The notes beneath the pieces are model-generated. The model saw only the letters and a program-made list of their open reading frames with translations. It was not told the DNA's origin and made no database searches. The translations under genes were made by a program, and so were the position numbers. From assembly GCF_000518205.1 (NCBI RefSeq), contig NZ_JADD01000003.1, positions 1 to 64,000 on the forward strand: DNA of 64,000 nucleotides, in the 5' to 3' direction. This DNA comes from Hutsoniella sourekii ATCC 700629 (GTDB lineage: Bacteria; Bacillota; Bacilli; Lactobacillales; Aerococcaceae). The stretch's first letter is position 1; each line of letters begins with the position of its first letter. Shown here one piece after another: positions 1-64,000 of the stretch.

Positions 1-262
1 GAATAGCTACATCCTGATAAGAAGCGCCGGTCTCCTGCTTAAATCTTAATACATTCAGTTTAAAATTCAATGGATAGTGTTTGTTTGACTTCCTTTTCTT
101 AAGCCCTGACGGGCCTTCCTCTCGAAACTGAGCTACCCATTTTTTGACTAAGGAAGAACTGGAAACGTCATATTTTTTGGTCAGTGACTCGTACCCTAAC
201 CGACCTTTTAAGTACTCTTGTACAATTTGTAATTTAAATTCGTAAGAATATTTTTTGGACAT
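1..262 (-). CDS. IS3-family transposase OrfA-like protein, partial
   Basis: The first 87 residues of a transposase, truncated by the window edge. It begins MSKKYSYEFKLQIVQEYL and continues with a helix-turn-helix (about residues 20-45, with YDVSSSSLVKKWVAQFREEG), then a basic linker (GLKKRKSN) and the start of a second helix-turn-helix region. This is the DNA-binding OrfA (helix-turn-helix/leucine-zipper) pattern of IS3/IS150-type elements, which recognises the element ends and is joined to the DDE integrase OrfB by frameshifting. The ATG at 262 is preceded by GGGGG seven bases upstream, inside the 3' arm of a hairpin. The family call is firm. Whether the element is intact cannot be seen. Confidence 0.8.
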   Translation of the reverse strand, partial: MSKKYSYEFKLQIVQEYLKGRLGYESLTKKYDVSSSSLVKKWVAQFREEGPSGLKKRKSNKHYPLNFKLNVLRFKQETGASYQDVAI

Positions 263-269
263 AAAATAA

Positions 270-307
270 CCCCCAAAAGTTAGATTTTTAACTCTAACTT
301 TTGGGGG
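270..307. repeat. 15-bp inverted repeat (hairpin) ahead of transposase start
   Basis: CCCCCAAAAGTTAGA (270-284) and its exact complement (293-307) flank an eight-base loop. In a transcript running toward the transposase gene, the 3' arm supplies the GGGGG that serves as ribosome binding site for the ATG at 262. A transcript entering from outside the element would therefore bury the binding site in the stem. Confidence 0.85.
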
Positions 308-361
308 TCAGTACAAAACTTCTCTCACGGCCCTTATTTTATTTAATTTGCTAGGCAAAAT

Positions 362-1252
362 TTAACTTTCGGCTCTTTTGTTTAAATTTTGTCCTGTTTG
401 AATAATAAAATCTTTAAGCTCGTCCTTGATCTGTGGATGTTTAAGGCCGTATTCAATGCTCATTTGAATAAAACCAAATTTATTCCCGACATCATAACGT
501 TTACCCTTAAATTGCTTGGCAAAGACTCGTTGAGTCTTGTTTAACTCGTTGATAGCATCTGTTAATTGAATTTCTCCACCTGCACCGGGTGCTTGAGTTT
601 CTAATAGGTCAAAGATTTCAGGCGTTAATAAATAGCGTCCGATAATGGCCAGGTTACTAGGTGCATCTTCAGGTGCAGGTTTTTCAACAAAGGATCGAAC
701 ATTATAAAGATCTGCTTGGTGCTGATTTTCTGGGTCGATAATCCCATATTTTGAGGTTTCCTCATGTGGTACTTCCATAACTGCTATGCTTGAAGCATGG
801 GTTTGATCGTAAACATCCATTAGTTGACGAGTTAGAGGCACTTCATCAGCCATTATATCGTCTCCTAACATGACAACAAAAGGCTCATTACCGACAAAGG
901 CTTTTGCCTGAAGGACAGCATGACCAAGTCCTTTTGGATAAGGTTGACGAACAAAATACAAGTTAACATTAGCTGATTCTTTAACTAGGGCGAGTAGATC
1001 CTCTTTACCTTGCTGAGCCAGATGTTCTTCCAATTCAATATTAGCATCAAAGTGGTCTTCAATTGTACGTTTACTCTTTCCAGTGACAATTAAAATATCT
1101 TCAATACCTGAATCAACGGCTTCTTCTACAATAAATTGAATGGTTGGCTTATCCACGATCGGTAGCATTTCTTTTGCCATTGCCTTGGTAGCTGGTAAGA
1201 AGCGAGTGCCCAGCCCGGCGGCAGGAATCACCGCTTTTCTAACTTTTTTCAT
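362..1252 (-). CDS. galU: UTP-glucose-1-phosphate uridylyltransferase
   Basis: GalU makes UDP-glucose from UTP and glucose-1-phosphate in the cytoplasm, supplying sugar for glycolipids and surface polysaccharide. The protein is 296 residues, normal for the family. It opens with the nucleotide-binding signature [19 protein letters not shown], with the catalytic Lys in [10 protein letters not shown]. Further family motifs are VMLGDDIM near residue 130 and FVEKP near 190. The ATG at 1252 is chosen over an upstream one because GAGGAGGA lies at the right distance before it. The start overlaps the preceding glycosyltransferase gene by 14 bases, so the two are probably co-transcribed and translationally coupled. 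UDP-glucose is also the substrate of the divergently encoded GalE at 4585. Confidence 0.95.
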
Positions 1253-2378
1253 TAGTATCCTCCTCATGTTCTTTAATCACAGATTGATAAATTTGTCGGT
1301 AATGATCGACAATTTGATCCCAACGAAAGATTTCGCTCGCTTGAAGAGCTTGACTAGAGAGTTCTTGGTAATGGTTTTGGATATAGTCCAGCGCCGCATT
1401 TAAACCCAGCTGGTCAGATTTTCCGACCGATACTCCTACTTGGTAATTAGGGAAGAAACTATCGAACCCTTCACCTTGAGTATAAATCACAGGTAAACCT
1501 TGGCTCATAGCTTCAACATAAACTAGACCAAAAGTCTCGGGTGAAGAAAGCATGGCGAAAAGATCCATCTCCCGGTAGAGAAGACTAAGCTCCTCCTTGG
1601 CTAAGCTACCATGGTAGGTTACGTGAGGGTATTTGAGCAATTGCTCCTTGATACGCTGACTCCAAGCTGGTCCTACGATGTGTAATTCAAGGGGCTGGAT
1701 ATTTAAGTGGTATTCCTTGGTCATTTCAGCTAATTGGACAAAACGTTTGAGTGCCATCAGTTTACCTGTTGAAATAATTCTTAAGGGACGATGAAGCTTT
1801 GCTTCTTTATCGACATAGCGATTTTTATGCCAAAAATCATCAATCCCGTTAGGAATAATGTGACATTTAGCTTGTAGCTTGGACTTTAAATGCTTTGGGA
1901 TATAGTGGTCGAAGACTTCATTATAAGCATTTTTAGAGATAAAAATGATTTCGTGGGCTTCTTGCAAGATTTCAAGGCCTAGCTTTCGCATCCAAGGCAT
2001 CTTCTGGAAGAAAGTTCGAATATCGGCATTGCGCACACTCACGATAAAGGGAATCTGAAGCTCTTTAGCCATTTGATAAGCAAGCCAACCATTAGAAAAG
2101 AGCGAGTGACCGTGAATGATATCATAGTTGGCATTATAGCGTCTCTTTAAATCTTTTAGAATCTTTTGGTGTTTAATAGGAAACAGCCAACGTTCATATT
2201 GCTTGAAGCTCCTGACAACCGAGGTATAATCGCCACTGGTTGCCAGACGATCTTCTGGGTAGGAATCAGAAATGGGCACATAAACATCCAAGCAGTCACC
2301 TGCTTGGACTTGGCGATCGTAGAACTCTTTGAATAGTCCCGTAGTTGAAAAGTAAGAATTGATATGTAAAATACGCAC
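1239..2378 (-). CDS. Glycosyltransferase, GT4-like family
   Basis: A cytoplasmic, probably membrane-associated retaining glycosyltransferase of the GT-B fold, about 379 residues. The N-terminal half ([20 protein letters not shown]) is the acceptor domain and contains [12 protein letters not shown]. The C-terminal half has the donor-sugar signature: [13 protein letters not shown] near residue 205, then [20 protein letters not shown] near 305 with the E(x7)E arrangement. A GTG at 2378 is preferred as start, because an ATG three codons earlier directly abuts the AAGGAGG site while the GTG sits nine bases from it. Sitting between a small membrane protein and galU, it probably builds a glycolipid or surface glycan. 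Donor and acceptor cannot be told from sequence. Confidence 0.85.
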
Positions 2379-2392
2379 TCGTCCCATCCTCC

Positions 2393-2665
2393 TTAGTTGC
2401 TGGAAAGCTGCTGGAGCTGTTCTTCTAATAAGTCCACGCGCGCTTCCAATGATTCGATCGCTTGCTGGTTGGCATTAGTATTTTGTAAACGATTCTGATT
2501 ATAAGTAGGTGAGTAGGTCATAAACAAGTTCAATACAAGAAACAGACCTATCAAAACGATAACAAGAAACAACCAATTATTCTTATCACCATGGGTATCA
2601 ATATCATGCAATTGTTTAGCAATTTCTTGTTCAATGATTGTCCCTAAATGATCATCCTTATTCAT
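2393..2665 (-). CDS. Small membrane protein with coiled coil
   Basis: A 90-residue protein of unknown function. A charged N-terminus of about 28 residues is followed by one clear membrane segment (WLFLVIVLIGLFLVLNLFM). The short outer part ends in a predicted coiled coil (IESLEARVDLLEEQLQQL). The second ATG (2665) is preferred, because AAGGAG lies eight bases upstream of it but only two bases from the first ATG at 2671. It lies 14 bases upstream of the glycosyltransferase start and 16 bases downstream of the aminopeptidase, so it is likely in the same minus-strand operon. The topology suggests a scaffold or assembly role, but nothing identifies its partner. Confidence 0.7.
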   Translation of the reverse strand: MNKDDHLGTIIEQEIAKQLHDIDTHGDKNNWLFLVIVLIGLFLVLNLFMTYSPTYNQNRLQNTNANQQAIESLEARVDLLEEQLQQLSSN

Positions 2666-2681
2666 ATCCATCTCTCCTTAG

Positions 2682-3920
2682 TTAAAAGGCCCATTCACCC
2701 TCTCTAAAAATAGGAAAGCGTTGACCGTCTTTAGTGATACCATCAATATCCATTTGGGCGTTACCAATCATGAAATCCACGTGAACATTGGAACGATTGA
2801 GCCCGGCACTCTTGAGTTCCTCTTGACTCATTTCAACGCCACCTTGAATGGAACTAGCATAGGCTTGGCCAATAGCTAAATGGTTGGAAGCATTCTCATC
2901 AAATAAAGTATTATAATAGGTTAATCCTGACTGAGAGATCGGGGATTGGTGAGGAACTAGAGCAACTTCACCCAGTGATCTGGATCCCTTATTGTCTTGG
3001 ATCAGTTTAGCAAGTGTTTCTTCACCACTAGCGGCCGAGAATTCAGTGATCTCTCCATCTTTAAATGTAAAAGACATCTGATCAATAATATGTCCTCCGT
3101 AACTCAAGGGCTTACTTGATTGAACGACCCCTTCAGCCCGTCGGAAATCAGGCGCTGTGAAGACTTCTTCAGTTGGCATGTTAGCAATAAAAACTTCACC
3201 TGCCTGATTGATACTGCCTGCACTTTCCCACACATGGTCAGCCGGTAAGCCTAAGTATAGATCCGTTCCCGGACCTTGATAATGGAGTTGGTCAAATTGC
3301 ATTTTATTTAGGTATCGGGCTTTTTCTTGAAGCTTTTCTTCGTGATCATCCCAAGCTTGAACAGGATCTTCTTTATAGACCCGTGTTGTCTGGAAGATTT
3401 GGTCCCATAATAAATCGACCGCTTCTTCATCACTCACATTAGGGAAGACCATCTTAGCCCATTCAAGTCCGGCACCAGCAGCCACTACCCAAGAGACAAC
3501 ATTGGCTTGAGTAGCAATAGAAATATCTTGAAACGCTTGACTATTTGCTTTTTGAGCGGTAGCAATCTTACTAGCTGGTACGCCCTTGAGCGCTTGAGGG
3601 TTGCTTGAGCGTAGGGCGATTCGCTTGGCCCGTTTGTCCAAAAGATCAAAAGCCTTATCGACCTCATATTGGGGAATATCAGCTAGAGTTTCTTCATCTT
3701 GTCCAAGATAGTGTAATTTAGTGATTTGGTCATCACTCCAATTAACTACTACCTTGCTAGCACCTGCCTGGTAGGCAGCACTGACTAATCGGCGAACAAG
3801 TTGGATTAACTCTATGTCAGTATTAATTTGAACATAGTCACCTTTTTTGACAGCGATTGCTTTTTGAATGATAAGATTGGCATATTTATCTAATAGATTA
3901 TCAAAGTTTTCTAGGGTCAT
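2682..3920 (-). CDS. pepS: Aminopeptidase, M29 family (PepS/AmpS type)
   Basis: A cytoplasmic metallo-aminopeptidase of peptidase family M29, which trims N-terminal residues from peptides using a two-metal site. The length, 412 residues, is typical. The expected metal-ligand set can be seen in order: Glu in NMPTEEVFTAPD (about residue 250), Glu in GEVALVPH (about 315), His in NASNHLAIG (about 345), and His and Asp in NVHVDFMIG (about 378). ATG 3920 is preceded by AAGGAG. The gene follows the flavodoxin gene by 21 bases on the same strand. Lactic acid bacteria use PepS-like enzymes to finish peptide breakdown. The family call is strong, the exact specificity is not known. Confidence 0.9.
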   Translation of the reverse strand: MTLENFDNLLDKYANLIIQKAIAVKKGDYVQINTDIELIQLVRRLVSAAYQAGASKVVVNWSDDQITKLHYLGQDEETLADIPQYEVDKAFDLLDKRAKRIALRSSNPQALKGVPASKIATAQKANSQAFQDISIATQANVVSWVVAAGAGLEWAKMVFPNVSDEEAVDLLWDQIFQTTRVYKEDPVQAWDDHEEKLQEKARYLNKMQFDQLHYQGPGTDLYLGLPADHVWESAGSINQAGEVFIANMPTEEVFTAPDFRRAEGVVQSSKPLSYGGHIIDQMSFTFKDGEITEFSAASGEETLAKLIQDNKGSRSLGEVALVPHQSPISQSGLTYYNTLFDENASNHLAIGQAYASSIQGGVEMSQEELKSAGLNRSNVHVDFMIGNAQMDIDGITKDGQRFPIFREGEWAF

Positions 3921-3941
3921 GATTTTCTCCTTTTGTGGATC

Positions 3942-4391
3942 TTAATGATTAACTTTCTCGACAATCGCCTCAGCCAATTGTCTTAACTTCTCCTCGTCTT
4001 CTGCTTCAGGATAAAGATTCACTTTAACACCTTCAGCCCCTTTAGTGGCTCCTGCTTTATCAAAGGCAGCTTCAAAATCATCCACCGCTGTACAAAAGAC
4101 TGGATAGAAGTCATCACCGGATCCGAAGACGCCATAGATTTTACCAGATAGGTCTAATTCCATTAGATCTTCATGAAAGTCCTCCATCTCGTCAGGGAGA
4201 ACGCCATCGACACCATAGGTATAACTGCCTACCATGACGATATCAAAGTCTAGAAAATCTTCAGCATCAGCTTCCATTACATCGTAAATGGTTACATCAA
4301 TATCATTATCTTCCAGGCAATCGGCAACGATGTCGACACATGCTTCAGTATTTCCAGTTAGACTGGTGTATATAATTAAGGCTTCAGCCAT
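3942..4391 (-). CDS. Flavodoxin
   Basis: A 149-residue acidic flavodoxin, an FMN-binding electron carrier. The phosphate-binding loop YTSLTGNTEA starts near residue 8. The two isoalloxazine-flanking loops are GSYTYGVDG (about 56-64) and GSGDDFYPVF (about 90-100). Length and strongly acidic surface match short-chain flavodoxins of Firmicutes. It heads the minus-strand gene group and diverges from galE. A likely use is reducing partner for radical SAM enzymes such as the NrdG encoded in this window, but that link is inference. Confidence 0.92.
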   Translation of the reverse strand: MAEALIIYTSLTGNTEACVDIVADCLEDNDIDVTIYDVMEADAEDFLDFDIVMVGSYTYGVDGVLPDEMEDFHEDLMELDLSGKIYGVFGSGDDFYPVFCTAVDDFEAAFDKAGATKGAEGVKVNLYPEAEDEEKLRQLAEAIVEKVNH

Positions 4392-4536
4392 TTCATCAAT
4401 CCTTTCAACTCTTTGAGCATAAAATGCTTATTCTAACCTATTATATCAAATGCAAGGGCTAACTTAAATATGAATTCAACATCGGCATAAGAAAATTCAG
4501 TGATTGACTAATAATGAATAGCTATTTGCCGGTGGA

Positions 4537-4548
4537 TTGTGCTATAAT
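4537..4548 (+). promoter_or_regulatory. Extended -10 promoter for galE
   Basis: TATAAT at 4543-4548 preceded by TG one base upstream (GTGCTATAAT) forms an extended -10 element. No good -35 box is seen at 17-base spacing. It lies 36 bases before the galE start in the divergent interval. Confidence 0.55.
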
Positions 4549-4584
4549 TGGGGAGTTCAAATAAGTAGGAGGGGAGCGTACAGA

Positions 4585-5625
4585 ATGGCAATTTTAATTA
4601 CTGGCGGTGCTGGATATATTGGGAGCCACACTAGTATTGAGTTATTGGCAGAGGGTCTTGAAGTTATCATTGTGGATGACTATTCAAATAGCTATCCTGA
4701 AGTGGTCAAGCGCATCGAAACACTATCGGGACACCCTGTAAAGGTTTATCCTTATAATATTTTAGATACTGATTCGTTAGCTTCGGTTTTTGAAGAAAAT
4801 GACATTGAATCAGTCATTCACTTTGCAGCCTTTAAAGCTGTCGGTGAATCGGTTGAGAAGCCGTTGGAATACTACCAGAATAATGTGGCAGGTTTATTGA
4901 GTCTACTGGATGTTATGAGTAAGTATCAGGTGAAAGAGATTGTATTCAGTTCCTCTGCTACTGTTTACGGGATGGATAATCAGGCACCTTTTAATGAGCA
5001 AACGCCAATTGGCGATGCCACGAACCCTTATGGTTATTCCAAAATTGTTAATGAAAGGATTTTGCAGGATCTAGCTGTAGCGGATCCCGAATGGAAAATT
5101 ACACTTTTACGCTACTTTAATCCGATTGGGGCGCATAAGTCCGGATTGATCGGCGAAGATCCCCAAGGCATTCCAAATAACTTAATGCCTTATATTACTC
5201 AGGTTGCAGTCGGTAAGTTGGACCAATTGCGTATTTTTGGTAATGATTATCCAACCCCAGATGGTACCGGTGTACGGGATTATATTCATGTAGTGGATCT
5301 AGCAAAAGGTCACTTAGCGGCATTAAAGCATTTAGAAAAGCAGCAAGGCGTCGAAATATTTAACTTGGGAACAGGACAGGGTTATAGTGTTCTGGATCTT
5401 GTAGAAAGTTTCCAAGAAGCGAATGGTGTTGATATTCCTTACACAATCGTTGAACGACGTCCAGGTGATATTGCAACTAGTTATGCAGATCCAAGTAAGG
5501 CTGAGAAGGTTTTAGGCTGGACCGCCCAGGAGTCTTTAAAGGATATGTGCCAAGATTCATGGCGTTGGCAGAAAAATAATCCTCAAGGTTATCAAGATGG
5601 AAATATTGGTGCTATGAATGTCTAG
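4585..5625 (+). CDS. galE: UDP-glucose 4-epimerase
   Basis: GalE interconverts UDP-glucose and UDP-galactose with bound NAD. The protein is 346 residues, close to the family norm. The Rossmann signature ITGGAGYIGSHTSIEL is at the N-terminus. The catalytic pair is in SSSATVYG (Ser near residue 120) and the YxxxK motif NPYGYSK near residue 150. ATG 4585 is preceded by AGGAGGGG; an upstream in-frame ATG lacks this. It leads the polysaccharide cluster and overlaps the next gene by 8 bases. With galU on the other strand it gives UDP-Glc and UDP-Gal for glycan synthesis. Confidence 0.95.
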   Translation: MAILITGGAGYIGSHTSIELLAEGLEVIIVDDYSNSYPEVVKRIETLSGHPVKVYPYNILDTDSLASVFEENDIESVIHFAAFKAVGESVEKPLEYYQNNVAGLLSLLDVMSKYQVKEIVFSSSATVYGMDNQAPFNEQTPIGDATNPYGYSKIVNERILQDLAVADPEWKITLLRYFNPIGAHKSGLIGEDPQGIPNNLMPYITQVAVGKLDQLRIFGNDYPTPDGTGVRDYIHVVDLAKGHLAALKHLEKQQGVEIFNLGTGQGYSVLDLVESFQEANGVDIPYTIVERRPGDIATSYADPSKAEKVLGWTAQESLKDMCQDSWRWQKNNPQGYQDGNIGAMNV

Positions 5626-6457
5626 GCTTAACCAGAGTCCGATTTATAACTATGAGACCTTAAACCCACGACAAGCCCGCTCTAAGCGTGGTAAGGGCTG
5701 GGTTTTTGTCTTTGTTTTAATGATTATTTTTGTCATTATGAGTTGGCTTTGTATCTATCATTATCAAGAGGCTCGTTGGTCTTATCAGGAGAATATTAAT
5801 CAAAGTAGCCAAGAAAGTTCTTTGTTAGCACCATTGACCCAGTTTGACACTATGAATCTCTTGGTTTTAGGGCTTGATTATCCTCATTCAGGTCGAATGG
5901 GCAATGAAGAATTAGAAATAGTAGACTGGCTCAGTTTGAAGCGCTCAAATAAAGAAGGCCAACTTGAAGATTTGAGTGGGCAAGTGGAATTAAGTCAGTT
6001 TGATCTCTCGATGATGAGAGACCAGCAAGGTTTGGATCAGTTGAAGAAAAAGATTCAAGCGCAAGTAGGTCGCCCCATTGATAGAGTGATTATTGTACGC
6101 TTTTGGCAATTAAGAAGCTTGATTGATTTTATAGATGGCATTACGATTCAAGTTGACCAACCAGTGGCCTTAGGTGATTCAAGGGTTCCAGCTAATCAAG
6201 ATTTTTATTTAACGGGTCGCCAATTTGAGCAATTTAGTCGTAAATTAGAAGGCGAATCGATCATAAATTATCAAGATCGTAAGCGACGTTTGTTATTGGC
6301 TATCTTTGACCAATTGCTGTCCAAGGAACACTGGCTTCACTTGACGCAAGCTTTTCAATTGTTAGAGGATGGGGTCTATTCAGATATGCCATTTGAATGG
6401 TTCTTTCATCTGGGTATAGGTCCTTATCAAGAAGCTTTACAATCTATTGACAAGTAA
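5618..6457 (+). CDS. Degenerate LytR-CpsA-Psr (LCP)-like membrane protein
   Basis: A 279-residue protein with a cytoplasmic N-terminus of about 28 residues, one membrane segment (VFVFVLMIIFVIMSWLCI) and an extracellular domain. Parts of that domain follow the LCP order: MNLLVLGLDYP, then IDRVIIVRFWQLRSLIDFI matching the family's IDYYxxVNxxG region, then DGITIQVDQP matching the LGGIxVxV strand. The hallmark Arg/Asp residues around the polyprenyl-pyrophosphate site, present in the next gene, are missing: there is no RRSDT, no RDS/RDT and no INHA block. It starts inside the end of galE with a weak ribosome site, suggesting translational coupling. It is probably a non-catalytic LCP relative acting with its neighbour. 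The homology is inferred from alignment by eye. Confidence 0.6.
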   Translation: MSRLNQSPIYNYETLNPRQARSKRGKGWVFVFVLMIIFVIMSWLCIYHYQEARWSYQENINQSSQESSLLAPLTQFDTMNLLVLGLDYPHSGRMGNEELEIVDWLSLKRSNKEGQLEDLSGQVELSQFDLSMMRDQQGLDQLKKKIQAQVGRPIDRVIIVRFWQLRSLIDFIDGITIQVDQPVALGDSRVPANQDFYLTGRQFEQFSRKLEGESIINYQDRKRRLLLAIFDQLLSKEHWLHLTQAFQLLEDGVYSDMPFEWFFHLGIGPYQEALQSIDK

Positions 6458-6474
6458 TCAGAGAGAGGGGAACA

Positions 6475-7641
6475 ATGAAGAAGTATTTTCTGAATGATTA
6501 TGGTGAAATTAGTCCTTGGAAAACACTAAGGAATTTTATTGTCATCTTATTAATTTTTCTAGTAGCTGGCTTTGGTTATTTAACCTACAAGGTAAATATT
6601 ACTTTAGACCAAGTTAGCCAATCCTCCAATACCAATGCCGAAAGGTCTGGAAATGATCAGCAACAAGCAGCTGAGGCTGTGATTGAAACGGGTGAGCCAT
6701 TTAATGTCTTGTTAATCGGGACTGATGGCGAAGCAGATTCTCAAGAAGCTCGTCGTTCTGACACTTTGATGTTAGTAAATGTTAATCCTGACAGAGAGCA
6801 AACCCTCGTTTTAAGTATACTGCGTGATTCATTGGCCAATATTGCCGGGCGTGGGCAGCCAGAAAAAATTAATCATGCCTTTGCCTACGGAGGGGTTGAC
6901 CGTACATTAGCAACTGTGAAAAATTTCCTACAAATACCTATAGATTACTATGCGGTTGTCAACATGAAGGGGCTTCAAGAATTAATAGATGCCTTAGGTG
7001 GAATTGAAGTAACAAGCCCCTTAACTTTTGAATACCGTGGAACGCAATTCAATAAAGGAGAAACACGCAAACTAGATGGCGTTAAAGCGATGAATTTCGC
7101 CCGTATGCGTTACGATGATCCTGAAGGAGAAATCGGCCGCCAAAAGCGTCAAAAATTAGTTATCCAAGCGATTATAAATAAAGCCTTATCTTTAAATTCA
7201 GTGATTGCCTATCCCAAGTTGTTACAGGTTGTAGCTGACAATGTGGAAACGAATGTTGATTTAAGACAAGCGCTAGACTCTTATCGTCTTTATTTACCAG
7301 CAGTCAATGAACTAGATTCTGTTCGTTTCCAAAACTTGGAAGAGATTACCTATGATGAGGTCTTCTATTTTCATGTGCCGGTGGGTGACCGCTTGGCAGT
7401 GTCTAATTTATTCCGGCAACAATTAAATTTACCTCAAGCAGAGGCAGAAGACTTTGACGAGCCATTACTCGATTTGATTCCTGATGCCGTAGTGGAAATT
7501 TCTCATGTTAGCCCGGAAGATTTAATTGATTCTAATTTGAATTATCCGGCCTCTGAAAGTAATTCAGCGGCTAGCCAAGAATCGACTGAAGCTGAAGAAG
7601 CTAGATCTAATTATCCAACACGCCGTGACCTTGCTCGTTAG
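6475..7641 (+). CDS. LytR-CpsA-Psr (LCP) family glycopolymer ligase
   Basis: LCP proteins attach undecaprenyl-linked glycopolymers (teichoic acids, capsule) to peptidoglycan on the outer face of the membrane. The protein is 388 residues: short cytoplasmic tail, one membrane helix (about residues 20-40), a linker, then the LCP domain from about 75 to 260. Key motifs are present: RRSDTLMLVNV, LSILRDSL, KINHAFAYGG, IDYYAVVNMKG and the RMRYDDPEGEIGRQKRQ block with substrate-binding arginines. The C-terminal 60 residues are a Ser/Ala/Glu-rich tail. GAGAGGGG precedes the ATG. It is 17 bases after the degenerate paralogue and is followed by a likely terminator. Confidence 0.92.
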   Translation: MKKYFLNDYGEISPWKTLRNFIVILLIFLVAGFGYLTYKVNITLDQVSQSSNTNAERSGNDQQQAAEAVIETGEPFNVLLIGTDGEADSQEARRSDTLMLVNVNPDREQTLVLSILRDSLANIAGRGQPEKINHAFAYGGVDRTLATVKNFLQIPIDYYAVVNMKGLQELIDALGGIEVTSPLTFEYRGTQFNKGETRKLDGVKAMNFARMRYDDPEGEIGRQKRQKLVIQAIINKALSLNSVIAYPKLLQVVADNVETNVDLRQALDSYRLYLPAVNELDSVRFQNLEEITYDEVFYFHVPVGDRLAVSNLFRQQLNLPQAEAEDFDEPLLDLIPDAVVEISHVSPEDLIDSNLNYPASESNSAASQESTEAEEARSNYPTRRDLAR

Positions 7642-7659
7642 GCAGAGACAATTTGATCA

Positions 7660-7695
7660 GGGATAGGCCTTCGTTTGGCCTATTCCTTATTTTTG
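7660..7695 (+). terminator. Likely intrinsic terminator after LCP gene
   Basis: ATAGGCC and GGCCTAT around a seven-base loop, extended by weaker pairs, followed by TTATTTTT. It may separate galE-LCP from the downstream export and assembly genes, or only attenuate transcription into them. Confidence 0.6.
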
Positions 7696-7755
7696 TGAAA
7701 TTTCACTTATCCATTGAACAGTGGATTTAAATTATTCAAGGAAAGGAGTTTTCGG

Positions 7756-8913
7756 ATGTTCCAATATCGCAAACAACCTGCCATGCGAATTTTGCATATT
7801 ATGAGTGGCTATGGCGGTGGCATTTCAACTTTTATCCATAACATTGCAAGTGAAATCCAATCTTACGGCATCCAGTTTGATGTTGTCACTTATGACCGGG
7901 TTTCTGACGAATTTTTGCAGGCCATTCAATCAACGGGTGGTGATGTTTATCAATTGAAGAATCCAAAGAAGGCGGGCTGGTTTGAGTTTAGAAAGTCCTT
8001 TACACGTATCTTAGAATTGTATGATTATGATCTGATTCATTGCCATATATCTGGTTACCGTTCATTGGTCTACAAGTACTTAGCAAGTCAGTATCAGATA
8101 AGGAAAATATTTGTTCATGCCCATTACATTGCCGACCATGAGTCAACAGCACCACTAAAGCAGGTCAAATTGTGGCTTGACCAATGGGCTAATAATTATG
8201 TCTCTGATGCTTTTATCGGGTGTAGTCGAGAGGCCATCCGGTCCCTTTATGGCTTTAAGACCCCGGTTAATCAGATGATTATTATACCGAATAGCATTAA
8301 TGAAGCAGCCTTTGTTAAAGATGAATACAGTGAGAAACTGTTAAGAAAAGAAGGTAGACAACAATTCGCCCTAGAATCACATCAGCCGGTGATAGGACAT
8401 ATCGGACGGCTCCATCCAATAAAAAACCATCAATTATCTCTAGCAATTGCTCGTTACATGAAGCGTAACCAATTACCAGGAGTTATTCTGTTTGTGGGTG
8501 CTGGTGAGCTTGCGGAGGAATTGGAGCAAACCATTAAACAGGAGGACTTGAACGATCAAGTGCGTTTAGTGGGTAGAGTTTCACCTGTTTCTGACTTTCT
8601 GCCTGTTTTGGATGCAATTATCTTACCATCATTCAAAGAAGGGCTGGGGACAGTCGCTATTGAAGGGCAGGCGGCAGGAATACCCATTGTCATGAATGAG
8701 ACGATCACACGAGAATCGGATCTAGGTTTAGATTTGATTAGTCGGTTATCCTTGGAGGCATCACCAGCCGAGTGGTATGAAGCTTTAGTAGAAGCAAGTC
8801 GTAAAGAAAAACCAAGTGCCGATAACCGCTTGGAAGCTCTAAATAGCCATAAATTCACCAATAATCAAGCAGCTAGGCTTTACACACGTTTTATCCGCGG
8901 AGAAGTCAGATAA
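7756..8913 (+). CDS. Glycosyltransferase, GT4-like family (EpsF-like)
   Basis: A 385-residue GT-B glycosyltransferase. The N-terminal domain has MRILHIMSGYGGGISTFIHN, typical of exopolysaccharide transferases of the EpsF kind, and DLIHCHISGYRS. The C-terminal donor domain has IGHIGRLHPIKNHQL near residue 210 and SFKEGLGTVAIEGQAAGIPI near 295, with the E(x7)E nucleotide-sugar motif. ATG 7756 is chosen because AAGGAG is at the right distance; the frame is open further upstream. It opens the second part of the polysaccharide cluster, 14 bases ahead of the flippase gene, so it probably adds one sugar to the lipid-linked repeat unit. Donor sugar unknown. Confidence 0.88.
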   Translation: MFQYRKQPAMRILHIMSGYGGGISTFIHNIASEIQSYGIQFDVVTYDRVSDEFLQAIQSTGGDVYQLKNPKKAGWFEFRKSFTRILELYDYDLIHCHISGYRSLVYKYLASQYQIRKIFVHAHYIADHESTAPLKQVKLWLDQWANNYVSDAFIGCSREAIRSLYGFKTPVNQMIIIPNSINEAAFVKDEYSEKLLRKEGRQQFALESHQPVIGHIGRLHPIKNHQLSLAIARYMKRNQLPGVILFVGAGELAEELEQTIKQEDLNDQVRLVGRVSPVSDFLPVLDAIILPSFKEGLGTVAIEGQAAGIPIVMNETITRESDLGLDLISRLSLEASPAEWYEALVEASRKEKPSADNRLEALNSHKFTNNQAARLYTRFIRGEVR

Positions 8914-8927
8914 GGGTAGGGATTATC

Positions 8928-10355
8928 ATGAATCATTTTATTAAACGTTTTTTTGGATTTAGTTTAGGTCCCGTTCTGGGAGCCATTATATCTTTTATCC
9001 AAGTTCCTGTTTTAACTTATTTTTTAACGGTGAGTGAATACGGTCGAGCGGGAGGCTTTCAAACGCTCCTCGTTCAAATTCCTAACTTTATTTATTTAGG
9101 CTTAGATCAAGCTTATACTAGGGAGTATCATCACCATAAAGATTCCAAACAATTAGTCCAACAAGCCATGTTACCACCAATGGTAGCGGGCCTAGCTTTG
9201 TTTTTGTTTTTTATTATCTTTGATCAAGAGATTTCAACCTGGCTTTTCAATGATCCAAGCTACGCCTATATAGCTTGGTATTCAGGCGTCTGGGTGTTAG
9301 CGACGGTGGTTGAACGATTTATGTTATTAACGATTCGAATGGAAGAGCGAGCGGTGGAATACTCCATGTTCTCACTTGCATTAAAGTTAGGTGTATTCAT
9401 TGTTTCCCTCCTTTTGATTGCTCTAGGAATGCGAGACTTTCGAGTGATTGTTTACGGCTTAATCTTTGGTCAAATTCTAGTTGATTTACTTTTATTTTGG
9501 CGTTATCGTTCGATCTTAAATTTAAGCGGCTTCCAGTTGGATCCAGTTATTATCAAGCAAATGTTTCGTTTTGGTCTACCAGTTATGATTGCGGCTTCTT
9601 TATCCTCTATTTTAAACAGTGTGGATATGGTTTTCCTGACCCAATTTGCTAGCGATAGTGACAAGGGAATTTATAGTGTAGCGTTTAAGATCGCTAGTGT
9701 GATTGGTATCTTAAAGACAGCCTTTTCGAGTTTTTGGACGCCAACCGCTTATCGTTGGTATGGTGAAGGTAAGTCGATCAAGCATTATCAATTTATCAGT
9801 GATGCTATTTTGTTTTTATTGACCGGTCTATTTTTTGGACTTTTATTGATCAAAAAGCCGATTACTTGGATGCTGGACCTAGCTTATAGTGAAAGCATGT
9901 ATGGTGAGGTAATGTATATTGTAGGTCTTCTAAGCTTTCCTCATATTATGTATACCTTGTCTGAAACCACAACTTTAGGGATTGTTTTTTCTCGGCGGAC
10001 ACACTTTAATATTTTAGTCAGCCTCCTGTCTTTAGTTCCAAGTCTTTTAATTAACTACTGGTTAACTCCTAAATGGGGTTATCTTGGAGCAGCTTTGGCA
10101 TCCACTGCCTCATATATCATTTTTTATCTGGCTAGGACCTTCTTCTCAAGTTTAACTGGCTTTTACTTCAGCCAGCGCAAGCAAATTATTTCAATATTTT
10201 TGATGCTTCTAGCAGGTTTAATAAATGCCTATCCTATTCCTTATGTTGAGGGCTTGACCTTGGCACTTGGATTTTTGTGTCTGTTTGTTCAGTGGTCAAC
10301 TGTGCAAACAGGTTTAGATATTCGAGCCAACAGTCAAGATTGGGATTTTAATTAA
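8928..10355 (+). CDS. Polysaccharide flippase, Wzx/MOP family
   Basis: A 475-residue membrane protein with about 12-14 hydrophobic segments and no long soluble domain. The N-terminal stretch (GFSLGPVLGAIISFIQVPVL, then YFLTVSEYGRAG) is the usual start of Wzx-type proteins of the MOP exporter superfamily, which move undecaprenyl-linked repeat units across the membrane. The central region MIAASLSSILNSVDMVFL matches the start of the second six-helix bundle. Its place between a glycosyltransferase and a polymerase-like gene supports this role. The repeat unit it carries is unknown. Confidence 0.88.
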   Translation: MNHFIKRFFGFSLGPVLGAIISFIQVPVLTYFLTVSEYGRAGGFQTLLVQIPNFIYLGLDQAYTREYHHHKDSKQLVQQAMLPPMVAGLALFLFFIIFDQEISTWLFNDPSYAYIAWYSGVWVLATVVERFMLLTIRMEERAVEYSMFSLALKLGVFIVSLLLIALGMRDFRVIVYGLIFGQILVDLLLFWRYRSILNLSGFQLDPVIIKQMFRFGLPVMIAASLSSILNSVDMVFLTQFASDSDKGIYSVAFKIASVIGILKTAFSSFWTPTAYRWYGEGKSIKHYQFISDAILFLLTGLFFGLLLIKKPITWMLDLAYSESMYGEVMYIVGLLSFPHIMYTLSETTTLGIVFSRRTHFNILVSLLSLVPSLLINYWLTPKWGYLGAALASTASYIIFYLARTFFSSLTGFYFSQRKQIISIFLMLLAGLINAYPIPYVEGLTLALGFLCLFVQWSTVQTGLDIRANSQDWDFN

Positions 10356-10393
10356 GCTAAGCGTAATCTTGATTTGCTGAAAGGAGGTCTTCA

Positions 10394-11719
10394 ATGCTTT
10401 ATTATTTAATTTTCTTAGTTGCTAGTGTCTTTATTGGAACGGAACTTCTAGCTGTACCAACTCCCTTTTTACAGATAACTTTATACCGTGTGCTCAATTT
10501 AGCTTCAATTGGCCTTTTTGTTTACCAGTTATGGCAAGATCATTCATCCCTTAAATGGACCTATAAGGGGACGGCAAGTTTTGTCATCTATAGTTACTTA
10601 TTTTGGTTGCTGTGGGCCATTGTTTCTGTAGCCTGGGCCTTGGATTTCAAGCATTGGTTCCAAAATACATTCCTACTCGCTTTAGGGGTTATCGTTATAT
10701 TAGCTTTATTTTTCTGGGTTCACGATCTTTTCACTTGGCGTATTCTGATACAGACCACTTGGGTAATGATTTTTCTCCTAGCTATTTGGGGGATGTTTGA
10801 ATTAATCAGTAATCATTATATTTTTGCGGATATGGCTAAGTTAGATAAGTATAATACATTCGCTAGCCAGCCCTTGACTAGAATTCCCATCACTCATTTT
10901 GAAAATCAAAATGACTATGCGACCATGCTTTTAGCTAGCTTACCCTTGGGTTTGATTTTATTTAATTGGAGCCGGTCTTGGTGGATGAAGAGTTATTACG
11001 TCGGATCATTGCTTCTAATTAGTTATTTAATTTATCGAAGTGGCTCGCGTATGAGCTTGTTAAGTTTAGTCGTTTTCTTTATAGTTTTTATCTTATTGCA
11101 ATTTGATTGGGATCTTGATAAAAAAATATTTTTTAAACTTTTAATAAGTGCTGCAGTCATTGGGATAGCAGTACTAGCCTTCATACCCCCTCTGCGTCAT
11201 AAGCTATTTAGCTTGGTGTATACAGGTGGGAATGCTTTGTTAACTGGTGATGTCGTGCGACTCAATCTATGGCGGAATGGACTTCACTTCTTAGCCACCA
11301 CTTTAGGTCTAGGAGTAGGGGCAGGCAATATTGAAGTATGGATGAAGCATTTCGATTTATTGCCCTTAAATGGTATCACCAATATGCATAATTGGTGGTT
11401 GGAAATCTTAGTGGCGTATGGTATTTCAACATTTATTCTTTATGTACTTGCTTATGTGATGATGGTTCGTAAACTCTGGCTGTCCAGACGATCTTTACCT
11501 GCTAATTTAAGATTAGTAAATAACTCTTTGATTAGTTTCTTGGTTATCTATATAGCAGCGAGTATTACTAGTGCGAATAATATGTTAATTGAATGGCATT
11601 GGGTCTTCTTTGGGTTAATTATTACTTATATAAAATTAATTGAAACGACTTTCCCGCAACATTTGACTATTGAAAAGATTGGATTGGAGGATCATTATGA
11701 GTATCACCACCTTATTTAA
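10394..11719 (+). CDS. O-antigen ligase/Wzy-type polymerase-like membrane protein
   Basis: A 441-residue protein with 10-12 membrane segments and a larger extracellular loop in the C-terminal half (roughly residues 295-345). That loop carries LNLWRNGLHFLATTLGLGVGAGN followed by NMHNWWLEIL: the G-x-G near the loop start and the N-x-H-N pattern are typical of the O-antigen ligase/polymerase (Wzy_C) family. Members polymerise or transfer lipid-linked repeat units on the outer face. AAAGGAGG precedes ATG 10394. The gene overlaps the start of the next by 23 bases, indicating coupled expression. Polymerase is more likely than ligase given flippase and chain-length neighbours. Confidence 0.82.
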   Translation: MLYYLIFLVASVFIGTELLAVPTPFLQITLYRVLNLASIGLFVYQLWQDHSSLKWTYKGTASFVIYSYLFWLLWAIVSVAWALDFKHWFQNTFLLALGVIVILALFFWVHDLFTWRILIQTTWVMIFLLAIWGMFELISNHYIFADMAKLDKYNTFASQPLTRIPITHFENQNDYATMLLASLPLGLILFNWSRSWWMKSYYVGSLLLISYLIYRSGSRMSLLSLVVFFIVFILLQFDWDLDKKIFFKLLISAAVIGIAVLAFIPPLRHKLFSLVYTGGNALLTGDVVRLNLWRNGLHFLATTLGLGVGAGNIEVWMKHFDLLPLNGITNMHNWWLEILVAYGISTFILYVLAYVMMVRKLWLSRRSLPANLRLVNNSLISFLVIYIAASITSANNMLIEWHWVFFGLIITYIKLIETTFPQHLTIEKIGLEDHYEYHHLI

Positions 11720-12737
11720 AGAATTATGGCGTTTCATCAAGAAACATAGTTGGAAATTAGTCTTGGGTGCTTTCTTAGGCATGGGTTTAGTATTGGGGTT
11801 AAGAGTATTAATAAATCACCTCATCGTCAGCGATCAAGAAGCAGAAGTAGCTTATTTAAGAAAGGCATATCAACAAGATCCTGCTGAATTTCAAGCGATT
11901 ATTACAATTGAGGATGGGCAACTTTTTGCTAATGCCAATGTTTATGATGAATACTTTTCTAGTCAAGATGTTGTTCAAGCGATTGAAGCTGAGACGGGTA
12001 TTCAATTTGGACAATGGGCCCAAAGTGAACGTGCGCTAGAATTGGATAAGAATACGAGTTTTCGTGGAGGTTTGGCAGCGATTCGGGATAATGCTTCTGG
12101 CTTATTTACTTTTCGTTTTGCCGTCGCCCAATCACCTGAAGATAATTTAAAAATTGCCCAAGCCTATGCGAAGTTATTACAAGAGGGTCGTCATCCCTTT
12201 AACAATCACCACATTCAAATTATCACGCAACCAGTGATAGCTGAGCTGTTACCTGAAGAAGCCTTACCTAGCGTCGCAACACCCCAATCTTTAAGTATTT
12301 ATCTAGGCCTGTCTCCACTTAAAATGGTTATTTACGCCATATTAGGTCTGATTATTGGTGCCTTTATTGCTCTTGTCGCCCTGATTGTTCGACAAATCTT
12401 GCAAGATGAGATTACTTATGCGTTTGAGTATGCTTGGGATTTAGATGAAAACCACCTATTGGTATCTCGACCAGATCTTTCCTGGCCACAAGTGAGCCGT
12501 GTTTTGAATGATTCTTATCCGAGCCAGGTTATCTATCTCGATCAAATTCAAAGCGATGATATTCAGGGGAGCACTTATCAATCCTTGGACTCCTTTGCCG
12601 AATCGACACTTGAACCAGGTGCTATTGTTATATTGGTTCACTCGGGCACAACGAGTAAGAAATGGTATCAAGATCAACATACCTTGGCACAAGTTTATCA
12701 ACAGCCCGTTACTATCGTTCATTTAATAGAAGATTAG
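11697..12737 (+). CDS. Wzz/CpsC-like polysaccharide chain-length protein
   Basis: A 346-residue protein with two membrane helices, one at about residues 17-37 (WKLVLGAFLGMGLVLGL) and one at about 205-228 (MVIYAILGLIIGAFIALVAL). An extracellular part of about 165 residues lies between them. This is the polysaccharide co-polymerase topology. Unlike typical CpsC/YwqC proteins it has a cytoplasmic C-terminal domain of about 115 residues with alternating strands and helices, but no Walker A motif. No separate BY-kinase (CpsD) gene is next to it. GGAGG precedes ATG 11697; longer in-frame starts are unlikely. The assignment rests on topology and operon context. Confidence 0.65.
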   Translation: MSITTLFKELWRFIKKHSWKLVLGAFLGMGLVLGLRVLINHLIVSDQEAEVAYLRKAYQQDPAEFQAIITIEDGQLFANANVYDEYFSSQDVVQAIEAETGIQFGQWAQSERALELDKNTSFRGGLAAIRDNASGLFTFRFAVAQSPEDNLKIAQAYAKLLQEGRHPFNNHHIQIITQPVIAELLPEEALPSVATPQSLSIYLGLSPLKMVIYAILGLIIGAFIALVALIVRQILQDEITYAFEYAWDLDENHLLVSRPDLSWPQVSRVLNDSYPSQVIYLDQIQSDDIQGSTYQSLDSFAESTLEPGAIVILVHSGTTSKKWYQDQHTLAQVYQQPVTIVHLIED

Positions 12738-12744
12738 GTGATTG

Positions 12745-13500
12745 ATGATGAATCCAAGTGTCTCAATTATTACGCCTGTCTATAATGCCGAGCGTTTTAT
12801 TGAAGCAACTATTGATAGTGTAGTTAATCAAACTTATTCAGATTTTGAATACCTACTGATTAATGATTGCTCTTCGGATAGCAGTCGGGAACGTATCTTA
12901 AAGCGAGCAGAGACAGATCCGCGTATCAAACTAATTGATCTCGCTCAAAATAGTGGGGCGGCCGTCGCTCGAAACAAGGGTTTGGAGATGGCTAAGGGTA
13001 GATATATTGCCTTTATTGATAGTGATGATTGCTGGTTGCCCAACAAGCTAACGAGCCAGCTCCAGTTTATGCAAGAAAATGACTATGACTTTACCTACAC
13101 TAACTTTGCCTTAGTAGATGAAGAAGGAGCTATTCTAAAAGAAGCGGTCCCCCTCCCTAAACAATTAAATTATCAACAACTCCTCAAAAATACAGCCATT
13201 GCTTGCTCGACTGTTGTAATTGATCGTCATACTGTAGGGGATTTCCGGATGCCATTAGTTAGAAAGGGACAAGATACGGCAACTTGGCTGATGTTGATGC
13301 GGGAGCAAGGCCTTACTGCCTACGGTCTAGACCAAGTCCTCAACCACTACCGTCAAGTAGCAGGATCAATATCCAGCAATAAATTAAGAGCTTTAAAGAG
13401 AACCTGGCATACTTACCGTCATTTGGAGAAACTTCCTCTCTGGCAGTGTCTCTACTATTTCACGTCTTATGTCTTAAATGCGGTGAAGCGAAGAACTTAG
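12745..13500 (+). CDS. Glycosyltransferase, GT2 family
   Basis: A 251-residue inverting glycosyltransferase of the GT-A fold. The N-terminal motif VSIITPVYNAERFIEATIDS and the NDCSSDSS loop bind the nucleotide. The metal-binding motif FIDSDDCW (DxD) is near residue 92. The C-terminal region ends with a basic, amphipathic stretch (VLNAVKRRT) that may touch the membrane. Two adjacent ATGs (12745 and 12748) follow TAGGTGA; either could be used. It is the last gene of the polysaccharide cluster and is followed by a terminator. Confidence 0.9.
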   Translation: MMNPSVSIITPVYNAERFIEATIDSVVNQTYSDFEYLLINDCSSDSSRERILKRAETDPRIKLIDLAQNSGAAVARNKGLEMAKGRYIAFIDSDDCWLPNKLTSQLQFMQENDYDFTYTNFALVDEEGAILKEAVPLPKQLNYQQLLKNTAIACSTVVIDRHTVGDFRMPLVRKGQDTATWLMLMREQGLTAYGLDQVLNHYRQVAGSISSNKLRALKRTWHTYRHLEKLPLWQCLYYFTSYVLNAVKRRT

Positions 13501-13510
13501 CCCCTATCAG

Positions 13511-13563
13511 AAAAACCTGTTGAGCATCAAGTTTAGGTCTTGATGATCGATAGGTTTTCTTTT
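13511..13563 (+). terminator. Intrinsic terminator ending the polysaccharide cluster
   Basis: AAAACCT with AGGTTTT outside and CATCAAG with CTTGATG inside form a long, slightly interrupted stem, followed by a T-rich stretch (TTTTCTTTTT). Confidence 0.75.
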
Positions 13564-13641
13564 TAGGCCATAGGTTGGAGAAGATGAATAGCTTGCTTTA
13601 AAGAAGATTTTTCCCTAAGATTAAGCTATAGGAGTGATGAT

Positions 13642-14604
13642 ATGAAAGTAGCTTTATTAGAACCGTTACGTGTCTCTGAGGACTTAATCAATCAACTAGC
13701 TCAACCGATTTTGGATGCTGGTCATGAATTTAAGTATTATTCAGAGAAAACCACAGATCCAGAAGAACTATATCAACGCAGTAAGGATGCAGATATTGTG
13801 ATGATTGCCAATAATCCATATCCGGATGAGGTGATTGAAAAGTTAGAACAAACGAAGTTAATTGATGTCGCCTTCACAGGTGTGGATCATGTTGGACTTA
13901 GTGCTGCCAAAGAAAAAGGAATTAAGGTGGCCAATGCAGCCGGGTATTCCAATCAAGCAGTTCCTGAATTGGTGATTGGCCTAACTTTGGCATTATACCG
14001 TGCGATTGTTCAAGGTGACCAAGATATTCGTTTAGGGTCTGATTTTGAGGGGCCGATTCAAGGTCAAGAAGTAAAGGGCAAAACGATTGGAATTATCGGG
14101 ACAGGATCACTCGGCATTAATACTGCAAGAATTTTTAAAGCTTTTGGCGAGGTTAACTTGTTAGGTTATAACCGCTCAGAAAAGGAAGAAGCCAAGGAAT
14201 TAGGAATCAAATATGTTACCTTGGAGGAATTATTAAAAGAAAGTGATATTGTCACGATTCACCTACCAGCGACCGATGAAACGAAGCATTTAATTGGGGC
14301 TCAAGAATTAGAATTGATGAAAGATTCTGCCATTCTCTTGAATGTAGCCCGTGGCCCAATTGTCGATAATGCAGCCTTAGCTCAAGCGCTAAACAAAGGT
14401 AAAATTGCTGGAGCGGGAATTGATGTCTTTGATGGAGAACCTCCATTAGATGATGACTATCCATTATTATCAGCCAAGAACATTGTGATGACCCCACATG
14501 TTGGCTATTTAACTGATGAAGCAATGGTTCAACGAGCCGAAATAGCTTTCGATAATGCGATCAGTTTTCTTCAAGGTGAAGAACAAAATATCGTAGAAAA
14601 TTAA
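13642..14604 (+). CDS. D-isomer-specific 2-hydroxyacid dehydrogenase
   Basis: A 320-residue NAD-dependent dehydrogenase that reduces a 2-oxoacid to a D-2-hydroxyacid or the reverse. The NAD-binding motif GIIGTGSLGINTARIFKAFG is near residue 150. The catalytic Arg is in NVARGPIVDN (near 237), Glu in DVFDGEPPL (near 265) and His in MTPHVGYLT (near 285), so all three active-site residues are present. AGGAGTGATGAT precedes the ATG. It is flanked by terminators on both sides and is probably a single-gene unit. D-lactate, glyoxylate or hydroxyisocaproate could be the substrate; sequence does not decide. Confidence 0.9.
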   Translation: MKVALLEPLRVSEDLINQLAQPILDAGHEFKYYSEKTTDPEELYQRSKDADIVMIANNPYPDEVIEKLEQTKLIDVAFTGVDHVGLSAAKEKGIKVANAAGYSNQAVPELVIGLTLALYRAIVQGDQDIRLGSDFEGPIQGQEVKGKTIGIIGTGSLGINTARIFKAFGEVNLLGYNRSEKEEAKELGIKYVTLEELLKESDIVTIHLPATDETKHLIGAQELELMKDSAILLNVARGPIVDNAALAQALNKGKIAGAGIDVFDGEPPLDDDYPLLSAKNIVMTPHVGYLTDEAMVQRAEIAFDNAISFLQGEEQNIVEN

Positions 14605-14614
14605 AAAGAATTCT

Positions 14615-14660
14615 AAAAAGGTGCCAAGCAAGCGATCAAAGCTTGTTTGGCACCTTTTTA
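14615..14660. terminator. Bidirectional intrinsic terminator
   Basis: An 18-base stem (14616-14633 with 14641-14658, one G-U pair) with A-rich and T-rich flanks serves both the dehydrogenase and the converging exporter genes. Confidence 0.85.
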
Positions 14661-14668
14661 TTATTTAT

Positions 14669-15145
14669 TTAAGCCTTTCTCTTTTGCGATAAGTAATTAT
14701 AGATTTCCAACATAGAATCAACAGTAAAGACTCCTAGTGCAATCGCACCAGCGATCATTAGGGTTTGACTGAGATGGGAGGCACTAGCAGCAGTATCTCC
14801 TTGAATAAAGGTCAGCGCTGTCTGGTAGATAGCTGATCCCGGTACATATGGGAAGAAGGCAGGGATGTAAAAAATTGTTACCGGAGCTTTGAATACCCTA
14901 GCAGAGACTTGAGCGCAGATGGCAACAACTACACAAGCATAGAAAGTAGCTAGAGGAACTGTACTGTTGGGTAGGACTAGTAAATAGGCCACATAACCGA
15001 TACCACCAACTACCCCTGCCTGTTGGATTAATTTTCTCGGAGCTTCAAGCATCATAGATGCAGTGACTGCTGATAGATAGGCACCGAAAACTTGAAAAAC
15101 AAATTGAAAAATTGGATTAGCAAATAATTGATGGATTAAAGCCAT
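14669..15145 (-). CDS. Threonine/serine exporter subunit, YjjB/ThrE_2-like
   Basis: A 158-residue membrane protein with four to five hydrophobic segments and motifs FGAYLSAVTASMMLEAPRK and the helix-breaking FYIPAFFPYVPGSAIYQT, which is typical of the ThrE_2 (DUF3815, YjjB) half of threonine/serine exporters. It overlaps the end of the partner gene by 10 bases. In Corynebacterium ThrE the two halves are fused; here they are separate, as in E. coli YjjP/YjjB, which export succinate. The transported substrate is therefore uncertain. Confidence 0.85.
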   Translation of the reverse strand: MALIHQLFANPIFQFVFQVFGAYLSAVTASMMLEAPRKLIQQAGVVGGIGYVAYLLVLPNSTVPLATFYACVVVAICAQVSARVFKAPVTIFYIPAFFPYVPGSAIYQTALTFIQGDTAASASHLSQTLMIAGAIALGVFTVDSMLEIYNYLSQKRKA

Positions 15146-15933
15146 AAACTCACCCCATTATATAAACTCAAGCCAATGACCACACCAATCGCTAAACTCA
15201 GAGCGCTCACTCCAGCATCAGTCATCCGAGCTAAACCAGCTAAATAATCCCCCTTAAGTGTGTCACGAATGGCATTCGTAAAAGCAGTTCCAGGATATAG
15301 TGGCATGAGGGCAGAAATAATTAAGATATGGCTAGACATTTCTACCGGCATATAATCCATACCTAAAGTAATAAAGAAGGATGTAATCATAGTTGAAAAG
15401 ATACCATATAGGAATTCATTCATATTTAGGGCTTCCTTCCCTAGCCGAGCTGAAGCGACCACAGCACCTGCTAGAAAGGAAAAGATGATTTCCCAAAAAT
15501 TTCCTCCCAATAGAATAGCGAAGGCGACCACCATTATAGCTACAGACAGGTCTTTACTATAAGGGGTATACTCACTCTCATCAATCACTGATAAGCGTTC
15601 ATAAGCTTCGTCTAAACTAATTTGATTGGATGTAATTAAGCGAGAAATATTATTGACGCGGTATATCTTATTTAGGTGATTTCCCCGCTCACTAATGCGA
15701 CGAACAATAGTAATGGGCTCGAAATTTTCATCTTCATCGTCCAGAGTAATTATTAAACTTGTCGTATTGGAGACAGCCTCACAATAAGATAAGCCACTTG
15801 TTTGTAAAATTCTTACGACGGTATCTTCAACTCGATAACTTTCAGCATGAGATTCCAGCATAATACGACCTGCTAAACCCGCTACTTCAGCAACTTGTTT
15901 TAAATGTTTATTGATATTTCTCACCTCAATCAT
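15136..15933 (-). CDS. Threonine/serine exporter subunit, YjjP/ThrE-like
   Basis: A 265-residue protein of the ThrE (DUF1212, YjjP) family. The soluble N-terminal part has the family signature HAESYRVEDTVVRI (about residues 28-42). The C-terminal half (about 125-265) has five hydrophobic segments including LMPLYPGTAFTNAIRD. With the overlapping YjjB-like partner it makes a split exporter in the cytoplasmic membrane. No SD-rich alternative start was found, and the ATG at 15933 gives the usual length. Confidence 0.87.
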   Translation of the reverse strand: MIEVRNINKHLKQVAEVAGLAGRIMLESHAESYRVEDTVVRILQTSGLSYCEAVSNTTSLIITLDDEDENFEPITIVRRISERGNHLNKIYRVNNISRLITSNQISLDEAYERLSVIDESEYTPYSKDLSVAIMVVAFAILLGGNFWEIIFSFLAGAVVASARLGKEALNMNEFLYGIFSTMITSFFITLGMDYMPVEMSSHILIISALMPLYPGTAFTNAIRDTLKGDYLAGLARMTDAGVSALSLAIGVVIGLSLYNGVSLWL

Positions 15934-16058
15934 ATTGAATCCTAGTTAGGCTAGTTGGATTCTCTTTGAATTCATGGTAACATATTGAATGAAATAACTC
16001 GACTAGATAATGATTTTAAACGTTTTCATCTAGTAATTTTAGTATCTTGGAGGTTCTA

Positions 16059-16346
16059 ATGGAAAATATTGAATTTTGTTATTCTGCATTTGTGTATACA
16101 AGAATGGAGCCTCAATTGATTAAAATTTCGGTGGCCGGTAACTATGACTATGCTCACTACTTGAAGTTCGAAGATGAAGGCGATTGTATTACTTTTCAAC
16201 GTGGTATTCATAAATTTGCAGACCAAATCGAAAAACATAGTTTTATTCGCCAGTCTGTCTTAATTAGTGATTTTATAAAAGATAATCCTCTAGGCTTGGC
16301 CTATGACATAACCACTTATCCTGAGTATGGTTGGGATGAAGAATGA
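16059..16346 (+). CDS. Conserved-looking hypothetical protein upstream of recX
   Basis: A 95-residue soluble protein that I do not recognise. It starts MENIEFCYSAFVYTRMEPQL and ends in an acidic tail (YPEYGWDEE). TTGGAGG is correctly placed before ATG 16059. The stop overlaps the recX start (ATGA at 16343), so the two are translationally coupled. There is no membrane segment, zinc motif or repeat. Coupling suggests a role linked to recX expression or to DNA recombination, but no function can be stated. Confidence 0.7.
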   Translation: MENIEFCYSAFVYTRMEPQLIKISVAGNYDYAHYLKFEDEGDCITFQRGIHKFADQIEKHSFIRQSVLISDFIKDNPLGLAYDITTYPEYGWDEE

Positions 16347-17182
16347 AAATAACCAAGATCGAACAACAAGCTAAGGCCAAAGATCGCTATTCTGTGTATG
16401 TGGACGATAAATTTTGGTTGGGTGTAGGGGAAGAAGTATTAATTCATTATGCCCTCCATAAGGGACAAATTTTGGATCAAGCAGCTAAAGAAAAGATCCA
16501 AGCAGCCGAGTTTAATCATAAGGTATACTCTCAGGCTATTCATTATCTATCATACGGCCTGAGATCCATTAAAGAAGTTAAAGACTATCTTGCCAAAGGG
16601 CGAAAAGATCGTATAGCCCATCAATCAAGTGACTATCAAGATGACCAGGTCGTTGATGCCGTTATTGATAAGTTAATAGATCAAGGCTATCTAAATGATT
16701 TAGTATATGGGCAAAGTTATGTTAGAACCCTAGCAACAGTCAATCGTAAAGGCTCTAGGCAGATTTATAGAGACTTGATTGCCAAGGGCTTAAGTGATCA
16801 TGAAATAGAAGAGGCTTTGTTAGAATATAGCCAAGATCAAGAAATTGAAAACCTAAATTATCAAGCTGAAAAATATGCTCGCAGTAAAAAGAAATTAACA
16901 GCAAAAATGCTTTCTCAGAAGTTAAGACATCATTTGGTGGCTAAGGGCTTTCCTAATGATCTGATTAATGCTTATTTAAGTGTTAGAAATCAGGAAGACT
17001 CCGAATCAGAAGAGCATCTGCTTGAAGAAATGGCAGCCAAGGAGTATCGTAAACGTTCAAGACGTGATAGGGGCTGGACACTCAAGCAAAAGCTGGTACA
17101 AGCTTTGTATCGTAAAGGATTTCATATGGACCAGATACAAACTTGGATTAATCAACATGAAGACTTATTTATCGAAGATTGA
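16343..17182 (+). CDS. recX: Regulatory protein RecX
   Basis: RecX binds RecA filaments and limits recombination. The protein is 279 residues, the long Firmicutes form. A beta-rich N-terminal extension (KITKIEQQAKAKDRYSVYVD) is followed by three-helix RecX repeats, visible as AIHYLSYGLRSIKEVKDYL, then KLIDQGYLNDLVYGQSYVR, then RQIYRDLIAKGLSDHEIEEAL, and a later KLRHHLVAKGFPNDLINAYL. The start overlaps the upstream gene by four bases. A long perfect hairpin begins within its last codons. Confidence 0.92.
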   Translation: MKITKIEQQAKAKDRYSVYVDDKFWLGVGEEVLIHYALHKGQILDQAAKEKIQAAEFNHKVYSQAIHYLSYGLRSIKEVKDYLAKGRKDRIAHQSSDYQDDQVVDAVIDKLIDQGYLNDLVYGQSYVRTLATVNRKGSRQIYRDLIAKGLSDHEIEEALLEYSQDQEIENLNYQAEKYARSKKKLTAKMLSQKLRHHLVAKGFPNDLINAYLSVRNQEDSESEEHLLEEMAAKEYRKRSRRDRGWTLKQKLVQALYRKGFHMDQIQTWINQHEDLFIED

Positions 17183-17215
17183 GAGCTTGTCCAAGTCGAC
17201 AAGCTCTCAATCTTC
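17174..17215 (+). terminator. 18-bp perfect hairpin spanning the recX stop codon
   Basis: GAAGATTGAGAGCTTGTC (17174-17191) and its exact complement (17198-17215) flank a six-base loop. The stem includes the recX stop codon. No T-run follows (ATAATGTTATAG), so it is not a classic intrinsic terminator; it may stabilise the mRNA or pause polymerase. Confidence 0.55.
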
Positions 17216-17242
17216 ATAATGTTATAGAAATAAGGTGTTATC

Positions 17243-18436
17243 GTGAAAGAAAATCATTCAGAAATTTTATATCCAATCAACTTATCACCGGATCAAATTC
17301 TAGAATTTAGGCGATTGTTATTAGATTGGTATGACGCTAATAAAAGAGACTTACCTTGGCGTTCAACAAAGGATCCTTATAAGATTTGGGTTAGTGAAAT
17401 CATGCTCCAGCAGACGCAGGTAGATACCGTAATTCCCTACTACGAAAACTTTATCACTCACTTACCGACTGTTCAGGACTTGGCTCGTGCATCTGAAGAT
17501 CTGCTCATGTCTCTATGGCAGGGACTAGGCTATTATTCAAGGGTAAGGAATATGCAGACAGCTGCCAAACAAGTCATGGAAGATTGGTCTGGGCAAATGC
17601 CTGATACTTTAGAGGGACTGCTAACCCTCAAAGGAATCGGCCCCTACACAGCAGGGGCTATTGCCTCAATGGCATTTGACCGGGTGGAACCTGCAATTGA
17701 CGGTAACTTGATGCGGGTCTTTTCCAGACTTTTTGAAGTGGAGGAAGATATTTCCAAGGCAAAGTCTAAGAAAATATTTCAAAGCATCGGTTATCAATTG
17801 ATTGACCCTCAAAGACCAGGAGACTTTAACCAGGCTTTGATGGATCTGGGTGCTACCATTATGACACCAACTAATTATCAACCTAGCAATAATCCTCTAG
17901 CCTCATTTGATCAATCCGCTAAAAATGGCACCAGCCATCTTTATCCTGTCAAAAAATCAAAAACGAAAGTCAGCGAGCATTTTGGATTGGCTTATCTAAT
18001 AAGCAACCCTGAGGGCGAGTGGTTGATGAGACGTCATCAGGAAGGAGAATTGTTGAGAGGATTATGGCATTTCCCTTTGATTGAAAGGGATATAGTTCTT
18101 GAGTCAGCGAGCCCCAAAGAACTGATAGAGGCAGCTTCTGAATGGTACAACAAGGAAAGTAAGCTCTTGCTTGAAGAATCCCCGCTAGAATTAGATAGCA
18201 GTTATCTAGGAGAGCAGAGTTGGGATCAACTTGATAAACGGTTCCCTCCTGTGAAGCATGTCTTTAGCCACCGAATATGGCATCTTCAAATTATCCCTAC
18301 AAAGCTAAAATCAAATAAATACCAAATTGAAAATCAAGAAGATCTTAAATGGATTTCACCGGATCAAATTACTAACTTGCCACACTCTACACTGCAAGAG
18401 AAACTATTTTCACTCGTCAAAAGAGATGATAGATAA
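17243..18436 (+). CDS. mutY: A/G-specific adenine glycosylase, cluster-free MutY
   Basis: MutY removes adenine mispaired with 8-oxoguanine. The protein is 397 residues with a GTG start after AAGGTG. The catalytic Glu is in SEIMLQQTQVD (near residue 50). The helix-hairpin-helix is LKGIGPYTAGAIASMAF (near 130) and the catalytic Asp lies in AIDGNLMRV (near 155). The C-terminal NUDIX-like domain retains the FSHR motif (near 345) that senses 8-oxoguanine. After MDLGATI (200-206), where most MutY proteins have C-x6-C-x2-C-x5-C, this one has Met207, Pro214, Asn217 and Asp223, so the [4Fe-4S] cluster is absent. Cluster-free MutY forms are known in some lactic acid bacteria. Confidence 0.93.
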   Translation: MKENHSEILYPINLSPDQILEFRRLLLDWYDANKRDLPWRSTKDPYKIWVSEIMLQQTQVDTVIPYYENFITHLPTVQDLARASEDLLMSLWQGLGYYSRVRNMQTAAKQVMEDWSGQMPDTLEGLLTLKGIGPYTAGAIASMAFDRVEPAIDGNLMRVFSRLFEVEEDISKAKSKKIFQSIGYQLIDPQRPGDFNQALMDLGATIMTPTNYQPSNNPLASFDQSAKNGTSHLYPVKKSKTKVSEHFGLAYLISNPEGEWLMRRHQEGELLRGLWHFPLIERDIVLESASPKELIEAASEWYNKESKLLLEESPLELDSSYLGEQSWDQLDKRFPPVKHVFSHRIWHLQIIPTKLKSNKYQIENQEDLKWISPDQITNLPHSTLQEKLFSLVKRDDR

Positions 18437-18447
18437 AGGGGGTCTAT

Positions 18448-20205
18448 ATGAAAAATTTACTGAAATATTTTACCGGTTACCGAAAAGAAGCGATTCTAAG
18501 TCCTCTGTTTAAGCTGACTGAGGCTTTATTGGAGCTTTGTGTTCCATTATTAGTTGCCTCAATTATTGACCAGGCAATTCCTAGTCAGGACTTAAACTTA
18601 TTGTTCTTATCAATTGGCGGTATGTTTGCTATTGCCCTGATTGGCCTAGGCTTTGCCTTGACCGCTCAATACTTTGCTGCTAAGGCAGCTATTGGTTTTA
18701 CAAGAAATTTAAGTGAAGACCTTTTTCAACGGATTATTTATCTTTCAAGAACCAGCATTAAGCAGATCAGCTCAGCGAGTTTAATTAGTCGATTGACTAA
18801 TGACACCTTTCAGATACAAAATGGACTTAACCGTTTCTTTAGATTATTTTTGAGATCACCTTTTATTGTTTTTGGGTCATTGGTAATGGCCATGCAGATT
18901 GATCATAGCATGACTGTGATTTTTTTAAGCATGGTTATTTGTTTATTTATTGTAGTCTATTCCCTTATTTATTGGATCAACCCTATTGTTTCTGGCATCC
19001 GTCAGGAGTTCGATCGCCTGGTTCAAATAACTAGAGAGCAGGTTCGTGGGATCCGAGTGATTCGAGCCTTTCTCCAAGAAGAACGTGAATTTCAAGAGTT
19101 TCAAAGTCTTAATGATCAATTGATTCAAGATCAAATAGACTCTGAGAAAAGAAATGCTTGGATGAATCCATTAACCTTCTTAATTGTTAATATTTCACTT
19201 ATTTTAGTGATTAGGCAAGGTGGATTTCAAGTTAATTTAGGCCATATCAGTCAAGGTCAACTGGTGGCTCTTGTTAATTATTTGCTGGCTATCCTAGTTG
19301 AATTGATAAAATTAGCTAACATTGTTATGACCCTTAACCGCTCATGGGCGAGTGCTAAGAGGGTAAACCAAGTTTTAGAAATTCAAGAAGAAGACCAATC
19401 CTGGATTCAAAAATCATATTCCCCGATTGATTCTACTAGAGGAGGTCACCCGGTAACAGTTGATACTGCGATTGTCGTTGATAATCTTAGTTTTACTTAT
19501 CCTGACGCTGAAGCACCGACACTTGAAGCTATCGACTTTGTTGTCCAAAAAGGTGATTTCTTTGGCATTGTGGGTTCTACCGGAGCGGGTAAATCAAGTC
19601 TATTGTATTTATTGACAGGCTTTTATAGAAATATGGACGGAGCAGTCAGCTTTAATCCTCGACTCTTTGATACTTCTAATCTCCAAACACTTAGACAAGA
19701 GATGAGTGTCGTTTCAGGAGAAGTAGCTCTGCTTCAAGGCACAATTCGAAGCAACCTACAATTAGCAGCTCCTCAGGCAAGTGATCAAGAAATGTGGCAA
19801 GCTTTAGAAGATGCCCAAGCCAAAGATTTTGTAGCCAAGTTAAAGGGAGGGTTAGATGCTCCTGTAGAAGCATTTGGGCGCAACTTTTCAGGTGGTCAAC
19901 GGCAACGATTAACTATCGCTCGTGCTTTATTAAGGCCCGGACAACTCTTAATATTTGATGATGCTACCTCGGCTTTGGATTATTTAACAGAAGCTAGATT
20001 ATACCGAGTCTTAAATACAAAATATCAAGATCTGACTAAAATAATCATCTCGCAAAGAACACATAGTTTCGTTGAGGCAGACCAGATACTTATTCTTGAA
20101 CAAGGCCATCAAGTAGGTCTGGGTAGCCATCAAGAATTACTTGAAAACAACCGAGTATATCAAGAGATTTATCATTCACAGCATCTTGAGGAGGTGGAGT
20201 CATGA
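18448..20205 (+). CDS. Heterodimeric ABC exporter, subunit with degenerate ATP site
   Basis: A 585-residue half-transporter: six membrane helices (about 1-300) and a nucleotide-binding domain (about 340-580). Walker A is GSTGAGKSS and the signature is FSGGQRQRL. Walker B is LLIFDDATSALD, with Asp in place of the catalytic Glu, and the switch residue is Gln (IISQRTHSF) instead of His. This is the pattern of the non-catalytic partner in heterodimeric multidrug exporters. Its intact signature would complete the active site of the partner encoded next, with which it overlaps by ATGA. Drug or lipid export is likely; substrate unknown. Confidence 0.9.
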   Translation: MKNLLKYFTGYRKEAILSPLFKLTEALLELCVPLLVASIIDQAIPSQDLNLLFLSIGGMFAIALIGLGFALTAQYFAAKAAIGFTRNLSEDLFQRIIYLSRTSIKQISSASLISRLTNDTFQIQNGLNRFFRLFLRSPFIVFGSLVMAMQIDHSMTVIFLSMVICLFIVVYSLIYWINPIVSGIRQEFDRLVQITREQVRGIRVIRAFLQEEREFQEFQSLNDQLIQDQIDSEKRNAWMNPLTFLIVNISLILVIRQGGFQVNLGHISQGQLVALVNYLLAILVELIKLANIVMTLNRSWASAKRVNQVLEIQEEDQSWIQKSYSPIDSTRGGHPVTVDTAIVVDNLSFTYPDAEAPTLEAIDFVVQKGDFFGIVGSTGAGKSSLLYLLTGFYRNMDGAVSFNPRLFDTSNLQTLRQEMSVVSGEVALLQGTIRSNLQLAAPQASDQEMWQALEDAQAKDFVAKLKGGLDAPVEAFGRNFSGGQRQRLTIARALLRPGQLLIFDDATSALDYLTEARLYRVLNTKYQDLTKIIISQRTHSFVEADQILILEQGHQVGLGSHQELLENNRVYQEIYHSQHLEEVES

Positions 20206-21959
20206 CAAGCAAGCGCAATAGCCTAATAATCCGACTGTTCAGGGAGATTCTTACCCCTTGGCCACTGGTAGTCTTAAGCTTTCTAGCAATTTGTATCCAA
20301 GTCGGCTTAACTATTTACATGCCAATCTTGATTGGACGAGCGGTGGATCAAATTGTCACGGTAGGGGTGGTAAATTTTGATCAGCTTGCACAGATTTTAG
20401 GCCAGATGATTATTGTTATCCTGGTCAACGCTTTTGTTCAGTGGCTTAATCCTAGAATTTATTCCAAGCTTATTTATCAAGGGATTCAAAGCCTGCGTGA
20501 TCGCTTGGTCTATCAAATTCATCACCTCCCCTTGTCATACGTGGACCAACAGTCGACAGGGGACTTAGTAAGTCGGATCACTACAGATAGTGAGCAATTA
20601 GCTGATGGCCTACTGATGGTCTTTAACCAATTTTTAGTGGGAATATTAACAATTGTGGTAACTATCTTCACTATGGCCAGCTTAGACCCTTACATGATGT
20701 TGACTGTGATTTTATTGACTCCTATATCTATTTTTGTTGCCCGCTTTATTGCTAATCGTTCCTACCAACTTTTTCAAAAACAGACTGAATCTCGAGGAAA
20801 ACATGCAAACTTAATTGAAGAATCCATCCAAGAATTAGACCTAATCCGTTATTTCAATGGTCAGGAGTTAGCAAAGGAAAAATTTAATCAGATTAACCAG
20901 GTTTATTCAGACTACGCTCAGGCTGCTACCTTTTATTCTTCAACAATTAATCCCACCACTCGATTCATTAATGCCTTAATTTATGCAGTGGTGACCTTAT
21001 TAGGGGCTTGGCGAATTATGCAGGGGAGTTTGACAGTAGGGCAGTTGGCTACCTTTCTAAATTATGCCAATCAGTATACCAAGCCTTTCAATGATATTTC
21101 TAGTGTCTTAGCTGAGATCCAATCGGCTCTAGCCTGTGCTGCTCGCCTCTATGAATTGATTGATTTAGCACCTGAAGAAGAGACCGGAGAGCTTGAACTA
21201 GTTGCTGAATCGGTGGCTGGTGCAGTTACTTTTGATGCAGTTGAATTCTCCTATGATCCTATGCATCCTCTTATTCAAGACCTTAATGCCAATGTTCAGG
21301 CCAGACAGACGGTAGCTATTGTGGGTCCAACGGGTGCAGGGAAGTCGACTCTTATTAATTTATTGATGCGATTTTATGATGTTGACCAAGGGCGTATTTG
21401 CCTAGATCAAGTGGATATTAGACAGTATACGAGAAAGAGTATTCGCCAAGAATTTGGTATGGTTCTTCAGGATTCTTGGATTAAATATGCTAGTATTCAT
21501 GACAATATTGCCTACGGCTTTCCAGATGCTAGTCGTGAAGAAGTAATTAGGGCTGCTAAGGCTGCTCACGCTCATCGCTTTATCAGTCTCTTGGCAGATG
21601 GTTATGACACTGTGATTGGGGAAGGTGGATTGAAGTTATCAACCGGACAAGAACAACTGATTGCGATTGCCCGTATCTTTGTTCGTTTGCCTAATCTACT
21701 TATCTTAGATGAGGCCACGTCTTCAATTGATACTAGAACGGAGGTCCTAATTCAAGAAGCCTTTGACCGCCTGATGGAAGGTCGGACTAGCTTTATTATT
21801 GCTCACCGACTCTCAACTATTCAAAAAGCTGACTTGATCCTAGTTATGAAGGATGGCAACATCATTGAACAGGGCAACCATCATTCGCTCATGCAGGCAA
21901 AAGGCTTTTATTATCAGTTACAAGAAGCCCAAAATGGTTTAAGTTATTCTGATAATTAG
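20202..21959 (+). CDS. Heterodimeric ABC exporter, catalytic subunit
   Basis: A 585-residue half-transporter with an N-terminal membrane domain and a C-terminal ATPase. Walker A is GPTGAGKST, Walker B LLILDEATSSID with the catalytic Glu, and the switch His is present (IIAHRLSTI). The signature is altered to LSTGQEQLIAI, with Thr for the usual second-position residue and Glu for Arg/Lys, matching the degenerate signature expected of the catalytic-site subunit in such pairs. It is translationally coupled to the partner by a four-base overlap. Together they form one complete exporter in the cytoplasmic membrane. Confidence 0.92.
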   Translation: MTSKRNSLIIRLFREILTPWPLVVLSFLAICIQVGLTIYMPILIGRAVDQIVTVGVVNFDQLAQILGQMIIVILVNAFVQWLNPRIYSKLIYQGIQSLRDRLVYQIHHLPLSYVDQQSTGDLVSRITTDSEQLADGLLMVFNQFLVGILTIVVTIFTMASLDPYMMLTVILLTPISIFVARFIANRSYQLFQKQTESRGKHANLIEESIQELDLIRYFNGQELAKEKFNQINQVYSDYAQAATFYSSTINPTTRFINALIYAVVTLLGAWRIMQGSLTVGQLATFLNYANQYTKPFNDISSVLAEIQSALACAARLYELIDLAPEEETGELELVAESVAGAVTFDAVEFSYDPMHPLIQDLNANVQARQTVAIVGPTGAGKSTLINLLMRFYDVDQGRICLDQVDIRQYTRKSIRQEFGMVLQDSWIKYASIHDNIAYGFPDASREEVIRAAKAAHAHRFISLLADGYDTVIGEGGLKLSTGQEQLIAIARIFVRLPNLLILDEATSSIDTRTEVLIQEAFDRLMEGRTSFIIAHRLSTIQKADLILVMKDGNIIEQGNHHSLMQAKGFYYQLQEAQNGLSYSDN

Positions 21960-21991
21960 TGTGCTATTGGCTAGTAAATAGTTAATTCATT

Positions 21992-22020
21992 TTCACTTGA
22001 ACTGAACTCTGTGTTATAAT
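21992..22020 (+). promoter_or_regulatory. Promoter for Ntdp-like gene
   Basis: TTCACT (21992-21997), a 17-base spacer and TATAAT (22015-22020) with an upstream TG (extended -10). Confidence 0.6.
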
Positions 22021-22077
22021 TAGTGGGTATAGATTCAAAGCATTGAATCAGATTTTACATAGAAAGTAGGTCAAGTG

Positions 22078-22629
22078 ATGAAACAACCAAGAGAAGGGGA
22101 ATTCATCACTATTAAAAGTTATAAACACGATGGATCTTTGCACCGGACTTGGCGTGATAATATGGTCTTAAAGACCAGCGACCAATCCATAATCGGCTGT
22201 AATGATCATACATTAGTTATTGAGTCGGATGGCCGTCGATGGACGACTCGCGAAGTGGCTCTAGTCTATTATCACAAGCATTTCTGGTTTAATATTATTG
22301 CCATGCTAAGGAAACGAGGGGTTACTTATTATTGTAACCTTGCTTCGCCCTATGTGATGGATAATGAAGCCTTGAAGTATATTGATTATGATTTAGATAT
22401 CAAGGTTTTTCCTGATGGTGAAAAAAGACTTTTAGACTTGGATGAATATGAGTTGCACGGTAGACGTTACCACTATTCCGATGAAATTGATCAAATTATC
22501 AAGTATCAAATCCAAGAATTAGTTCGTTGGATTGAAGAGAAGAAGGGGCCTTTTTCTCAAGAATTTATAGATATTTGGTATGAGCGGTATTGTCAATTAT
22601 CCTATCGTAACAAACAACAACATAACTAA
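22078..22629 (+). CDS. DUF402 nucleoside di-/triphosphate phosphatase-like protein
   Basis: A 183-residue soluble protein of the DUF402 family. Its start ([20 protein letters not shown]) and the motifs [38 protein letters not shown] and [10 protein letters not shown] match the Firmicutes Ntdp/YgaC-type nucleoside tri- and diphosphate phosphatases. The acidic residues in DYDLD, FPDGE and LDLDEYE are expected metal ligands. ATG 22078 is taken as start, after GTAGG; a GTG lies immediately upstream. It has its own promoter and terminator. Physiological nucleotide substrate not evident. Confidence 0.87.
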
Positions 22630-22685
22630 ATAGTAGTGAATTCCTAATGAATCTATTAAGCGATTAGTATTTAGGTTTCTATTTG

Positions 22686-22720
22686 AAAAAGCTTCTAACT
22701 CTGCTTGGAAGCTTTTTTTG
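22686..22720 (+). terminator. Intrinsic terminator
   Basis: AAAAAGCTTC pairs with GAAGCTTTTT across a short interrupted loop and is followed by a run of T. Confidence 0.8.
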
Positions 22721-22932
22721 TTTGTTGGCTTGTTGACGGGATAGCTAGATAAAAGAGAGGGTGAAATATTCAGGAAGTTGGAGAAGACTAATCTCTAGAA
22801 TATCAAGGGGTCTGTATCATTTATCTTATAATCCTGTACTATTATTTTCGATAAAAGCCTCGATTCAGTGTCAATATAGGCCTAATTTGATTTAAAGAAA
22901 TAAGTACAGTTTATTTTAAATTAGTGTATTGG
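22721..22932. other. Intergenic stretch without recognised gene
   Basis: AT-rich sequence between the terminator of the DUF402 gene and the ald promoter. I see no ORF with a ribosome binding site, no clear RNA fold and no repeat in it. Confidence 0.5.
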
Positions 22933-22961
22933 TTGGTATTGTCTTATATATTTGTTATACT
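22933..22961 (+). promoter_or_regulatory. Promoter for ald
   Basis: TTGGTA (22933-22938), a 17-base spacer and TATACT (22956-22961) with an extended -10 TG. The start codon follows 42 bases downstream. Confidence 0.65.
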
Positions 22962-23002
22962 TACCCTATAGAGTCGAGTCAATATATCAAGGAGGAATCT
23001 AA

Positions 23003-24115
23003 ATGATTATAGGTGTACCAAAAGAAATTAAGAATAATGAGAACCGTGTTGCTATTGCACCGGGAAATGTTGCTAACCTAGTTCATAGCGGTCACAAGAT
23101 CTACATCGAAAAAGGTGCTGGGGAAGGATCCTTCTTCTCTGATGAAGACTATGCTAAATATGGTGCAGAAATCAAAGACACAGCTGAAGAAGTATGGGCA
23201 GCTGAAATGGTCTTAAAAGTTAAAGAACCTTTAAAGGAAGAATACAAATACTTCCGTGAAGATCTTATCTTGATGACTTATCTTCACTTGGCCTCAGATG
23301 AAGAATTAACAACTGCTGTTGTTGAATCAGGGATGACTGCTGTTGCTTATGAAACAATGGTATTGAATGGTACGCTACCTCTACTCGCTCCAATGAGTGA
23401 GGTTGCTGGTTCTTACGCTATTCAAGCAGGAGCTCACTACCTTGAGAGCCGCCACGGAGGTAAAGGTATCTTACTTGGTGGGGTACCGGGTGTTTCTAGA
23501 GGTAAGGTTGTCATTATTGGTGGAGGTAAGGTTGGTGAATACGCAGCTCGTATTGCCCTAGGAATGGGTGCTGAAGTAACGGTATTGGACCTTAACCCAG
23601 CTCGCTTAGCTGAATTGAAGAATATCTTCCAAGGAAATGTCAATACTGTCCACTCAGATGCCTTTAACATTGCCCGTGAAGTAAAAGACGCCGATATTGT
23701 CCTCGGTTCAGTTCTGATTCCAGGTAAGAAGGCTCCAATCTTAGTTACCAAAGAGATGATTCAATCTATGGAACCAGGATCAGTTGTCATTGATGTGGCC
23801 ATTGACCAGGGTGGAAACTTTGAAACATCTGATCATGCAACCACTCACGATGATCCTATTTATGTACGTGAAGGTATCATTCACTATACTGTTGCCAATA
23901 TTCCAGGAGCAGTTCCGCAAACTTCTACATTAGCTTTAACTAATGCAACCATGCGTTATGTGACTGAAATTGCTAATAAAGGTATTGTTCAAGCGGCTAA
24001 AGATAACACAACTATTTATACGGGTGTTAATGCTGCTAGCGGTAAGCTAACCAACGAAGCGGTGGCAGAAACTAGTCATTTTGACTATGTTGAATATTCT
24101 GAATTAGTTAAATAA
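23003..24115 (+). CDS. ald: Alanine dehydrogenase
   Basis: Interconverts L-alanine and pyruvate plus ammonia with NAD(H). The protein is 370 residues, exactly typical. The N-terminus [17 protein letters not shown] is a family signature. The catalytic Lys lies in VLKVKEPL (near 73) and His in MTYLHLA (near 96). The NAD site is [20 protein letters not shown] (near 172). The late motif [18 protein letters not shown] is characteristic of Ald. CAAGGAGG precedes the ATG. It is a monocistronic unit that links fermentation (pyruvate) to nitrogen metabolism. Confidence 0.97.
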
Positions 24116-24120
24116 TTCTT

Positions 24121-24155
24121 AGAAGGGGGAGGATGGTGCCTCCTCTTTCTTTATA
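24121..24155 (+). terminator. Probable terminator after ald
   Basis: GGGGGAGGA and TCCTCTTTC form a GC-rich stem with G-U pairs, and the sequence after it is T- then A-rich. Weaker than the other terminators here. Confidence 0.55.
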
Positions 24156-24189
24156 AAAAATCAAATATTAATTTGCTTAGTCAGATAAG

Positions 24190-24218
24190 TTGACGAAAGA
24201 CCTTACTTTTATTATTAT
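24190..24218 (+). promoter_or_regulatory. Promoter for cysK-cysE
   Basis: TTGACG (24190-24195), a 17-base spacer and TATTAT (24213-24218), both near consensus, 33 bases before the cysK start. Confidence 0.75.
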
Positions 24219-24251
24219 TTATTCTAATCAAAACCTAATGGGGGAATGTGT

Positions 24252-25172
24252 ATGTTATTTGAAAATTTAGTGGATGCGGTAGGTTACACACCATTAATCA
24301 AATTAAAGACTAAAGATGACCAAGGTGCAGCTATTTACGCCAAGTTGGAATCCAAAAATCCGGGCGGATCGGTTAAAGATCGGGCGGCCAAGTTTATCTT
24401 GCAAGACTTAATGGATCGTGGCTTATTAGAAGTAGGCGGTACGGTTGTTGAGTCAACTAGTGGTAACACAGGTATTGCCCTAGCAATGCTCGGTGCAGCA
24501 ATGGGTATTCACGTGATCATAGTGATGCCTGAGACGATGAGTGTTGAGCGTCGCCAATTAATGCGGGCCTACGGTGCAGAGGTTGTCTTAACCCCAGGTT
24601 CAGGGGGAATGAAATTGGCAGGTGAAAAGGCTCAAGAAATTGCCAAAGAAAAAAATGCACCGATTTTTGGTCAATTTACAAATGAAGCCAACGTTAAAGC
24701 CCACGAGCAAACAACTGCTCAAGAGATTTTATCTGACCTACCTAATATCGATGGTTTTGTTGCTGGTATTGGAACGGGCGGCACAGTCACAGGTGTAGGT
24801 AAAATATTGAAGGTTGAAAAACCAGAAGCAAAAATCTGGGCCGTTGAACCTAAAGAATCACCCTTATTAACCGAAGGTCAGGCTGGCTCACATAAAATTC
24901 AAGGACTTGGAGCAAACTTTATTCCTCAAATTTTAGATCAAGGTGTATTAGATAAAGTTCACCAAGTTGCAAGTGAAGATGCGATTCAAGCAGCAGTTGC
25001 TCTTGCCAAGGAACAAGGGATTTTAGCTGGTTTTTCATCAGGTGCCAATTATTTAGCTGCTCTCGCTTTAGCAAAAGAATTAGGACCTGACAAAAATGTA
25101 GTCGTTGTCTTCCCAGATACAGGTGAGCGTTACTTGTCTACTGGGCGCTTCGGAGAAGTAGACGGTGAATAA
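24252..25172 (+). CDS. cysK: Cysteine synthase (O-acetylserine sulfhydrylase)
   Basis: A PLP enzyme making L-cysteine from O-acetylserine and sulfide. The protein is 306 residues, typical. The PLP Lys is in SKNPGGSVKDRAA (near 40), the substrate loop is TSGNTGIALA (near 68), and the phosphate-binding loop GTGGTVTGVG is near 175. Two in-frame ATGs exist; the second (24252) is better spaced from GGGGGA. It overlaps cysE by 8 bases. The two enzymes catalyse consecutive steps and usually form the cysteine synthase complex. Confidence 0.95.
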   Translation: MLFENLVDAVGYTPLIKLKTKDDQGAAIYAKLESKNPGGSVKDRAAKFILQDLMDRGLLEVGGTVVESTSGNTGIALAMLGAAMGIHVIIVMPETMSVERRQLMRAYGAEVVLTPGSGGMKLAGEKAQEIAKEKNAPIFGQFTNEANVKAHEQTTAQEILSDLPNIDGFVAGIGTGGTVTGVGKILKVEKPEAKIWAVEPKESPLLTEGQAGSHKIQGLGANFIPQILDQGVLDKVHQVASEDAIQAAVALAKEQGILAGFSSGANYLAALALAKELGPDKNVVVVFPDTGERYLSTGRFGEVDGE

Positions 25173-25701
25173 GTCTAATCCTGATCGTTGGATTCGCTTG
25201 GCTAAGATTATTTATGAACAAGATCCAGCTGCTTCAAGTTGGCAGGAAGTATACGATCTTTATCCCTCTATTAAGGCATTGCAGGCCCATGAGACGGCCC
25301 ACCGTCTTTATCTGGAAGGGGAGAAATATTTAGCCCGTCAAATTTCAGAACAGGCTCGTCAATTAACAGGGATCGAGATCCATCCAGGCGCTCAATTAGG
25401 TGAGGTTGTCTTTATCGATCACGGGATGGGATTGGTGATTGGCGAGACAGCAATAGTAGGTGAATACGTTAAGCTTTACCATAATGTTACCTTAGGTGGT
25501 ACGGGTAAGGAAAAGGGTGTTAAACGTCATCCAACTATTGAAGATCATGTTGAAATTGGAACAGGTGCTACGATTCTAGGCGATGTAACCATCGGTCACC
25601 ACAGTAAAGTAGGGGCAGGGGCCGTTGTCTTACAGGATGTACCACCTTATGCGACTGCTGTAGGAGTTCCTGCTAAAATAATCCTTCACTCAGCTGAGTA
25701 A
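25165..25701 (+). CDS. cysE: Serine O-acetyltransferase
   Basis: Acetylates L-serine to O-acetylserine, the CysK substrate. The protein is 178 residues, the short form seen in lactic acid bacteria, with a GTG start inside the cysK end. An N-terminal helical part (including AHETAHRLYLEGEKYLARQI) is followed by left-handed beta-helix repeats. Visible motifs are GIEIHPGAQLGEVVFIDHG, YHNVTLGGTGKEKGVKRHPT and KVGAGAVVLQDVPPYATAVG, containing the catalytic Asp-His region. The C-terminus is short, ending just after VPAKIILH. Direct coupling to cysK supports the call. Confidence 0.94.
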   Translation: MNKSNPDRWIRLAKIIYEQDPAASSWQEVYDLYPSIKALQAHETAHRLYLEGEKYLARQISEQARQLTGIEIHPGAQLGEVVFIDHGMGLVIGETAIVGEYVKLYHNVTLGGTGKEKGVKRHPTIEDHVEIGTGATILGDVTIGHHSKVGAGAVVLQDVPPYATAVGVPAKIILHSAE

Positions 25702-25713
25702 GTAATGTTAATG

Positions 25714-25746
25714 AAATCGGTAGGTCATGGACTTACCGATTTTTTA
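25714..25746 (+). terminator. Intrinsic terminator after cysE
   Basis: AAATCGGTA pairs with TACCGATTT around a short loop, followed by a run of T. Confidence 0.85.
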
Positions 25747-25846
25747 ATAGTTAAAATTAATGGCTCCATTATTTAGCAGATTCTTAGCTTTTTGAACTTG
25801 AAGCCTGTGATGGACTTTGTTAGAGTGGATGGGGTAGGAGGTAATT

Positions 25847-26389
25847 ATGTATTATAATCAAATTAAATCAGCTACAGATCTATATAGTGATCAAGTGGAA
25901 GCTTTGTATCTATCAAGTTTTCCTGAAGTTGAGCGTAAAAGCATCGATAAACTATATGATCATGCCTTAAAAGATAAATCAGATATCTTTGTCTTTTTGA
26001 ATGATCAGGATGAGTTTGTCGGATTTGCGGTGACCCTAAAAAACAAGGACCTAGTCCTAATCGAATATATTGCAATTGATCCCAATGCTTCGAATCAGGG
26101 GTATGGTTCAAAGGCTCTAGCACTTTTAGGTGATTTTTATCAAGATGTAACTATCTGTTTGGAAATCGAATCAACCACTCTTGAAAATGTTAGCAACCAA
26201 AAGCAAAGAATGCGTCGTTTAGCCTTTTATGAGTGGAATAATTATCAGTTACAGAATCTGGATGTTTCATATTTTGGTGAGCCGATGGAATTGATGGCCA
26301 ATCAACCGAATCTAAGCTATCAAGATTACCAAGACCTCTATGTCAATATTTACGGTCAAAAGATTACTGATGATGTCCACGCTATTTAA
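25847..26389 (+). CDS. GNAT-family N-acetyltransferase
   Basis: A 180-residue cytoplasmic acyltransferase. The GNAT core is visible: LIEYIAIDPNASNQGYGSKAL (about residues 69-89), where NQGYGS is the acetyl-CoA pyrophosphate-binding loop of the Q/R-x-x-G-x-G/A type. Residues before it (FVGFAVTLKNKDLVLIE) form the usual strand. TAGGAGG precedes ATG 25847. It lies 24 bases before a membrane-protein gene, and the two may be co-transcribed. The acceptor is unknown. Confidence 0.82.
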   Translation: MYYNQIKSATDLYSDQVEALYLSSFPEVERKSIDKLYDHALKDKSDIFVFLNDQDEFVGFAVTLKNKDLVLIEYIAIDPNASNQGYGSKALALLGDFYQDVTICLEIESTTLENVSNQKQRMRRLAFYEWNNYQLQNLDVSYFGEPMELMANQPNLSYQDYQDLYVNIYGQKITDDVHAI

Positions 26390-26413
26390 AAGCCTAGCTA
26401 GGAGGATGCTGTA

Positions 26414-28072
26414 ATGAAAGATGTAACTCCCAAAGATGTGAAAGAAAAATTTGTTAATCAAGCCAGTAAGTTTCAGTCTTTTAATGGACGTAAGCTTTAC
26501 TTTTTCTTATTTTTAGCTTTATTAGTCTATTATTATTTTGTTTTGCCACCTATCCATTGGGCTTCGGTGGATTTTTGGTTATTTATAGGCTTGTTTTTAT
26601 TGGGTGTAATCGTTATTGAAGGACTAAATGATCTAGTGGAACGATCAAAAGCCCATCAGAGCGAATCTGCATCAAAAACTGGGTTAAATAAGTACAGAAT
26701 CATTACTGGTCTGATCCTTTTATCTCTAGCGATAGCTGGCTTAGTATATGTTGTTTATTCTCCTGTTTTCTTTTCAGCTAATTATGCGTCAATGATTGAA
26801 ATCCAGCCTAAAGAATTTGAAAAAGATTTTCCAGAAACTAATTTAAACCAAATTCCCTTGGTGGACCGCGATACAGCTACACGTTTAGGTAATCGACATC
26901 TGGGGGCTTTAACTCATATTGTCTCTCAATTTGAAGCAGCACCAGATTATACACAAGTAACTATCGAAGGTAAACCTTACCGGGTTACCCCTTTAGAGTA
27001 TGCAGGATTTTTTAGATGGTTAAATAATTTTCAACAAGGAATCCCTCATTACATTCAAGTGGATAATGTCTCTGGGGAGGTATCTATTCAAACGCCTAGT
27101 CAGCCTATGAAATATAGTTATTCTGATCTTTTTCACCGTGATGTACTTAGAGCCTTACGTTTGAAACATCCTTTCACTATTTTTTCTAAGCCAAGTTTTG
27201 AAGTCGATGATCAAGGTGAGCCTTACTATATTGCTACTACCTATCGTAAGCGATTCTTCTTGCGGGAACCCGAGCCTAATGGCTTAATTATCTTAAATGC
27301 GATTACTGGAGAAACCAAAGCCTATGACTTAGGTCAGATTCCTTCTTGGGTTGACCGAGTCTATAGCGCAGATCTCATTCTGCATCAGGTTACTATGCAA
27401 GGACATTATCGCAATGGTTTTTGGAACTCATTATTTGCCAAAGAAGGAGTCACTGAGCCGACGGCGGGTTATAATTATTTGCCGATAGGTGACGATCTGT
27501 ATTTATACACGGGCATTACTTCTGTAGTAGCCGATGAGTCAAATATTGGCTTTATATTAGTCAATATGCGGACCAAAGAAGCAGTTATGTATCCATTAAC
27601 TGCAGCTGAGGAATTCTCAGCCATGCGATCAGCAGAGGGTAGTGTTCAAGAAACAAGCTATACGGCAACTTTTCCGCTCTTGATAAATATCAAAGGCCGT
27701 CCGATGTATATTTTGACCTTGAAGGATAATTCAGGTTTAATTAAAGATTATGCCTTAGTGGACGTTCAAAACTATCAAAATGTTTATGTTGCTCCCAATG
27801 TCAAATCATTAATTGAAGCTTATGCTAGTGATCAGGGACAAGATCAAAGGCTCTTAGAAGAGATTGGTGATGTAAGTGAAGAGCAAGGTAAGATTGAAGC
27901 AATTGAGAGCGTCGTCTTAGATGGTTATACTTATTATTATCTATTGGTAGACAATGAGATATACAGCGCTAAGATTGACCTGAGTAAACACTTGCCATTC
28001 CTCAAATCTGGCGATGATATCCACTTTAAATTTAATTCCAAAGGTGAGATTGTAGAATTACAATTAGATTAG
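26414..28072 (+). CDS. Uncharacterised membrane protein with large outer domain
   Basis: A 552-residue protein that I cannot assign to a named family. After about 28 charged residues there are two membrane helices (FFLFLALLVYYYFVL; WLFIGLFLLGVIVIEGL), a short basic cytoplasmic loop, and a third helix (about 95-115, IITGLILLSLAIAGLVYVVY). The remaining 430 residues should lie outside the membrane. This part has Tyr-rich beta-type sequence with no catalytic motif or cysteine cluster that I recognise. TAGGAGG precedes the ATG. It follows the GNAT gene and ends at a strong terminator. Confidence 0.75.
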   Translation: MKDVTPKDVKEKFVNQASKFQSFNGRKLYFFLFLALLVYYYFVLPPIHWASVDFWLFIGLFLLGVIVIEGLNDLVERSKAHQSESASKTGLNKYRIITGLILLSLAIAGLVYVVYSPVFFSANYASMIEIQPKEFEKDFPETNLNQIPLVDRDTATRLGNRHLGALTHIVSQFEAAPDYTQVTIEGKPYRVTPLEYAGFFRWLNNFQQGIPHYIQVDNVSGEVSIQTPSQPMKYSYSDLFHRDVLRALRLKHPFTIFSKPSFEVDDQGEPYYIATTYRKRFFLREPEPNGLIILNAITGETKAYDLGQIPSWVDRVYSADLILHQVTMQGHYRNGFWNSLFAKEGVTEPTAGYNYLPIGDDLYLYTGITSVVADESNIGFILVNMRTKEAVMYPLTAAEEFSAMRSAEGSVQETSYTATFPLLINIKGRPMYILTLKDNSGLIKDYALVDVQNYQNVYVAPNVKSLIEAYASDQGQDQRLLEEIGDVSEEQGKIEAIESVVLDGYTYYYLLVDNEIYSAKIDLSKHLPFLKSGDDIHFKFNSKGEIVELQLD

Positions 28073-28093
28073 CTGAAATAAATGATTAGCTTT

Positions 28094-28131
28094 AAAATCC
28101 ACTCCCATTCCAATTAGGAGTGGATTTTTAT
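28094..28131 (+). terminator. Intrinsic terminator
   Basis: AAAATCCACTCC and GGAGTGGATTTT form a 12-bp stem followed by TTATTT, ending the GNAT/membrane-protein unit. Confidence 0.88.
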
Positions 28132-28173
28132 TTGAGAATAACTGAGTGTGTTTTAATGAAGTCTCTAGAAGGC

Positions 28174-28202
28174 TTGAAAAACACAAGATATAGTGGTAAG
28201 AT
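28174..28202 (+). promoter_or_regulatory. Promoter for nrdD-nrdG
   Basis: TTGAAA (28174-28179), a 17-base spacer and TAAGAT (28197-28202). The first NrdR-like box fills the spacer. Confidence 0.55.
28181..28196 (+). promoter_or_regulatory. NrdR box 1
   Basis: ACACAAGATATAGTGG closely follows the NrdR-box consensus (a palindrome of the ACACwATATATwGTGT kind). It lies between the presumed -35 and -10 elements, so binding would block polymerase. Confidence 0.7.
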
Positions 28203-28213
28203 ACCAGCTAGTG

Positions 28214-28229
28214 GCACAATTTGTTGTGC
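28214..28229 (+). promoter_or_regulatory. NrdR box 2
   Basis: GCACAATTTGTTGTGC, an almost perfect palindrome, starts 33 bases after box 1 begins, about three helix turns. Paired boxes at about this spacing are the usual NrdR arrangement. Confidence 0.7.
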
Positions 28230-28256
28230 CTAATCATTTGGAAGGAGGGTATTGTT

Positions 28257-30197
28257 TTGCCGGCGATAAAAGATAAAAAACAGCAATCAAGTAAAGATTA
28301 TTTGAATCAAATGAGAAAACGATATAGTGAGGCGACCAATATCCAAGCCCAAGTAGATAAATTACTTGGAAAAGATCGCACAGTTATTAATGAGAATGCG
28401 AATAAAGACAGTAATGTATTTAATACACAACGTGATTTAACCGCAGGGGCAGTCGCTAAAGCCATTGGCTTGCAAGAATTACCTATTGAGGTGGCGCTCG
28501 CTCATTTAAAAGGGGAAATCCATATTCATGACTTGGACTATCAACCTTATTCACCCATGACTAACTGCAGCTTGATTGATTTTGCTGGAATGTTTGCTGA
28601 AGGCTTTCAGATTGGTAATGCCGAAGTGGAAAGTCCGCGATCTATTCAAACAGCTGCTGCTCAAATGGCACAGATTATTGCCAATGTTGCCTCTAGTCAG
28701 TACGGTGGCACGACCGCAGATCGCGTGGATGAATTGTTAGCTCCTTATGCTCAAATTAATTATGACAAGCATATGGAAGTTGCTAAAGATTGGATTGAAG
28801 GTGAAGAAAAGCAAGTAGCCTATGCCAAAGAACGGACATTAAAAGATATTTATGATGCCATGCAAAGTTTAGAATATGAGATCAATACCCTTTATACTTC
28901 TCATGGGCAAACTCCATTTACAACGCTGGGATTTGGTCTGGGAACGAGCTGGATTGAACGAGCGATTCAAAAATCAATCTTGCAAGTGAGAATTGAAGGC
29001 TTGGGTAAAGAAAAACGGACAGCAATCTTTCCTAAATTAGTATTTACTTTGAAGCGTGGCGTTAACCTGGAACCAGCAGATCCTAACTATGATATTAAAC
29101 AATTAGCCATTGAATGTTCCACCAAACGAATGTACCCAGATGTTCTTATGTACGATAAAATTGTTGAACTAACAGGAAGCTTTAAGGCACCTATGGGTTG
29201 TCGGTCTTTTCTACAAGGATGGAAGAATGAAGATGGTCAAGAAGTAAACAATGGCCGAATGAATCTAGGGGTAGTCACTTTGAATATACCAAGAATCGCT
29301 TTGAAATCTCAAGGAGATTTTAATCAGTTTTGGCATTTATTCCAAGATCGATTAGACTTGGTGGAAGAGGCACTCATTTATCGCATTAATCGCGTCAAGG
29401 AGGCGCTACCAGAGAATGCTCCGATTCTGTATATGCATGGGGCTTTTGGTGAACGTTTATCAGCAGGAGAGGCTGTAGACCGTCTCTTTACCAATCGACG
29501 AGCAACCGTATCAATTGGTTATATTGGCCTATATGAGGCGGCAGCTTGTTTTTATGGCCCTAATTGGGAGGCAAATTTAGAAGCTAAAGATTTTACCATC
29601 GATATAGTAAAATCGCTCAAAGCCAAAGCCGATGAATTATCTGAGCGCTATAATTATCATTTTAGTGTTTATGGGACTCCTTCTGAAAGTCTAACTGACC
29701 GCTTTTGTCGCTTAGACCAAGAAGAATTTGGTCTTATAGAAGATATTACGGACAAGGATTACTATACTAACTCATTTCACTATGATGTGCGTAAAAATCC
29801 GACGCCCTTTGAAAAGATTGAATTTGAAAAAGATTACCCCAAGTATGCCAGTGGAGGCTTTATTCACTATTGCGAGTACCCTAATATGCGTCAAAATCCA
29901 AAAGCCTTGGAAGCAGTCTGGGATTTTGCCTATGATCGGATCGGCTATCTAGGTACCAATACACCAATTGACCATTGCTACGCCTGTGGCTTTGATGGGG
30001 ATTTCGAGCCAACGGAACGTGGATTTGAATGCCCTGAATGTGGTAATAATGATCCAGAAACCTGTGACGTTGTTAAACGGACTTGTGGCTATTTAGGTAA
30101 TCCACAACAAAGACCGATGGTCCATGGTCGCCACAAGGAAATCGCTTCACGTGTCAAACATGTTTCTTCAACGGTAATCAATGGTTTGAATGAATAG
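28257..30197 (+). CDS. nrdD: Anaerobic ribonucleoside-triphosphate reductase, no ATP-cone
   Basis: Class III reductase making dNTPs without oxygen through a glycyl radical. A TTG at 28257 is taken as start: AAGGAGGG lies seven bases upstream, and the earlier TTGs fall in the operator. The product has 646 residues. Domain order: a short N-terminus, then NANKDSNVFNTQRDL and the barrel with HIHDLDY and MTNCSLIDF (active-site Cys), then the zinc site CYACGF...CPECG near the end, and the radical loop KRTCGYLGNP with the radical Gly. The roughly 100-residue N-terminal ATP-cone found in many Lactobacillales NrdD proteins is missing, so dATP feedback may be absent or different. Confidence 0.94.
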   Translation: MPAIKDKKQQSSKDYLNQMRKRYSEATNIQAQVDKLLGKDRTVINENANKDSNVFNTQRDLTAGAVAKAIGLQELPIEVALAHLKGEIHIHDLDYQPYSPMTNCSLIDFAGMFAEGFQIGNAEVESPRSIQTAAAQMAQIIANVASSQYGGTTADRVDELLAPYAQINYDKHMEVAKDWIEGEEKQVAYAKERTLKDIYDAMQSLEYEINTLYTSHGQTPFTTLGFGLGTSWIERAIQKSILQVRIEGLGKEKRTAIFPKLVFTLKRGVNLEPADPNYDIKQLAIECSTKRMYPDVLMYDKIVELTGSFKAPMGCRSFLQGWKNEDGQEVNNGRMNLGVVTLNIPRIALKSQGDFNQFWHLFQDRLDLVEEALIYRINRVKEALPENAPILYMHGAFGERLSAGEAVDRLFTNRRATVSIGYIGLYEAAACFYGPNWEANLEAKDFTIDIVKSLKAKADELSERYNYHFSVYGTPSESLTDRFCRLDQEEFGLIEDITDKDYYTNSFHYDVRKNPTPFEKIEFEKDYPKYASGGFIHYCEYPNMRQNPKALEAVWDFAYDRIGYLGTNTPIDHCYACGFDGDFEPTERGFECPECGNNDPETCDVVKRTCGYLGNPQQRPMVHGRHKEIASRVKHVSSTVINGLNE

Positions 30198-30213
30198 GAA
30201 GGAGACCTAGCTC

Positions 30214-30906
30214 TTGAATCATCAACCGGATAGAAAACATGAAAGTTTCCAGCCTGTTCAGCCTGTCTCTCAAGACTTTGAAACAAATCAGGCAAGTATT
30301 GCTTCTAATAGAAGAATAAAGAAGATGAAGGCTCCTAAGAATCCTTTACCTAAAGAATGGTTGGCTAGTGATTGGTCTAGGGGAAAAATTGCTGATTATA
30401 AACCTTACAATTTTGTCGATGGAGAGGGCGTTAGATGTTCGCTCTACGTGAGTGGGTGTCTTTTTGCCTGTCCCAATTGCTACAATTTAGCTGTGCAAAA
30501 CTTTAACTATGGTGTTGATTACACAGATGAATTAGAAGAGCGGATTCTTGATGACTTACAGGCTTCTTATTGTCAAGGGCTAACTTTGTTGGGTGGGGAA
30601 CCGATGTTAAATACTAATATTTTACTACCCCTCTGCCAAAAAGTACGGGACCGATTTGCTAGTAGCAAGGATATTTGGTGTTGGACAGGTTATACTTGGG
30701 AAGAGTTGATGGAAGAATCTCAAGACAAGCTACAATTACTTAGTTACGTTGATGTCTTAGTTGATGGTCGCTATTTAGATCAATTAAGAGATTTAACGCT
30801 TCAATTCAGAGGGTCATCAAATCAACGAATTATTGACGTCAAGAAAAGTCTTCAAGAAAATAAGCCAGTTCTATGGACTCAAGCAGATGGAAGCCCCTAC
30901 TATTAA
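30214..30906 (+). CDS. nrdG: Anaerobic ribonucleotide reductase activating enzyme
   Basis: A radical SAM protein that installs the glycyl radical on NrdD. The cluster motif is C-x3-C-x2-C in SGCLFACPNCYN (about residues 81-92), preceded by KPYNFVDGEGVRCSLYVSGC. LGGEPML (about 130) binds SAM. The TTG at 30214, after GGAAGGAG, gives 230 residues with an N-terminal tail of about 40 polar residues beyond the family norm. An ATG at 30325 would give a normal-length protein but has a weak ribosome site. It is 16 bases after nrdD, in the same operon. Confidence 0.93.
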   Translation: MNHQPDRKHESFQPVQPVSQDFETNQASIASNRRIKKMKAPKNPLPKEWLASDWSRGKIADYKPYNFVDGEGVRCSLYVSGCLFACPNCYNLAVQNFNYGVDYTDELEERILDDLQASYCQGLTLLGGEPMLNTNILLPLCQKVRDRFASSKDIWCWTGYTWEELMEESQDKLQLLSYVDVLVDGRYLDQLRDLTLQFRGSSNQRIIDVKKSLQENKPVLWTQADGSPYY

Positions 30907-30961
30907 TTGGATTAAATTTAAGAAGCACCGATCAGCGATTAGATGGTTAATTATTGAATCA

Positions 30962-30992
30962 CAGTTAGACTAAGAATAGTCTAGCTGTTTTA
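30962..30992 (+). terminator. Intrinsic terminator after nrdG
   Basis: CAGTTAGACT and AGTCTAGCTG (one G-U pair) around a six-base loop, followed by TTTTATTTTAT. Confidence 0.82.
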
Positions 30993-31131
30993 TTTTATCT
31001 AAAGATAGGGACTATCTAATAAGGCCTCTAAAGAAAGCTATCTGTAAAATAATAAAACTATATGCTCATATAATCACAAATAGAAGTGTCGATATCCTCG
31101 CAATTAAAAGTCATTATCTTCCAAAAGCTTT

Positions 31132-31149
31132 ATAGAAAACGTTTACATT
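31132..31149 (+). promoter_or_regulatory. CcpA binding site (cre) upstream of adhE
   Basis: ATAGAAAACGTTTACATT matches the cre consensus WWTGNAARCGNWWWCAWW at all defined positions except one (A for T at position 3). It lies just upstream of the -35 box. Confidence 0.65.
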
Positions 31150-31170
31150 GAAAAAATATGCACAAACCTA

Positions 31171-31199
31171 TTTACAAAACATTGTGAATAAGTTAACAT
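31171..31199 (+). promoter_or_regulatory. adhE promoter with Rex-like operator
   Basis: TTTACA (31171-31176), 17 bases, TAACAT (31194-31199). TTGTGAATAAGTTAACAT (31182-31199) resembles the Rex operator TTGTGAWAWWWTWCACAA in its left half and partly in its right half, and it covers the -10 element. Rex control of adhE is well known in Firmicutes. Confidence 0.5.
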
Positions 31200-31234
31200 G
31201 TACATGTAATAAAGATTGAAAGGAAGTTTAACTA

Positions 31235-33868
31235 ATGACTGAACAAGAGAAAGTTGTAACTCCAGAAGAACAAGTAGATAAAATGGTTCAAAAAGGTCTT
31301 CAAGCGCTGAATGACTTTATGAGCTTAAACCAAGAACAAGTAGATTATATTGTCGGCAAAGCTTCAGTTGCAGCTCTAGATCACCATGGTGAATTAGCCA
31401 AATTAGCCGTAGAAGATACTGGTCGAGGTGTTTTTGAAGATAAGGCTACAAAAAACTTATTTGCTTCAGAACATGTGACCAACTATATGAGAGACGTTAA
31501 GACAGTAGGGGTGGTTGACCGTGATGAATTCAAAGGAACCACAACCATTGCTGAACCTGTTGGGGTTATTTGCGGGATTGTACCAACAACCAACCCAACT
31601 TCTACTGCAATCTTTAAGTCACTGATCTCATTAAAGACAAGAAATCCAATTATCTTCTCCTTCCACCCAAGTGCGATGAAATGTTCAATTCGAGCAGCTG
31701 AAATTGTACGTGATGCAGCAATTGCTGCTGGTGCACCAGAAAATTGTATCCAATGGATTGAAGAACTATCAATGGAAGCTACTAATGCCTTAATGAATCA
31801 TGATGGAGTAGCAACCATTCTTGCAACCGGTGGTAACGCGATGGTTAGATCAGCTTACTCATGCGGTAAACCTGCTTTAGGTGTTGGAGCCGGTAACGTG
31901 CCAGCTTATGTTGAAAAAACAGCTGACATTAAACAGGCCGTTAATGACTTAGTAATGAGTAAGTCATTCGATAATGGTATGATCTGTGCCACTGAATCGA
32001 TTGCCATTATTGATCATGAAATCTATGACCAAGTCATCGATGAGATGAAGAGCTACCAAGTATACTTTGTTAATGCTGAGGAAAAAGCCAAACTTGAAGA
32101 ATACATGTTTGGAGCGAAAGCTAATTCTCAAGCTTGCTCTGGGGCAGCCCTCAACTCTAAGCAAGTAGGTATGCCTGCAACATGGATTGCTAAAGAAGCT
32201 GGTTTCGAAGTGCCAGAACAAACTCGTATTTTGGCAGCTGAAGTAGCAGAAGTGGGTGAAAATGAACCCCTCACTCGTGAAAAATTATCGCCAGTCTACG
32301 CTGTATTAAAGGTTGATTCAACAGAAGCGGGACTTGATGCAGCTGAGAAAATGGTTGAATTCAATGGTTTAGGCCACACGGCAGCTATTCATACTCAAGA
32401 TGATGAAGTAGCATTAGAATATGGTAAACGCGTTAAAACCATTCGAATTGTCCGTAATGCTCCTTCTGCTCTGGGAGGAATTGGGGATGTTTACAACTCA
32501 TTTATCCCTTCTCTAACTCTTGGATGTGGATCTTACGGTAATAACTCTGTTGGAGATAATGTACAAATTCTGAATTTATTGAACTTTAAGAAGATTGGAG
32601 AGCGTCAAAATAATATGCAATGGTTTAAAGTACCGCGTGTTTATTTCGAAAAACATGCCCTTAAATATATAACTGAAATGGATAACTTGAACCGAGTGAT
32701 GATCATTTCTGACCATGCTTTAACTGACTTAGGATATGTTCAGCAAGTTGTTGACCGCCTCGAAGCTCGTGATAATAATGTTATCTATGATATCTTTAAT
32801 GATGTTGAACCAGATCCTGACATTACAACAGTTCGTAAGGGTGCTGATGCCCTGACCCGCTTCAAGCCAGATGCGATTGTAGCTATCGGTGGTGGATCTG
32901 TAATGGATGCGGCAAAGGTTATGTGGATGTTCTACGAGCAGCCAGATATCAACTTTGAAGATATGCATCAGAAGTTTATGGATATCCGTAAACGTGCTTT
33001 CCGCTTCCCTGACCTAGGATCTGTGGCACAATTCATTGCCGTACCAACAACTTCAGGTACAGGTTCAGAAGTGACACCATTTGCGGTTATCTCTGATAAG
33101 GCTAAGGGACTTAAGTACCCATTAGCAGACTACTCCATCTTACCGAATGTGGCGATTGTTGACTCTGCCTTAGTAGAAAAAGTACCAGCCAAGGTAGCTG
33201 CTGCATCGGGTTATGACGTATTAGTCCATGCGACCGAAGCTTATGTATCTATTATGGCTAGTCACTATACTGATGGTTTAGCTCTTCAAGCAATCAAACT
33301 AGTATTTGATAACTTAGTGAGATCTGTTAATGAAGGGGATCTAGATGCCCGTCACCAAATGCACGATGCCGCTACAATGGCTGGTATGGCATTCGGTAAT
33401 GCTTTCCTAGGTATCAACCACTCAATGGCTCATAAGATTGGTGGACGCTTCCATACCGTTCACGGTGAAACTAACGCTATCTTAATGCCATATGTTATCC
33501 GCTACAATGGTACTCGCCCAACTAAATTATCTAACTGGCCGAAGTATACGCATTACCAAGCGGATGAAAAATACCAAGATATAGCAAGAATGTTAGGCCT
33601 TCCAGCTTCTACACCGGAAGAAGCAGTGGAATCATATGCCAAGGCTTGTTATGAGCTAGGGGTTAAGATTGGTATCCCAATGAGCTTTAAAGATCAAGGT
33701 ATTGACCGTGACGAATGGTTTGAAGCAACAGAGCAATTAGCTTATGACGCTTATGGTGACCAATGTACACCTGTTAACCCTCGTTTAGCAATGGTTGATC
33801 ATATGAAGGAAATCATGGAAGATGCTTATCTAGGTTACGGTGAACAACCAGGTCGTATTAAATACTAA
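31235..33868 (+). CDS. adhE: Bifunctional acetaldehyde-CoA/alcohol dehydrogenase
   Basis: AdhE converts acetyl-CoA to acetaldehyde and then ethanol, regenerating two NAD per acetyl-CoA; it assembles into spirosomes. The protein is 877 residues, full length. The aldehyde dehydrogenase half (about 1-450) has IVPTTNPTST and the catalytic Cys in DNGMICATESIA (near 250). The iron-alcohol dehydrogenase half (about 460-877) has the NAD motif AIGGGSVMDAAKV, the metal-binding region with HATEAY, and HSMAHKIGGRFH with HGETNA. The gene stands alone with its own promoter, cre-like and Rex-like sites. Codon use is strongly biased, as expected for an abundant fermentative enzyme. Confidence 0.97.
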   Translation: MTEQEKVVTPEEQVDKMVQKGLQALNDFMSLNQEQVDYIVGKASVAALDHHGELAKLAVEDTGRGVFEDKATKNLFASEHVTNYMRDVKTVGVVDRDEFKGTTTIAEPVGVICGIVPTTNPTSTAIFKSLISLKTRNPIIFSFHPSAMKCSIRAAEIVRDAAIAAGAPENCIQWIEELSMEATNALMNHDGVATILATGGNAMVRSAYSCGKPALGVGAGNVPAYVEKTADIKQAVNDLVMSKSFDNGMICATESIAIIDHEIYDQVIDEMKSYQVYFVNAEEKAKLEEYMFGAKANSQACSGAALNSKQVGMPATWIAKEAGFEVPEQTRILAAEVAEVGENEPLTREKLSPVYAVLKVDSTEAGLDAAEKMVEFNGLGHTAAIHTQDDEVALEYGKRVKTIRIVRNAPSALGGIGDVYNSFIPSLTLGCGSYGNNSVGDNVQILNLLNFKKIGERQNNMQWFKVPRVYFEKHALKYITEMDNLNRVMIISDHALTDLGYVQQVVDRLEARDNNVIYDIFNDVEPDPDITTVRKGADALTRFKPDAIVAIGGGSVMDAAKVMWMFYEQPDINFEDMHQKFMDIRKRAFRFPDLGSVAQFIAVPTTSGTGSEVTPFAVISDKAKGLKYPLADYSILPNVAIVDSALVEKVPAKVAAASGYDVLVHATEAYVSIMASHYTDGLALQAIKLVFDNLVRSVNEGDLDARHQMHDAATMAGMAFGNAFLGINHSMAHKIGGRFHTVHGETNAILMPYVIRYNGTRPTKLSNWPKYTHYQADEKYQDIARMLGLPASTPEEAVESYAKACYELGVKIGIPMSFKDQGIDRDEWFEATEQLAYDAYGDQCTPVNPRLAMVDHMKEIMEDAYLGYGEQPGRIKY

Positions 33869-33887
33869 TAAGACTAAGCAAAAGAAT

Positions 33888-33927
33888 AAAATAGGCCTCA
33901 ACCATTTATCTGGTTGAGGCCTATTTT
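33888..33927. terminator. Bidirectional intrinsic terminator
   Basis: A 17-bp perfect stem (33888-33904 with 33911-33927) with A-rich and T-rich flanks serves adhE and the converging DUF1622 gene, whose stop lies at its edge. Confidence 0.92.
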
Positions 33928-34289
33928 TATTTATTTATGATTTTAGCTTTTTCGGTTTCTAAATCAACTTGTTGTAGTTCCCAATGAATTAAGAAAGTTA
34001 AGACGACACGTAAAATGACGACAATGACCAAGATAACAAGTTCCTGGAAATCACGAACGAGGACAGTTTTAATAATTTCAGCGCCTAATTTAAATTCTAG
34101 ACTTAGGGCTAGTGCTTCCCCCAAGGTAAGCTTGACGAGAGAGTTATTAAAATCAAAGCGACTTTTCAACAAATATAAGAAAGATTTGATACTGCCATAA
34201 GCAATAATGAAAATACCGATCAGCTCCAAGGTATGAACAACAATCGGGCTCAAGGTATCGGTTAGAAAAGTAAGCAAATCTAAAATCAC
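33927..34289 (-). CDS. DUF1622 family membrane protein
   Basis: A 120-residue protein with three hydrophobic helices. The central motif LTLGEALALSLEFKLGAEIIK (residues about 54-74) and the following ELVILVIVVILRVVLTFLIHWEL are the hallmark of DUF1622 membrane proteins. Function is unknown in the family. It lies 26 bases downstream of the lipoprotein gene on the same strand, so the two probably share a transcript. Confidence 0.85.
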   Translation of the reverse strand: MILDLLTFLTDTLSPIVVHTLELIGIFIIAYGSIKSFLYLLKSRFDFNNSLVKLTLGEALALSLEFKLGAEIIKTVLVRDFQELVILVIVVILRVVLTFLIHWELQQVDLETEKAKIINK

Positions 34290-34315
34290 GGCTTTATTCC
34301 TTTCTCAACGCTTAG

Positions 34316-35323
34316 CTATTCTTGGGTATTCGCTTCAAGCGCGTGGGTTTCTGTTTCAACTTGATTCGCTGCTGGCAGTAATTTCTCAGGATGATCCATA
34401 CTATAACAAGACCATTCATTAAGCTTCAAGTTCAGACTTGAAACCAGGGGACCAATGTCCGTTCCCCCATGTGATAAAATTACCAGTGAATAAAGTGGTT
34501 GACCAGACTTATTGGCCAGGGTAACAAAATGATAGTTGTCTGTATCAGGGTTGATCTGGGGTAGTAATTGGGTATCATGATAACTTGGAAAAGTTTCTGG
34601 TAAGTGAACTTCTGATAGACAAGTTCGGATATAGTCATAATTCTCTTCAAATGCGATTGGCGATAAAATATTTAAGATCATGGCAACATCCATTTGCTTG
34701 TCTGGGTAGGCTTGAGGATATTGAAGGCTACTAAGATTAACTAGCGCTTGACTTAAATCGCCAAAATTCGTTTGGTAATGGTTTACCAAAAGGTTGCTAG
34801 CAGTAGGATCGGCTTCTGTGAGTGCATGGTAGATGAGTTCATAGATTGAATAAGATTCTTTCTTAGCTCCATTCGTAATCGTACCTTCACCAACTTGATG
34901 GAAATTGACATCATATTTGATTTGATCTTGCCAATTAGCTAAGCCTTGATTGACCAGATCTGAATAGAGGCGAGCCAAGCCAATATTTAGAATGGATCCT
35001 ACAGGAAAAGCTTGCTTTTCATTTAATAGGTAGACTTCTTGAGTTTGGTAATTATAATAAGCTAGACTGATCTGATCCAAGGGATAGTTATACTGAGTGA
35101 TAACAGACTGAACCAAATGGTCAACATTATTAAATTCATCATAATCTTGGGAATATTGAGTGGCCTCGGCTTCTTTTTGGGCTAGTGCTTGCTCTTGCTG
35201 GGGCACTGGAGCTCGGTTAGCAGGATCATTTTCCTGAGAAAACTGAATCATAGGCTCTTTGCCACAAGCCGTTAAAATCATTAAGCTAACGGCTAAAAGG
35301 GGTAAATACAAAGATCGTCTCAT
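34316..35323 (-). CDS. Lipoprotein with degenerate serine beta-lactamase-like fold
   Basis: A 335-residue lipoprotein: a signal peptide with lipobox LTAC (Cys near residue 20), a charged Gln/Glu-rich linker, then a domain resembling class A beta-lactamases. The position of the active-site SxxK reads PVGSILNIGLA, with Asn replacing the catalytic Lys. The SDN region reads ADPTASNLLVNHY. An NKSG sequence occupies the place of the KTG strand. The catalytic set is therefore broken, and a binding or structural role at the cell surface is more likely than hydrolysis. ATG 35323 is placed six bases after AAAGGTG. The fold call comes from motif order and is moderate. Confidence 0.62.
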   Translation of the reverse strand: MRRSLYLPLLAVSLMILTACGKEPMIQFSQENDPANRAPVPQQEQALAQKEAEATQYSQDYDEFNNVDHLVQSVITQYNYPLDQISLAYYNYQTQEVYLLNEKQAFPVGSILNIGLARLYSDLVNQGLANWQDQIKYDVNFHQVGEGTITNGAKKESYSIYELIYHALTEADPTASNLLVNHYQTNFGDLSQALVNLSSLQYPQAYPDKQMDVAMILNILSPIAFEENYDYIRTCLSEVHLPETFPSYHDTQLLPQINPDTDNYHFVTLANKSGQPLYSLVILSHGGTDIGPLVSSLNLKLNEWSCYSMDHPEKLLPAANQVETETHALEANTQE

Positions 35324-35486
35324 TGTGAACACCTTTCTCTAAACAATAGTAACATTATAGCATAGATGTATTAAAAAAATTCGATAAAATTCGCTCAAAT
35401 ATACAAATTCGTAATTAGAAAATAAATAGATAAAAAACTAAAATTAATATCTAATGAGAACAAAATGAACAGATTATTAAAAATAC

Positions 35487-35515
35487 TTGACATAAACCCT
35501 GATCCTTGTTATCAT
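35487..35515 (+). promoter_or_regulatory. Strong promoter for the attenuator-controlled operon
   Basis: TTGACA (35487-35492), a 17-base spacer and TATCAT (35510-35515): eleven of twelve consensus bases. Transcription should start near 35522, about 20 bases before the leader peptide. Confidence 0.85.
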
Positions 35516-35541
35516 AAATTCTATCAGAAAGGAGAATAACC

Positions 35542-35598
35542 ATGTCTCAAATTAAGTGTAAACTATCTATGTCAAACTTTTATCGCTTCTTTAGATAG
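35542..35598 (+). CDS. Leader peptide rich in Phe/Tyr near its end
   Basis: An 18-residue reading frame, MSQIKCKLSMSNFYRFFR, with a good ribosome site (AAAGGAG, seven bases before ATG). It lies right behind a strong promoter and before a terminator-type RNA fold. Four of the last six residues are Phe or Tyr (codons TTT TAT at 35578-35583, TTC TTT at 35587-35592). The stop codon's last base is the first base of RNA segment 1 of the attenuator. This is the layout of amino-acid attenuation leaders such as pheL and trpL: slow decoding of Phe or Tyr codons would hold the ribosome just short of segment 1. Peptide function beyond its translation is not expected. Confidence 0.75.
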   Translation: MSQIKCKLSMSNFYRFFR

Positions 35599-35760
35599 TG
35601 CTTGCATTCTCCAGATGCAAGCACGTAGCTGATTGCATCTAATAGGAGCCTATTTAAGTGCCTTATTAGATTATCATAAATCTAATGTAGGCCTGAGGGT
35701 GAACATGATTATTCTTATAATTGACCTACATTAGTGATTAATGTAGGTTTTTTATTTTTG
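35598..35760 (+). promoter_or_regulatory. Transcription attenuator with relay of alternative hairpins
   Basis: Seven segments can pair only with one neighbour at a time. 1:2 is 35598-35607 with 35615-35624 (10 bp). 2:3 is 35613-35620 with 35633-35640 (8 bp). 3:4 is about 35638-35646 with 35662-35670. 4:5 is 35665-35672 with 35679-35686 (8 bp). 5:6 is 35682-35691 with 35725-35734 (10 bp). 6:7 is 35724-35733 with 35739-35748 (10 bp) followed by TTTTTTATTTTT, an intrinsic terminator. Pairs 1:2, 3:4, 5:6 prevent termination; 2:3, 4:5, 6:7 give it. A ribosome at the leader stop codon covers segment 1 and favours termination. Confidence 0.8.
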
Positions 35761-35781
35761 AAAAAAGTATGGAGGGAAAAA

Positions 35782-38217
35782 GTGAAGAATAGAATTAAAG
35801 GGATTTTTCAAGCAATTGCCTTGATAGCTCTAGTGCTATCAGTGAATATGCTGAAAGTTCAAGCTGCCCAAGAAGTTACAGTTGCAGTAAGTGCTCAATC
35901 AAAGCCTTATAATTATCACAACGACAAGCAGGAGTTGACCGGTTTTGAAATTGATTTATTGAAAGAAATAGATCAACGATTAGATGCTTATCAATTTAAC
36001 TATGAAACAACGGAATTTGCCTCTTTATTTGCTGGCTTGGATGCTGGTAAATTCGATCTGATTGCCAATAATATTGGTGATAAAGAAGAACGTCGGGAAA
36101 AATATTTATTTAGTCAGTACCCCTATGTGATCACTCATAATGTCTTGATCACTAAGCCAGAATTGGGTGAGAAAGTAGATTTAACTGACTTAGCCGGTCG
36201 TTCGATGGGGATTGTGGCTGGCTCTGCTCAGTCGATTTTTATGGAGGCTTATAACAAAGCTAACCCTGATAAGGCCGTACGTCTAGATTATGTTGATACA
36301 GATGCTTCCACTATCATTCGAGGGGTTGAATCGGGTCAATATGATGCGACGATCTATTCTACCACCTACTTAAAAGATGTAGAAGATACCTATGGGATCA
36401 AACTAAAAGGACATCCGATTGCTAATGAAGATGAGATTCAGCCACCAGGTGCTTATTTCCTCTACCGTAAGGATAACCAAGAATCACTTCAACTAAGAGA
36501 TGCCATTGACCAGGTTTTAGCTGAAATGCGTGAAGATGGTAGCCTTAAAGAATTAAGCGAGAAATATTTTGGCCAAGATGATAGTCAATTATCCAAAGAG
36601 ATTATGGACTATAATGATTCACTTGCTCAAGCAGATCAATCGTCTGCTCGAAAGGTGATTGTGGGTACCAGTGGTCAAACCAAACCACTAAATTATTTCA
36701 CTGAAGATACCAACCAATTGACAGGAATTGAAGTCGATATCCTTAATGAAATTGATCGAAGATTAGATGAAATTACTATCGACTATGAAATTACAGAATT
36801 TGCTTCCTTATTTGCAGGACTCGATTCGCAAGCGTTTGATTTAGTGGCTAATAACTTAGGAGAAAATCCAGAAAGAAGAGAAAAATTTCTCTTCTCACTT
36901 TATCCCTATATTATTACTCATAATGTTGTCATTACACAAACCGGTACTCCAGAAAATATGAAAATGGAGGACTTTACAGGTAAATCATTCGGAGTTGTCC
37001 CCGCTTCTCCTCAATCCATGTTCTTAGAAAAATGGAATGAAGACCACCCTGACCAAGCCGTTGACATTCAATATGTAGACTCTGATCCATCTACAATTAT
37101 TCGAGATGTCTATAATGGTCGGTTTGATGCGACGATTTACAATACGACTTACTTAAACGATGTCCAAGATACTTTTGGAATTAAACTACAAAGTCATGCC
37201 ATTGAAAATGAGGACGCCATTCGTCCACCCGGTTCCTATTTTATCTATCGTAAAGATGATCAAGATTTACGTAACTTAATGGATCAGACTCTCGCAGAAA
37301 TGAGAGCAGATGGCACTCTAGCTGCCATTAGTGAGAAATACCTAGGGGAAGATCATACGCAGTTAACTCCTGAAATCATTGAAAAAAATGATAAAATCGA
37401 AGCAGAGCGAACGGGCCAAGAAAATTCAAGGGAATCTAGTGATCTCGTAAGTTCAGAAGCGAAGTCTTCAACTGACGGGAAATTATTTGCACCAGAAGTG
37501 ATCGGTCAAATTATGCCAACGATCTTGTCCAAATTGCCGATTACTTTACTGATGACTTTGGTGTCCGCTTTAATTGGTCTATCTCTGGGATTTATTATTG
37601 CTATCACTAAGATTCGAGGTGTGCCGGTCTTATCTCAATTATTTAACGTTTTCGTCTCCTTTATGAGAGGAACACCGCAACTGGTTCAACTATTTTTAGC
37701 TTTTTATGGTTTCCCGTTGGTTGTTAGATGGTTGAATCAACAATTTGGCTGGACCTTTGATGTTAATAATATTCCGGCTTTAACGTATGTTTTTATCGCC
37801 TTTGGTTTAAATGAAGCAGCCTATAATTCTGAAACCTTTAGAGCAGCTATCTTGTCTGTCGATCAAAGTGAAGTTGAAGCGGCTAAATCTATTGGCTTGA
37901 CCTCTAGTCAGACCATGCGCCGGATTATTTTGCCGTCAGCTTTAATTGTGGCAATTCCGAACTTAGGGAATAGTTTAATTTCATTACTAAAGGGAACATC
38001 TTTAGCTTTTACCGTTACAATTATAGATATTATGGGACAAGCGAGAATTATTGCCGGTTCTAATTTACGTTTCTTTGAAGCTTACATAGCTGTAGCCTTA
38101 ATTTATTGGATTTGTTGTATCTTGATTGAGCAGGCAGTTAAGTGGTTGGAAGGGCGATTAAATGTGGATAATCATGAACTTGAAGATATTAGAGTAGAGG
38201 AGGCTAGTCATGCTTAA
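35782..38217 (+). CDS. Amino-acid ABC transporter, two binding domains fused to permease
   Basis: An 811-residue GlnP-like fusion. A signal sequence (about residues 1-30) is followed by two similar solute-binding domains (about 33-275 and 292-530): each has EFASLFAGLD, then ERREK-[YF]-LFS and ITHNV. A Ser/Glu linker follows, then a permease of about five helices with the ATPase-docking EAA loop VEAAKSIGLTSSQTMRRI. The GTG at 35782 after GGAGGG is taken as start, because the frame's earlier start lies in the terminator stem. It overlaps the ATPase gene by 8 bases. Binding domains are of the polar amino-acid/cystine/glutamine kind. Linkage to pheA-tyrA suggests aromatic amino acids or their precursors, but the ligand is unproven. 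Confidence 0.88.
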   Translation: MKNRIKGIFQAIALIALVLSVNMLKVQAAQEVTVAVSAQSKPYNYHNDKQELTGFEIDLLKEIDQRLDAYQFNYETTEFASLFAGLDAGKFDLIANNIGDKEERREKYLFSQYPYVITHNVLITKPELGEKVDLTDLAGRSMGIVAGSAQSIFMEAYNKANPDKAVRLDYVDTDASTIIRGVESGQYDATIYSTTYLKDVEDTYGIKLKGHPIANEDEIQPPGAYFLYRKDNQESLQLRDAIDQVLAEMREDGSLKELSEKYFGQDDSQLSKEIMDYNDSLAQADQSSARKVIVGTSGQTKPLNYFTEDTNQLTGIEVDILNEIDRRLDEITIDYEITEFASLFAGLDSQAFDLVANNLGENPERREKFLFSLYPYIITHNVVITQTGTPENMKMEDFTGKSFGVVPASPQSMFLEKWNEDHPDQAVDIQYVDSDPSTIIRDVYNGRFDATIYNTTYLNDVQDTFGIKLQSHAIENEDAIRPPGSYFIYRKDDQDLRNLMDQTLAEMRADGTLAAISEKYLGEDHTQLTPEIIEKNDKIEAERTGQENSRESSDLVSSEAKSSTDGKLFAPEVIGQIMPTILSKLPITLLMTLVSALIGLSLGFIIAITKIRGVPVLSQLFNVFVSFMRGTPQLVQLFLAFYGFPLVVRWLNQQFGWTFDVNNIPALTYVFIAFGLNEAAYNSETFRAAILSVDQSEVEAAKSIGLTSSQTMRRIILPSALIVAIPNLGNSLISLLKGTSLAFTVTIIDIMGQARIIAGSNLRFFEAYIAVALIYWICCILIEQAVKWLEGRLNVDNHELEDIRVEEASHA

Positions 38218-38947
38218 GTTAAGTCAATGGTCAAAGTCATTTAAGAATAATTGTGTCTTGAATGATATTAATCTTGAAGTAGCGACCGGTCACGTATTAA
38301 CCATTATAGGAGCCAGTGGATCTGGTAAGTCAACCTTACTCCGGACCATTAATTTTCTAGAGCCAGCTGACTCTGGAATCATGCAAATTGGTGAGATCAC
38401 TAGAGACGTGAGTCAAGTAACTAATAAAGATATTCTTGCGATCCGGCGGCAGACAGCTATGGTTTTTCAAAATTATGCCTTATTTTCTAAGAAAACAGCC
38501 CTAGAAAATGTGATGGAAAGTTTGGTAATGGTCAAAAAAATTCCTAAGGCAGAAGCCCAGACTATTGCGGAGGGATACTTGGAAATGGTTGGGATGAAAG
38601 ATCGGATTCATTACTATCCAAGTAAATTATCTGGAGGGCAAAAGCAAAGGGTTGGTATCGCCCGAGCACTAGCTATCAAGCCGGAAGTTATTTTATTTGA
38701 TGAACCAACCTCGGCTCTTGATCCTGAATTGGTTGGGGGTATTCTAGACCTTATTCAAGAGATTGCCCATAATGAAACAACGATGATTATGGTTACCCAT
38801 GAAATGAATTTTGCTAAACAAGTATCAGATCAAGTTATCTTCTTGGATCAAGGAAGAATACTAGAGCAGGGAAGTCCTGACCAGATATTCGACCATCCAA
38901 GAGAAGAGAGAACTGCTCAGTTTATTCAAGGTATTACGAGCTACTAG
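38210..38947 (+). CDS. Amino-acid ABC transporter ATP-binding protein
   Basis: A 245-residue ATPase of the polar amino-acid uptake family (GlnQ/HisP type). Walker A is IGASGSGKSTLLR, the Q-loop is in MVFQNYALFSKKTALEN, the signature is LSGGQKQRVGIARAL, Walker B is VILFDEPTSALDPEL and the switch His is in MVTHEMNFA. All catalytic residues are intact. Its start overlaps the end of the binding-domain/permease gene. The pheA gene begins 13 bases after its stop, so transporter and biosynthesis genes are on one mRNA. Confidence 0.94.
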   Translation: MLKLSQWSKSFKNNCVLNDINLEVATGHVLTIIGASGSGKSTLLRTINFLEPADSGIMQIGEITRDVSQVTNKDILAIRRQTAMVFQNYALFSKKTALENVMESLVMVKKIPKAEAQTIAEGYLEMVGMKDRIHYYPSKLSGGQKQRVGIARALAIKPEVILFDEPTSALDPELVGGILDLIQEIAHNETTMIMVTHEMNFAKQVSDQVIFLDQGRILEQGSPDQIFDHPREERTAQFIQGITSY

Positions 38948-38960
38948 AAAGGAAAGACCT

Positions 38961-39857
38961 ATGCGTATTGGTTATCAAGGAATTCAAGGATCCTATAGCG
39001 AGATGACAGTCCAAGACTATCTTCAAGACCATCAAATTCTCCAGGAGAAAGCTGAGTTACGGGGTTTTTCGGCTTTCAATTTGATTACCTCAAGTCTCCT
39101 ATCTGAAGAACTTGATTTAGCTATTTTACCGGTAGAAAATTCAACCACTGGTTTGATTACCCGAACCTTGGATTTATTTCGCTATCAACCGATATGTGGG
39201 GTTCAAGTACTATACCAACCTGTGCGTCATTCTTTATGGGGATTACCTGGTAGTGAAATAAACCAGATTAGACAAGTCTATTCCCACCCAGAGGCATTGT
39301 CCCAATGCCAGCAATTCTTCCAAGATCACCCTTGGATAGAACCCATCTCTTATACTGATACTGCTGGCGCCGCCTTGATGGTATCTGAGAGTAAGAATCC
39401 GGAAATAGCAGCCCTGTCTAGTCCTCGTGCAGGTCTTTTATACCAGTTAGAAGCACTAGAAAGTGAAATTCAATCGGAGTTAACGAATACCACCAAATTC
39501 TTTGCAACCGAAAAATTACATCTCGAGCAAAAATCCTATGGGGACTACTTAAATGAGTGGCGAGACCAATCTCCAGAACGAACCCGTTTACTGTTGTATG
39601 TGGAGACACTTCACCAACCAGGGGCTTTGGCTAAGCTGCTAAATGCCTTCCAATTATTTGATTGTAATTTACAAAGCTTAGACGCCCGCCCCATTAAAGA
39701 TAAGCCTTTTAACTATGGTTTCTTTGTAGAAGTTGAAATCGGTAACTTATCAATGGATATGAATGTTTTTTGGTCAACCTTATCCTATGCGACGGCCTAT
39801 TTGCAGGTGATTGCTTGTTATGAGCCTTTAGAGATACTAATGGACTATCTAGATTAG
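38961..39857 (+). CDS. pheA: Prephenate dehydratase
   Basis: Converts prephenate to phenylpyruvate in phenylalanine synthesis. The protein is 298 residues: catalytic domain about 1-185, starting IGYQGIQGSYSEMTV and ending with the conserved NTTKFF motif (Thr-Lys-Phe, near 175). A C-terminal ACT domain follows (about 205-290) with the Phe-sensing elements HQPGALAKLL and a modified ESRP motif, here DARP. It follows the transporter ATPase and precedes tyrA. Feedback inhibition by Phe is expected for the family, but the altered ESRP motif could change it. Confidence 0.95.
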   Translation: MRIGYQGIQGSYSEMTVQDYLQDHQILQEKAELRGFSAFNLITSSLLSEELDLAILPVENSTTGLITRTLDLFRYQPICGVQVLYQPVRHSLWGLPGSEINQIRQVYSHPEALSQCQQFFQDHPWIEPISYTDTAGAALMVSESKNPEIAALSSPRAGLLYQLEALESEIQSELTNTTKFFATEKLHLEQKSYGDYLNEWRDQSPERTRLLLYVETLHQPGALAKLLNAFQLFDCNLQSLDARPIKDKPFNYGFFVEVEIGNLSMDMNVFWSTLSYATAYLQVIACYEPLEILMDYLD

Positions 39858-39866
39858 GAGTTAGAT

Positions 39867-40742
39867 ATGGATCAAATCAATATAGCAATTGTTGGCCTTG
39901 GTGTGGTTGGAGGATCCTTTGCCTTAGCCTTGGCCCAACAAGATACATATCCTGTTAATGTAATGGGGATTGATCACAATTTGGTGACACTTCAGAAGGC
40001 TCAACAAGCGAATGTGATTAGTCGGGGGGAGGTAAACAATCAAACCATCCTACAAGAGGCAGACTTAGTTATCATTACCCTATATCCATTTGACTTAGTT
40101 GACTTTATTAAGGCTAATAAGGATTATTTCAAACCTGGGGCGATTGTAACCGATGTGACCGGTGTTAAGGGAGACCTAATTCACCAAATCCTGGAATATT
40201 TGCCTGAGAGTTTAGAATTTATTCCCGGTCATCCGATGGCGGGGAAGGAGAAAAAAGGCTTTGACTATGCTAGCGCAGAAGTTTTCAAGGGGGCTAACTA
40301 TTTGTTGATGCCTCATGAGAAGAGTACTGAAGAGAATCTTAATCGGTTCATAAGCTTGCTTCAAGTCTTAGGTTTCAAGAGAATTAGTCAAGTTTCATCA
40401 AGCTTACATGATGAAATGATCGCCTATACTAGCCAATTATGCCATGTCATCTCGGTAGCCTTAGTTAATAGTGATAATCCAGAGCGGGAAACAGTTAAAT
40501 TTATTGGTGACAGTTATCGAGAACTGACACGAATTGCCAAAATTAATGATGAACTATGGACTCAGTTATTTGTCACTAACAAAGAGCAACTATTGAAGTC
40601 CATTGAAAATTTCGAAGTTGAGTTAGACTACATTAAAGATGCCCTAGTGGCAGATAAGTTTGATAATTTGCGTCAAGCCTTTCAACAATCCACTCAAAGA
40701 AGAGAGAATTTAGAAATCAATGACTTAAAAACTAAAGAATAA
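39867..40742 (+). CDS. tyrA: Prephenate dehydrogenase
   Basis: Oxidises prephenate to 4-hydroxyphenylpyruvate for tyrosine synthesis. The protein is 291 residues. The NAD site IVGLGVVGGSFALAL is at the N-terminus, DVTGVKGDL is near 92 and the catalytic His region is PGHPMAGKEKKGFDYA near 120. The helical C-terminal domain carries DEMIAYTSQLCHVISVAL. There is no C-terminal ACT domain of the B. subtilis kind. It is 9 bases after pheA and is the last gene of the attenuated operon. Confidence 0.94.
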   Translation: MDQINIAIVGLGVVGGSFALALAQQDTYPVNVMGIDHNLVTLQKAQQANVISRGEVNNQTILQEADLVIITLYPFDLVDFIKANKDYFKPGAIVTDVTGVKGDLIHQILEYLPESLEFIPGHPMAGKEKKGFDYASAEVFKGANYLLMPHEKSTEENLNRFISLLQVLGFKRISQVSSSLHDEMIAYTSQLCHVISVALVNSDNPERETVKFIGDSYRELTRIAKINDELWTQLFVTNKEQLLKSIENFEVELDYIKDALVADKFDNLRQAFQQSTQRRENLEINDLKTKE

Positions 40743-40758
40743 ATTTCCCCTTACAAGT

Positions 40759-40790
40759 AGCTGGCCATTTCAATGGTCAGCTCTTTTTGA
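40759..40790 (+). terminator. Intrinsic terminator after tyrA
   Basis: AGCTGGCCAT and ATGGTCAGCT around TTCA (one G-U pair), followed by CTTTTT. It closes the transporter-pheA-tyrA operon. Confidence 0.85.
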
Positions 40791-40818
40791 TAGAATAATA
40801 AAGCTGAGGAGGATGGAC

Positions 40819-41178
40819 ATGTTAAAATTATATGGAATAAAAAAATGTAGCACAGTTCAACGAGCTATTAAATATTTAGAAGAAGCAGGTGTCACCATTG
40901 ATCAGTGTATCGATTATCGCGAAGAAACGCCAAGTAGACAGTTATTAGCTTTAGCATTAGAGGAAACAAATGGCAAGCCTAAGAAAATAATCAACACCTC
41001 GGGTCAACTATATCGGGACTTAGGGTTAAAAGATAAGCTTGATCAACTCAGTAGTGAAGAAATACTAGACCTACTTCAAGATAACGGCATGTTAATCAAG
41101 CGCCCCTTTATCACAGATGGGACAAAGGTAACAGTAGGTGCTAAAGAAGATATTTTGGATGGAGCATGGATAAACTAA
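40819..41178 (+). CDS. ArsC/Spx-family thioredoxin-fold protein
   Basis: A 119-residue protein of the ArsC/Spx/YffB family. Motifs are LYGIKKCSTVQRAIKYLEE at the N-terminus, DYREETPS near 35, and the C-terminal IKRPFITDG with the conserved Arg-Pro. The active site has a single Cys (CSTV) in place of the CxxC of Spx. TSGQLYRDLGL corresponds to the family's conserved Y/F-R-x-L region. The second ATG (40819) is preferred because the first touches AGGAGG. It precedes folC by 23 bases. A glutathione- or bacillithiol-type thiol partner is conceivable, but the role is unknown. Confidence 0.85.
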   Translation: MLKLYGIKKCSTVQRAIKYLEEAGVTIDQCIDYREETPSRQLLALALEETNGKPKKIINTSGQLYRDLGLKDKLDQLSSEEILDLLQDNGMLIKRPFITDGTKVTVGAKEDILDGAWIN

Positions 41179-41201
41179 TAAGAAAAGAAAGAGGAAGTCG
41201 T

Positions 41202-42578
41202 ATGTCGTTTACTTATTTAAATGAGGCGCTTAACTGGCTAGATAATCAGCAAAGCAATATTCCTCGTCCTAACCTTGAAAAAATTGAGCTAGCCTTAGAT
41301 TATCTAGGCAATCCTCATTTAGAAATTGATCATATCATTCACATCACCGGTACCAATGGTAAGGGCTCTACTAGTGCTTTTTTAAAGGAGTTATTTACTC
41401 AGCAAGGCTTACGGGTTGGAACCTTTACTTCACCCCATATTATGTATTTTAACGAGCGTTTTAGATTTGATGGTCAATATATTTCGGATAGTGATCTTCT
41501 CAAAGTCATCAACCAAATGCTACCGGTTAATGACTATATGGAGACTACGGAATTTGGTGTTTTAACTTTTTTTGAATTGTATACGGTGATGGCTGCTCTT
41601 TATTTTAAGGAAAAAAAGCCTGATGTAGTCTTACTTGAAGTGGGTATTGGTGGCTTTCAAGATTGTACGAACGTATTTCCAACAGATACCCAAATTATTA
41701 CAACGATTGGTGTAGACCATGAAGGGATTCTTGGAAATTCATTGGAATCCGTTGCTATTGAAAAGGCCGGTATCATTAAGCCTAACTCACTTGTCATTAT
41801 AGGAAATGTGCCGAATGTGGCTACCTCAATCTTAGTGAAACGGGCACGGCGCTTGAATTGTAATTATGCCATTTATAATCATTCCTATTATTATATTGAA
41901 CCCGACTCTTTGGGGCCGGATGGATCACGCTTTAAATATGTGGATCATTTTCTTAATCCGCAAGGTGATGAAGAGGAGATGGAGGTTGATCATACACCGG
42001 AGTCTCAAGTTGTGCAAATTCAAATGATAGGTGAACATCAAATTCAAAATGCTACCGTAGCTCTTGCCTGTTTTTATCGCTGGATGGACCATCACGAGCT
42101 GAATGTCGAAGGTGAAGCCGTTGAATCCGCCTTAAAATCAACTGTCTGGCAAGGTCGAATGGAACGATTAACCTCTGATTCCCCGATGATCTATATAGAT
42201 GGTGCCCACAATCCTGCTGGATTAACGGCCATGAAGCAAATGCTGGAACAATTCTTTTACGATAAACAAGTAACGATTCTTTATACAGGTATCTCTACCA
42301 AAGACCAACAAAGTCAAGTTGATTTACTTATTGAGATGGCACCCGAAGAATTAATCTTTACTGAATTTGATAATTACCGAGCAGTCCCATTGGATAAGTT
42401 TAGAGAAATTGTGGATGAAAGCTCCTTGACTATCGATTTTCCAATAAGATATGAAGCTAATTGGCGACAATATATTCAACACTTCATCAATGAATATAAG
42501 GATAATCCGAATCGAATGTTGTTAGTCACAGGTTCACTTTATTTTATCTCTCAAGTTCGGCAAAATATACTCTATTAG
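41202..42578 (+). CDS. folC: Bifunctional folylpolyglutamate/dihydrofolate synthase
   Basis: Adds glutamates to folates and, in many Firmicutes, also makes dihydrofolate. The protein is 458 residues. The P-loop is HITGTNGKGSTSAFL (near 45), the omega loop GTFTSPHIMYFNERF follows, with LEVGIGGFQDCTNVF near 145 and GVDHEGILGNS near 170. The C-terminal domain has YIDGAHNPAGL (near 325). ATG 41202, after GAAAGAGG, is chosen over an in-frame start that overlaps the upstream gene. It lies 10 bases before the acetolactate decarboxylase gene. Confidence 0.93.
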   Translation: MSFTYLNEALNWLDNQQSNIPRPNLEKIELALDYLGNPHLEIDHIIHITGTNGKGSTSAFLKELFTQQGLRVGTFTSPHIMYFNERFRFDGQYISDSDLLKVINQMLPVNDYMETTEFGVLTFFELYTVMAALYFKEKKPDVVLLEVGIGGFQDCTNVFPTDTQIITTIGVDHEGILGNSLESVAIEKAGIIKPNSLVIIGNVPNVATSILVKRARRLNCNYAIYNHSYYYIEPDSLGPDGSRFKYVDHFLNPQGDEEEMEVDHTPESQVVQIQMIGEHQIQNATVALACFYRWMDHHELNVEGEAVESALKSTVWQGRMERLTSDSPMIYIDGAHNPAGLTAMKQMLEQFFYDKQVTILYTGISTKDQQSQVDLLIEMAPEELIFTEFDNYRAVPLDKFREIVDESSLTIDFPIRYEANWRQYIQHFINEYKDNPNRMLLVTGSLYFISQVRQNILY

Positions 42579-42588
42579 GAGGATTATA

Positions 42589-43299
42589 ATGACCAAGCAA
42601 CTATTTCAACATCAGACTTTAGGGGATTTAATGGCCGGTTATTTTGATGGAACATTGACTATCGAAGACTTACTGAAGCACGGCGATACTGGCATCGGGT
42701 CTTTTCATGCTTTTGATGGAGAACTGATTGTCCTTGACGGGCAAGCTTACCAAATCAAATCCAGTGGGGAGGTTCTAGAAGTTGAACCTAGTCAGAAGAC
42801 TCCCTATGCGGCGGTATCTTTTTTTGAGCCGGACCACCGTATTAATTTGAATGGTATTAGCTCTTTAAGTATTTTGAGAAATACTTTGACGGATAAGGTC
42901 AAGAGTCCCAATGTTTTTTCAGTGTTTCGTATTGATGGCTTTTTCCAATATGTAAAAACCCGTGCAGTTGAAAAACAAAATAAGCCCTATCCAAGAATCA
43001 TTGAAGCGACAAAAGTTCAACCAGAATTTGAAGCCTATAATTTGGAAGGGACAGTGGTGGGGATATATACCCCCAAATTGTTTGACGGGGTTTCGATTGC
43101 TGGTTATCATTCACATTTTATTAGTGCTGATAGAAAGTTTGGTGGCCACGTTCTCGACCATCAAGTCATGAATGCCAGAATTTCAATTCAAACGATTGAT
43201 CAATTGGTGCAAAATTTTGCCACGGACCATCAGGAATTCATGGAAAGCTCCATTGATTATGGAGACTTGGCCTCAGAAATGAATCAAGCAGAAGGCTAG
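42589..43299 (+). CDS. aldB: Alpha-acetolactate decarboxylase
   Basis: Converts 2-acetolactate to acetoin, a neutral fermentation product that spares acid and regulates branched-chain amino-acid flux. The protein is 236 residues, typical. The zinc site is GYHSHFISADRKFGGHVLDH (about residues 166-185), holding the three His ligands, with the conserved Glu/Arg residues nearby. The N-terminal sequence LGDLMAGYFDGTLT is a family signature. TAGGAGG precedes the ATG. No acetolactate synthase gene is adjacent in this window. Confidence 0.94.
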   Translation: MTKQLFQHQTLGDLMAGYFDGTLTIEDLLKHGDTGIGSFHAFDGELIVLDGQAYQIKSSGEVLEVEPSQKTPYAAVSFFEPDHRINLNGISSLSILRNTLTDKVKSPNVFSVFRIDGFFQYVKTRAVEKQNKPYPRIIEATKVQPEFEAYNLEGTVVGIYTPKLFDGVSIAGYHSHFISADRKFGGHVLDHQVMNARISIQTIDQLVQNFATDHQEFMESSIDYGDLASEMNQAEG

Positions 43300-43307
43300 A
43301 TCTAACT

Positions 43308-43374
43308 AAAATAATGAAGACCCTATAAGCGAGACTACTTAGTAATGGTTTCGCTTATAGGGTCTTCATTATTT
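43308..43374. terminator. Bidirectional terminator with 24-bp perfect stem
   Basis: 43308-43331 and 43351-43374 are exact complements around a 19-base loop, with A-rich and T-rich flanks. It ends aldB and overlaps the last codons of the converging VanZ-like gene. Confidence 0.9.
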
Positions 43375-43905
43375 AGGATCATCCTTATGTGGATCCTTGA
43401 CTTGCTTGTCTTCCTTTATTACAAATAGCTTGATAATAACATATGAAAGTAAAATAAAAGTGATGGCTCCACTTGTATCGAGAATAACATCGCTTATTAA
43501 GCCACTTCGACCAGGATTTAAGGCTTGTCTGAGTTCATCAAAACTAGCATAGCCGAAGACGAGCCAGACACTAATGAATCCATTTAGAGCTAGGGGGCGA
43601 ATGTAGGGAGTCAACCATGTAAATATGAGCGCACCGATCAAGCCAAATAACAAGAAGTGGGCGCCTTTTCGGATAAAGAATTCAATAAAAGCATAATAAT
43701 TACTGGAAGCAATACTAATCGGTTGGCCTCCATAGACAAATTGTATTTTTGCTAAGTAATTGTAGCCCGGTTGCTCGGGCCACCAAGAAGCTAATTGGCT
43801 TACCAGTGATTGTTCTTGGTAGGTCATGCTGGAAGACAGAAAGATGGTCAAGACTAAACAGCAAAGTAAGATAAAAGACAAATAGGAAAGTTTTTTGAGT
43901 GTCAT
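43369..43905 (-). CDS. VanZ-like membrane protein
   Basis: A 178-residue protein with about four membrane helices. The family pattern is visible: an N-terminal helix with SSSMTYQEQS just after it, then FFIRKGAHFLLFGLIGALIF (Arg-Lys-x-x-H-F), then FGYASFDELRQALNPGRSGLISDVILD. This last block, with D-E-x-x-Q and P-G-R-x-x-x-x-D-V-x-x-D, is diagnostic of VanZ/YoaI-type proteins. The ATG at 43905 after AAGGAGG is preferred over an upstream start. VanZ in enterococci gives low-level teicoplanin resistance, but most relatives have no known role. Confidence 0.88.
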   Translation of the reverse strand: MTLKKLSYLSFILLCCLVLTIFLSSSMTYQEQSLVSQLASWWPEQPGYNYLAKIQFVYGGQPISIASSNYYAFIEFFIRKGAHFLLFGLIGALIFTWLTPYIRPLALNGFISVWLVFGYASFDELRQALNPGRSGLISDVILDTSGAITFILLSYVIIKLFVIKEDKQVKDPHKDDPK

Positions 43906-43981
43906 ATTTACCTCCTTGATCACACAGTATAACAAATTACATTAAAAATTTTGACCGATTCAAATTAAATTCTAAGAAACA

Positions 43982-44010
43982 TTGACTAAAATTCTTACTT
44001 TGTGTATTAT
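43982..44010 (+). promoter_or_regulatory. Promoter for glyA
   Basis: TTGACT (43982-43987), a 17-base spacer and TATTAT (44005-44010), 32 bases before the start codon. Confidence 0.75.
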
Positions 44011-44042
44011 TTGATTAATTAAAAGAGGATGAGGGGATATAA

Positions 44043-45272
44043 ATGGCACAGTTTTTCGATCATGAAATCTTTGACTTAATCGAATTAGAAAAGCAAAGAC
44101 AAGAGGATAACATAGAATTAATAGCATCTGAAAATTTCACCTCTGAAGAAGTGAGATTGGCTAATGGTAGTATCTTAACTCATAAATATGCTGAAGGCTA
44201 CCCTAATAAACGCTATTACGGGGGCTGTGAGTATATCGATCAAATTGAACAATTGGCAATTGACCGAGCCAAAGAGCTATTTGGGGCGGAGTATGTTAAT
44301 GTTCAGCCACATTCAGGTTCTCAGGCAAATATGGCCGTTTTTAGAGCTATGCTCAATCATGGAGACAAGTATATGGGACTGGACTTGGACCATGGCGGGC
44401 ACTTAACGCATGGAAGCCCGGCCAACTTTTCCGGTAAGGATTACCAGGTTATTTCATACCAATTAGATGCTGAGTCCGAGACTTTGGATTATGATGCTAT
44501 CCAAGACTTAGCGGTTGCTGAACAACCTAAGTTAATTATAGCAGGCTACACAGCTTATCCAAGAGCCATTGATTTCAAGCGTTTCCGTGAGATTGCGGAT
44601 GCTTGTGGTGCTATTTTGTGGGTTGATATGGCTCATATTGCAGGTTTGGTAGCCGGTGGTAGCCACATGAGTCCGATTCCTTATGCAGATATTGTTACTA
44701 CTACAACCCATAAGACATTAAGGGGTCCTCGTGGTGGGATGATCTTGGCTAAGGAAGAATACGCTAAGAAGTTGAATAGTGTTGTTTTCCCTGGAAGCCA
44801 GGGCGGTCCCTTAGAGCATGTTATTGCCGCTAAGGCCATATGCTTAAAGGAAGCCTTGGAAGAAAACTTTACAAATTATGCTCATCAAGTGGTAGCTAAT
44901 GCCAAAGCCATGGCTGAAGTATTTAAAGATTCACCGGCACGTATGGTATCAGGTGGGACTGATAATCATCTTTTGTTAATTGATGTCTCTGATTTTGACT
45001 TAACAGGTAAGCAAGCTGAAGAATTATTAGATGAAGTAAAAATAACCGTCAATAAGAATACAGTTCCCTTTGATAAACGGAGTCCTTTTGTGACAAGTGG
45101 GATCCGGATTGGTACACCAGCTATTACAACTCGTGGCTTCGATGAAGAAGCTTGCCGCGAAGTGGCACGTTTGATTATTAGAACATTGGAAGCCAAGGAG
45201 GACTCAGAAAAACGTAAGCAGATTACTCAAGAAGTTTTAAGTTTAACGGCTCAATATCCTCTTTACAAATAA
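44043..45272 (+). CDS. glyA: Serine hydroxymethyltransferase
   Basis: A PLP enzyme interconverting serine and glycine and charging tetrahydrofolate with one-carbon units. The protein is 409 residues, typical. Motifs: LIASENFTS near 25, [20 protein letters not shown] near 48-68, and the PLP Lys in [14 protein letters not shown] (near 226). GAGGATGAGGGGAT precedes the ATG. It is a single-gene unit between two terminators and has functional links to folC upstream and to cysE through serine. Confidence 0.97.
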
Positions 45273-45288
45273 GATAATTGCTAAATAA

Positions 45289-45325
45289 AAATAAGCCAGC
45301 AGATTGTATTTCTGCTGGCTTATTT
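45289..45325. terminator. Bidirectional intrinsic terminator
   Basis: AAATAAGCCAGCAGA (45289-45303) and its exact complement (45311-45325) serve glyA and the converging PBP gene. Confidence 0.92.
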
Positions 45326-45347
45326 GAATTCTGAATGAAACGAACAT

Positions 45348-48269
45348 CTAGCTTACAATCTCCGCTTCAATTGAGCTTACTTGATTTGGATTTACCGGAG
45401 GACTCTCTCCATCTGGGTTAGGACGTGAAGCTTCATCTTGGTGAACAGATTCATCTTGATTAGAAGATGAATTCTGATCGCTTTGGCTAGAGCTATTAGC
45501 TTCTTGTCTTCTTAACTCTGCCTCTTTTTTCGCTTTGTCTAAGTATTCACTCCAGAAACGAGCATGATCTTCATCGGTTGCATTAAACATAAAATCATAA
45601 TGCAGGCTCGGAGCTGGATGGGTAACCTTAAACCAATCTTCACGGGTTGGGCCGGTAATACTAATTTGATTACCGTTAATCGTAATATTACCAGGTAAAG
45701 TTCCGGTTGCTTCAAGAATTGTTTGTTTTTGTACGCTGGAAGGTGGTGTGAATTGTTGGTCGGAGCCAAAAATATCCGGCCGGATACGGTAGATATCATT
45801 AACGATCTTGGCCCAATAGGTCTGGCTGCGGACACTTTCTCGGTCGTAGCCATCGTTGATATCAATTGAATAATCTTGGTAACGACTATCATAACCAATC
45901 CAAGATCCAATGGTAACAGTAGGGGTCGAACCGATCATCCAAATATCTTTTGAGTTTTCGCTGATTCCAGACTTAGCAATCCAGTCGCCAGGAACTTCTA
46001 ACCATTCATTGGCTGTTCGACCCGTTCCTTGAGTCATCGTATCTCTGAGAATATCTAAAATTTGATAGTTTGTATCTTCGGAAAAGACGCGAACCGGTTC
46101 TGCTTCTTGTTGGAAGATGGTATTACCAGTTGAATCCACTATTTTTTCAATAAGATAGCCTTCGTGGTAATTTCCTCCGTTAGCAAAGGTAGAAAAGGCG
46201 CGAGTTTCCTCAAAGACTGTTGGACCCGTCGTAACACCACCCAGTGAGAAGGCGAGATTTTCAGTGTCTTCTTTGGTGTAAGAATCAACGGTGTTAAAGC
46301 CCATTTTGCTTAAATAGTCAATAATTGGAACACTCTGATTTAAGAGCTCTTGGTAGATTCGAACAGCAGGGATATTATCCGACTTATAAAGAGCCGTTCT
46401 AACCGACATAAATTCATTGCTAACATAGTTCCCATAGTTAGTTGGGGCCCAAGAACTGCCATCTTCATAGACTTCATAAAAGGCCGTATCAGGTACAATT
46501 GTTGCTGGATTAACGATATTGTGTTCCATTGCCGGACCATAAACGGCTAGGGGCTTAATAGTAGATCCAGGTGAACGTCTCATCTGGAAGGCATGGTCAA
46601 TTTGATTGTTCTCATAATCAGTACCTGCAATAAAACCGAGGACTTTTCCGGTTTGATTATCAATCATTACAAGACCGGTTTGGACTTTTTCTACGTAGTA
46701 AGTTTCTTGACCCGTTTCTGGGTCTACATAGACGCCATCGTAGGTAACACCTAATTGGTCCTCATATTCTTTGGCTGAAACTTGTAATTGGTCATAAATC
46801 TCCTTATCGATAGTCGAATAGATTTGATAGCCACTGGTTCGAATCTCTTTTTCAGCCTGATTATAATAATCGTTATACCAATCATCATCTTGATAAACTT
46901 GCTGCCAAGTATAACCGTCCTTTTCGATGTTCAGGTGCATAATTTTTTCGATGGCACCGTGTAAGACTGCTTGGTAAAGATAGGATTGGCGTTCAATTTG
47001 TCTAGCCTGAGGGGCGATGAAATCTTGTGCGATGTCATAATTTAAGGCTTGCTCATAAGTGGACTTATCGATGAATTGCTCGCGGTACATCCTAAATAAG
47101 ACTTCCTTCATTCTCTCGATACCTGCTGAAAGGTCTTCACGAAGCTGACCATCTTGTTGGTAAGGAGTGTAGGAGTATGGGTCTTGAGGAAGACCAGCTA
47201 GGAAAGCTGCCTGGTTAAGATTGACATCCTTAGCTGATTTACCAAAGATACCTTGAGCAGCTTCTTCTATACCAGCTATATTCTCTCCTTTATTATTTCG
47301 CCCAAAAGGGGAGACATTTAAGTAGGCCGTTAAAATTTCATCTTTATCAAAATGATTTTCAACTCTTAATGCTAATAGGATTTCATTGGCCTTACGAAAG
47401 AATGTGACATCATTTGAAAGCATCTGCTGTTTGACCAGTTGCTGAGTAATAGTGGACCCCCCTGTTCCTGATCCCGTTAAGAGGGTCTGTAGGGCCGCGC
47501 GTATAATTGCTTTGGGAACAATTCCCTTGTGAATCTTAAAGTATTCGTCTTCAGTAGCTAAAAATCCATTGATAACATCTGGAGCGACCTGGTCTAATTG
47601 GATATTGGTCCGTACTAGGTCTGTTTGGACATTAGCAATCGGCTGGCCATTATTATAAAAAAGAGTACTTTGTTGGTCTAATTGTCCCAGTTGTTTAGAC
47701 ATCTCTTGATGGCTAGGTGGTTCTGTATTCCCGACTAGGTTGGCAAAATAGCCCAAGCCGGTTCCGGCCACTAATGCAGCTCCTAGCAAGACTAGTAGGA
47801 GGAGATATAAGAACAGCTTACCTAAAATGTTAAGGGTTACATTGAATCCAAACAAAGTTTTTTGTTTACCATCATATTGAGAAAGAGAGTAGGGATTGCT
47901 TGCTTCATCTTTAGTTTTCTTTCGGAATCGAATCCACTTATCTTGCAAGTTAATCTTGGCTTTGTTTTTCTTTTTTCTTTTTTCTTTTTTCTTATCCGAG
48001 CTTTGAGGCTCCTTAGCCTTTACCTTGTTTTGATAGGTTAAGTTTTCTTCGCTTAAGTCAATGTTTTCAGACTGTTCAGTGGCTCTTCTTCTTTTTCTTT
48101 CTTGGTCAATTTCATCGGGACTAGGAAGCGGTCGACTGGTTTGAGTTTCTTCTTGCTCGATTCCACGCACTTTTTTTACGGATCGTTGTAACTGGATAGC
48201 CTTTCTTTCTTCTTCTTTAGAAGAATAGCGGCTTTTGCGTTGAGTATGATTGGATGGTTGGTCAGTCAT
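45348..48269 (-). CDS. Class A penicillin-binding protein (PBP1A/2A-like)
   Basis: A bifunctional peptidoglycan glycosyltransferase/transpeptidase, 973 residues. The cytoplasmic N-terminus of about 140 residues is highly basic and Lys/Glu-rich. One membrane helix follows (about 150-175). The glycosyltransferase domain (about 200-380) has the catalytic Glu in FLATEDEYFKIHKG and GGSTITQQLVKQ. The transpeptidase domain has SxxK in SPGSTIKPLA, SxN in KSDNIPAVRI, and KSG in IAKSGISENSKD in place of KTG. The C-terminal 60 residues are Ser/Gln/Asn/Pro-rich and disordered. AAGGAAGGTGACTT precedes the ATG. All catalytic motifs are present. Confidence 0.95.
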   Translation of the reverse strand: MTDQPSNHTQRKSRYSSKEEERKAIQLQRSVKKVRGIEQEETQTSRPLPSPDEIDQERKRRRATEQSENIDLSEENLTYQNKVKAKEPQSSDKKKEKRKKKNKAKINLQDKWIRFRKKTKDEASNPYSLSQYDGKQKTLFGFNVTLNILGKLFLYLLLLVLLGAALVAGTGLGYFANLVGNTEPPSHQEMSKQLGQLDQQSTLFYNNGQPIANVQTDLVRTNIQLDQVAPDVINGFLATEDEYFKIHKGIVPKAIIRAALQTLLTGSGTGGSTITQQLVKQQMLSNDVTFFRKANEILLALRVENHFDKDEILTAYLNVSPFGRNNKGENIAGIEEAAQGIFGKSAKDVNLNQAAFLAGLPQDPYSYTPYQQDGQLREDLSAGIERMKEVLFRMYREQFIDKSTYEQALNYDIAQDFIAPQARQIERQSYLYQAVLHGAIEKIMHLNIEKDGYTWQQVYQDDDWYNDYYNQAEKEIRTSGYQIYSTIDKEIYDQLQVSAKEYEDQLGVTYDGVYVDPETGQETYYVEKVQTGLVMIDNQTGKVLGFIAGTDYENNQIDHAFQMRRSPGSTIKPLAVYGPAMEHNIVNPATIVPDTAFYEVYEDGSSWAPTNYGNYVSNEFMSVRTALYKSDNIPAVRIYQELLNQSVPIIDYLSKMGFNTVDSYTKEDTENLAFSLGGVTTGPTVFEETRAFSTFANGGNYHEGYLIEKIVDSTGNTIFQQEAEPVRVFSEDTNYQILDILRDTMTQGTGRTANEWLEVPGDWIAKSGISENSKDIWMIGSTPTVTIGSWIGYDSRYQDYSIDINDGYDRESVRSQTYWAKIVNDIYRIRPDIFGSDQQFTPPSSVQKQTILEATGTLPGNITINGNQISITGPTREDWFKVTHPAPSLHYDFMFNATDEDHARFWSEYLDKAKKEAELRRQEANSSSQSDQNSSSNQDESVHQDEASRPNPDGESPPVNPNQVSSIEAEIVS

Positions 48270-48405
48270 AAGTCACCTTCCTTCTGAATCTATCGTTGCA
48301 TAAGGCTTTTCACTGGTATATTATACTTAAAAGATTTTTTAATAACAAGATTTAGCCTGTTAGTCATACTTTATCTGATCTTTTCTAGATATTTAGTCTT
48401 ATTTT

Positions 48406-48434
48406 TTTCAAAGATTATGTAAATATGCTAAAAT
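48406..48434 (+). promoter_or_regulatory. Extended -10 promoter for dagK-like gene
   Basis: TAAAAT (48429-48434) with TG one base upstream; the -35 position (48406-48411, TTTCAA) is weak. Confidence 0.5.
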
Positions 48435-48467
48435 TAATAAAGCATTTAAATAGAAAGGAGGCCAACC

Positions 48468-49391
48468 ATGTTTAAGCGTGTGCTGATTATTGTGAATCCA
48501 GTCGCCGGTAAGGGGCACGCCAGTCACTACGGCCTGAAGTTGGGACAGTTGTTGATGGATCACTATCAATCCGAAGTGACCATCAAAGAAACTCAAGGTG
48601 ACCGAGATGCCTTCCACTGGGCGCGACAAGCTGAATTAGAGCACTATGATTCTGTGATCTGCCTTGGCGGGGACGGAACCGTTCAAGAGACGATTGAAGG
48701 TCTCATGCAGGGGGAAAGGCCTCCTTGCTTTTCATTTGTTCCACTTGGAACGGTTAATGACCTAGGAAGAGCCTTGGGATATTCCATGAACCCCGATCGA
48801 GCGATCGAACGCTTTAAGGATATGTCAATTGATACGATGGATGTGGGTTTGGTCAATGACCGGGTTTTTATTAATGTGGTAGCCATTGGACCCATTCCAG
48901 AGACGGTTATGAATACAGATTCCTCAGATAAGAATCGCTTGGGTGTGTTGGCTTATATTAAAGATGGGGTCTCAGCCTTCTTCTCTGATAAGAGTTATCA
49001 CTTAAAGGTGACCGATAGTCAAGGACAAGTCAGACAGCTTCACACGAACCTACTCTTGGTAGGCTTAACGAATAGTGTTGGGGGAATTGAATTAATGAAT
49101 CCTCAAGCCAAATATAATGACGGCAAGATGTATTTAATTGCGGTTAAGGGGGCTAATCCTTTAGAAGCTGTTACTAGTATCTTTCAAGGAGGGATCTTGG
49201 AGACAGATCCAGATCGAATGTTATTCTTAGAAGATAAATTCTTCTTAATTGATGAAATGGAGGCATCTAGTTCATCAGTAGATACGAACGTTGATGGTGA
49301 TCCAGGCCCTTGTCTGCCCCTACGGCTCGAGGTTAAACCCCAAGTGCTCAGAGTATATGTTCCCAATCGTAAGCGCCTACTAGTGAATTAA
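48468..49391 (+). CDS. Diacylglycerol kinase-family lipid kinase
   Basis: A 307-residue soluble lipid kinase of the DagK/YegS type, which phosphorylates diacylglycerol released during lipoteichoic-acid synthesis. The nucleotide-binding start is RVLIIVNPVAGKGHA, and the key GGDGT motif occurs in VICLGGDGTVQETIEGL (near 65). PLGTVNDLGRAL (near 92) and the late DVGLVNDRVFINVVAIG are family features. The usual GTxND reads GTVND. AAAGGAGG precedes the ATG. It could instead act on undecaprenol or sphingoid-type lipid, but DagB-type is most likely in this group. Confidence 0.88.
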   Translation: MFKRVLIIVNPVAGKGHASHYGLKLGQLLMDHYQSEVTIKETQGDRDAFHWARQAELEHYDSVICLGGDGTVQETIEGLMQGERPPCFSFVPLGTVNDLGRALGYSMNPDRAIERFKDMSIDTMDVGLVNDRVFINVVAIGPIPETVMNTDSSDKNRLGVLAYIKDGVSAFFSDKSYHLKVTDSQGQVRQLHTNLLLVGLTNSVGGIELMNPQAKYNDGKMYLIAVKGANPLEAVTSIFQGGILETDPDRMLFLEDKFFLIDEMEASSSSVDTNVDGDPGPCLPLRLEVKPQVLRVYVPNRKRLLVN

Positions 49392-49519
49392 GTTGAGCCC
49401 TATTCAAGCTTAAAAATCAAAAATATGATATAATGAAAACGATATAGTGTATAAATAGCGAATATTTCTAATACTCTATTCATTTGTTGTTTGGTTTATT
49501 AAGAGAAAGAGGGATACGC

Positions 49520-49939
49520 GTGGCAAAAAAGTCAAAAGTTTCCAAAAAGCAACGTGAAATCATTGAAAAGGAATTGCGACGTGGCACAAGTAAATCTCGT
49601 ATTGCCACTTTACTTGAAGTAGAATACGAAGTTGGGCAAGAAATGATCGATCAAGTTAAAGAATCCATTAGACCAGAGCTTGGTGACCAGATAAAGTTCC
49701 GATTCCGGGACAATCAGATGGCAGGAGTAATTATTAAGTTATTAACTAATAGTGCGGTAGTTGAGATTTATTGGTCTTATTCAGATGCTTCTATGCAGGA
49801 TATTATGGAAGATCGGACGATTGTTAATTTTAAAGATATTGAAGATTTTATTAGCCTTCCTCACCAAGAAGAAGATGACCATATCATAATTATGGAGGAC
49901 CAGAACGAATTCAAAGAAGCTGAAGATCTAGAAATGTAA
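49520..49939 (+). CDS. Helix-turn-helix/DUF2187 (YkvS-like) protein
   Basis: A 139-residue cytoplasmic protein. The basic N-terminus (VSKKQREIIEKELRRGTSKSRIATLLEVEYEV, in two halves) looks like a small helix-turn-helix. From about residue 55 the sequence LGDQIKFRFRDNQMAGVIIK...SAVVEIYWSY...TIVNFKDI follows the DUF2187/YkvS pattern, a small beta-barrel like KOW domains. The tail is acidic. The GTG at 49520 is preceded by AAAGAGGG and preferred over earlier starts. It has its own terminator. Function unknown; nucleic-acid binding is a reasonable inference. Confidence 0.68.
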   Translation: MAKKSKVSKKQREIIEKELRRGTSKSRIATLLEVEYEVGQEMIDQVKESIRPELGDQIKFRFRDNQMAGVIIKLLTNSAVVEIYWSYSDASMQDIMEDRTIVNFKDIEDFISLPHQEEDDHIIIMEDQNEFKEAEDLEM

Positions 49940-49943
49940 CTTA

Positions 49944-49983
49944 AACAACTTAGGAGCAATTGCTTTCTAAGTTGTTTTTTTTG
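49944..49983 (+). terminator. Intrinsic terminator
   Basis: AACAACTTAG and CTAAGTTGTT form a 10-bp stem followed by an eight-base T-run. Confidence 0.88.
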
Positions 49984-50026
49984 TTCAAGCAAGCTAATAT
50001 GATATTAGTTATTTGAGGAGGATGAA

Positions 50027-51157
50027 ATGAAAAAATATGAACTAATTGCTACAGCAGGTGCTGGATTAGAAGCGCTAGTAGCCAGAGAACTTAAGGACTT
50101 GGGTTATCAAGTAGCTACAGAGAATGGTCGGGTTCGCTTCCAAGGAAGCATTGAAGACATAGCCAAGGCCAATATCTATCTAAGAACAGCTGATCGTATC
50201 AAAATTATTGTCGGACAATTCAAAGCGACCACTTTTGAAGAGCTGTTTGATCAAGTTTATGAATTAGCTTGGGAGGATATTATCCCCTTGGATGGGGAGT
50301 TCCCAGTGAAAGGGCGCTCGATTAAAAGTCAGCTGCATAGTGTTCCAAACGTTCAACGGATAACGAAGAAGGCTATCAGTAAAAAACTAATGGACTTCTA
50401 CCATCGTCGTCAACACCTCCCAGAAACAGGTCATTTATATCCTATTGAAGTAGTTATTAGAAAAAATCAAGTGGAACTTCATTTAGATACTAGTGGTGAG
50501 AGTCTCTTCAAGCGAGGCTACCGCCAATTTAAGGGAGAAGCACCCTTAAAGGAAAATATGGCGGCTGCTCTTATTATGTTGACAACGTGGCGACCAGATC
50601 GGCCTCTTTATGATCCTACATGTGGTTCGGGAACGATTGTGATTGAAGCGGCCATGATGGGCCACAAGATTGCGCCGGGATTAAAACGCGACTTTGCTTT
50701 TGAAAAATGGCATTTATTAGATCCAACTTTATCAGCCAGCCAAGCTGTCCGCCAAAAAGCGGAGGCCGAAATTGATTGGGAGGTTGATTTGGAGATATTA
50801 GGTGCAGATATCGACCACCGGATGATTGAGATGGCTCAAGAAAATGCTAAAGCAGCCGGAGTTGAACAGAGCATCACTTTCAAGCAAATGCAAGTAGCTG
50901 ATTATCGCCCGAGTAAAGAATATGGTATTCTCATAGCCAATCCTCCTTATGGGGATCGCTTGTTGGATGAGGACCAAGTTCACGAGATTTATCGACAAAT
51001 GGGTGATATTTATCGACCGATGAAGACTTGGAGTAAATATATACTCACGAGTGATGAAAATTTTGAAGAATATTATGGTGAACCAGCAACCAAGAAACGA
51101 AAATTATACAATGGTCCACTTAAAGTTGACTTTTATCAATATTGGTCCCAAGCTTAA
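50027..51157 (+). CDS. 23S rRNA guanine-N2 methyltransferase-like (RlmL/YpsC family)
   Basis: A 376-residue SAM-dependent methyltransferase. The N-terminal THUMP-containing part (about 1-155) begins ELIATAGAGLEALVARELKDLGY, a family signature. The catalytic domain has PTCGSGTIVIEAAM (SAM site, near 195), LGADIDHRMIEMA (near 260) and the base-flipping motif IANPPYGDR (near 305). This corresponds to the RlmL N-terminal half (m2G2445), called YpsC in Firmicutes. GAGGAGGATGAA precedes the ATG. It is monocistronic, and its stop overlaps the converging RNase H-like gene. Confidence 0.92.
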   Translation: MKKYELIATAGAGLEALVARELKDLGYQVATENGRVRFQGSIEDIAKANIYLRTADRIKIIVGQFKATTFEELFDQVYELAWEDIIPLDGEFPVKGRSIKSQLHSVPNVQRITKKAISKKLMDFYHRRQHLPETGHLYPIEVVIRKNQVELHLDTSGESLFKRGYRQFKGEAPLKENMAAALIMLTTWRPDRPLYDPTCGSGTIVIEAAMMGHKIAPGLKRDFAFEKWHLLDPTLSASQAVRQKAEAEIDWEVDLEILGADIDHRMIEMAQENAKAAGVEQSITFKQMQVADYRPSKEYGILIANPPYGDRLLDEDQVHEIYRQMGDIYRPMKTWSKYILTSDENFEEYYGEPATKKRKLYNGPLKVDFYQYWSQA

Positions 51158-51567
51158 AGTTGAGAAGATGAAATCTGCTGATGCAAGGCTTGTTTGGCTA
51201 AGTAGTCCGCTTGCTTGTTATCATTTTCGCTAACCCAAGTAATGATAGATTCGGAATAATTATCTAAATAATGCAAAATTTCAGCTAGTAAATGCTGATA
51301 GCTTTTGGATTTGACAAATCTTTTATTGATACTTGAAGCCAAAATTTGGCTGTCCGTCTTGATAATAATGATTTCGGAATGCCAGCCCATACGCTCGATC
51401 AAATCCAAGGCTTTTACGAGTGCTTGAAATTCTGCTTGATGGTTATCGTCCACTTCAGTAAGAAAATATTGAAAGGTCTCTTTTTGACCTTGATGGCTTA
51501 AGATGCCGGCAAGTCCGGCACTTTTGTTTTTGGCTTGGTAGGCAGCGTCAGTTTGTAGGGTAATCAT
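51154..51567 (-). CDS. Ribonuclease HI-like protein
   Basis: A 137-residue RNase H fold protein. The four acidic catalytic positions are present: Asp in LQTDAAY (residue 7), Glu in NHQAEFQALVKAL (near 46), Asp in IIKTDSQIL (near 70) and Asp in NDNKQADYLAKQA (near 120). The basic handle region of E. coli RNase HI is replaced by a shorter VKSKSYQHLL segment, as in the reverse-transcriptase-like RNase H proteins of Firmicutes (YpdQ/YpeP type). It overlaps the convergent methyltransferase gene by four bases. RNA-DNA hybrid cleavage is likely but not certain. Confidence 0.85.
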   Translation of the reverse strand: MITLQTDAAYQAKNKSAGLAGILSHQGQKETFQYFLTEVDDNHQAEFQALVKALDLIERMGWHSEIIIIKTDSQILASSINKRFVKSKSYQHLLAEILHYLDNYSESIITWVSENDNKQADYLAKQALHQQISSSQL

Positions 51568-51604
51568 ATGAACTCCAATCTAGTGAGTGAGAAAGGGATG
51601 TATC

Positions 51605-52528
51605 TTGAGTAAACATTTAAATGAGTATGAACAATTCTTAAAAATTCAATTATTATTGGAGCAAAATCAGCTTGATCAAGCTTGTTATTACTTAGAGCAA
51701 TTATACCAAGCTAATCAAGATCCAGAGGTGTTTAATCTCTGGATCACAAGCCTGCTTGAACAAAATAAATATACCCAGGCTTATCAATTGTTTGATCAGT
51801 GGTATTTAGACTCTGAACAAATCTATGAAGACCAGGACCGGCTCAAACTTTGGTTGGAGACCTTATTCAATCAAGTCCATCCGGAAGACTATCTAATTGA
51901 ATTATATCAAGTTCGAGAATATCTACAAGTATCCCAAGAAGAAGATCAATGGTTGGATGACTACTTTCAAGAAGCCCATCAATTACTAGGGTTAAAGCGC
52001 CAGCTCGCTCAAGCTACAGCTTCAAATTCCTACCAAGGCGTGCTAGAAAGTCTGCTGGCTTCAAAAGATCAAACAATTATGCGTGATCTGAGACACTTGA
52101 TGCGACTGGGTCTGGATGCTTACCCTGTGATACTGGAGTTGTTAGCTAATGACCAGCTTGCTAATTACTTAAAGACAGAAATGCTTGAATGGTTGCTAGA
52201 TCAAGGGGTTAGTCAAGAAGTGACCTATTCTTGGTTTGGTCAAATTTATCAGTTGGATTTGTCACGTCTAGTTAAACTTACCAATATGCCTATTTATAAG
52301 CGTTTATTGAGAGAGTGTGACCAGTTACTAAGTGATCAAGACCCCAATTTGATACCTTATTTTAAGAGACTTATTCAAGAGCTTTCCAAGTCAGCCTATC
52401 CTTTTGTGGAAGATGTTATTCCAGATTTTAGTTTCTTATTATCCTTGAATGAACCAACACCTTTAAATCAAGATGGCTACTTTGTTGAAGCGATGAAAGA
52501 AGCTTATACTTATGGAAATTTGTATTAA
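51605..52528 (+). CDS. Helical-repeat (TPR-like) hypothetical protein
   Basis: A 307-residue soluble protein, strongly helical, rich in Leu, Gln and Tyr. The N-terminal third shows tetratricopeptide-like pairs: FLKIQLLLEQNQLDQACYYL, then LWITSLLEQNKYTQAYQLFD. There is no enzyme motif or membrane segment. The TTG at 51605, after AAAGGGA, is the likely start, and an upstream in-frame GTG is poorly placed. Similar unnamed TPR-like proteins occur beside rnpB/gpsB in lactic acid bacteria, as far as I recall. It probably mediates protein contacts. Confidence 0.7.
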   Translation: MSKHLNEYEQFLKIQLLLEQNQLDQACYYLEQLYQANQDPEVFNLWITSLLEQNKYTQAYQLFDQWYLDSEQIYEDQDRLKLWLETLFNQVHPEDYLIELYQVREYLQVSQEEDQWLDDYFQEAHQLLGLKRQLAQATASNSYQGVLESLLASKDQTIMRDLRHLMRLGLDAYPVILELLANDQLANYLKTEMLEWLLDQGVSQEVTYSWFGQIYQLDLSRLVKLTNMPIYKRLLRECDQLLSDQDPNLIPYFKRLIQELSKSAYPFVEDVIPDFSFLLSLNEPTPLNQDGYFVEAMKEAYTYGNLY

Positions 52529-52556
52529 AAAAAGAGCTGGAATTCCAGCTCTTTTG
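52527..52556 (-). terminator. Intrinsic terminator of rnpB
   Basis: Read on the minus strand, AAAGAGCTGG and CCAGCTCTTT form the stem and a T-run follows. It overlaps the stop of the converging gene. Confidence 0.88.
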
Positions 52557-52561
52557 CCTAT

Positions 52562-52934
52562 TAAGTAAACTTATTTAAGCCATGTTCTGTCAAGATTAAG
52601 TTTAGGCCAACTTAATCCGGGTAATTATCTATCTATACACGCCTGTGTATCTCTTTCTTTGGTTGAATTCCTACTGGAAAGAGTGCCCCGACCAAAGTTT
52701 GGGTTGCTCACTCGAGGGGTTTACCAACGTTCCACTCTTAGTGTTTCCACTAAGACTCGTCTCTGTGGCACTTTATGGCTTACTGAACCTTAGATGGACC
52801 TTAGGTTGTTCTGCCGCCGTTAAATGAATACCTTAGCTTATTGTTTCGCTAAGCACGAACACTACAAGCATCTCAGCTTGTGTGAGCATGGACTTTCCTC
52901 AGCATACTGCCGCAATTACCATAAGCTTACTTAC
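52562..52934 (-). ncRNA. rnpB: RNase P RNA, class B
   Basis: The catalytic RNA that trims tRNA 5' ends. Conserved blocks on the minus strand, in order: GAGGAAAGTCCATGCTC (helix P4 5' side and flank), GAGATGCTTGTAGTGTTCGT, and near the 3' end ACAGAACATGGCTT (P4 3' side). The first block is close to the B. subtilis sequence. The ends are set by pairing of the 5' segment (52921-52933) with the 3' segment (about 52563-52575), one G-U pair in 13. A terminator follows. Its place next to gpsB is common in Firmicutes. Confidence 0.95.
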
Positions 52935-52942
52935 AAGTGTCC

Positions 52943-53299
52943 TTAGAATTTAGTTGATTCTGTGTAATCGATCGTATTATCTGTTGAATCAATTTTAGAA
53001 CCAAAGACATGCTTTTCTAAATTAGATAAGCGTTTAAGAATATCAAAGTTTGTGACCCCACTGCCAGGGCTTGCTGGCGCGTTTTTCTTAGCTAAAGCAA
53101 GTTGCTTACTTAATTCATCAACCTTACTGATTAAACGCTCATTTTCGTTTTTTAAGTAAACAACGTCCTTTTGATAGGAGTCATAGTCGCGAATAATGCT
53201 GTCTAAATATTCATCAACTTCAGCCGTGTTATATCCTCGCACTGCTTTTGAGAATTCTTTTTGTAAAATATCTTTTGCTGTTAAGTTCTTATCAGCCAT
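52943..53299 (-). CDS. gpsB: Cell-cycle protein GpsB
   Basis: A DivIVA-like adaptor that moves between septum and side wall and recruits class A PBPs. The protein is 118 residues. The lipid-binding N-terminal domain has LTAKDILQKEFSKAVRGYN and EVDEYLDSIIRDYD (about residues 6-40). A coiled coil follows (about 45-70), then a short linker and a C-terminal trimerisation helix containing ILKRLSNLEKHVFG. It is directly upstream of rnpB. The class A PBP encoded at 45348-48269 is a plausible partner. Confidence 0.95.
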   Translation of the reverse strand: MADKNLTAKDILQKEFSKAVRGYNTAEVDEYLDSIIRDYDSYQKDVVYLKNENERLISKVDELSKQLALAKKNAPASPGSGVTNFDILKRLSNLEKHVFGSKIDSTDNTIDYTESTKF

Positions 53300-53503
53300 T
53301 TCCTCACCTCATGTATTTACTAAATAAGATATGCGTTTGTTTTTTAATAAGCCACAATCAATTGTACTATGAATTGACTAAAATATCAAAAGAACTTTTC
53401 TGGGATTTTATTTCATCATTTATTCGATTAAGAAGGATTTGAAATAAATTGAAATCAGCAGTCAGCTCAGTCATAATAATATAGAAGAAAGAAGGTGGGC
53501 AGC

Positions 53504-53989
53504 GTGGAGATTACCAATTTAAAAGATGTGCTGATCTTACTCATGGATGAGGCTTATTTTCAATGTGAATGGTTAGTAGAAGGGCAGCAGTCTTCTCCTG
53601 TATTAACTTTGACCTTGCAGTTTCAATTTGATAACCCTCATCATATCACCTTTATTGACCAGCAGGGACAAGAAGTTCATGCGGATCCGGTCCCTTTTGA
53701 GACTAACATATATTTTTATCGCCCGGATATTTTGGTTCCCAATAGAGATCGGTGTCTTTGTGCTTTTCCGGTGGATCCTCAGTTAGGTATTCCGTATGGG
53801 GAGCTGGTTGTCATTGTTAAATATTTAAGAATTATTGCCAATTCCTCCAGAAGCCAATGGTGGGAATTTATTTTGCAAAATCAATCAGGAACTTTTCAAT
53901 TAAAGTGGAACGACAAAGAATTTAATCAACACCGTGAACTGATGATGGACCGACATCGCTATAGTTATAGTCGAGTTTATATGGATTAG
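53504..53989 (+). CDS. DUF3013 family protein
   Basis: A 161-residue soluble protein upstream of prmA. It begins VEITNLKDVLILLMDEAYF and contains YRPDILVPNRDRCLCAFPVD. This and its place before prmA match the DUF3013 proteins of lactic acid bacteria. The GTG at 53504 is preferred over the GTG three codons earlier for spacing from AAAGAAGG. It is followed by prmA after 11 bases. Function unknown. Confidence 0.75.
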   Translation: MEITNLKDVLILLMDEAYFQCEWLVEGQQSSPVLTLTLQFQFDNPHHITFIDQQGQEVHADPVPFETNIYFYRPDILVPNRDRCLCAFPVDPQLGIPYGELVVIVKYLRIIANSSRSQWWEFILQNQSGTFQLKWNDKEFNQHRELMMDRHRYSYSRVYMD

Positions 53990-54000
53990 GAGTGAATTAA

Positions 54001-54975
54001 GTGTCAAATGAATATTATCAACTAATAGTTACAATAGATAGCAAGGAAGCTATCGTCATTGAGGGGATCAGTCAAGTGCTATTCGACCTAGGGGCCTTAG
54101 GTACCCAAGTCAACTATGCTCAAGGCTACTTAGAAAATCATCCCAATTTATTTGGGGAAATCCCTGAAAAGTTGCCTCAAGAAATATTAGATCATGCGAC
54201 AGAAATTGTCGGCTACTTTCAAGAGGATCCATCGGCACTGATTGAGACTTGTTGTCAGGAACTTAGTCCATGGGTTCAAGGAAAAGACTACCAAGTGACC
54301 AGTCAAAGCTTTGCCAATCAAGACTGGCAAAGAAATTGGATGGACTACTACCAGCCTCAAGTGATCTCTCGTTTTCTTTCTGTGGTTCCTATCTGGAAAA
54401 AGGATGACTATAAGCGTAGACCGGGTGAGCAATTAATCTTCCTAGATCCGGGAGTTTCATTTGGAACGGGATCGCATCCGACCACTCAGCTGAGTGCTCA
54501 AGCCTTAGAATTAGTGATGAGTGGAGGAGAATTAGTGCTTGATGTTGGAACAGGATCGGGCATCTTATCCTTTATTGCAGCGAGCCTGGGAGCCCGAGAA
54601 GTTCACGGTTATGATTTAGATCCTCAAGCGATTGAGAGTGCCAAGGATAATTTGCGCTATCAAAGTGCCAATGACAATATCCAAGCCTTGATCGACCAAG
54701 CTAAGATTGACTTTCAAGTTAATGATCTTCTTGAAGGACAAGATTATCAAGCTGATATTATTGTTGCTAATATTGTGCCTAATATTTTGGTGAACTTGTT
54801 TGAAGATGCTTATAAGAAATTGGTAGCTGGTGGCTACTTAATTATTGGCGGTATTTTGGAAGAGAAGGCAGAGGATCTTTTATTGGAGTTAGAAAAATAC
54901 CCATTTGACCTGTATCAAATCCATCAGTATCAAAATTGGGTGGGCATTATTCTTCAAAAGCCGGGTGATTATTAA
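54001..54975 (+). CDS. prmA: Ribosomal protein L11 methyltransferase
   Basis: Trimethylates residues of ribosomal protein L11. The protein is 324 residues with a GTG start after AGGAGTG. The N-terminal substrate-recognition domain ends near residue 120, followed by LDPGVSFGTGSHPTTQLSAQ (near 150), which is diagnostic for PrmA. The SAM site is VLDVGTGSGILSFIAASLGA (near 180), and IIVANIVPNILVNL is near 258. Its stop shares a base with the rsmE start (TAATG), so the two are coupled. Confidence 0.95.
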   Translation: MSNEYYQLIVTIDSKEAIVIEGISQVLFDLGALGTQVNYAQGYLENHPNLFGEIPEKLPQEILDHATEIVGYFQEDPSALIETCCQELSPWVQGKDYQVTSQSFANQDWQRNWMDYYQPQVISRFLSVVPIWKKDDYKRRPGEQLIFLDPGVSFGTGSHPTTQLSAQALELVMSGGELVLDVGTGSGILSFIAASLGAREVHGYDLDPQAIESAKDNLRYQSANDNIQALIDQAKIDFQVNDLLEGQDYQADIIVANIVPNILVNLFEDAYKKLVAGGYLIIGGILEEKAEDLLLELEKYPFDLYQIHQYQNWVGIILQKPGDY

Positions 54976-55724
54976 TGCAACAATATTTTGTAACAGAATC
55001 ATTAACTATAGGAGCTTCGGTTTTGCTAGCTGAAGAAGATCAATATCATCTTAGTCGCGTGATGAGAGTACGTGTTGGGGACTGCTTTGAAGTGGTCGAT
55101 ACTAGGCAGTTGAGATGGCTGGCAGAAGTAAGCCAAGTGGATGGGGCTAGTATCCAAGCGACGGTACTTGAAAAGTTGGATCAGGAATCCAGTGAATTAC
55201 CGGTTGAAGTAGCGATTGCTTGCGGACTGTCTAAAAATGATAAATTAGATTGGTTGGTTCAAAAAACAACAGAAACAGGGGCCCACACCTTCTATCCAGT
55301 GGCTATGGAACGCGATGTTGTTAAATGGAATCAGAAAAAAGCAGGCAAACGACTTGAAAGATTGGAAAAAATTGCAAAAGAAGCCGCAGAGCAATCCCAT
55401 CGACTATTCATCCCAAGAGTATCCTACCTAGAATCCTTGGATACTTTAATCCATGAAAGCCAGAGCTTTAATTTGAAATTAATTGCCTATGAAGAAACGG
55501 CTAAGTCAGGGCAACATAGTCAATTAAAGCAAGCCCTACAAAAATTACCACCTTCAAGTCGCATCTTATGTGTGTTTGGGTCCGAAGGAGGCCTTAGTGA
55601 TAAAGAAGTGAAGACCTTGAAGGAAGCCGGATTCATCAGTGTGAGTTTAGGTCCACGGATTTTAAGAGCTGAAACAGCACCTGTTTATTTGTTGAGTGCT
55701 ATTAGTTATCAATATGAATTATAA
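54975..55724 (+). CDS. rsmE: 16S rRNA m3U1498 methyltransferase
   Basis: Methylates U1498 of 16S rRNA; a SPOUT-class enzyme with a trefoil knot. The protein is 249 residues. The N-terminal PUA-like domain has [16 protein letters not shown], followed by [20 protein letters not shown] near 85. The knot region ends in [13 protein letters not shown] (near 198) and [15 protein letters not shown] (near 222), both diagnostic. It overlaps prmA by one base and precedes deoC by 14 bases. Confidence 0.95.
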
Positions 55725-55738
55725 GAAGGAGAATTACC

Positions 55739-56386
55739 ATGAATTTAGCAAAATATATCGACCACACATTATTGAAAGCAGACGCAAAGAAAGAAGAGAT
55801 TATCAAGCTCTGTCAAGAAGCTAAGGACTATGACTTTATGTCAGTCTGTATTCAGCCTTGTTGGGTAACCTTAGCAAAGCAAGAATTATCAGACTCTGAT
55901 GTTAAAGTATGTACGGTTATAGGCTTTCCTTTGGGAGCCAATGCTTCTTTGACCAAGGCTAATGAAGCTAAACTAGCTGAAGCGGAAGGTGCTGATGAAG
56001 TTGATATGGTCATTAATATTGGTTTAGCTAAAGATGGAGATTGGCAAGGGGTTCAAGAGGATATTCAAGCGGTGGTTGATGCGGTTTCTGATGATACGCT
56101 TGTCAAGGTTATCATCGAAACTTGCCTCTTAACAGATGATGAAAAAGTTAAGGCTTGTCAAGCCAGTGTAAAAGCGGGCGCCGATTATGTTAAAACTTCA
56201 ACCGGTTTTTCAACTGGTGGTGCTACTATAGAAGATATTCGTTTAATGGCTGAAACGGTGGGTGAAGATTATGGCGTTAAAGCCAGTGGTGGCGTATCCA
56301 ATAGAGAAGAAGCTCTAGCAATGATTGAAGCGGGAGCCACTCGAATTGGTGCTTCTAAAGGTATTGCAATCGTCAGCCAAAATTAG
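55739..56386 (+). CDS. deoC: Deoxyribose-phosphate aldolase
   Basis: Cleaves 2-deoxyribose-5-phosphate to acetaldehyde and glyceraldehyde-3-phosphate in nucleoside salvage. The protein is 215 residues. Motifs: [17 protein letters not shown] at the start, [10 protein letters not shown] near 90, [10 protein letters not shown] near 122, and the Schiff-base Lys in [15 protein letters not shown] (near 153). GAAGGAG precedes the ATG. It is in line with rsmE and may be read from the same promoter. No deoR-type regulator or nucleoside phosphorylase is nearby. Confidence 0.96.
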
Positions 56387-56459
56387 TTTGGCTGGAGGCT
56401 AAATTCTAATAAGCTATAATCATAAGGGAATTTTGATATCATCTTTACTAGCTGGGTGA

Positions 56460-56488
56460 TTGTATTCACTTTATTTTTACTTTATAAT
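56460..56488 (+). promoter_or_regulatory. Promoter for rel
   Basis: TTGTAT (56460-56465), a 17-base spacer and TATAAT (56483-56488), 33 bases before the start codon. Confidence 0.7.
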
Positions 56489-56520
56489 AGAATAATTACA
56501 ATAATTGAGGAGTGGATATT

Positions 56521-58716
56521 ATGGCCCAACAACGTGATCTAACCGGTCAAGAAGTCATTGATCTATGTAAGGAATATATGAACGATTCCAATGTTGCTAA
56601 AGTTGAAAAAGCACTAGAAATGGCCACACTAGCCCATAAAGATCAATATCGTCTATCCGGGGAGCCTTATATCATCCATCCCATTCAAGTTGCTGGTATC
56701 CTCGCATTAATGCATGCCGATCCAGATACAGTGGCTACCGGATTTCTCCATGATGTGGTTGAAGATACGGACTATACCATTGAAGATATTCGCTCTGAAT
56801 TTTCTGATTCGATCGCATTCTTAGTGGATGGTGTCACTAAGTTAGGGAAGTTCAAGTTTCAAAGTAAGGAAGAAGCTTTAGCTGAAAATCACCGCAAGAT
56901 GCTGTTAGCGATGGCAAAGGATATGCGGGTTATTATCGTGAAACTAGCCGACCGTCTACATAATATGCGCACAATGAAATTCCAAAAGCCAGAAAAACAA
57001 GTTGAAAAATCTCAAGAAGCGCTTGAAATATACGCTCCCCTGGCAGACCGTATTGGGATGAGCAATCTTAAGTGGGAGCTTGAAGATATTTCCTTGCGGT
57101 ACACCAATCCAGAAGCTTACTACCAAATTGTTGAGAAAATGAATAGTAAACGCGTTGAACGGGTTGGTTATATTCAAGAGACTATTCAACAAATCCAATC
57201 AGCCTTAGGTGAACTGGATATTGAAGCCGAAGTGTACGGTAGACCCAAGCATATTTATTCCATCTACCGCAAAATGGTTGATCAGAAAAAAGAATTTGAT
57301 GATATTTTTGACCTACTAGCGGTAAGGGTATTAGTTGATACGGTCAAAGATTGTTATGCGGTGTTAGGGGCGGTTCATACAAAATGGAAGCCGATGCCTG
57401 GGCGATTCAAGGACTATATTGCCATGCCTAAGGCCAATATGTATCAATCCATTCATACGACAGTGATTGGCCCTAAGGGAAAGCCTGTGGAAATTCAAAT
57501 TCGTACCCACCAAATGCATGAAGTGGCAGAATATGGGGTGGCTGCCCACTGGGCTTATAAAGAAGGTGTCACTGAAAAAATTGAGACCGAAGATAATATT
57601 CAAAAGCAACTAAAATGGTTCCGAGATTTAGTGGAACTGCAAGATGAAGCTAAAGATGCCAGCGAATTTATGGATTTTGTTAAAGAGGATATCTTTAAAG
57701 ACCAAGTCTATATCTTTACTCCTAATGGGGATGTGATTGAGTTACCTAAAGGAGCCGGTCCAATTGACTTTGCCTATCATATTCATACAGAAATTGGTAA
57801 TAAAACGGTAGGAGCCAAAGTAAACGGAAACATTGTTTCCTTGGATTACAAGCTTAAGAACGGCGATATAGTTGAAGTCTTAACCAATTCGAATTCCCCA
57901 GGACCAAGTCGCGACTGGTTAAAAGTTACGGCGACCAGTAAGGCTAGGAACCGGATCAAACGTTACTTCAAAACGGAGAACAAAGAAGAAAACGCCCATA
58001 TCGGTCAGCAGCAACTTGAAACAGAACTAAAGAAAAATGGCCATACGATGAAAGAAATCGAAAAGAGACGGGTTGAGGATGATCTAAAAACTCGTTTCAA
58101 CTTTAATTCGATGGAAGATCTGTATGCGGCGATTGGTTTGGGAGAAATTTCAGCTACAAATATTGTTAATTATCTAGGATTAAGAGCTGAAGAAGAGAAG
58201 GTCCCAGAAGATCCTAGCTCCATTCAAAAGCAAAGTCACCGCCCTCATCAGCGGACAATTGATGATAGTGGTGTGGTCGTTGAAGGGGCAGATAATTTAA
58301 TGATTCGCTTGAGCCGCTGCTGTAACCCGGTTCCTGGCGATGATATTATTGGCTATATCACCAGAGGGAGAGGGATTTCTGTCCATCGCAGTGATTGTCC
58401 TAACCTTAAAGGGGAAGAAGATTTATCTAATCGGACCATAGCAGTCCACTGGTTTAATGAGGAAGATGAGACAGAACAATACGAAACTGAAATTAAGATT
58501 ATTGGCTTTAACCGCAATGGTTTAGTTAATGATATTCTTCATATGGTCAATAATACGGGCCAGTCTCTTATTAGTGTAAATGGTAAATCGGATCAAAATA
58601 GTAATGCTGTAGTTAATATAAAAGTTTCTGTCGCCAATACCAAACAATTAAAGGATTTAATGAATAAATTAGGTAACATCCCAGATGTTTATCGGGTTCA
58701 ACGAGTCGTAAGTTAG
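56521..58716 (+). CDS. rel: Bifunctional (p)ppGpp synthetase/hydrolase
   Basis: Makes and breaks the stringent-response alarmones. The protein is 731 residues, full length. The hydrolase HD domain (about 45-195) carries HDVVEDTDYT. The synthetase domain (about 235-350) has VYGRPKHIYSIYRKM, DIFDLLAVRVLVD and YQSIHTTVIGP. The TGS domain (about 395-455) begins VYIFTPNGDVIELPKGA. A zinc-finger-like part with CCNPVPGDDIIG and a C-terminal ACT domain follow. Both catalytic halves look intact. ATG 56521 is chosen after GAGGAG. It is followed by dtd after 12 bases, as in many Firmicutes. Confidence 0.96.
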   Translation: MAQQRDLTGQEVIDLCKEYMNDSNVAKVEKALEMATLAHKDQYRLSGEPYIIHPIQVAGILALMHADPDTVATGFLHDVVEDTDYTIEDIRSEFSDSIAFLVDGVTKLGKFKFQSKEEALAENHRKMLLAMAKDMRVIIVKLADRLHNMRTMKFQKPEKQVEKSQEALEIYAPLADRIGMSNLKWELEDISLRYTNPEAYYQIVEKMNSKRVERVGYIQETIQQIQSALGELDIEAEVYGRPKHIYSIYRKMVDQKKEFDDIFDLLAVRVLVDTVKDCYAVLGAVHTKWKPMPGRFKDYIAMPKANMYQSIHTTVIGPKGKPVEIQIRTHQMHEVAEYGVAAHWAYKEGVTEKIETEDNIQKQLKWFRDLVELQDEAKDASEFMDFVKEDIFKDQVYIFTPNGDVIELPKGAGPIDFAYHIHTEIGNKTVGAKVNGNIVSLDYKLKNGDIVEVLTNSNSPGPSRDWLKVTATSKARNRIKRYFKTENKEENAHIGQQQLETELKKNGHTMKEIEKRRVEDDLKTRFNFNSMEDLYAAIGLGEISATNIVNYLGLRAEEEKVPEDPSSIQKQSHRPHQRTIDDSGVVVEGADNLMIRLSRCCNPVPGDDIIGYITRGRGISVHRSDCPNLKGEEDLSNRTIAVHWFNEEDETEQYETEIKIIGFNRNGLVNDILHMVNNTGQSLISVNGKSDQNSNAVVNIKVSVANTKQLKDLMNKLGNIPDVYRVQRVVS

Positions 58717-58728
58717 AAAGGAGATCCT

Positions 58729-59181
58729 ATGCGAGTCATTATTCAAAAGGTATCACAAGGGCGAGTCGAAATCGCAGGTCAAGTGGTCGGCTCCATCAAT
58801 CAAGGATTTGTATTATTGGTGGGAGTTTGCCAAGAGGATAGTGAAGAGGATGTTCAGTATCTGGCTCGAAAGATTTCAAAAATGAGGATTTTCGAAGATA
58901 AAGACGGTAAGACTAATTTAGATTTAGCAGCTGTGGAAGGACAAATATTGTCGATCAGTCAATTTACCTTGTACGCTAACACAAAAAAAGGCAATCGACC
59001 TAGTTTTACGCGGGCCGGAAACCCAGAGTTAGCAGAGTCATTATATCTCAAGCTTAACCAATCATTAAGAGATTTAGGTTTTGATGTTGAAGAAGGTAAA
59101 TTTGGAGCAGATATGCAGGTTTATCTAGTCAATGATGGTCCGATGACCATTATCCTTGACTCACAAAATAAAGATTTATAA
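58729..59181 (+). CDS. dtd: D-aminoacyl-tRNA deacylase
   Basis: Removes D-amino acids from mischarged tRNA. The protein is 150 residues, typical. Motifs: MRVIIQKVSQGRVEI at the start, SQFTLYANTKKGNRPSF (about residues 78-94) and NDGPMTIILDS (near 137), containing the conserved G-P-x-T element that excludes L-amino acids. It is co-transcribed with rel. GAAAGGAGAT precedes the ATG. Confidence 0.96.
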   Translation: MRVIIQKVSQGRVEIAGQVVGSINQGFVLLVGVCQEDSEEDVQYLARKISKMRIFEDKDGKTNLDLAAVEGQILSISQFTLYANTKKGNRPSFTRAGNPELAESLYLKLNQSLRDLGFDVEEGKFGADMQVYLVNDGPMTIILDSQNKDL

Positions 59182-59228
59182 TAAATAAGCGACTGAAGTC
59201 CTAATAAAGGACCCAGTCGCTTATTTTA
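59182..59228. terminator. Bidirectional intrinsic terminator
   Basis: AAATAAGCGACTG and CAGTCGCTTATTT pair outside an inner GTCCT/AGGAC helix, and T-rich or A-rich sequence follows on both sides. Confidence 0.88.
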
Positions 59229-60593
59229 TTAATTTTCTAATTTCTCAGAAAAATAATCCTCAAGACCAGCAATGATTTGGTCTGTCATGGCGTCGTGGTA
59301 ATCGACTGACCGGATTTGTTCTAAGTCTTCTTGATTAGACATGTAACCTAATTCCAACAAGATAGACGGGCGTGTATTTTCTCTGAGTACATAATAGTTT
59401 CCAAAATTTATTCCATTGTTTGGCAGATTTAATTCTTTGAGCCGGTTATTAACTGCTCGTGCTAGGGGTTCATCAGCTTCATGGAAATAATAAGTGGTTG
59501 TCCCGTGCCAATCAGCTACAGGTGAGGCATCAAAGTGCATACTGATAAAGATATCGGCTTGAGCTTCTTGGCTGGTTCCTGTTATATCCGGGAAGTCTAC
59601 CAAGCGGTCTTCTTGTCTTGTCATTACGACTTGGGCCCCTAATTTTTCAAGTTTTTCTTTTAACATGAGGCCACTCTTAAGCGCGACTTCTTTCTCGTAA
59701 GTCTGTCCATCATCACTTATGGCTCCGGGATCACTCCCTCCATGACCTGGATCAATGACAATAGTTGCTTCTGCAATTGATTTGGCGTCCGTTGAGCCAA
59801 TATGATTATTCGAAGCATTACCAAAAGCAGCAATCCGAGATTCCAGGTATCCAATATTACCGTTCTCATCTTCAACCTTGTAGAACTCTTCGCCACTAGC
59901 AGAATCATAACTCTCAATAAATTTAAATCGTTGCATCAAATGAGGAGAATAAATAATTTCTGAATTAATATCAGGTTGGCTTAAGAAGGCTTGGTTGGAT
60001 TGACGAACAATAACCAAGTGACTCAGGTCGGTCTGGGGTTCAGTTTGATTTTCAGGCTTTTCACGTTTGACTTGAGACTGGTCCATCAACTCTACTTCTT
60101 GTAATTGGACGTAACCGATTTGGTCTTTGTAATCGACTTGAATCCAGCCACCTGCTTCAAAGTTGGCTATTAATTCGGTATTAGTTGGTATAACAGCTAG
60201 GCGGTCACTTTGACTATCGGCTTCTTTATGTAAAGTCGTCTCACCTTTTGTAATGAGGGCGAGATTTTGATCGGTTTGAATCTCCGGATGGTCAATTAGC
60301 CATTGAGGCACCCAGCCTTTGTGGCTTTTGGTTTGAATTTTAAGCCAATGGTCTTGTTGATCTATCAAGTAAATCTCTTGGCCTTCTGATAGGTCTTCAA
60401 TTTTTTGAGCATTGGTAGCTGGCTTACTTCTTAGTACTAAGCCGGGTCGACTAATCGTAATGCTCGAGTTAGAGGTCATAACCTTTAGGGTTATGCAAGA
60501 GAATAATAGAATCGTTAAGGTCAAAATCGGAGGAAAGAATTTCTGTGTAAAGATTTTGGATAGAATGGATTTAACTTGACTAATGCTAATCAC
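59229..60593 (-). CDS. N-acetylmuramoyl-L-alanine amidase with SH3b domains
   Basis: A cell-wall hydrolase of the amidase_3 family, about 454 residues from the GTG at 60593. An N-terminal membrane anchor or signal (about 20-40) is followed by SH3b repeats (RPGLVLRSKPATNAQKIEDL; GETTLHKEADSQSDRLAVI; and a third). The catalytic zinc domain is at the C-terminus: IVIDPGHGGSDPGA (first His), Glu in TYEKEVALKS, ISMHFDAS (His) and catalytic Glu in ILLELGYMSNQED. The start is uncertain. The GTG overlaps AAGGAG; an ATG at 60680 would add 29 hydrophobic residues but has no ribosome site and lies in promoter-like sequence. Confidence 0.85.
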   Translation of the reverse strand: MISISQVKSILSKIFTQKFFPPILTLTILLFSCITLKVMTSNSSITISRPGLVLRSKPATNAQKIEDLSEGQEIYLIDQQDHWLKIQTKSHKGWVPQWLIDHPEIQTDQNLALITKGETTLHKEADSQSDRLAVIPTNTELIANFEAGGWIQVDYKDQIGYVQLQEVELMDQSQVKREKPENQTEPQTDLSHLVIVRQSNQAFLSQPDINSEIIYSPHLMQRFKFIESYDSASGEEFYKVEDENGNIGYLESRIAAFGNASNNHIGSTDAKSIAEATIVIDPGHGGSDPGAISDDGQTYEKEVALKSGLMLKEKLEKLGAQVVMTRQEDRLVDFPDITGTSQEAQADIFISMHFDASPVADWHGTTTYYFHEADEPLARAVNNRLKELNLPNNGINFGNYYVLRENTRPSILLELGYMSNQEDLEQIRSVDYHDAMTDQIIAGLEDYFSEKLEN

Positions 60594-60746
60594 TCCTTGT
60601 CTAAATAGATAGCCTATAATTAATAGAAAGGGGAGTGGATAATAATAGGCGGTTGCTTGGATACTAAGTATAATATACATAGTATATTGTAACTTAATCT
60701 TAATTAAATAGATAGCCTAAAAATCGCCCTAGCTTGGCTTTCATTC

Positions 60747-60775
60747 TTGACAATCAGGGGTAAAATCGGTAAATT
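60747..60775 (+). promoter_or_regulatory. Promoter for hisS-aspS T-box transcript
   Basis: A perfect TTGACA (60747-60752), a 17-base spacer and TAAATT (60770-60775). Confidence 0.65.
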
Positions 60776-60784
60776 AATAAAGAA

Positions 60785-60990
60785 TAATATCAATGAAGTA
60801 GCTAAGTAGTCTCAATGACAGAGAATAACCGTTTGCTGAGAGGTTATAGGAGATGAAGACACTATGGAGATGAATAAGCAAAACTTATTCCGCTATTCGG
60901 CGTTATCGATTAAGGTAGTATTTTTACTATGAAAATAGGTGGTACCACGCGACAGCGTCCTATGGCGATTTTGCCGTAGGATTTTTTATT
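60785..60990 (+). promoter_or_regulatory. T-box riboswitch upstream of hisS-aspS
   Basis: The leader contains the T-box sequence AGGTGGTACCACG (60937-60949) that reads the tRNA CCA end, followed by a terminator (TCCTATGGC at 60958-60966 with GCCGTAGGA at 60973-60981, then TTTTTT). Stem I lies upstream, with an AGTA/GAA loop-E pair (about 60803 and 60855) flanking the specifier loop. The loop reads GAAGACAC, containing GAC (Asp, 60858-60860) and the overlapping CAC (His, 60860-60862), fitting the two downstream synthetases. Uncharged tRNA would stabilise the antiterminator. Confidence 0.9.
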
Positions 60991-61009
60991 TTAATAGAGG
61001 AGGATTCGT

Positions 61010-62332
61010 GTGATTCAAAAAATGAAAGGGACGGAAGATATTCTTCCTGGACAGTCCTATCGTTGGCAGTATGTTGAAGACTTGGCTCGTGATTTGTTTG
61101 ATAGTTACCAATTCCATGAAATTCGAACACCCATGTTTGAAGCTTATGAATTATTTGCCCGTTCGGTCGGTGATACGAGTGATATTGTATCCAAGGAAAT
61201 GTATGATTTCTATGACAAGGGCGATCGGCATTTAGCGCTTAGACCGGAAGGAACAGCTCCTGTCGTTCGTGCTTATGTTGAGCATAAGTTATTTGGCCCA
61301 GAATACCTTAAACCTTATAAAGTATATTATATGGGCCCCATGTTTCGCTATGAAAGACCCCAAGCTGGCCGTCAACGTCAATTTCATCAATTGGGTGTTG
61401 AAGTATTCGAAAGTTCTAACCCAGCAACAGATGTTGAGGCAATCGCTTTAGCCTGGGACTTTTTCCAAGAATTAGGCGTTAGAAACCTAAAGATTTACAT
61501 CAATTCTCTGGGTAAAAATGAGGAGCGAGCTCAGTATCGACAAGCTCTAATTGATTACTTTACACCACTGAAGGAACAATTAAGTCCCGATTCACAAAAT
61601 CGTTTATCGGCCAATCCGATGCGGATTATTGATAGTAAAGATCCTAAAGATCAAGAGTTAGCTATTAATGCGCCTAAAATCTTAGATTATTTAGGAGAAG
61701 AAAGTAAAGCTCATTTTCAAGCGGTTCAAGATTACTTGCAAGCCTTAGAGATTCCCTTCCAAGTAGATCCAACCATTGTACGTGGACTTGATTATTATCA
61801 AGATACAATTTTTGAGATTATTGTTGAAGATGATTCGATTGGTGCTCAATCAACCGTTTGTGGTGGGGGACGTTACGATGGATTATCTAAGCAATTAGGT
61901 GGCCCAGCGTCTCCTGGATTTGGATTTGCCATTGGTATGGAAAGACTGTTACTTTTATTGGATCAACAGTCAGTTGAAATCCCAGAACCGGATCCTTTAG
62001 ATTTATATGTCTTGGGACTGGGTGATGAAGTTAATTTAGTGAGTCTACAATTGGTTCAAGCAGCCAGAGGCGAAGGTTACTCGGCTGAACGTGATTATCT
62101 GGGTCGTAGCTTGAAATCTCAGTACAAGACCGTTGACCGCTTGAATGCGGTATTAGTTGCTACAGTGGGAAGCAATGAATTAGAGTCAGGACAATTAACC
62201 ATTAAAAATCAAAAAACAGGGAAGACTTTTGATGTTCAGTTATCAGATTTACTTTCAGATTTTGCCAGCTATTATCGCAAGTTTACCCAAGACACTTCCG
62301 TGATTGATGAATTTTTTAAAGGAGGCTATTAA
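61010..62332 (+). CDS. hisS: Histidyl-tRNA synthetase
   Basis: A class II synthetase that charges tRNA-His. The protein is 440 residues with a GTG start after GAGGAGG. The N-terminus MIQKMKGTEDILPG is typical. Motif 1 is near 60, motif 2 is MFRYERPQAGRQRQFHQ (near 112) and the His-specific loop GLDYYQDTIFEI is near 260. Motif 3 is GFGFAIGMERLLLLL (near 303). A C-terminal anticodon-binding domain follows (about 330-425). It is controlled by the T-box and co-transcribed with aspS. Confidence 0.97.
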   Translation: MIQKMKGTEDILPGQSYRWQYVEDLARDLFDSYQFHEIRTPMFEAYELFARSVGDTSDIVSKEMYDFYDKGDRHLALRPEGTAPVVRAYVEHKLFGPEYLKPYKVYYMGPMFRYERPQAGRQRQFHQLGVEVFESSNPATDVEAIALAWDFFQELGVRNLKIYINSLGKNEERAQYRQALIDYFTPLKEQLSPDSQNRLSANPMRIIDSKDPKDQELAINAPKILDYLGEESKAHFQAVQDYLQALEIPFQVDPTIVRGLDYYQDTIFEIIVEDDSIGAQSTVCGGGRYDGLSKQLGGPASPGFGFAIGMERLLLLLDQQSVEIPEPDPLDLYVLGLGDEVNLVSLQLVQAARGEGYSAERDYLGRSLKSQYKTVDRLNAVLVATVGSNELESGQLTIKNQKTGKTFDVQLSDLLSDFASYYRKFTQDTSVIDEFFKGGY

Positions 62333-62337
62333 TTATT

Positions 62338-64000
62338 ATGAAGAAGAGAAGCCAGTATGCAGGTTTAGTAAGTCAAGTTAACGTCGGCCAAGTGATAACC
62401 CTTAAAGGTTGGGTTCAAAGACGTCGGGACTTAGGTGGAGTTATTTTTATCGATCTTAGAGATCGCGAAGGTATCTGTCAAGTTGTCTTTAACGCTGAAA
62501 ACCTTTCAGATGAAGACTTTCAAGCAGCTGACCACTTAAGAAGTGAATATGTGGTTGAAGTAACGGGGGAATTAATTGAACGTTCTAGCGATCAAGTAAA
62601 CCCGAACTTGAAGACAGGACAGTTTGAGTTAATGGCTCAAGAATTAAATGTTCTAGCCAAGAGTAAAACGCCACCTTTCTATATTGAAGACGCTATTGAA
62701 ACAGACGAGGAAGTTCGCTTACGCCACCGCTTCTTGGACCTACGTCGTCCAGAAATGCTGGCTAATATTCGCTTGCGTCATGATGTGGTTCAAGCTATTC
62801 GCTCTTATTTGAATCGTTTGGATTTTATTGATGTGGAAACCCCTTATCTAACAAAATCTACTCCTGAAGGAGCCAGAGACTATCTAGTTCCAACCCGTAG
62901 AGAAGCGGGAGCCTTCTATGCCTTGCCACAATCACCTCAATTGTTTAAGCAATTATTGATGGGTGCCGGTATTGATCGGTATTATCAAATTGTTCGTTGT
63001 TTTAGAGATGAGGATCTAAGAGGGGATCGTCAACCTGAATTTACTCAAGTCGATTTAGAAACAAGTTTCTTGAGTCAAGAAGAAATTCAAGAGATTGTTG
63101 AAGGAATGTTGAAGGAAGTTGTCTTAACTACTCGAGGCGAAAAGATTGAACAAGCCTTTCCTACTATTACTTATCAAGAAGCAATGGACCAATACGGAAC
63201 TGACAAACCAGATATTCGTTTTGGCTTGAAGTTGAAGGATGTATCTGATGTCGTAGTTAAGTCTGATTTCACGGTATTTAAGGGAGCAGTCGAAAGAGGT
63301 GGCCAAGTTAAGGCCATTAATTTAAAGGGACTGGCTGATAGTTATACGCGTAAGACTGCAGATGATTTGATTTCTGTTGTTAAACCTTATGGGGCCAAAG
63401 GTCTAGCGTGGGCTAAAGTGACTGAAGAAGGCTTTACAGGACCTATTGCTAAGTTCTTTAATATCGATGGCTTGTATGACGAGATGGTTGAGGCTTTAGA
63501 TGCAGAGCTTGGAGATATTATCTTCTTTATGGCTGATTCAGCCAGCGTGGTTGCTAATTCTTTGGCCGAACTTCGTAATTATTTTGGTAAAGTTCATGAC
63601 TTATATGACCCTAAAGAACTGGCCTTTGTCTGGGTAACGGATTGGCCACTGCTAGAATATGATGAAGATGCCAAGCGTTATGTAGCTATGCACCATCCAT
63701 TCACCTCACCACAAAATGACCAAGTAGCTGAACTCAAAGAAAATCCAGGTCAAGCTCTAGCTAATGCCTACGATGTTGTCTTAAACGGCTATGAAATTGG
63801 TGGCGGATCCATCCGTATCCATACGCGTGAAATGCAAGAGCAAATGTTCGAACTACTTGGATTTACACCTGCTGAAGCAGAAAGTCAATTTGGCTTCTTG
63901 TTAGAAGCCTTTGACTATGGATTCCCTCCTCATGGAGGTCTGGCACTTGGACTTGATCGCTTGGTTATGATCCTTGCTGGTCAACCAAATATCCGTGAAG
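62338..64000 (+). CDS. aspS: Aspartyl-tRNA synthetase, partial (3' end outside window)
   Basis: A class IIb synthetase; about 554 residues are visible before the window edge, out of some 590. The N-terminal OB-fold anticodon domain has TLKGWVQRRRDLGGVIFIDLRD. Motif 1 contains TPEGARDYLVPTR. Motif 2 is IVRCFRDEDLRGDRQPEF (near 220). The bacterial GAD insertion spans about 300-420. Motif 3 includes GLALGLDRLVMIL, very close to the edge. ATG 62338 lies after AAAGGAGG, five bases beyond hisS. The missing C-terminus is due to the window end. Confidence 0.97.
   Translation, partial: MKKRSQYAGLVSQVNVGQVITLKGWVQRRRDLGGVIFIDLRDREGICQVVFNAENLSDEDFQAADHLRSEYVVEVTGELIERSSDQVNPNLKTGQFELMAQELNVLAKSKTPPFYIEDAIETDEEVRLRHRFLDLRRPEMLANIRLRHDVVQAIRSYLNRLDFIDVETPYLTKSTPEGARDYLVPTRREAGAFYALPQSPQLFKQLLMGAGIDRYYQIVRCFRDEDLRGDRQPEFTQVDLETSFLSQEEIQEIVEGMLKEVVLTTRGEKIEQAFPTITYQEAMDQYGTDKPDIRFGLKLKDVSDVVVKSDFTVFKGAVERGGQVKAINLKGLADSYTRKTADDLISVVKPYGAKGLAWAKVTEEGFTGPIAKFFNIDGLYDEMVEALDAELGDIIFFMADSASVVANSLAELRNYFGKVHDLYDPKELAFVWVTDWPLLEYDEDAKRYVAMHHPFTSPQNDQVAELKENPGQALANAYDVVLNGYEIGGGSIRIHTREMQEQMFELLGFTPAEAESQFGFLLEAFDYGFPPHGGLALGLDRLVMILAGQPNIRE

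Follow-up and report, generated by a model that had tools for sequence, protein, structure and literature searches.

The region upstream of a transporter-pheA-tyrA operon in Hutsoniella sourekii ATCC 700629 very likely encodes a ribosome-mediated attenuator of eight RNA segments, which responds to the availability of charged tRNA-Phe and tRNA-Tyr and thereby regulates this operon. It lies in a stretch of 64,000 nucleotides (contig NZ_JADD01000003.1, positions 1 to 64,000, here called the window), and its features are all on the forward strand. The evidence comes from sequence and computation and consists of the parts of the element, their conservation and covariation, the match between control codons and downstream genes, and folding in three ribosome states. 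A preliminary description of the locus had proposed attenuation, induced by Phe/Tyr starvation, through mutually exclusive helices. That mechanism is right in kind, and recurring helices and the codon-gene match point to it, but one essential part, segment 0, had been missed. Its scope is also far wider, as the window copy is no isolated oddity and belongs to a widespread family, part of which is already in Rfam as the "sRNA" RF02863.

The locus starts with a promoter (35487..35515) that matches 11 of 12 consensus positions by motif scan only; the -35 box TTGACA (35487-35492) and the -10 box TATCAT (35510-35515) were read directly from the sequence and are separated by a 17-bp spacer with an extended -10 TG. 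A leader-peptide ribosome binding site, AAAGGAG (35528..35534), precedes the leader ORF (35542..35598, MSQIKCKLSMSNFYRFFR; leader peptides are given here up to the stop codon), which begins with ATG at 35542, has 18 codons with Phe/Tyr as control codons, ends in NFYRFFR and stops at TAG (35596-35598). Orthologous leaders are found in other genera. After an intrinsic terminator (35723-35759) comes the gene of an ABC transporter with a permease fused to two substrate-binding domains (35782..38217, GTG start at 35782), which matches NCBIfam amino-acid transporter families, with all full-length matches below the family cut-offs. It is followed by an ABC transporter ATPase (38210..38947, NCBIfam), the prephenate dehydratase pheA (38961..39857, NCBIfam 4.6e-45, below the equivalog cut-off) and the prephenate dehydrogenase tyrA (39867..40742, NCBIfam 6.1e-49, below the equivalog cut-off). 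The locus has the makings of a leader-peptide attenuator: an ORF with a ribosome binding site after a promoter, with translation predicted from the sequence and a test of frame and Shine-Dalgarno motif; control codons that fit the operon, Phe/Tyr codons preceding pheA-tyrA; an intrinsic terminator before the first gene with a mutually exclusive antiterminator; and, as computed by constrained folding, a fold selected by the position of the ribosome.

From the end of the leader onward, seven segments can pair with their neighbours. Segment 1 (35598..35608) starts at the last base of the leader stop codon and forms an 11-bp stem with segment 2 (35613..35624), whose other possible partner is segment 3 (35630..35659). 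The 5' part of segment 3 pairs with segment 2, its middle with segment 4 (35660..35672) and its whole 3' part with segment 0, described below. Segment 4 pairs in helices 3:4 and 4:5, and segment 5 (35679..35692) in 4:5 and 5:6. Segment 6 (35723..35734), found by sequence and helix search, is at once the 3' arm of the antiterminator and the 5' arm of the terminator, which segment 7 and the U-tract complete (35738..35759, by sequence); the terminator stem covers 35723-35749 with the T-run directly after it. Counting stacking energies only, the helices reach -20.8 (1:2, GTGCTTGCATT/GATGCAAGCAC), -15.2 (2:3, AGATGCAAGCA/TGATTGCATCT), -13.3 (3:4, ATCTAATAGGAGC/GCCTTATTAGAT), -16.6 (4:5, GCCTTATTAGATT/AATCTAATGTAGGC), -16.5 (5:6, CTAATGTAGG/CCTACATTAG) and -18.4 (6:7, GACCTACATTAG/TTAATGTAGGTT). 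An unbiased best-chain search of overlapping helices recovers exactly these six, with a chain total of 100.8 compared with 46.2 (sd 9.9) in dinucleotide shuffles, a value that 0 of 400 attain; nor do six helices that are each at -10 or better occur in any of the 400. At a weak threshold (-7) the length of the chain is not unusual, six helices occurring in 54 of 300 shuffles, and because the helix count at this threshold is not above chance the energies were used instead. The case for a relay is carried by helix strength and conservation, not by helix count. Promoter, ribosome binding site, NFYRFFR leader, six helices and terminator are thus where the preliminary description had placed them, as is the start of segment 1.

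We found the same transporter after a Phe/Tyr leader and relay in Bavariicoccus seileri, Fundicoccus ignavus, two members of the taxonomic family of H. sourekii (G018 and G011), three Atopostipes, Alloiococcus otitis, Vagococcus silagei and Streptococcus sp. X13SY08, while the homologues of the window transporter in Facklamia and G007 have no such leader. In nine of these 11 transporter-operon elements, counting the window, the number of neighbour helices is exactly six, and in those of Fundicoccus and Streptococcus exactly four. Segments are gained or lost in twos, so that the parity of the relay is kept. Since segment 1 is almost the same as segment 3 (GTTTGTA), recombination between the repeats would be a simple path to the loss of two segments. 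In the Fundicoccus ignavus copy (L063, 2331-2399) a run of eight A throws the leader ORF off the Phe/Tyr frame, which past this run ends in LYSFYR; the run may be a sequencing error, a slippage site or decay.

Segment 0 (35575..35597) comprises the Phe/Tyr codons, the Arg codon and the stop. It pairs with the part of segment 3 at 35636-35659 (AACTTTTATCGCTTCTTTAGAT with ATCTAATAGGAGCCTATTTAAGT), with hairpin 1:2 nested inside. A blind column scan of a plain MAFFT alignment (A3) gave as its longest helix the one that joins the control codons and segment 3. The duplex has an energy of -13.5 in the window (p = 0.014 with segment 3 shuffled and 0.0065 with segment 0 shuffled), and 0:3 is present in all 11 transporter-operon members with 13-20 bp (p <= 0.02 whichever strand is shuffled), for example with 15 of 15 pairs in Vagococcus and 16 of 16 in G018. 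Over 94 members, 7 of 7 outer pairs have changes on both sides, though one strand is coding. A pairing of segment 0 with segment 1 was also considered; it is strong only in the window (-12.2) and G018 (-16.7) and weak elsewhere, and was replaced by 0:3.

For the window, we folded the RNA up to segment 6 with the ribosome footprint held unpaired. Constrained folding without a ribosome gave 0:3 (11.1 expected pairs), 1:2 and 4:5 (10.7). Whichever of the four Phe/Tyr codons the ribosome occupied, the fold had 1:2, 3:4 (10.6-11.9) and 5:6 (9.2-10.3), with 1:2 weakened when the ribosome was on the last Phe codon, and a ribosome at the stop codon gave 2:3 (7.5) and 4:5 (12.3). Across 94 members, with RNA up to segment 4 and 3:4 scored as formed at 5 pairs or more, 3:4 formed with a stalled ribosome in 95% (codon -6), 91% (-5), 83% (-4) and 69% (-3), against 17% without ribosome and 18% with the ribosome at the stop (Wilcoxon below 1e-14). 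Bavariicoccus and Vagococcus are among the relatives with a weak predicted stalled state at segment 6. Equilibrium folding at full length is uninformative, the terminator always forming whatever the position of the ribosome, and the switch is blurred when the 5' UTR is included, segment 3 is shortened or segment 0 is left out; the antiterminated state would therefore rest on kinetic order. A terminator that wins at full length is as expected if antitermination is kinetic.

We infer translation of the leader, stalling of the ribosome and a regulatory response. Without a ribosome, 0:3 with the nested 1:2 would form and leave 4:5 and then 6:7, so that transcription would end. When stalled at a Phe or Tyr codon, the ribosome would cover segment 0 and leave segment 1 free; by sitting on the control codons it would free segment 3, so that 1:2 and 3:4 and then 5:6 could form and transcription read through. 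At the stop codon the ribosome would cover both 0 and 1, segment 2 would be free to take segment 3, and 4:5 and 6:7 would terminate transcription. Hairpin 1:2 would act as a range extender through which a ribosome at the stop codon reaches segment 3 over a distance of about 35-50 nt. The amino acid sensed would, by the codons, be Phe, Tyr or both.

The preliminary description had the relay run on segments 1-7 only. RNA without a ribosome would then read through by default, and termination would follow when a ribosome at the stop codon masks segment 1. The neighbour helices on which it was built are real and conserved, and the window does fold into 1:2, 3:4 and 5:6 when the 5' UTR and the leader up to the stop are held unpaired. 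That account omits 0:3, which is kept in 11 of 11 transporter-operon members and, across 94 members, shows covariation with the control codons; with 0:3 included, constrained folding predicts that the untranslated RNA terminates. We consider a relay of segments 1-7 only very unlikely.

The eight-segment attenuator is conserved beyond the transporter operon. In the structure-free alignment A3, 93.2% of the cells are paired, compared with at most 46% in slid controls, and 24 cells have changes on both sides, compared with 8.4 in shuffles (0 of 500 reach it). For 94 distinct members the number of both-side cells is 245 compared with 51.7, reached by 0 of 500 shuffles, where the cells are not phylogenetically independent and the model to which the alignments A5 and A6 were fitted already contained 0:3, 1:2 and 4:5. 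Helix 1:2 is 99.8% paired over the 94 members with both-side changes at 5 of 7 pairs, and 4:5 has such changes at 6 of 6 pairs. Helix 2:3, absent from the alignment model, is 93.2% paired with 43 both-side cells (15.4 when shuffled). Helix 3:4, though 91.9% paired, hardly varies, which leaves covariation silent on it; of the compensatory changes sought in the six helices, those in the others recur in other genera. Complementarity 5:6 is significant in the window (p = 0.005) and, at the p <= 0.05 level, in 78 of the 91 relatives; 91 of 95 have a hairpin resembling a terminator no more than 100 nt from segment 5.

Such conservation of the scaffold could also suit a riboswitch. In S. agalactiae, premature-termination elements with short and long transcripts in RNA-seq were described before the paralogous ABC transporters gbs2033 and gbs1262, one of them also before aroFBC-tyrA of E. 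faecium, and were proposed as riboswitches that bind aromatic amino acids or their precursors (PMC4448216); for gbs2033/gbs1262 that report mentions no peptide. Judging by gene context, the gbs2033 element very probably belongs to the present family. A riboswitch in which the ORF is incidental is nevertheless highly improbable, since an ATG with a Shine-Dalgarno match of at least 4 of 6 is found in the control-codon frame in 91% of 93 relatives, as opposed to 0% and 8% in the other frames. The scaffold also precedes Ile, Leu/Ile/Val and Trp genes, where the control codons change together with their pairing partners, and the conserved bases are those of the alternative helices.

The leaders of other genera end in, among others, FYFYFYR, FYYFAYYR, YYFSYFR and YYYAFYR. 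The Arg-stop end and the Ser of FSYFR are widely conserved, which might suggest a nascent arrest peptide whose conserved SYFR-stop end senses the free amino acid instead of slow decoding. We regard this as barely plausible: the AGATA/TATCT pairing in 0:3 accounts for the conserved Arg-stop bases, the Ile and Trp versions change residues and keep the frame, and the leaders of three Atopostipes and Alloiococcus end in RYSL or RYCL.

The distribution of this element was traced with two covariance models, R1 built from A3 and R3 from 70 relatives with the window left out (E-values from a short calibration). R3 finds the window copy at 35581-35692 with 44.1 bits (E 1.2e-6 in 64 kb), the runner-up site having 14.9 bits. 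R1 matched 246 of 395 genomes of Lactobacillales, spread over 59 of 80 genera, and 62 of 76 genomes in the taxonomic family of H. sourekii at E 0.1, but only 2 of about 137 other Bacilli; R3 matched 0 of 198 other Firmicutes genomes. By these sequence matches the family is Lactobacillales-centred. A pheA-only query against the genome contigs gave no match, and a DNA search of plasmids no match spanning most of the element.

The genome of H. sourekii has five copies of the element. Besides the window copy, C12 (MKTITLVNQMVFFSSNFR), C32 (MINSILLPLSSFYYGYFR) and C6 (MYQEIVLNRIANWQSWHR) precede trpX-like transporters, and C11 (MFSSSRLSEAIIISIIIR) a livJ-type branched-chain transporter. Elsewhere in the family, Phe/Tyr leaders stand before aroE, aroF, aroC and pheA, Ile leaders before ilvA and ilvE (the latter called from the sequence of a 70-residue piece without a Pfam match), Leu/Ile/Val leaders (NLLISVIR, NNLLLISVIR) before ilvB, and Trp leaders (NRWQGWHR, IWQSWHR) before trpX-like genes. 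Control codons and genes match in 23 of 23 aromatic cases (Phe/Tyr) and 13 of 14 branched-chain cases (Ile/Leu/Val; Fisher 4e-9); the lone exception (L135) is a frame slip of the script, the actual leader being MNQRTQLLLNIIISIIR. The leader codons do stay Phe/Tyr wherever aromatic genes follow, as the preliminary description would have it. Three further relatives have other genes next to them. The Phe-type leader AVFFNSNFR in G018 (L174) is followed by a gene resembling D-lactate dehydrogenase, whose product may be an aromatic 2-hydroxyacid dehydrogenase; in Fundicoccus (L180, G016:C11) the leader MLLNLSYQVVIINRIYIR precedes an oligopeptide-binding protein gene; and a weaker relative outside Lactobacillales (L232, G518) has a leader ending in NRYYYFGWFS before a transketolase-like gene.

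Two relatives score above the gathering score of RF02863 (61 bits), L101 with 86.7 and L104 with 67.3 bits, and are thus of the same family. The window copy has no match to RF02863 up to E 10 and Rfam gives chance hits only; it is a divergent relative and not an RF02863 member. RF02863 ("Enterococcus sRNA 2410") is listed as the gene of an sRNA, with neither a leader peptide nor a mechanism given, and derives from E. faecium sRNA_2410, a 195-nt transcript in vivo with two forms on Northern blots (PMC5593968). That the element is the gene of a trans-acting small RNA, as this classification has it, is scarcely credible: the short RNA of E. faecium agrees with it (PMC5593968), and a terminated leader could also act in trans, but the element lies directly before same-strand amino-acid genes and its ORF is codon-matched. 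In the literature searched, which left most subscription journals outside, we found no description of the family as leader-peptide attenuators, and peptide strings such as FYFSYFR did not occur in it.

Among the closest known systems is the his leader of E. coli and Salmonella, in which AB/CD/EF form against BC/DE (PMC10989985). Neither four segments as the general plan of known attenuators nor the novelty of an extended relay, both put forward in the preliminary description, holds in view of this leader. As in the window, its control codons lie in the first segment of an extended relay with the terminator last (PMC10989985), and termination is predicted without translation. The window does not fit a his-type six-segment attenuator with neighbour-only pairing, as it has eight segments and 0:3 encloses 1:2; this topology (0:3, 3:4, 4:5, 5:6, 6:7) is shared only by the short elements of Fundicoccus ignavus and Streptococcus sp. 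X13SY08. In the window and most relatives, unlike his, segments 1 and 2 are inserted inside 0:3 and also compete for segment 3. The amino acids concerned also differ from that of the his leader, and no sequence relation was seen.

E. coli pheL and trpL likewise have a codon-specific leader peptide and a fold chosen by ribosome position, but use four segments compared with eight in the window, whose scaffold is common to several amino-acid regulons. The host group is not new either, as leader-peptide attenuation in Firmicutes is known for Listeria ilv (PMC5864092), Staphylococcus ilv (PMC5794164) and Bacillus hisS/hisZ (PMC2965389). The Listeria Rli60 and Staphylococcus ilv leaders are also ribosome-mediated (PMC5864092, PMC5794164), but concern branched-chain amino acids only; Rli60 is drawn with four segments, and both are likened here by description only. 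T-boxes resemble the family in serving the same genes and in being modular in the amino acid, S. suis trpX having a Trp T-box (PMC9382623), but they read tRNA directly and have no leader ORF. The T-box covariance model has no match at 35450-35800. A T-box leader (Rfam 103.3 bits) is present at 60784-60965, directly before hisS-aspS, so that this genome would use T-boxes and leader-peptide attenuators side by side. The window also contains a bacterial class B RNase P RNA (52571-52927, minus strand, Rfam 304.3 bits).

Two side features of the window copy were noted as well. A linker stretch between segments 5 and 6 (35703..35717) is weakly complementary to the leader ribosome binding site and start region (35528-35546; window p = 0.055-0.07). 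Members that show it include L080, L063 (the Fundicoccus ignavus copy) and L085, and it reaches significance in Vagococcus, in Fundicoccus, in the Streptococcus sp. and in G018; with 10 of 80 relatives at p <= 0.05 and 4 expected, it is a tendency and we rejected it as a general feature of the family. Where present, such pairing could shut off further initiation at the leader. At 35624-35635, 10 nt after hairpin 1:2, the window copy fits the elemental pause pattern G-10 Y-1 G+1; at such a site RNA polymerase could wait until the ribosome catches up.

On balance, we favour the view that Lactobacillales have an order-centred modular attenuator of their own, in which the codons and their segment 3 partners are re-coded for Phe/Tyr, Ile, Leu/Ile/Val or Trp. 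It would span several regulons like T-boxes, but via the ribosome, and thanks to the nested range extender and long relay even a ribosome that is slow or arrives late would still decide on a terminator some 150 nt further on, in bacteria whose transcription and translation may be only loosely coupled. For part of a family now classed as a small RNA gene, and by gene context probably also as a hypothetical riboswitch for aromatic amino acids, this gives a testable mechanism and a list of target genes. As the control codons name the amino acid, the substrate class becomes predictable for many unassigned trpX-like transporters of Streptococcus, Enterococcus, Carnobacteriaceae and Aerococcaceae. 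In Gram-positives, where this role is commonly ascribed to T-boxes, leader-peptide attenuation would be a modular system that can be re-coded, and the family offers a test of ribosome-mediated attenuation where transcription may outrun translation.

Follow-up and report, generated by a model that had tools for sequence, protein, structure and literature searches.

INTRODUCTION

In T-box leaders of hisS-aspS operons, the sequence GACAC, in which an Asp codon and a His codon share one base, has been described as characteristic of bacilli and lactobacilli (PMC5313534, in the part of that source available to us, citing Gutierrez-Preciado 2009). The same source reports that the 2009 study suggested action mainly through tRNA-Asp, and the hisS-aspS leader of S. 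aureus has been termed a histidine T-box (PMC7927825, also available in part). Both the GACAC overlap in these T-boxes and the idea that they sense two tRNAs are already in print, as far as the accessible portions of these sources go. The literature that we searched, which included few subscription papers, yielded no experiment testing which tRNA a hisS-aspS leader recognizes. A related case is the two-codon T-box of Saad et al. (2013), whose specifier loop likewise holds more than one codon; according to its title that RNA binds two tRNAs, whereas in the leader described here the second triplet is partly paired.

Here we analyzed the hisS-aspS leader of Hutsoniella sourekii ATCC 700629 (Bacilli, Lactobacillales, Aerococcaceae), which lies in a 64,000-nucleotide stretch (contig NZ_JADD01000003.1, positions 1 to 64,000 of the forward strand) referred to below as the window. 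An earlier note on this DNA had proposed that one leader could respond to tRNA-Asp, tRNA-His or both. In its operon, its GACAC sequence and the Asp-versus-His question that it poses, the leader is the same as the published T-boxes (Gutierrez-Preciado et al. 2009), and we found no difference from them, going by that work as cited in PMC5313534 and PMC4342826. What we add to these published cases is a tally over relatives, the observation that the third base of the His triplet is paired, and a comparison of the UGGN bulge.

RESULTS

Anatomy of the leader

The Rfam T-box model (RF00230) matched positions 60784 to 60965 of the plus strand, from stem I to the antiterminator region, with 103.3 bits (E 1.1e-21; gathering score 93), as one of 25 T-box matches in the genome. 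Upstream lies a sigma-70-like promoter candidate, TTGACA-17-TAAATT (60747 to 60775, plus strand), a consensus match only; such matches numbered 2 in the region against 1.8 in shuffled sequences. In stem I, GUAG (60798 to 60801) is the 5' half of the helix under the specifier loop. Of the loop E motif that follows, AGUA (60805 to 60808) forms the 5' side and GAA (60855 to 60857) the 3' side, the latter opening the specifier loop region GAAGACAC (60855 to 60862). The T-box core GGUGGUACC occupies 60938 to 60946, with UGGN at 60940 to 60943 and U as its variable base. An intrinsic terminator with an 11-pair hairpin (60957 to 60982) and a T-rich tail ending at 60992 would compete with the antiterminator. 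The genes directly downstream and adjacent to each other are hisS (histidyl-tRNA synthetase, 61010 to 62332) and aspS (aspartyl-tRNA synthetase, 62338 to 63999, running off the window), both on the plus strand, as the earlier note had stated.

The leader at 60784 to 60965 thus combines a model score above the gathering score, a stem I that has the AGUA/GAA loop E, a specifier and the conserved purine, and a UGGN bulge and terminator ahead of an aminoacyl-tRNA synthetase gene. Judged by these features it is an ordinary, well-formed transcriptional T-box, for which antitermination by uncharged tRNA is predicted.

The gene order rsh, dtd, amidase (minus strand), hisS, aspS (window 56512 to 63999) is the same in a Listeria monocytogenes record (L362); the names of the first three genes in the window, unlike those of hisS and aspS, were assigned by eye and are presumed.

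GAC fills the slot and the end of CAC is paired

For the placement of the specifier we used, besides the Rfam model, a covariance model of stem I (R1) built from 25 hisS leaders with the window excluded. A home-made helix finder was dropped in favor of R1 since it misplaced many loops. Both models gave the same register: GAA, then GAC (60858 to 60860) in the canonical slot, then the conserved A60861, then the helix strand CUAU (60862 to 60865) paired with GUAG at 60798 to 60801. This fold, which the earlier note had asked for, bears out its placement of GAC behind loop E, and CAC indeed overlaps GAC by one base, the shared C60860. In the overlapping triplet (60860 to 60862), the specifier contributes its final base, the conserved A stands in the middle, and C60862, which opens the helix strand by pairing with G60801, comes last; behind the triplet stands U and not the conserved purine. 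The two triplets do not both lie wholly in the unpaired loop, the third base of CAC being held in a covarying pair.

This pair was G-C in 39, C-G in 5, U-A in 4, A-U in 2 and another combination in 7 of 57 distinct family rows. Among the 62 class rows in which neither partner was a gap, the equivalent position was G-C in 32, A-U in 17, G-U in 1, U-A in 1 and otherwise in 11. The covariation score of the whole structure was reached by none of 500 shuffles, the alignments having been fitted to the structure, which favors it. Counting against this reading, energy-based folding of stem I by itself favored another pairing and gave the canonical helix a probability of about 0.02, and the minimum-free-energy structure likewise lacked the canonical fold. 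The energy model does not contain the non-canonical pairs of loop E, and we therefore relied on covariation rather than on the minimum-free-energy fold.

The slot and the shifted triplet in relatives

HisRS was detected in 76/76 family and 250/250 class genomes. Leaders were taken from 70 family genomes (including that of the window and leaving out 6 of genus g5) and 88 other class genomes (161 of the 250 being left out), and 80 named loci were added; R1 matched 62/70, 71/89 and 45/80 of these sources, the 89 including one genome twice. After removal of 6 spurious model matches and reading of 7 leaders by hand, 174 deduplicated hisS leaders remained; L278 was set by hand, and L226 was omitted for too little upstream sequence. 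A pattern scan of 295 genomes for GAANCACA together with a T-box gave one match and no usable set, its spacing being too tight.

The slot was GAC in 126 leaders, AAC in 47/174 and unread in one (L080). Behind GAC, the shifted triplet was CAC in 64 leaders, CAU in 20, CAA in 13, CAG in 9, CCU in 7, CUU in 5, CGA in 4, CCC in 3 and CGC in 1, so that the His triplet was lost in 42 of the 126. Behind AAC, it was CAC in 43, CAU in 3 and CGC in 1, a His triplet being kept in 46/47. A HisRS tree with 68 members of the family showed 7 changes of the His triplet and 4 switches of the slot between GAC and AAC; no leader (0/68) had neither an Asp nor a His triplet. Behind hisS, aspS was found in 67/68 of these rows, the exception being L294, for which only 704 bases were examined. 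Two species of genus g4 (L241 and L244) have AAC in the slot and a third (L235) has GAC, with CAC the same in all of them and aspS remaining downstream.

Closer to the window the picture was more uniform. Its 28-member clade contained 24 leaders with GAC and CAC, 2 with AAC and CAC, 1 with GAC and CAU and 1 with GAC and CCC, so that both triplets were nearly constant there but not in the family or the class. However, the helix GUAG/CUAY was itself nearly invariant in 20 aligned members of the clade, and the constancy of CAC among them therefore says little. The earlier note had named free variation of one triplet among relatives as what would speak against two specifiers; such variation of CAC is what we observed in the wider family, though not in the 28-member clade.

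The UGGN bulge and the tRNA discriminators

In the genome of the window, tRNA-Asp has G73, and tRNA-His has C73 with an encoded G-1 (positions read by eye). UGGU at 60940 to 60943 can pair with the GCCA end of tRNA-Asp, by a U-G wobble only, and cannot pair with C73; the leader thus has both GAC in the slot and a UGGN bulge able to accommodate G73. Across the 126 GAC leaders, the variable base was U in 86, C in 33 and unreadable in 7, that is, U or C in 119/119 readable cases, and in the 47 AAC leaders it was C in 19, U in 15 and A in 13. AACAC or AACAU together with UGGA was seen in the hisS leaders L103, L118, L134, L135, L162, L177, L178, L185 to L188, L191 and L211.

T-boxes with CAC in the slot itself belong to the same T-box class as the window's leader and served as a reference for true His specifiers; they include the hdc hisS leader of the Tetragenococcus plasmid pHDC-RI and leaders of the hisZ region. 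In these T-boxes (L360, L401, L409 to L412), two more bases precede the helix than in the window's leader, and CAC with the following A or G lies unpaired in the slot. Two of them, L411 and L412, also contain GACAC, which indicates that the register read depends on where the helix begins. The hisZ-region loci L410 to L412 score under the hisZ cut-off, which makes the gene name unsure, and the T-box reading is independent of it. The variable base of UGGN was A in 6, C in 1 and G in 1 of 8 CAC-slot T-boxes, and U in 0/8. The T-box database TBDB skipped the position-73 test for His T-boxes on the grounds that this base may form a pair inside the tRNA (PMC7778990, available in part). Since position 73 may be so paired in tRNA-His, the argument from the bulge is an empirical one, resting on few His cases. 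On the same plasmid, pHDC-RI, a match to a RatA-like antitoxin RNA was seen (L360, 5765 to 5856).

A CAC overlap is common in NNC T-boxes

R1 aligned 38 further T-boxes of the family, and 10 of these had an NNC specifier. Without the 2 that are true His T-boxes and a second match that was weak (E 0.14), 7 remained, and in 5 of them an A and then a C followed the specifier, giving an overlapping CAC. The leaders concerned have Arg (CGC) or Leu (CUC) specifiers, some downstream genes having been identified by eye. According to TBDB, 59.9% of T-boxes have NNC specifiers (PMC7778990, in its available part). The overlap results when a specifier with C as its third base is followed by the conserved A and then by the C that begins the helix in a C-G pair. 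A CAC overlap is therefore expected in NNC T-boxes and does not exceed chance for this RNA class, and its presence in a given leader calls for caution.

DISCUSSION

We consider it probable, with fairly high confidence, that the leader is a transcription-antitermination T-box with GAC as specifier that answers to tRNA-Asp, CAC normally not being read. By analogy with other T-boxes, the anticodon of uncharged tRNA-Asp(GUC) would pair with GAC at 60858 to 60860, and its GCCA end would pair with UGGU at 60940 to 60943 and stabilize the antiterminator. Formation of the terminator at 60957 to 60982 would then be prevented and hisS and aspS would be raised together, whereas histidine starvation alone, going by what is known of the family, would not be expected to induce the operon. 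This reading builds on the anatomy, the covariation, the non-conservation of CAC in wider relatives and the fit of the tRNA-Asp discriminator, all observed here. The second codon, CAC, is probably a by-product.

The earlier proposal of a response to tRNA-Asp holds up well on the slot, the relatives and UGGU, but its extension to a second tRNA fares worse. For the leader to sense both, tRNA-Asp would have to bind at GAC and tRNA-His, once the helix had opened at its first C-G pair, at CAC in the same loop, so that a shortage of either would raise both synthetases. The genes downstream, exactly those for HisRS and AspRS, suit this idea, as do the absence of family leaders lacking both triplets and the CAC or CAU that nearly all AAC leaders keep. 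Two alternative structures sensing both tRNAs have been proposed for the operon (PMC4342826, available in part, citing Gutierrez-Preciado 2009), and the lysK T-box is documented to answer two tRNAs (PMC2916919, also available in part). Nevertheless, the third base of CAC sits in a covarying pair and is followed by U rather than the conserved purine; UGGU appears not to fit C73, and U is absent from the 8 His T-boxes; and a third of the GAC leaders vary in this triplet, which changes repeatedly on the family tree. We therefore regard dual sensing, and with it CAC as a second specifier, as unlikely. It is much less probable still that the register is shifted, with CAC the specifier and GAC the by-product. 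The AACAC or AACAU leaders L103, L118, L134 and L135 (Lysinibacillus, Planococcus, Bhargavaea, Sporosarcina) do combine this sequence with UGGA, whose A is the variable base of most true His T-boxes, and one species of genus g4 has GAC in the slot where two others have AAC, with CAC unchanged. The window, however, has GAC and U at these positions, and relatives with the GAA-GAC anatomy keep GAC and lose CAC (CCC in L248, CAG in L254 and L266, CAA in L265).

A further reading places the leader in a series that switches between Asp and Asn, in which AspRS also charges tRNA-Asn and the slot moves between GAC and AAC, the window representing the Asp state. Its genome has no AsnRS over the cut-off and has GatB, and the AspRS encoded in the hisS-aspS operon is on that account presumably non-discriminating and charges tRNA-Asn. 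In the family, genomes without AsnRS hold 8/9 AAC leaders versus 14/60 GAC leaders (p 0.0003, uncorrected). On the other side, the slot changes only 4 times on the tree and 0/4 independent pairs were informative; the class has 0/23 AAC leaders in genomes without AsnRS, and the family AAC leader L275 comes from a genome with AsnRS. This reading, which we consider highly improbable, would in any case have no bearing on what the window itself reads.

The AACAC leaders of the hisS-aspS operon and, in the family, the uncorrected association of AAC with AsnRS loss are points that turned up in the course of this comparison. Two assignments of the AAC leaders were tried and rejected: an Asn specificity, which the triplet in the slot would predict, is supported by the family counts but fails in the class and when independent events are counted, and a His specificity, favored by counts, was not significant by phylogenetic events (8 pairs, median p 0.5). 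A speculative view, to which we give little weight, is that GACAC acts as an evolutionary hinge from which a leader may commit to Asp, with loss of CAC, or to His or Asn, as AACAC, without passing through a dead sensor; in GACAC leaders tRNA-His might then be a weaker second inducer of a two-input RNA. More generally, a true second specifier may be told from a by-product by the start of the helix and the base in UGGN, and not by the presence of the triplet.

Other structured RNAs were also seen. The window carries an RNase P RNA of bacterial class B (RF00011, 304 bits) at 52571 to 52927 on the minus strand, and in its genome a THF riboswitch and an M-box riboswitch adjoin T-boxes on the opposite strand (L004, 1251 to 1342; L010, 1242 to 1404).
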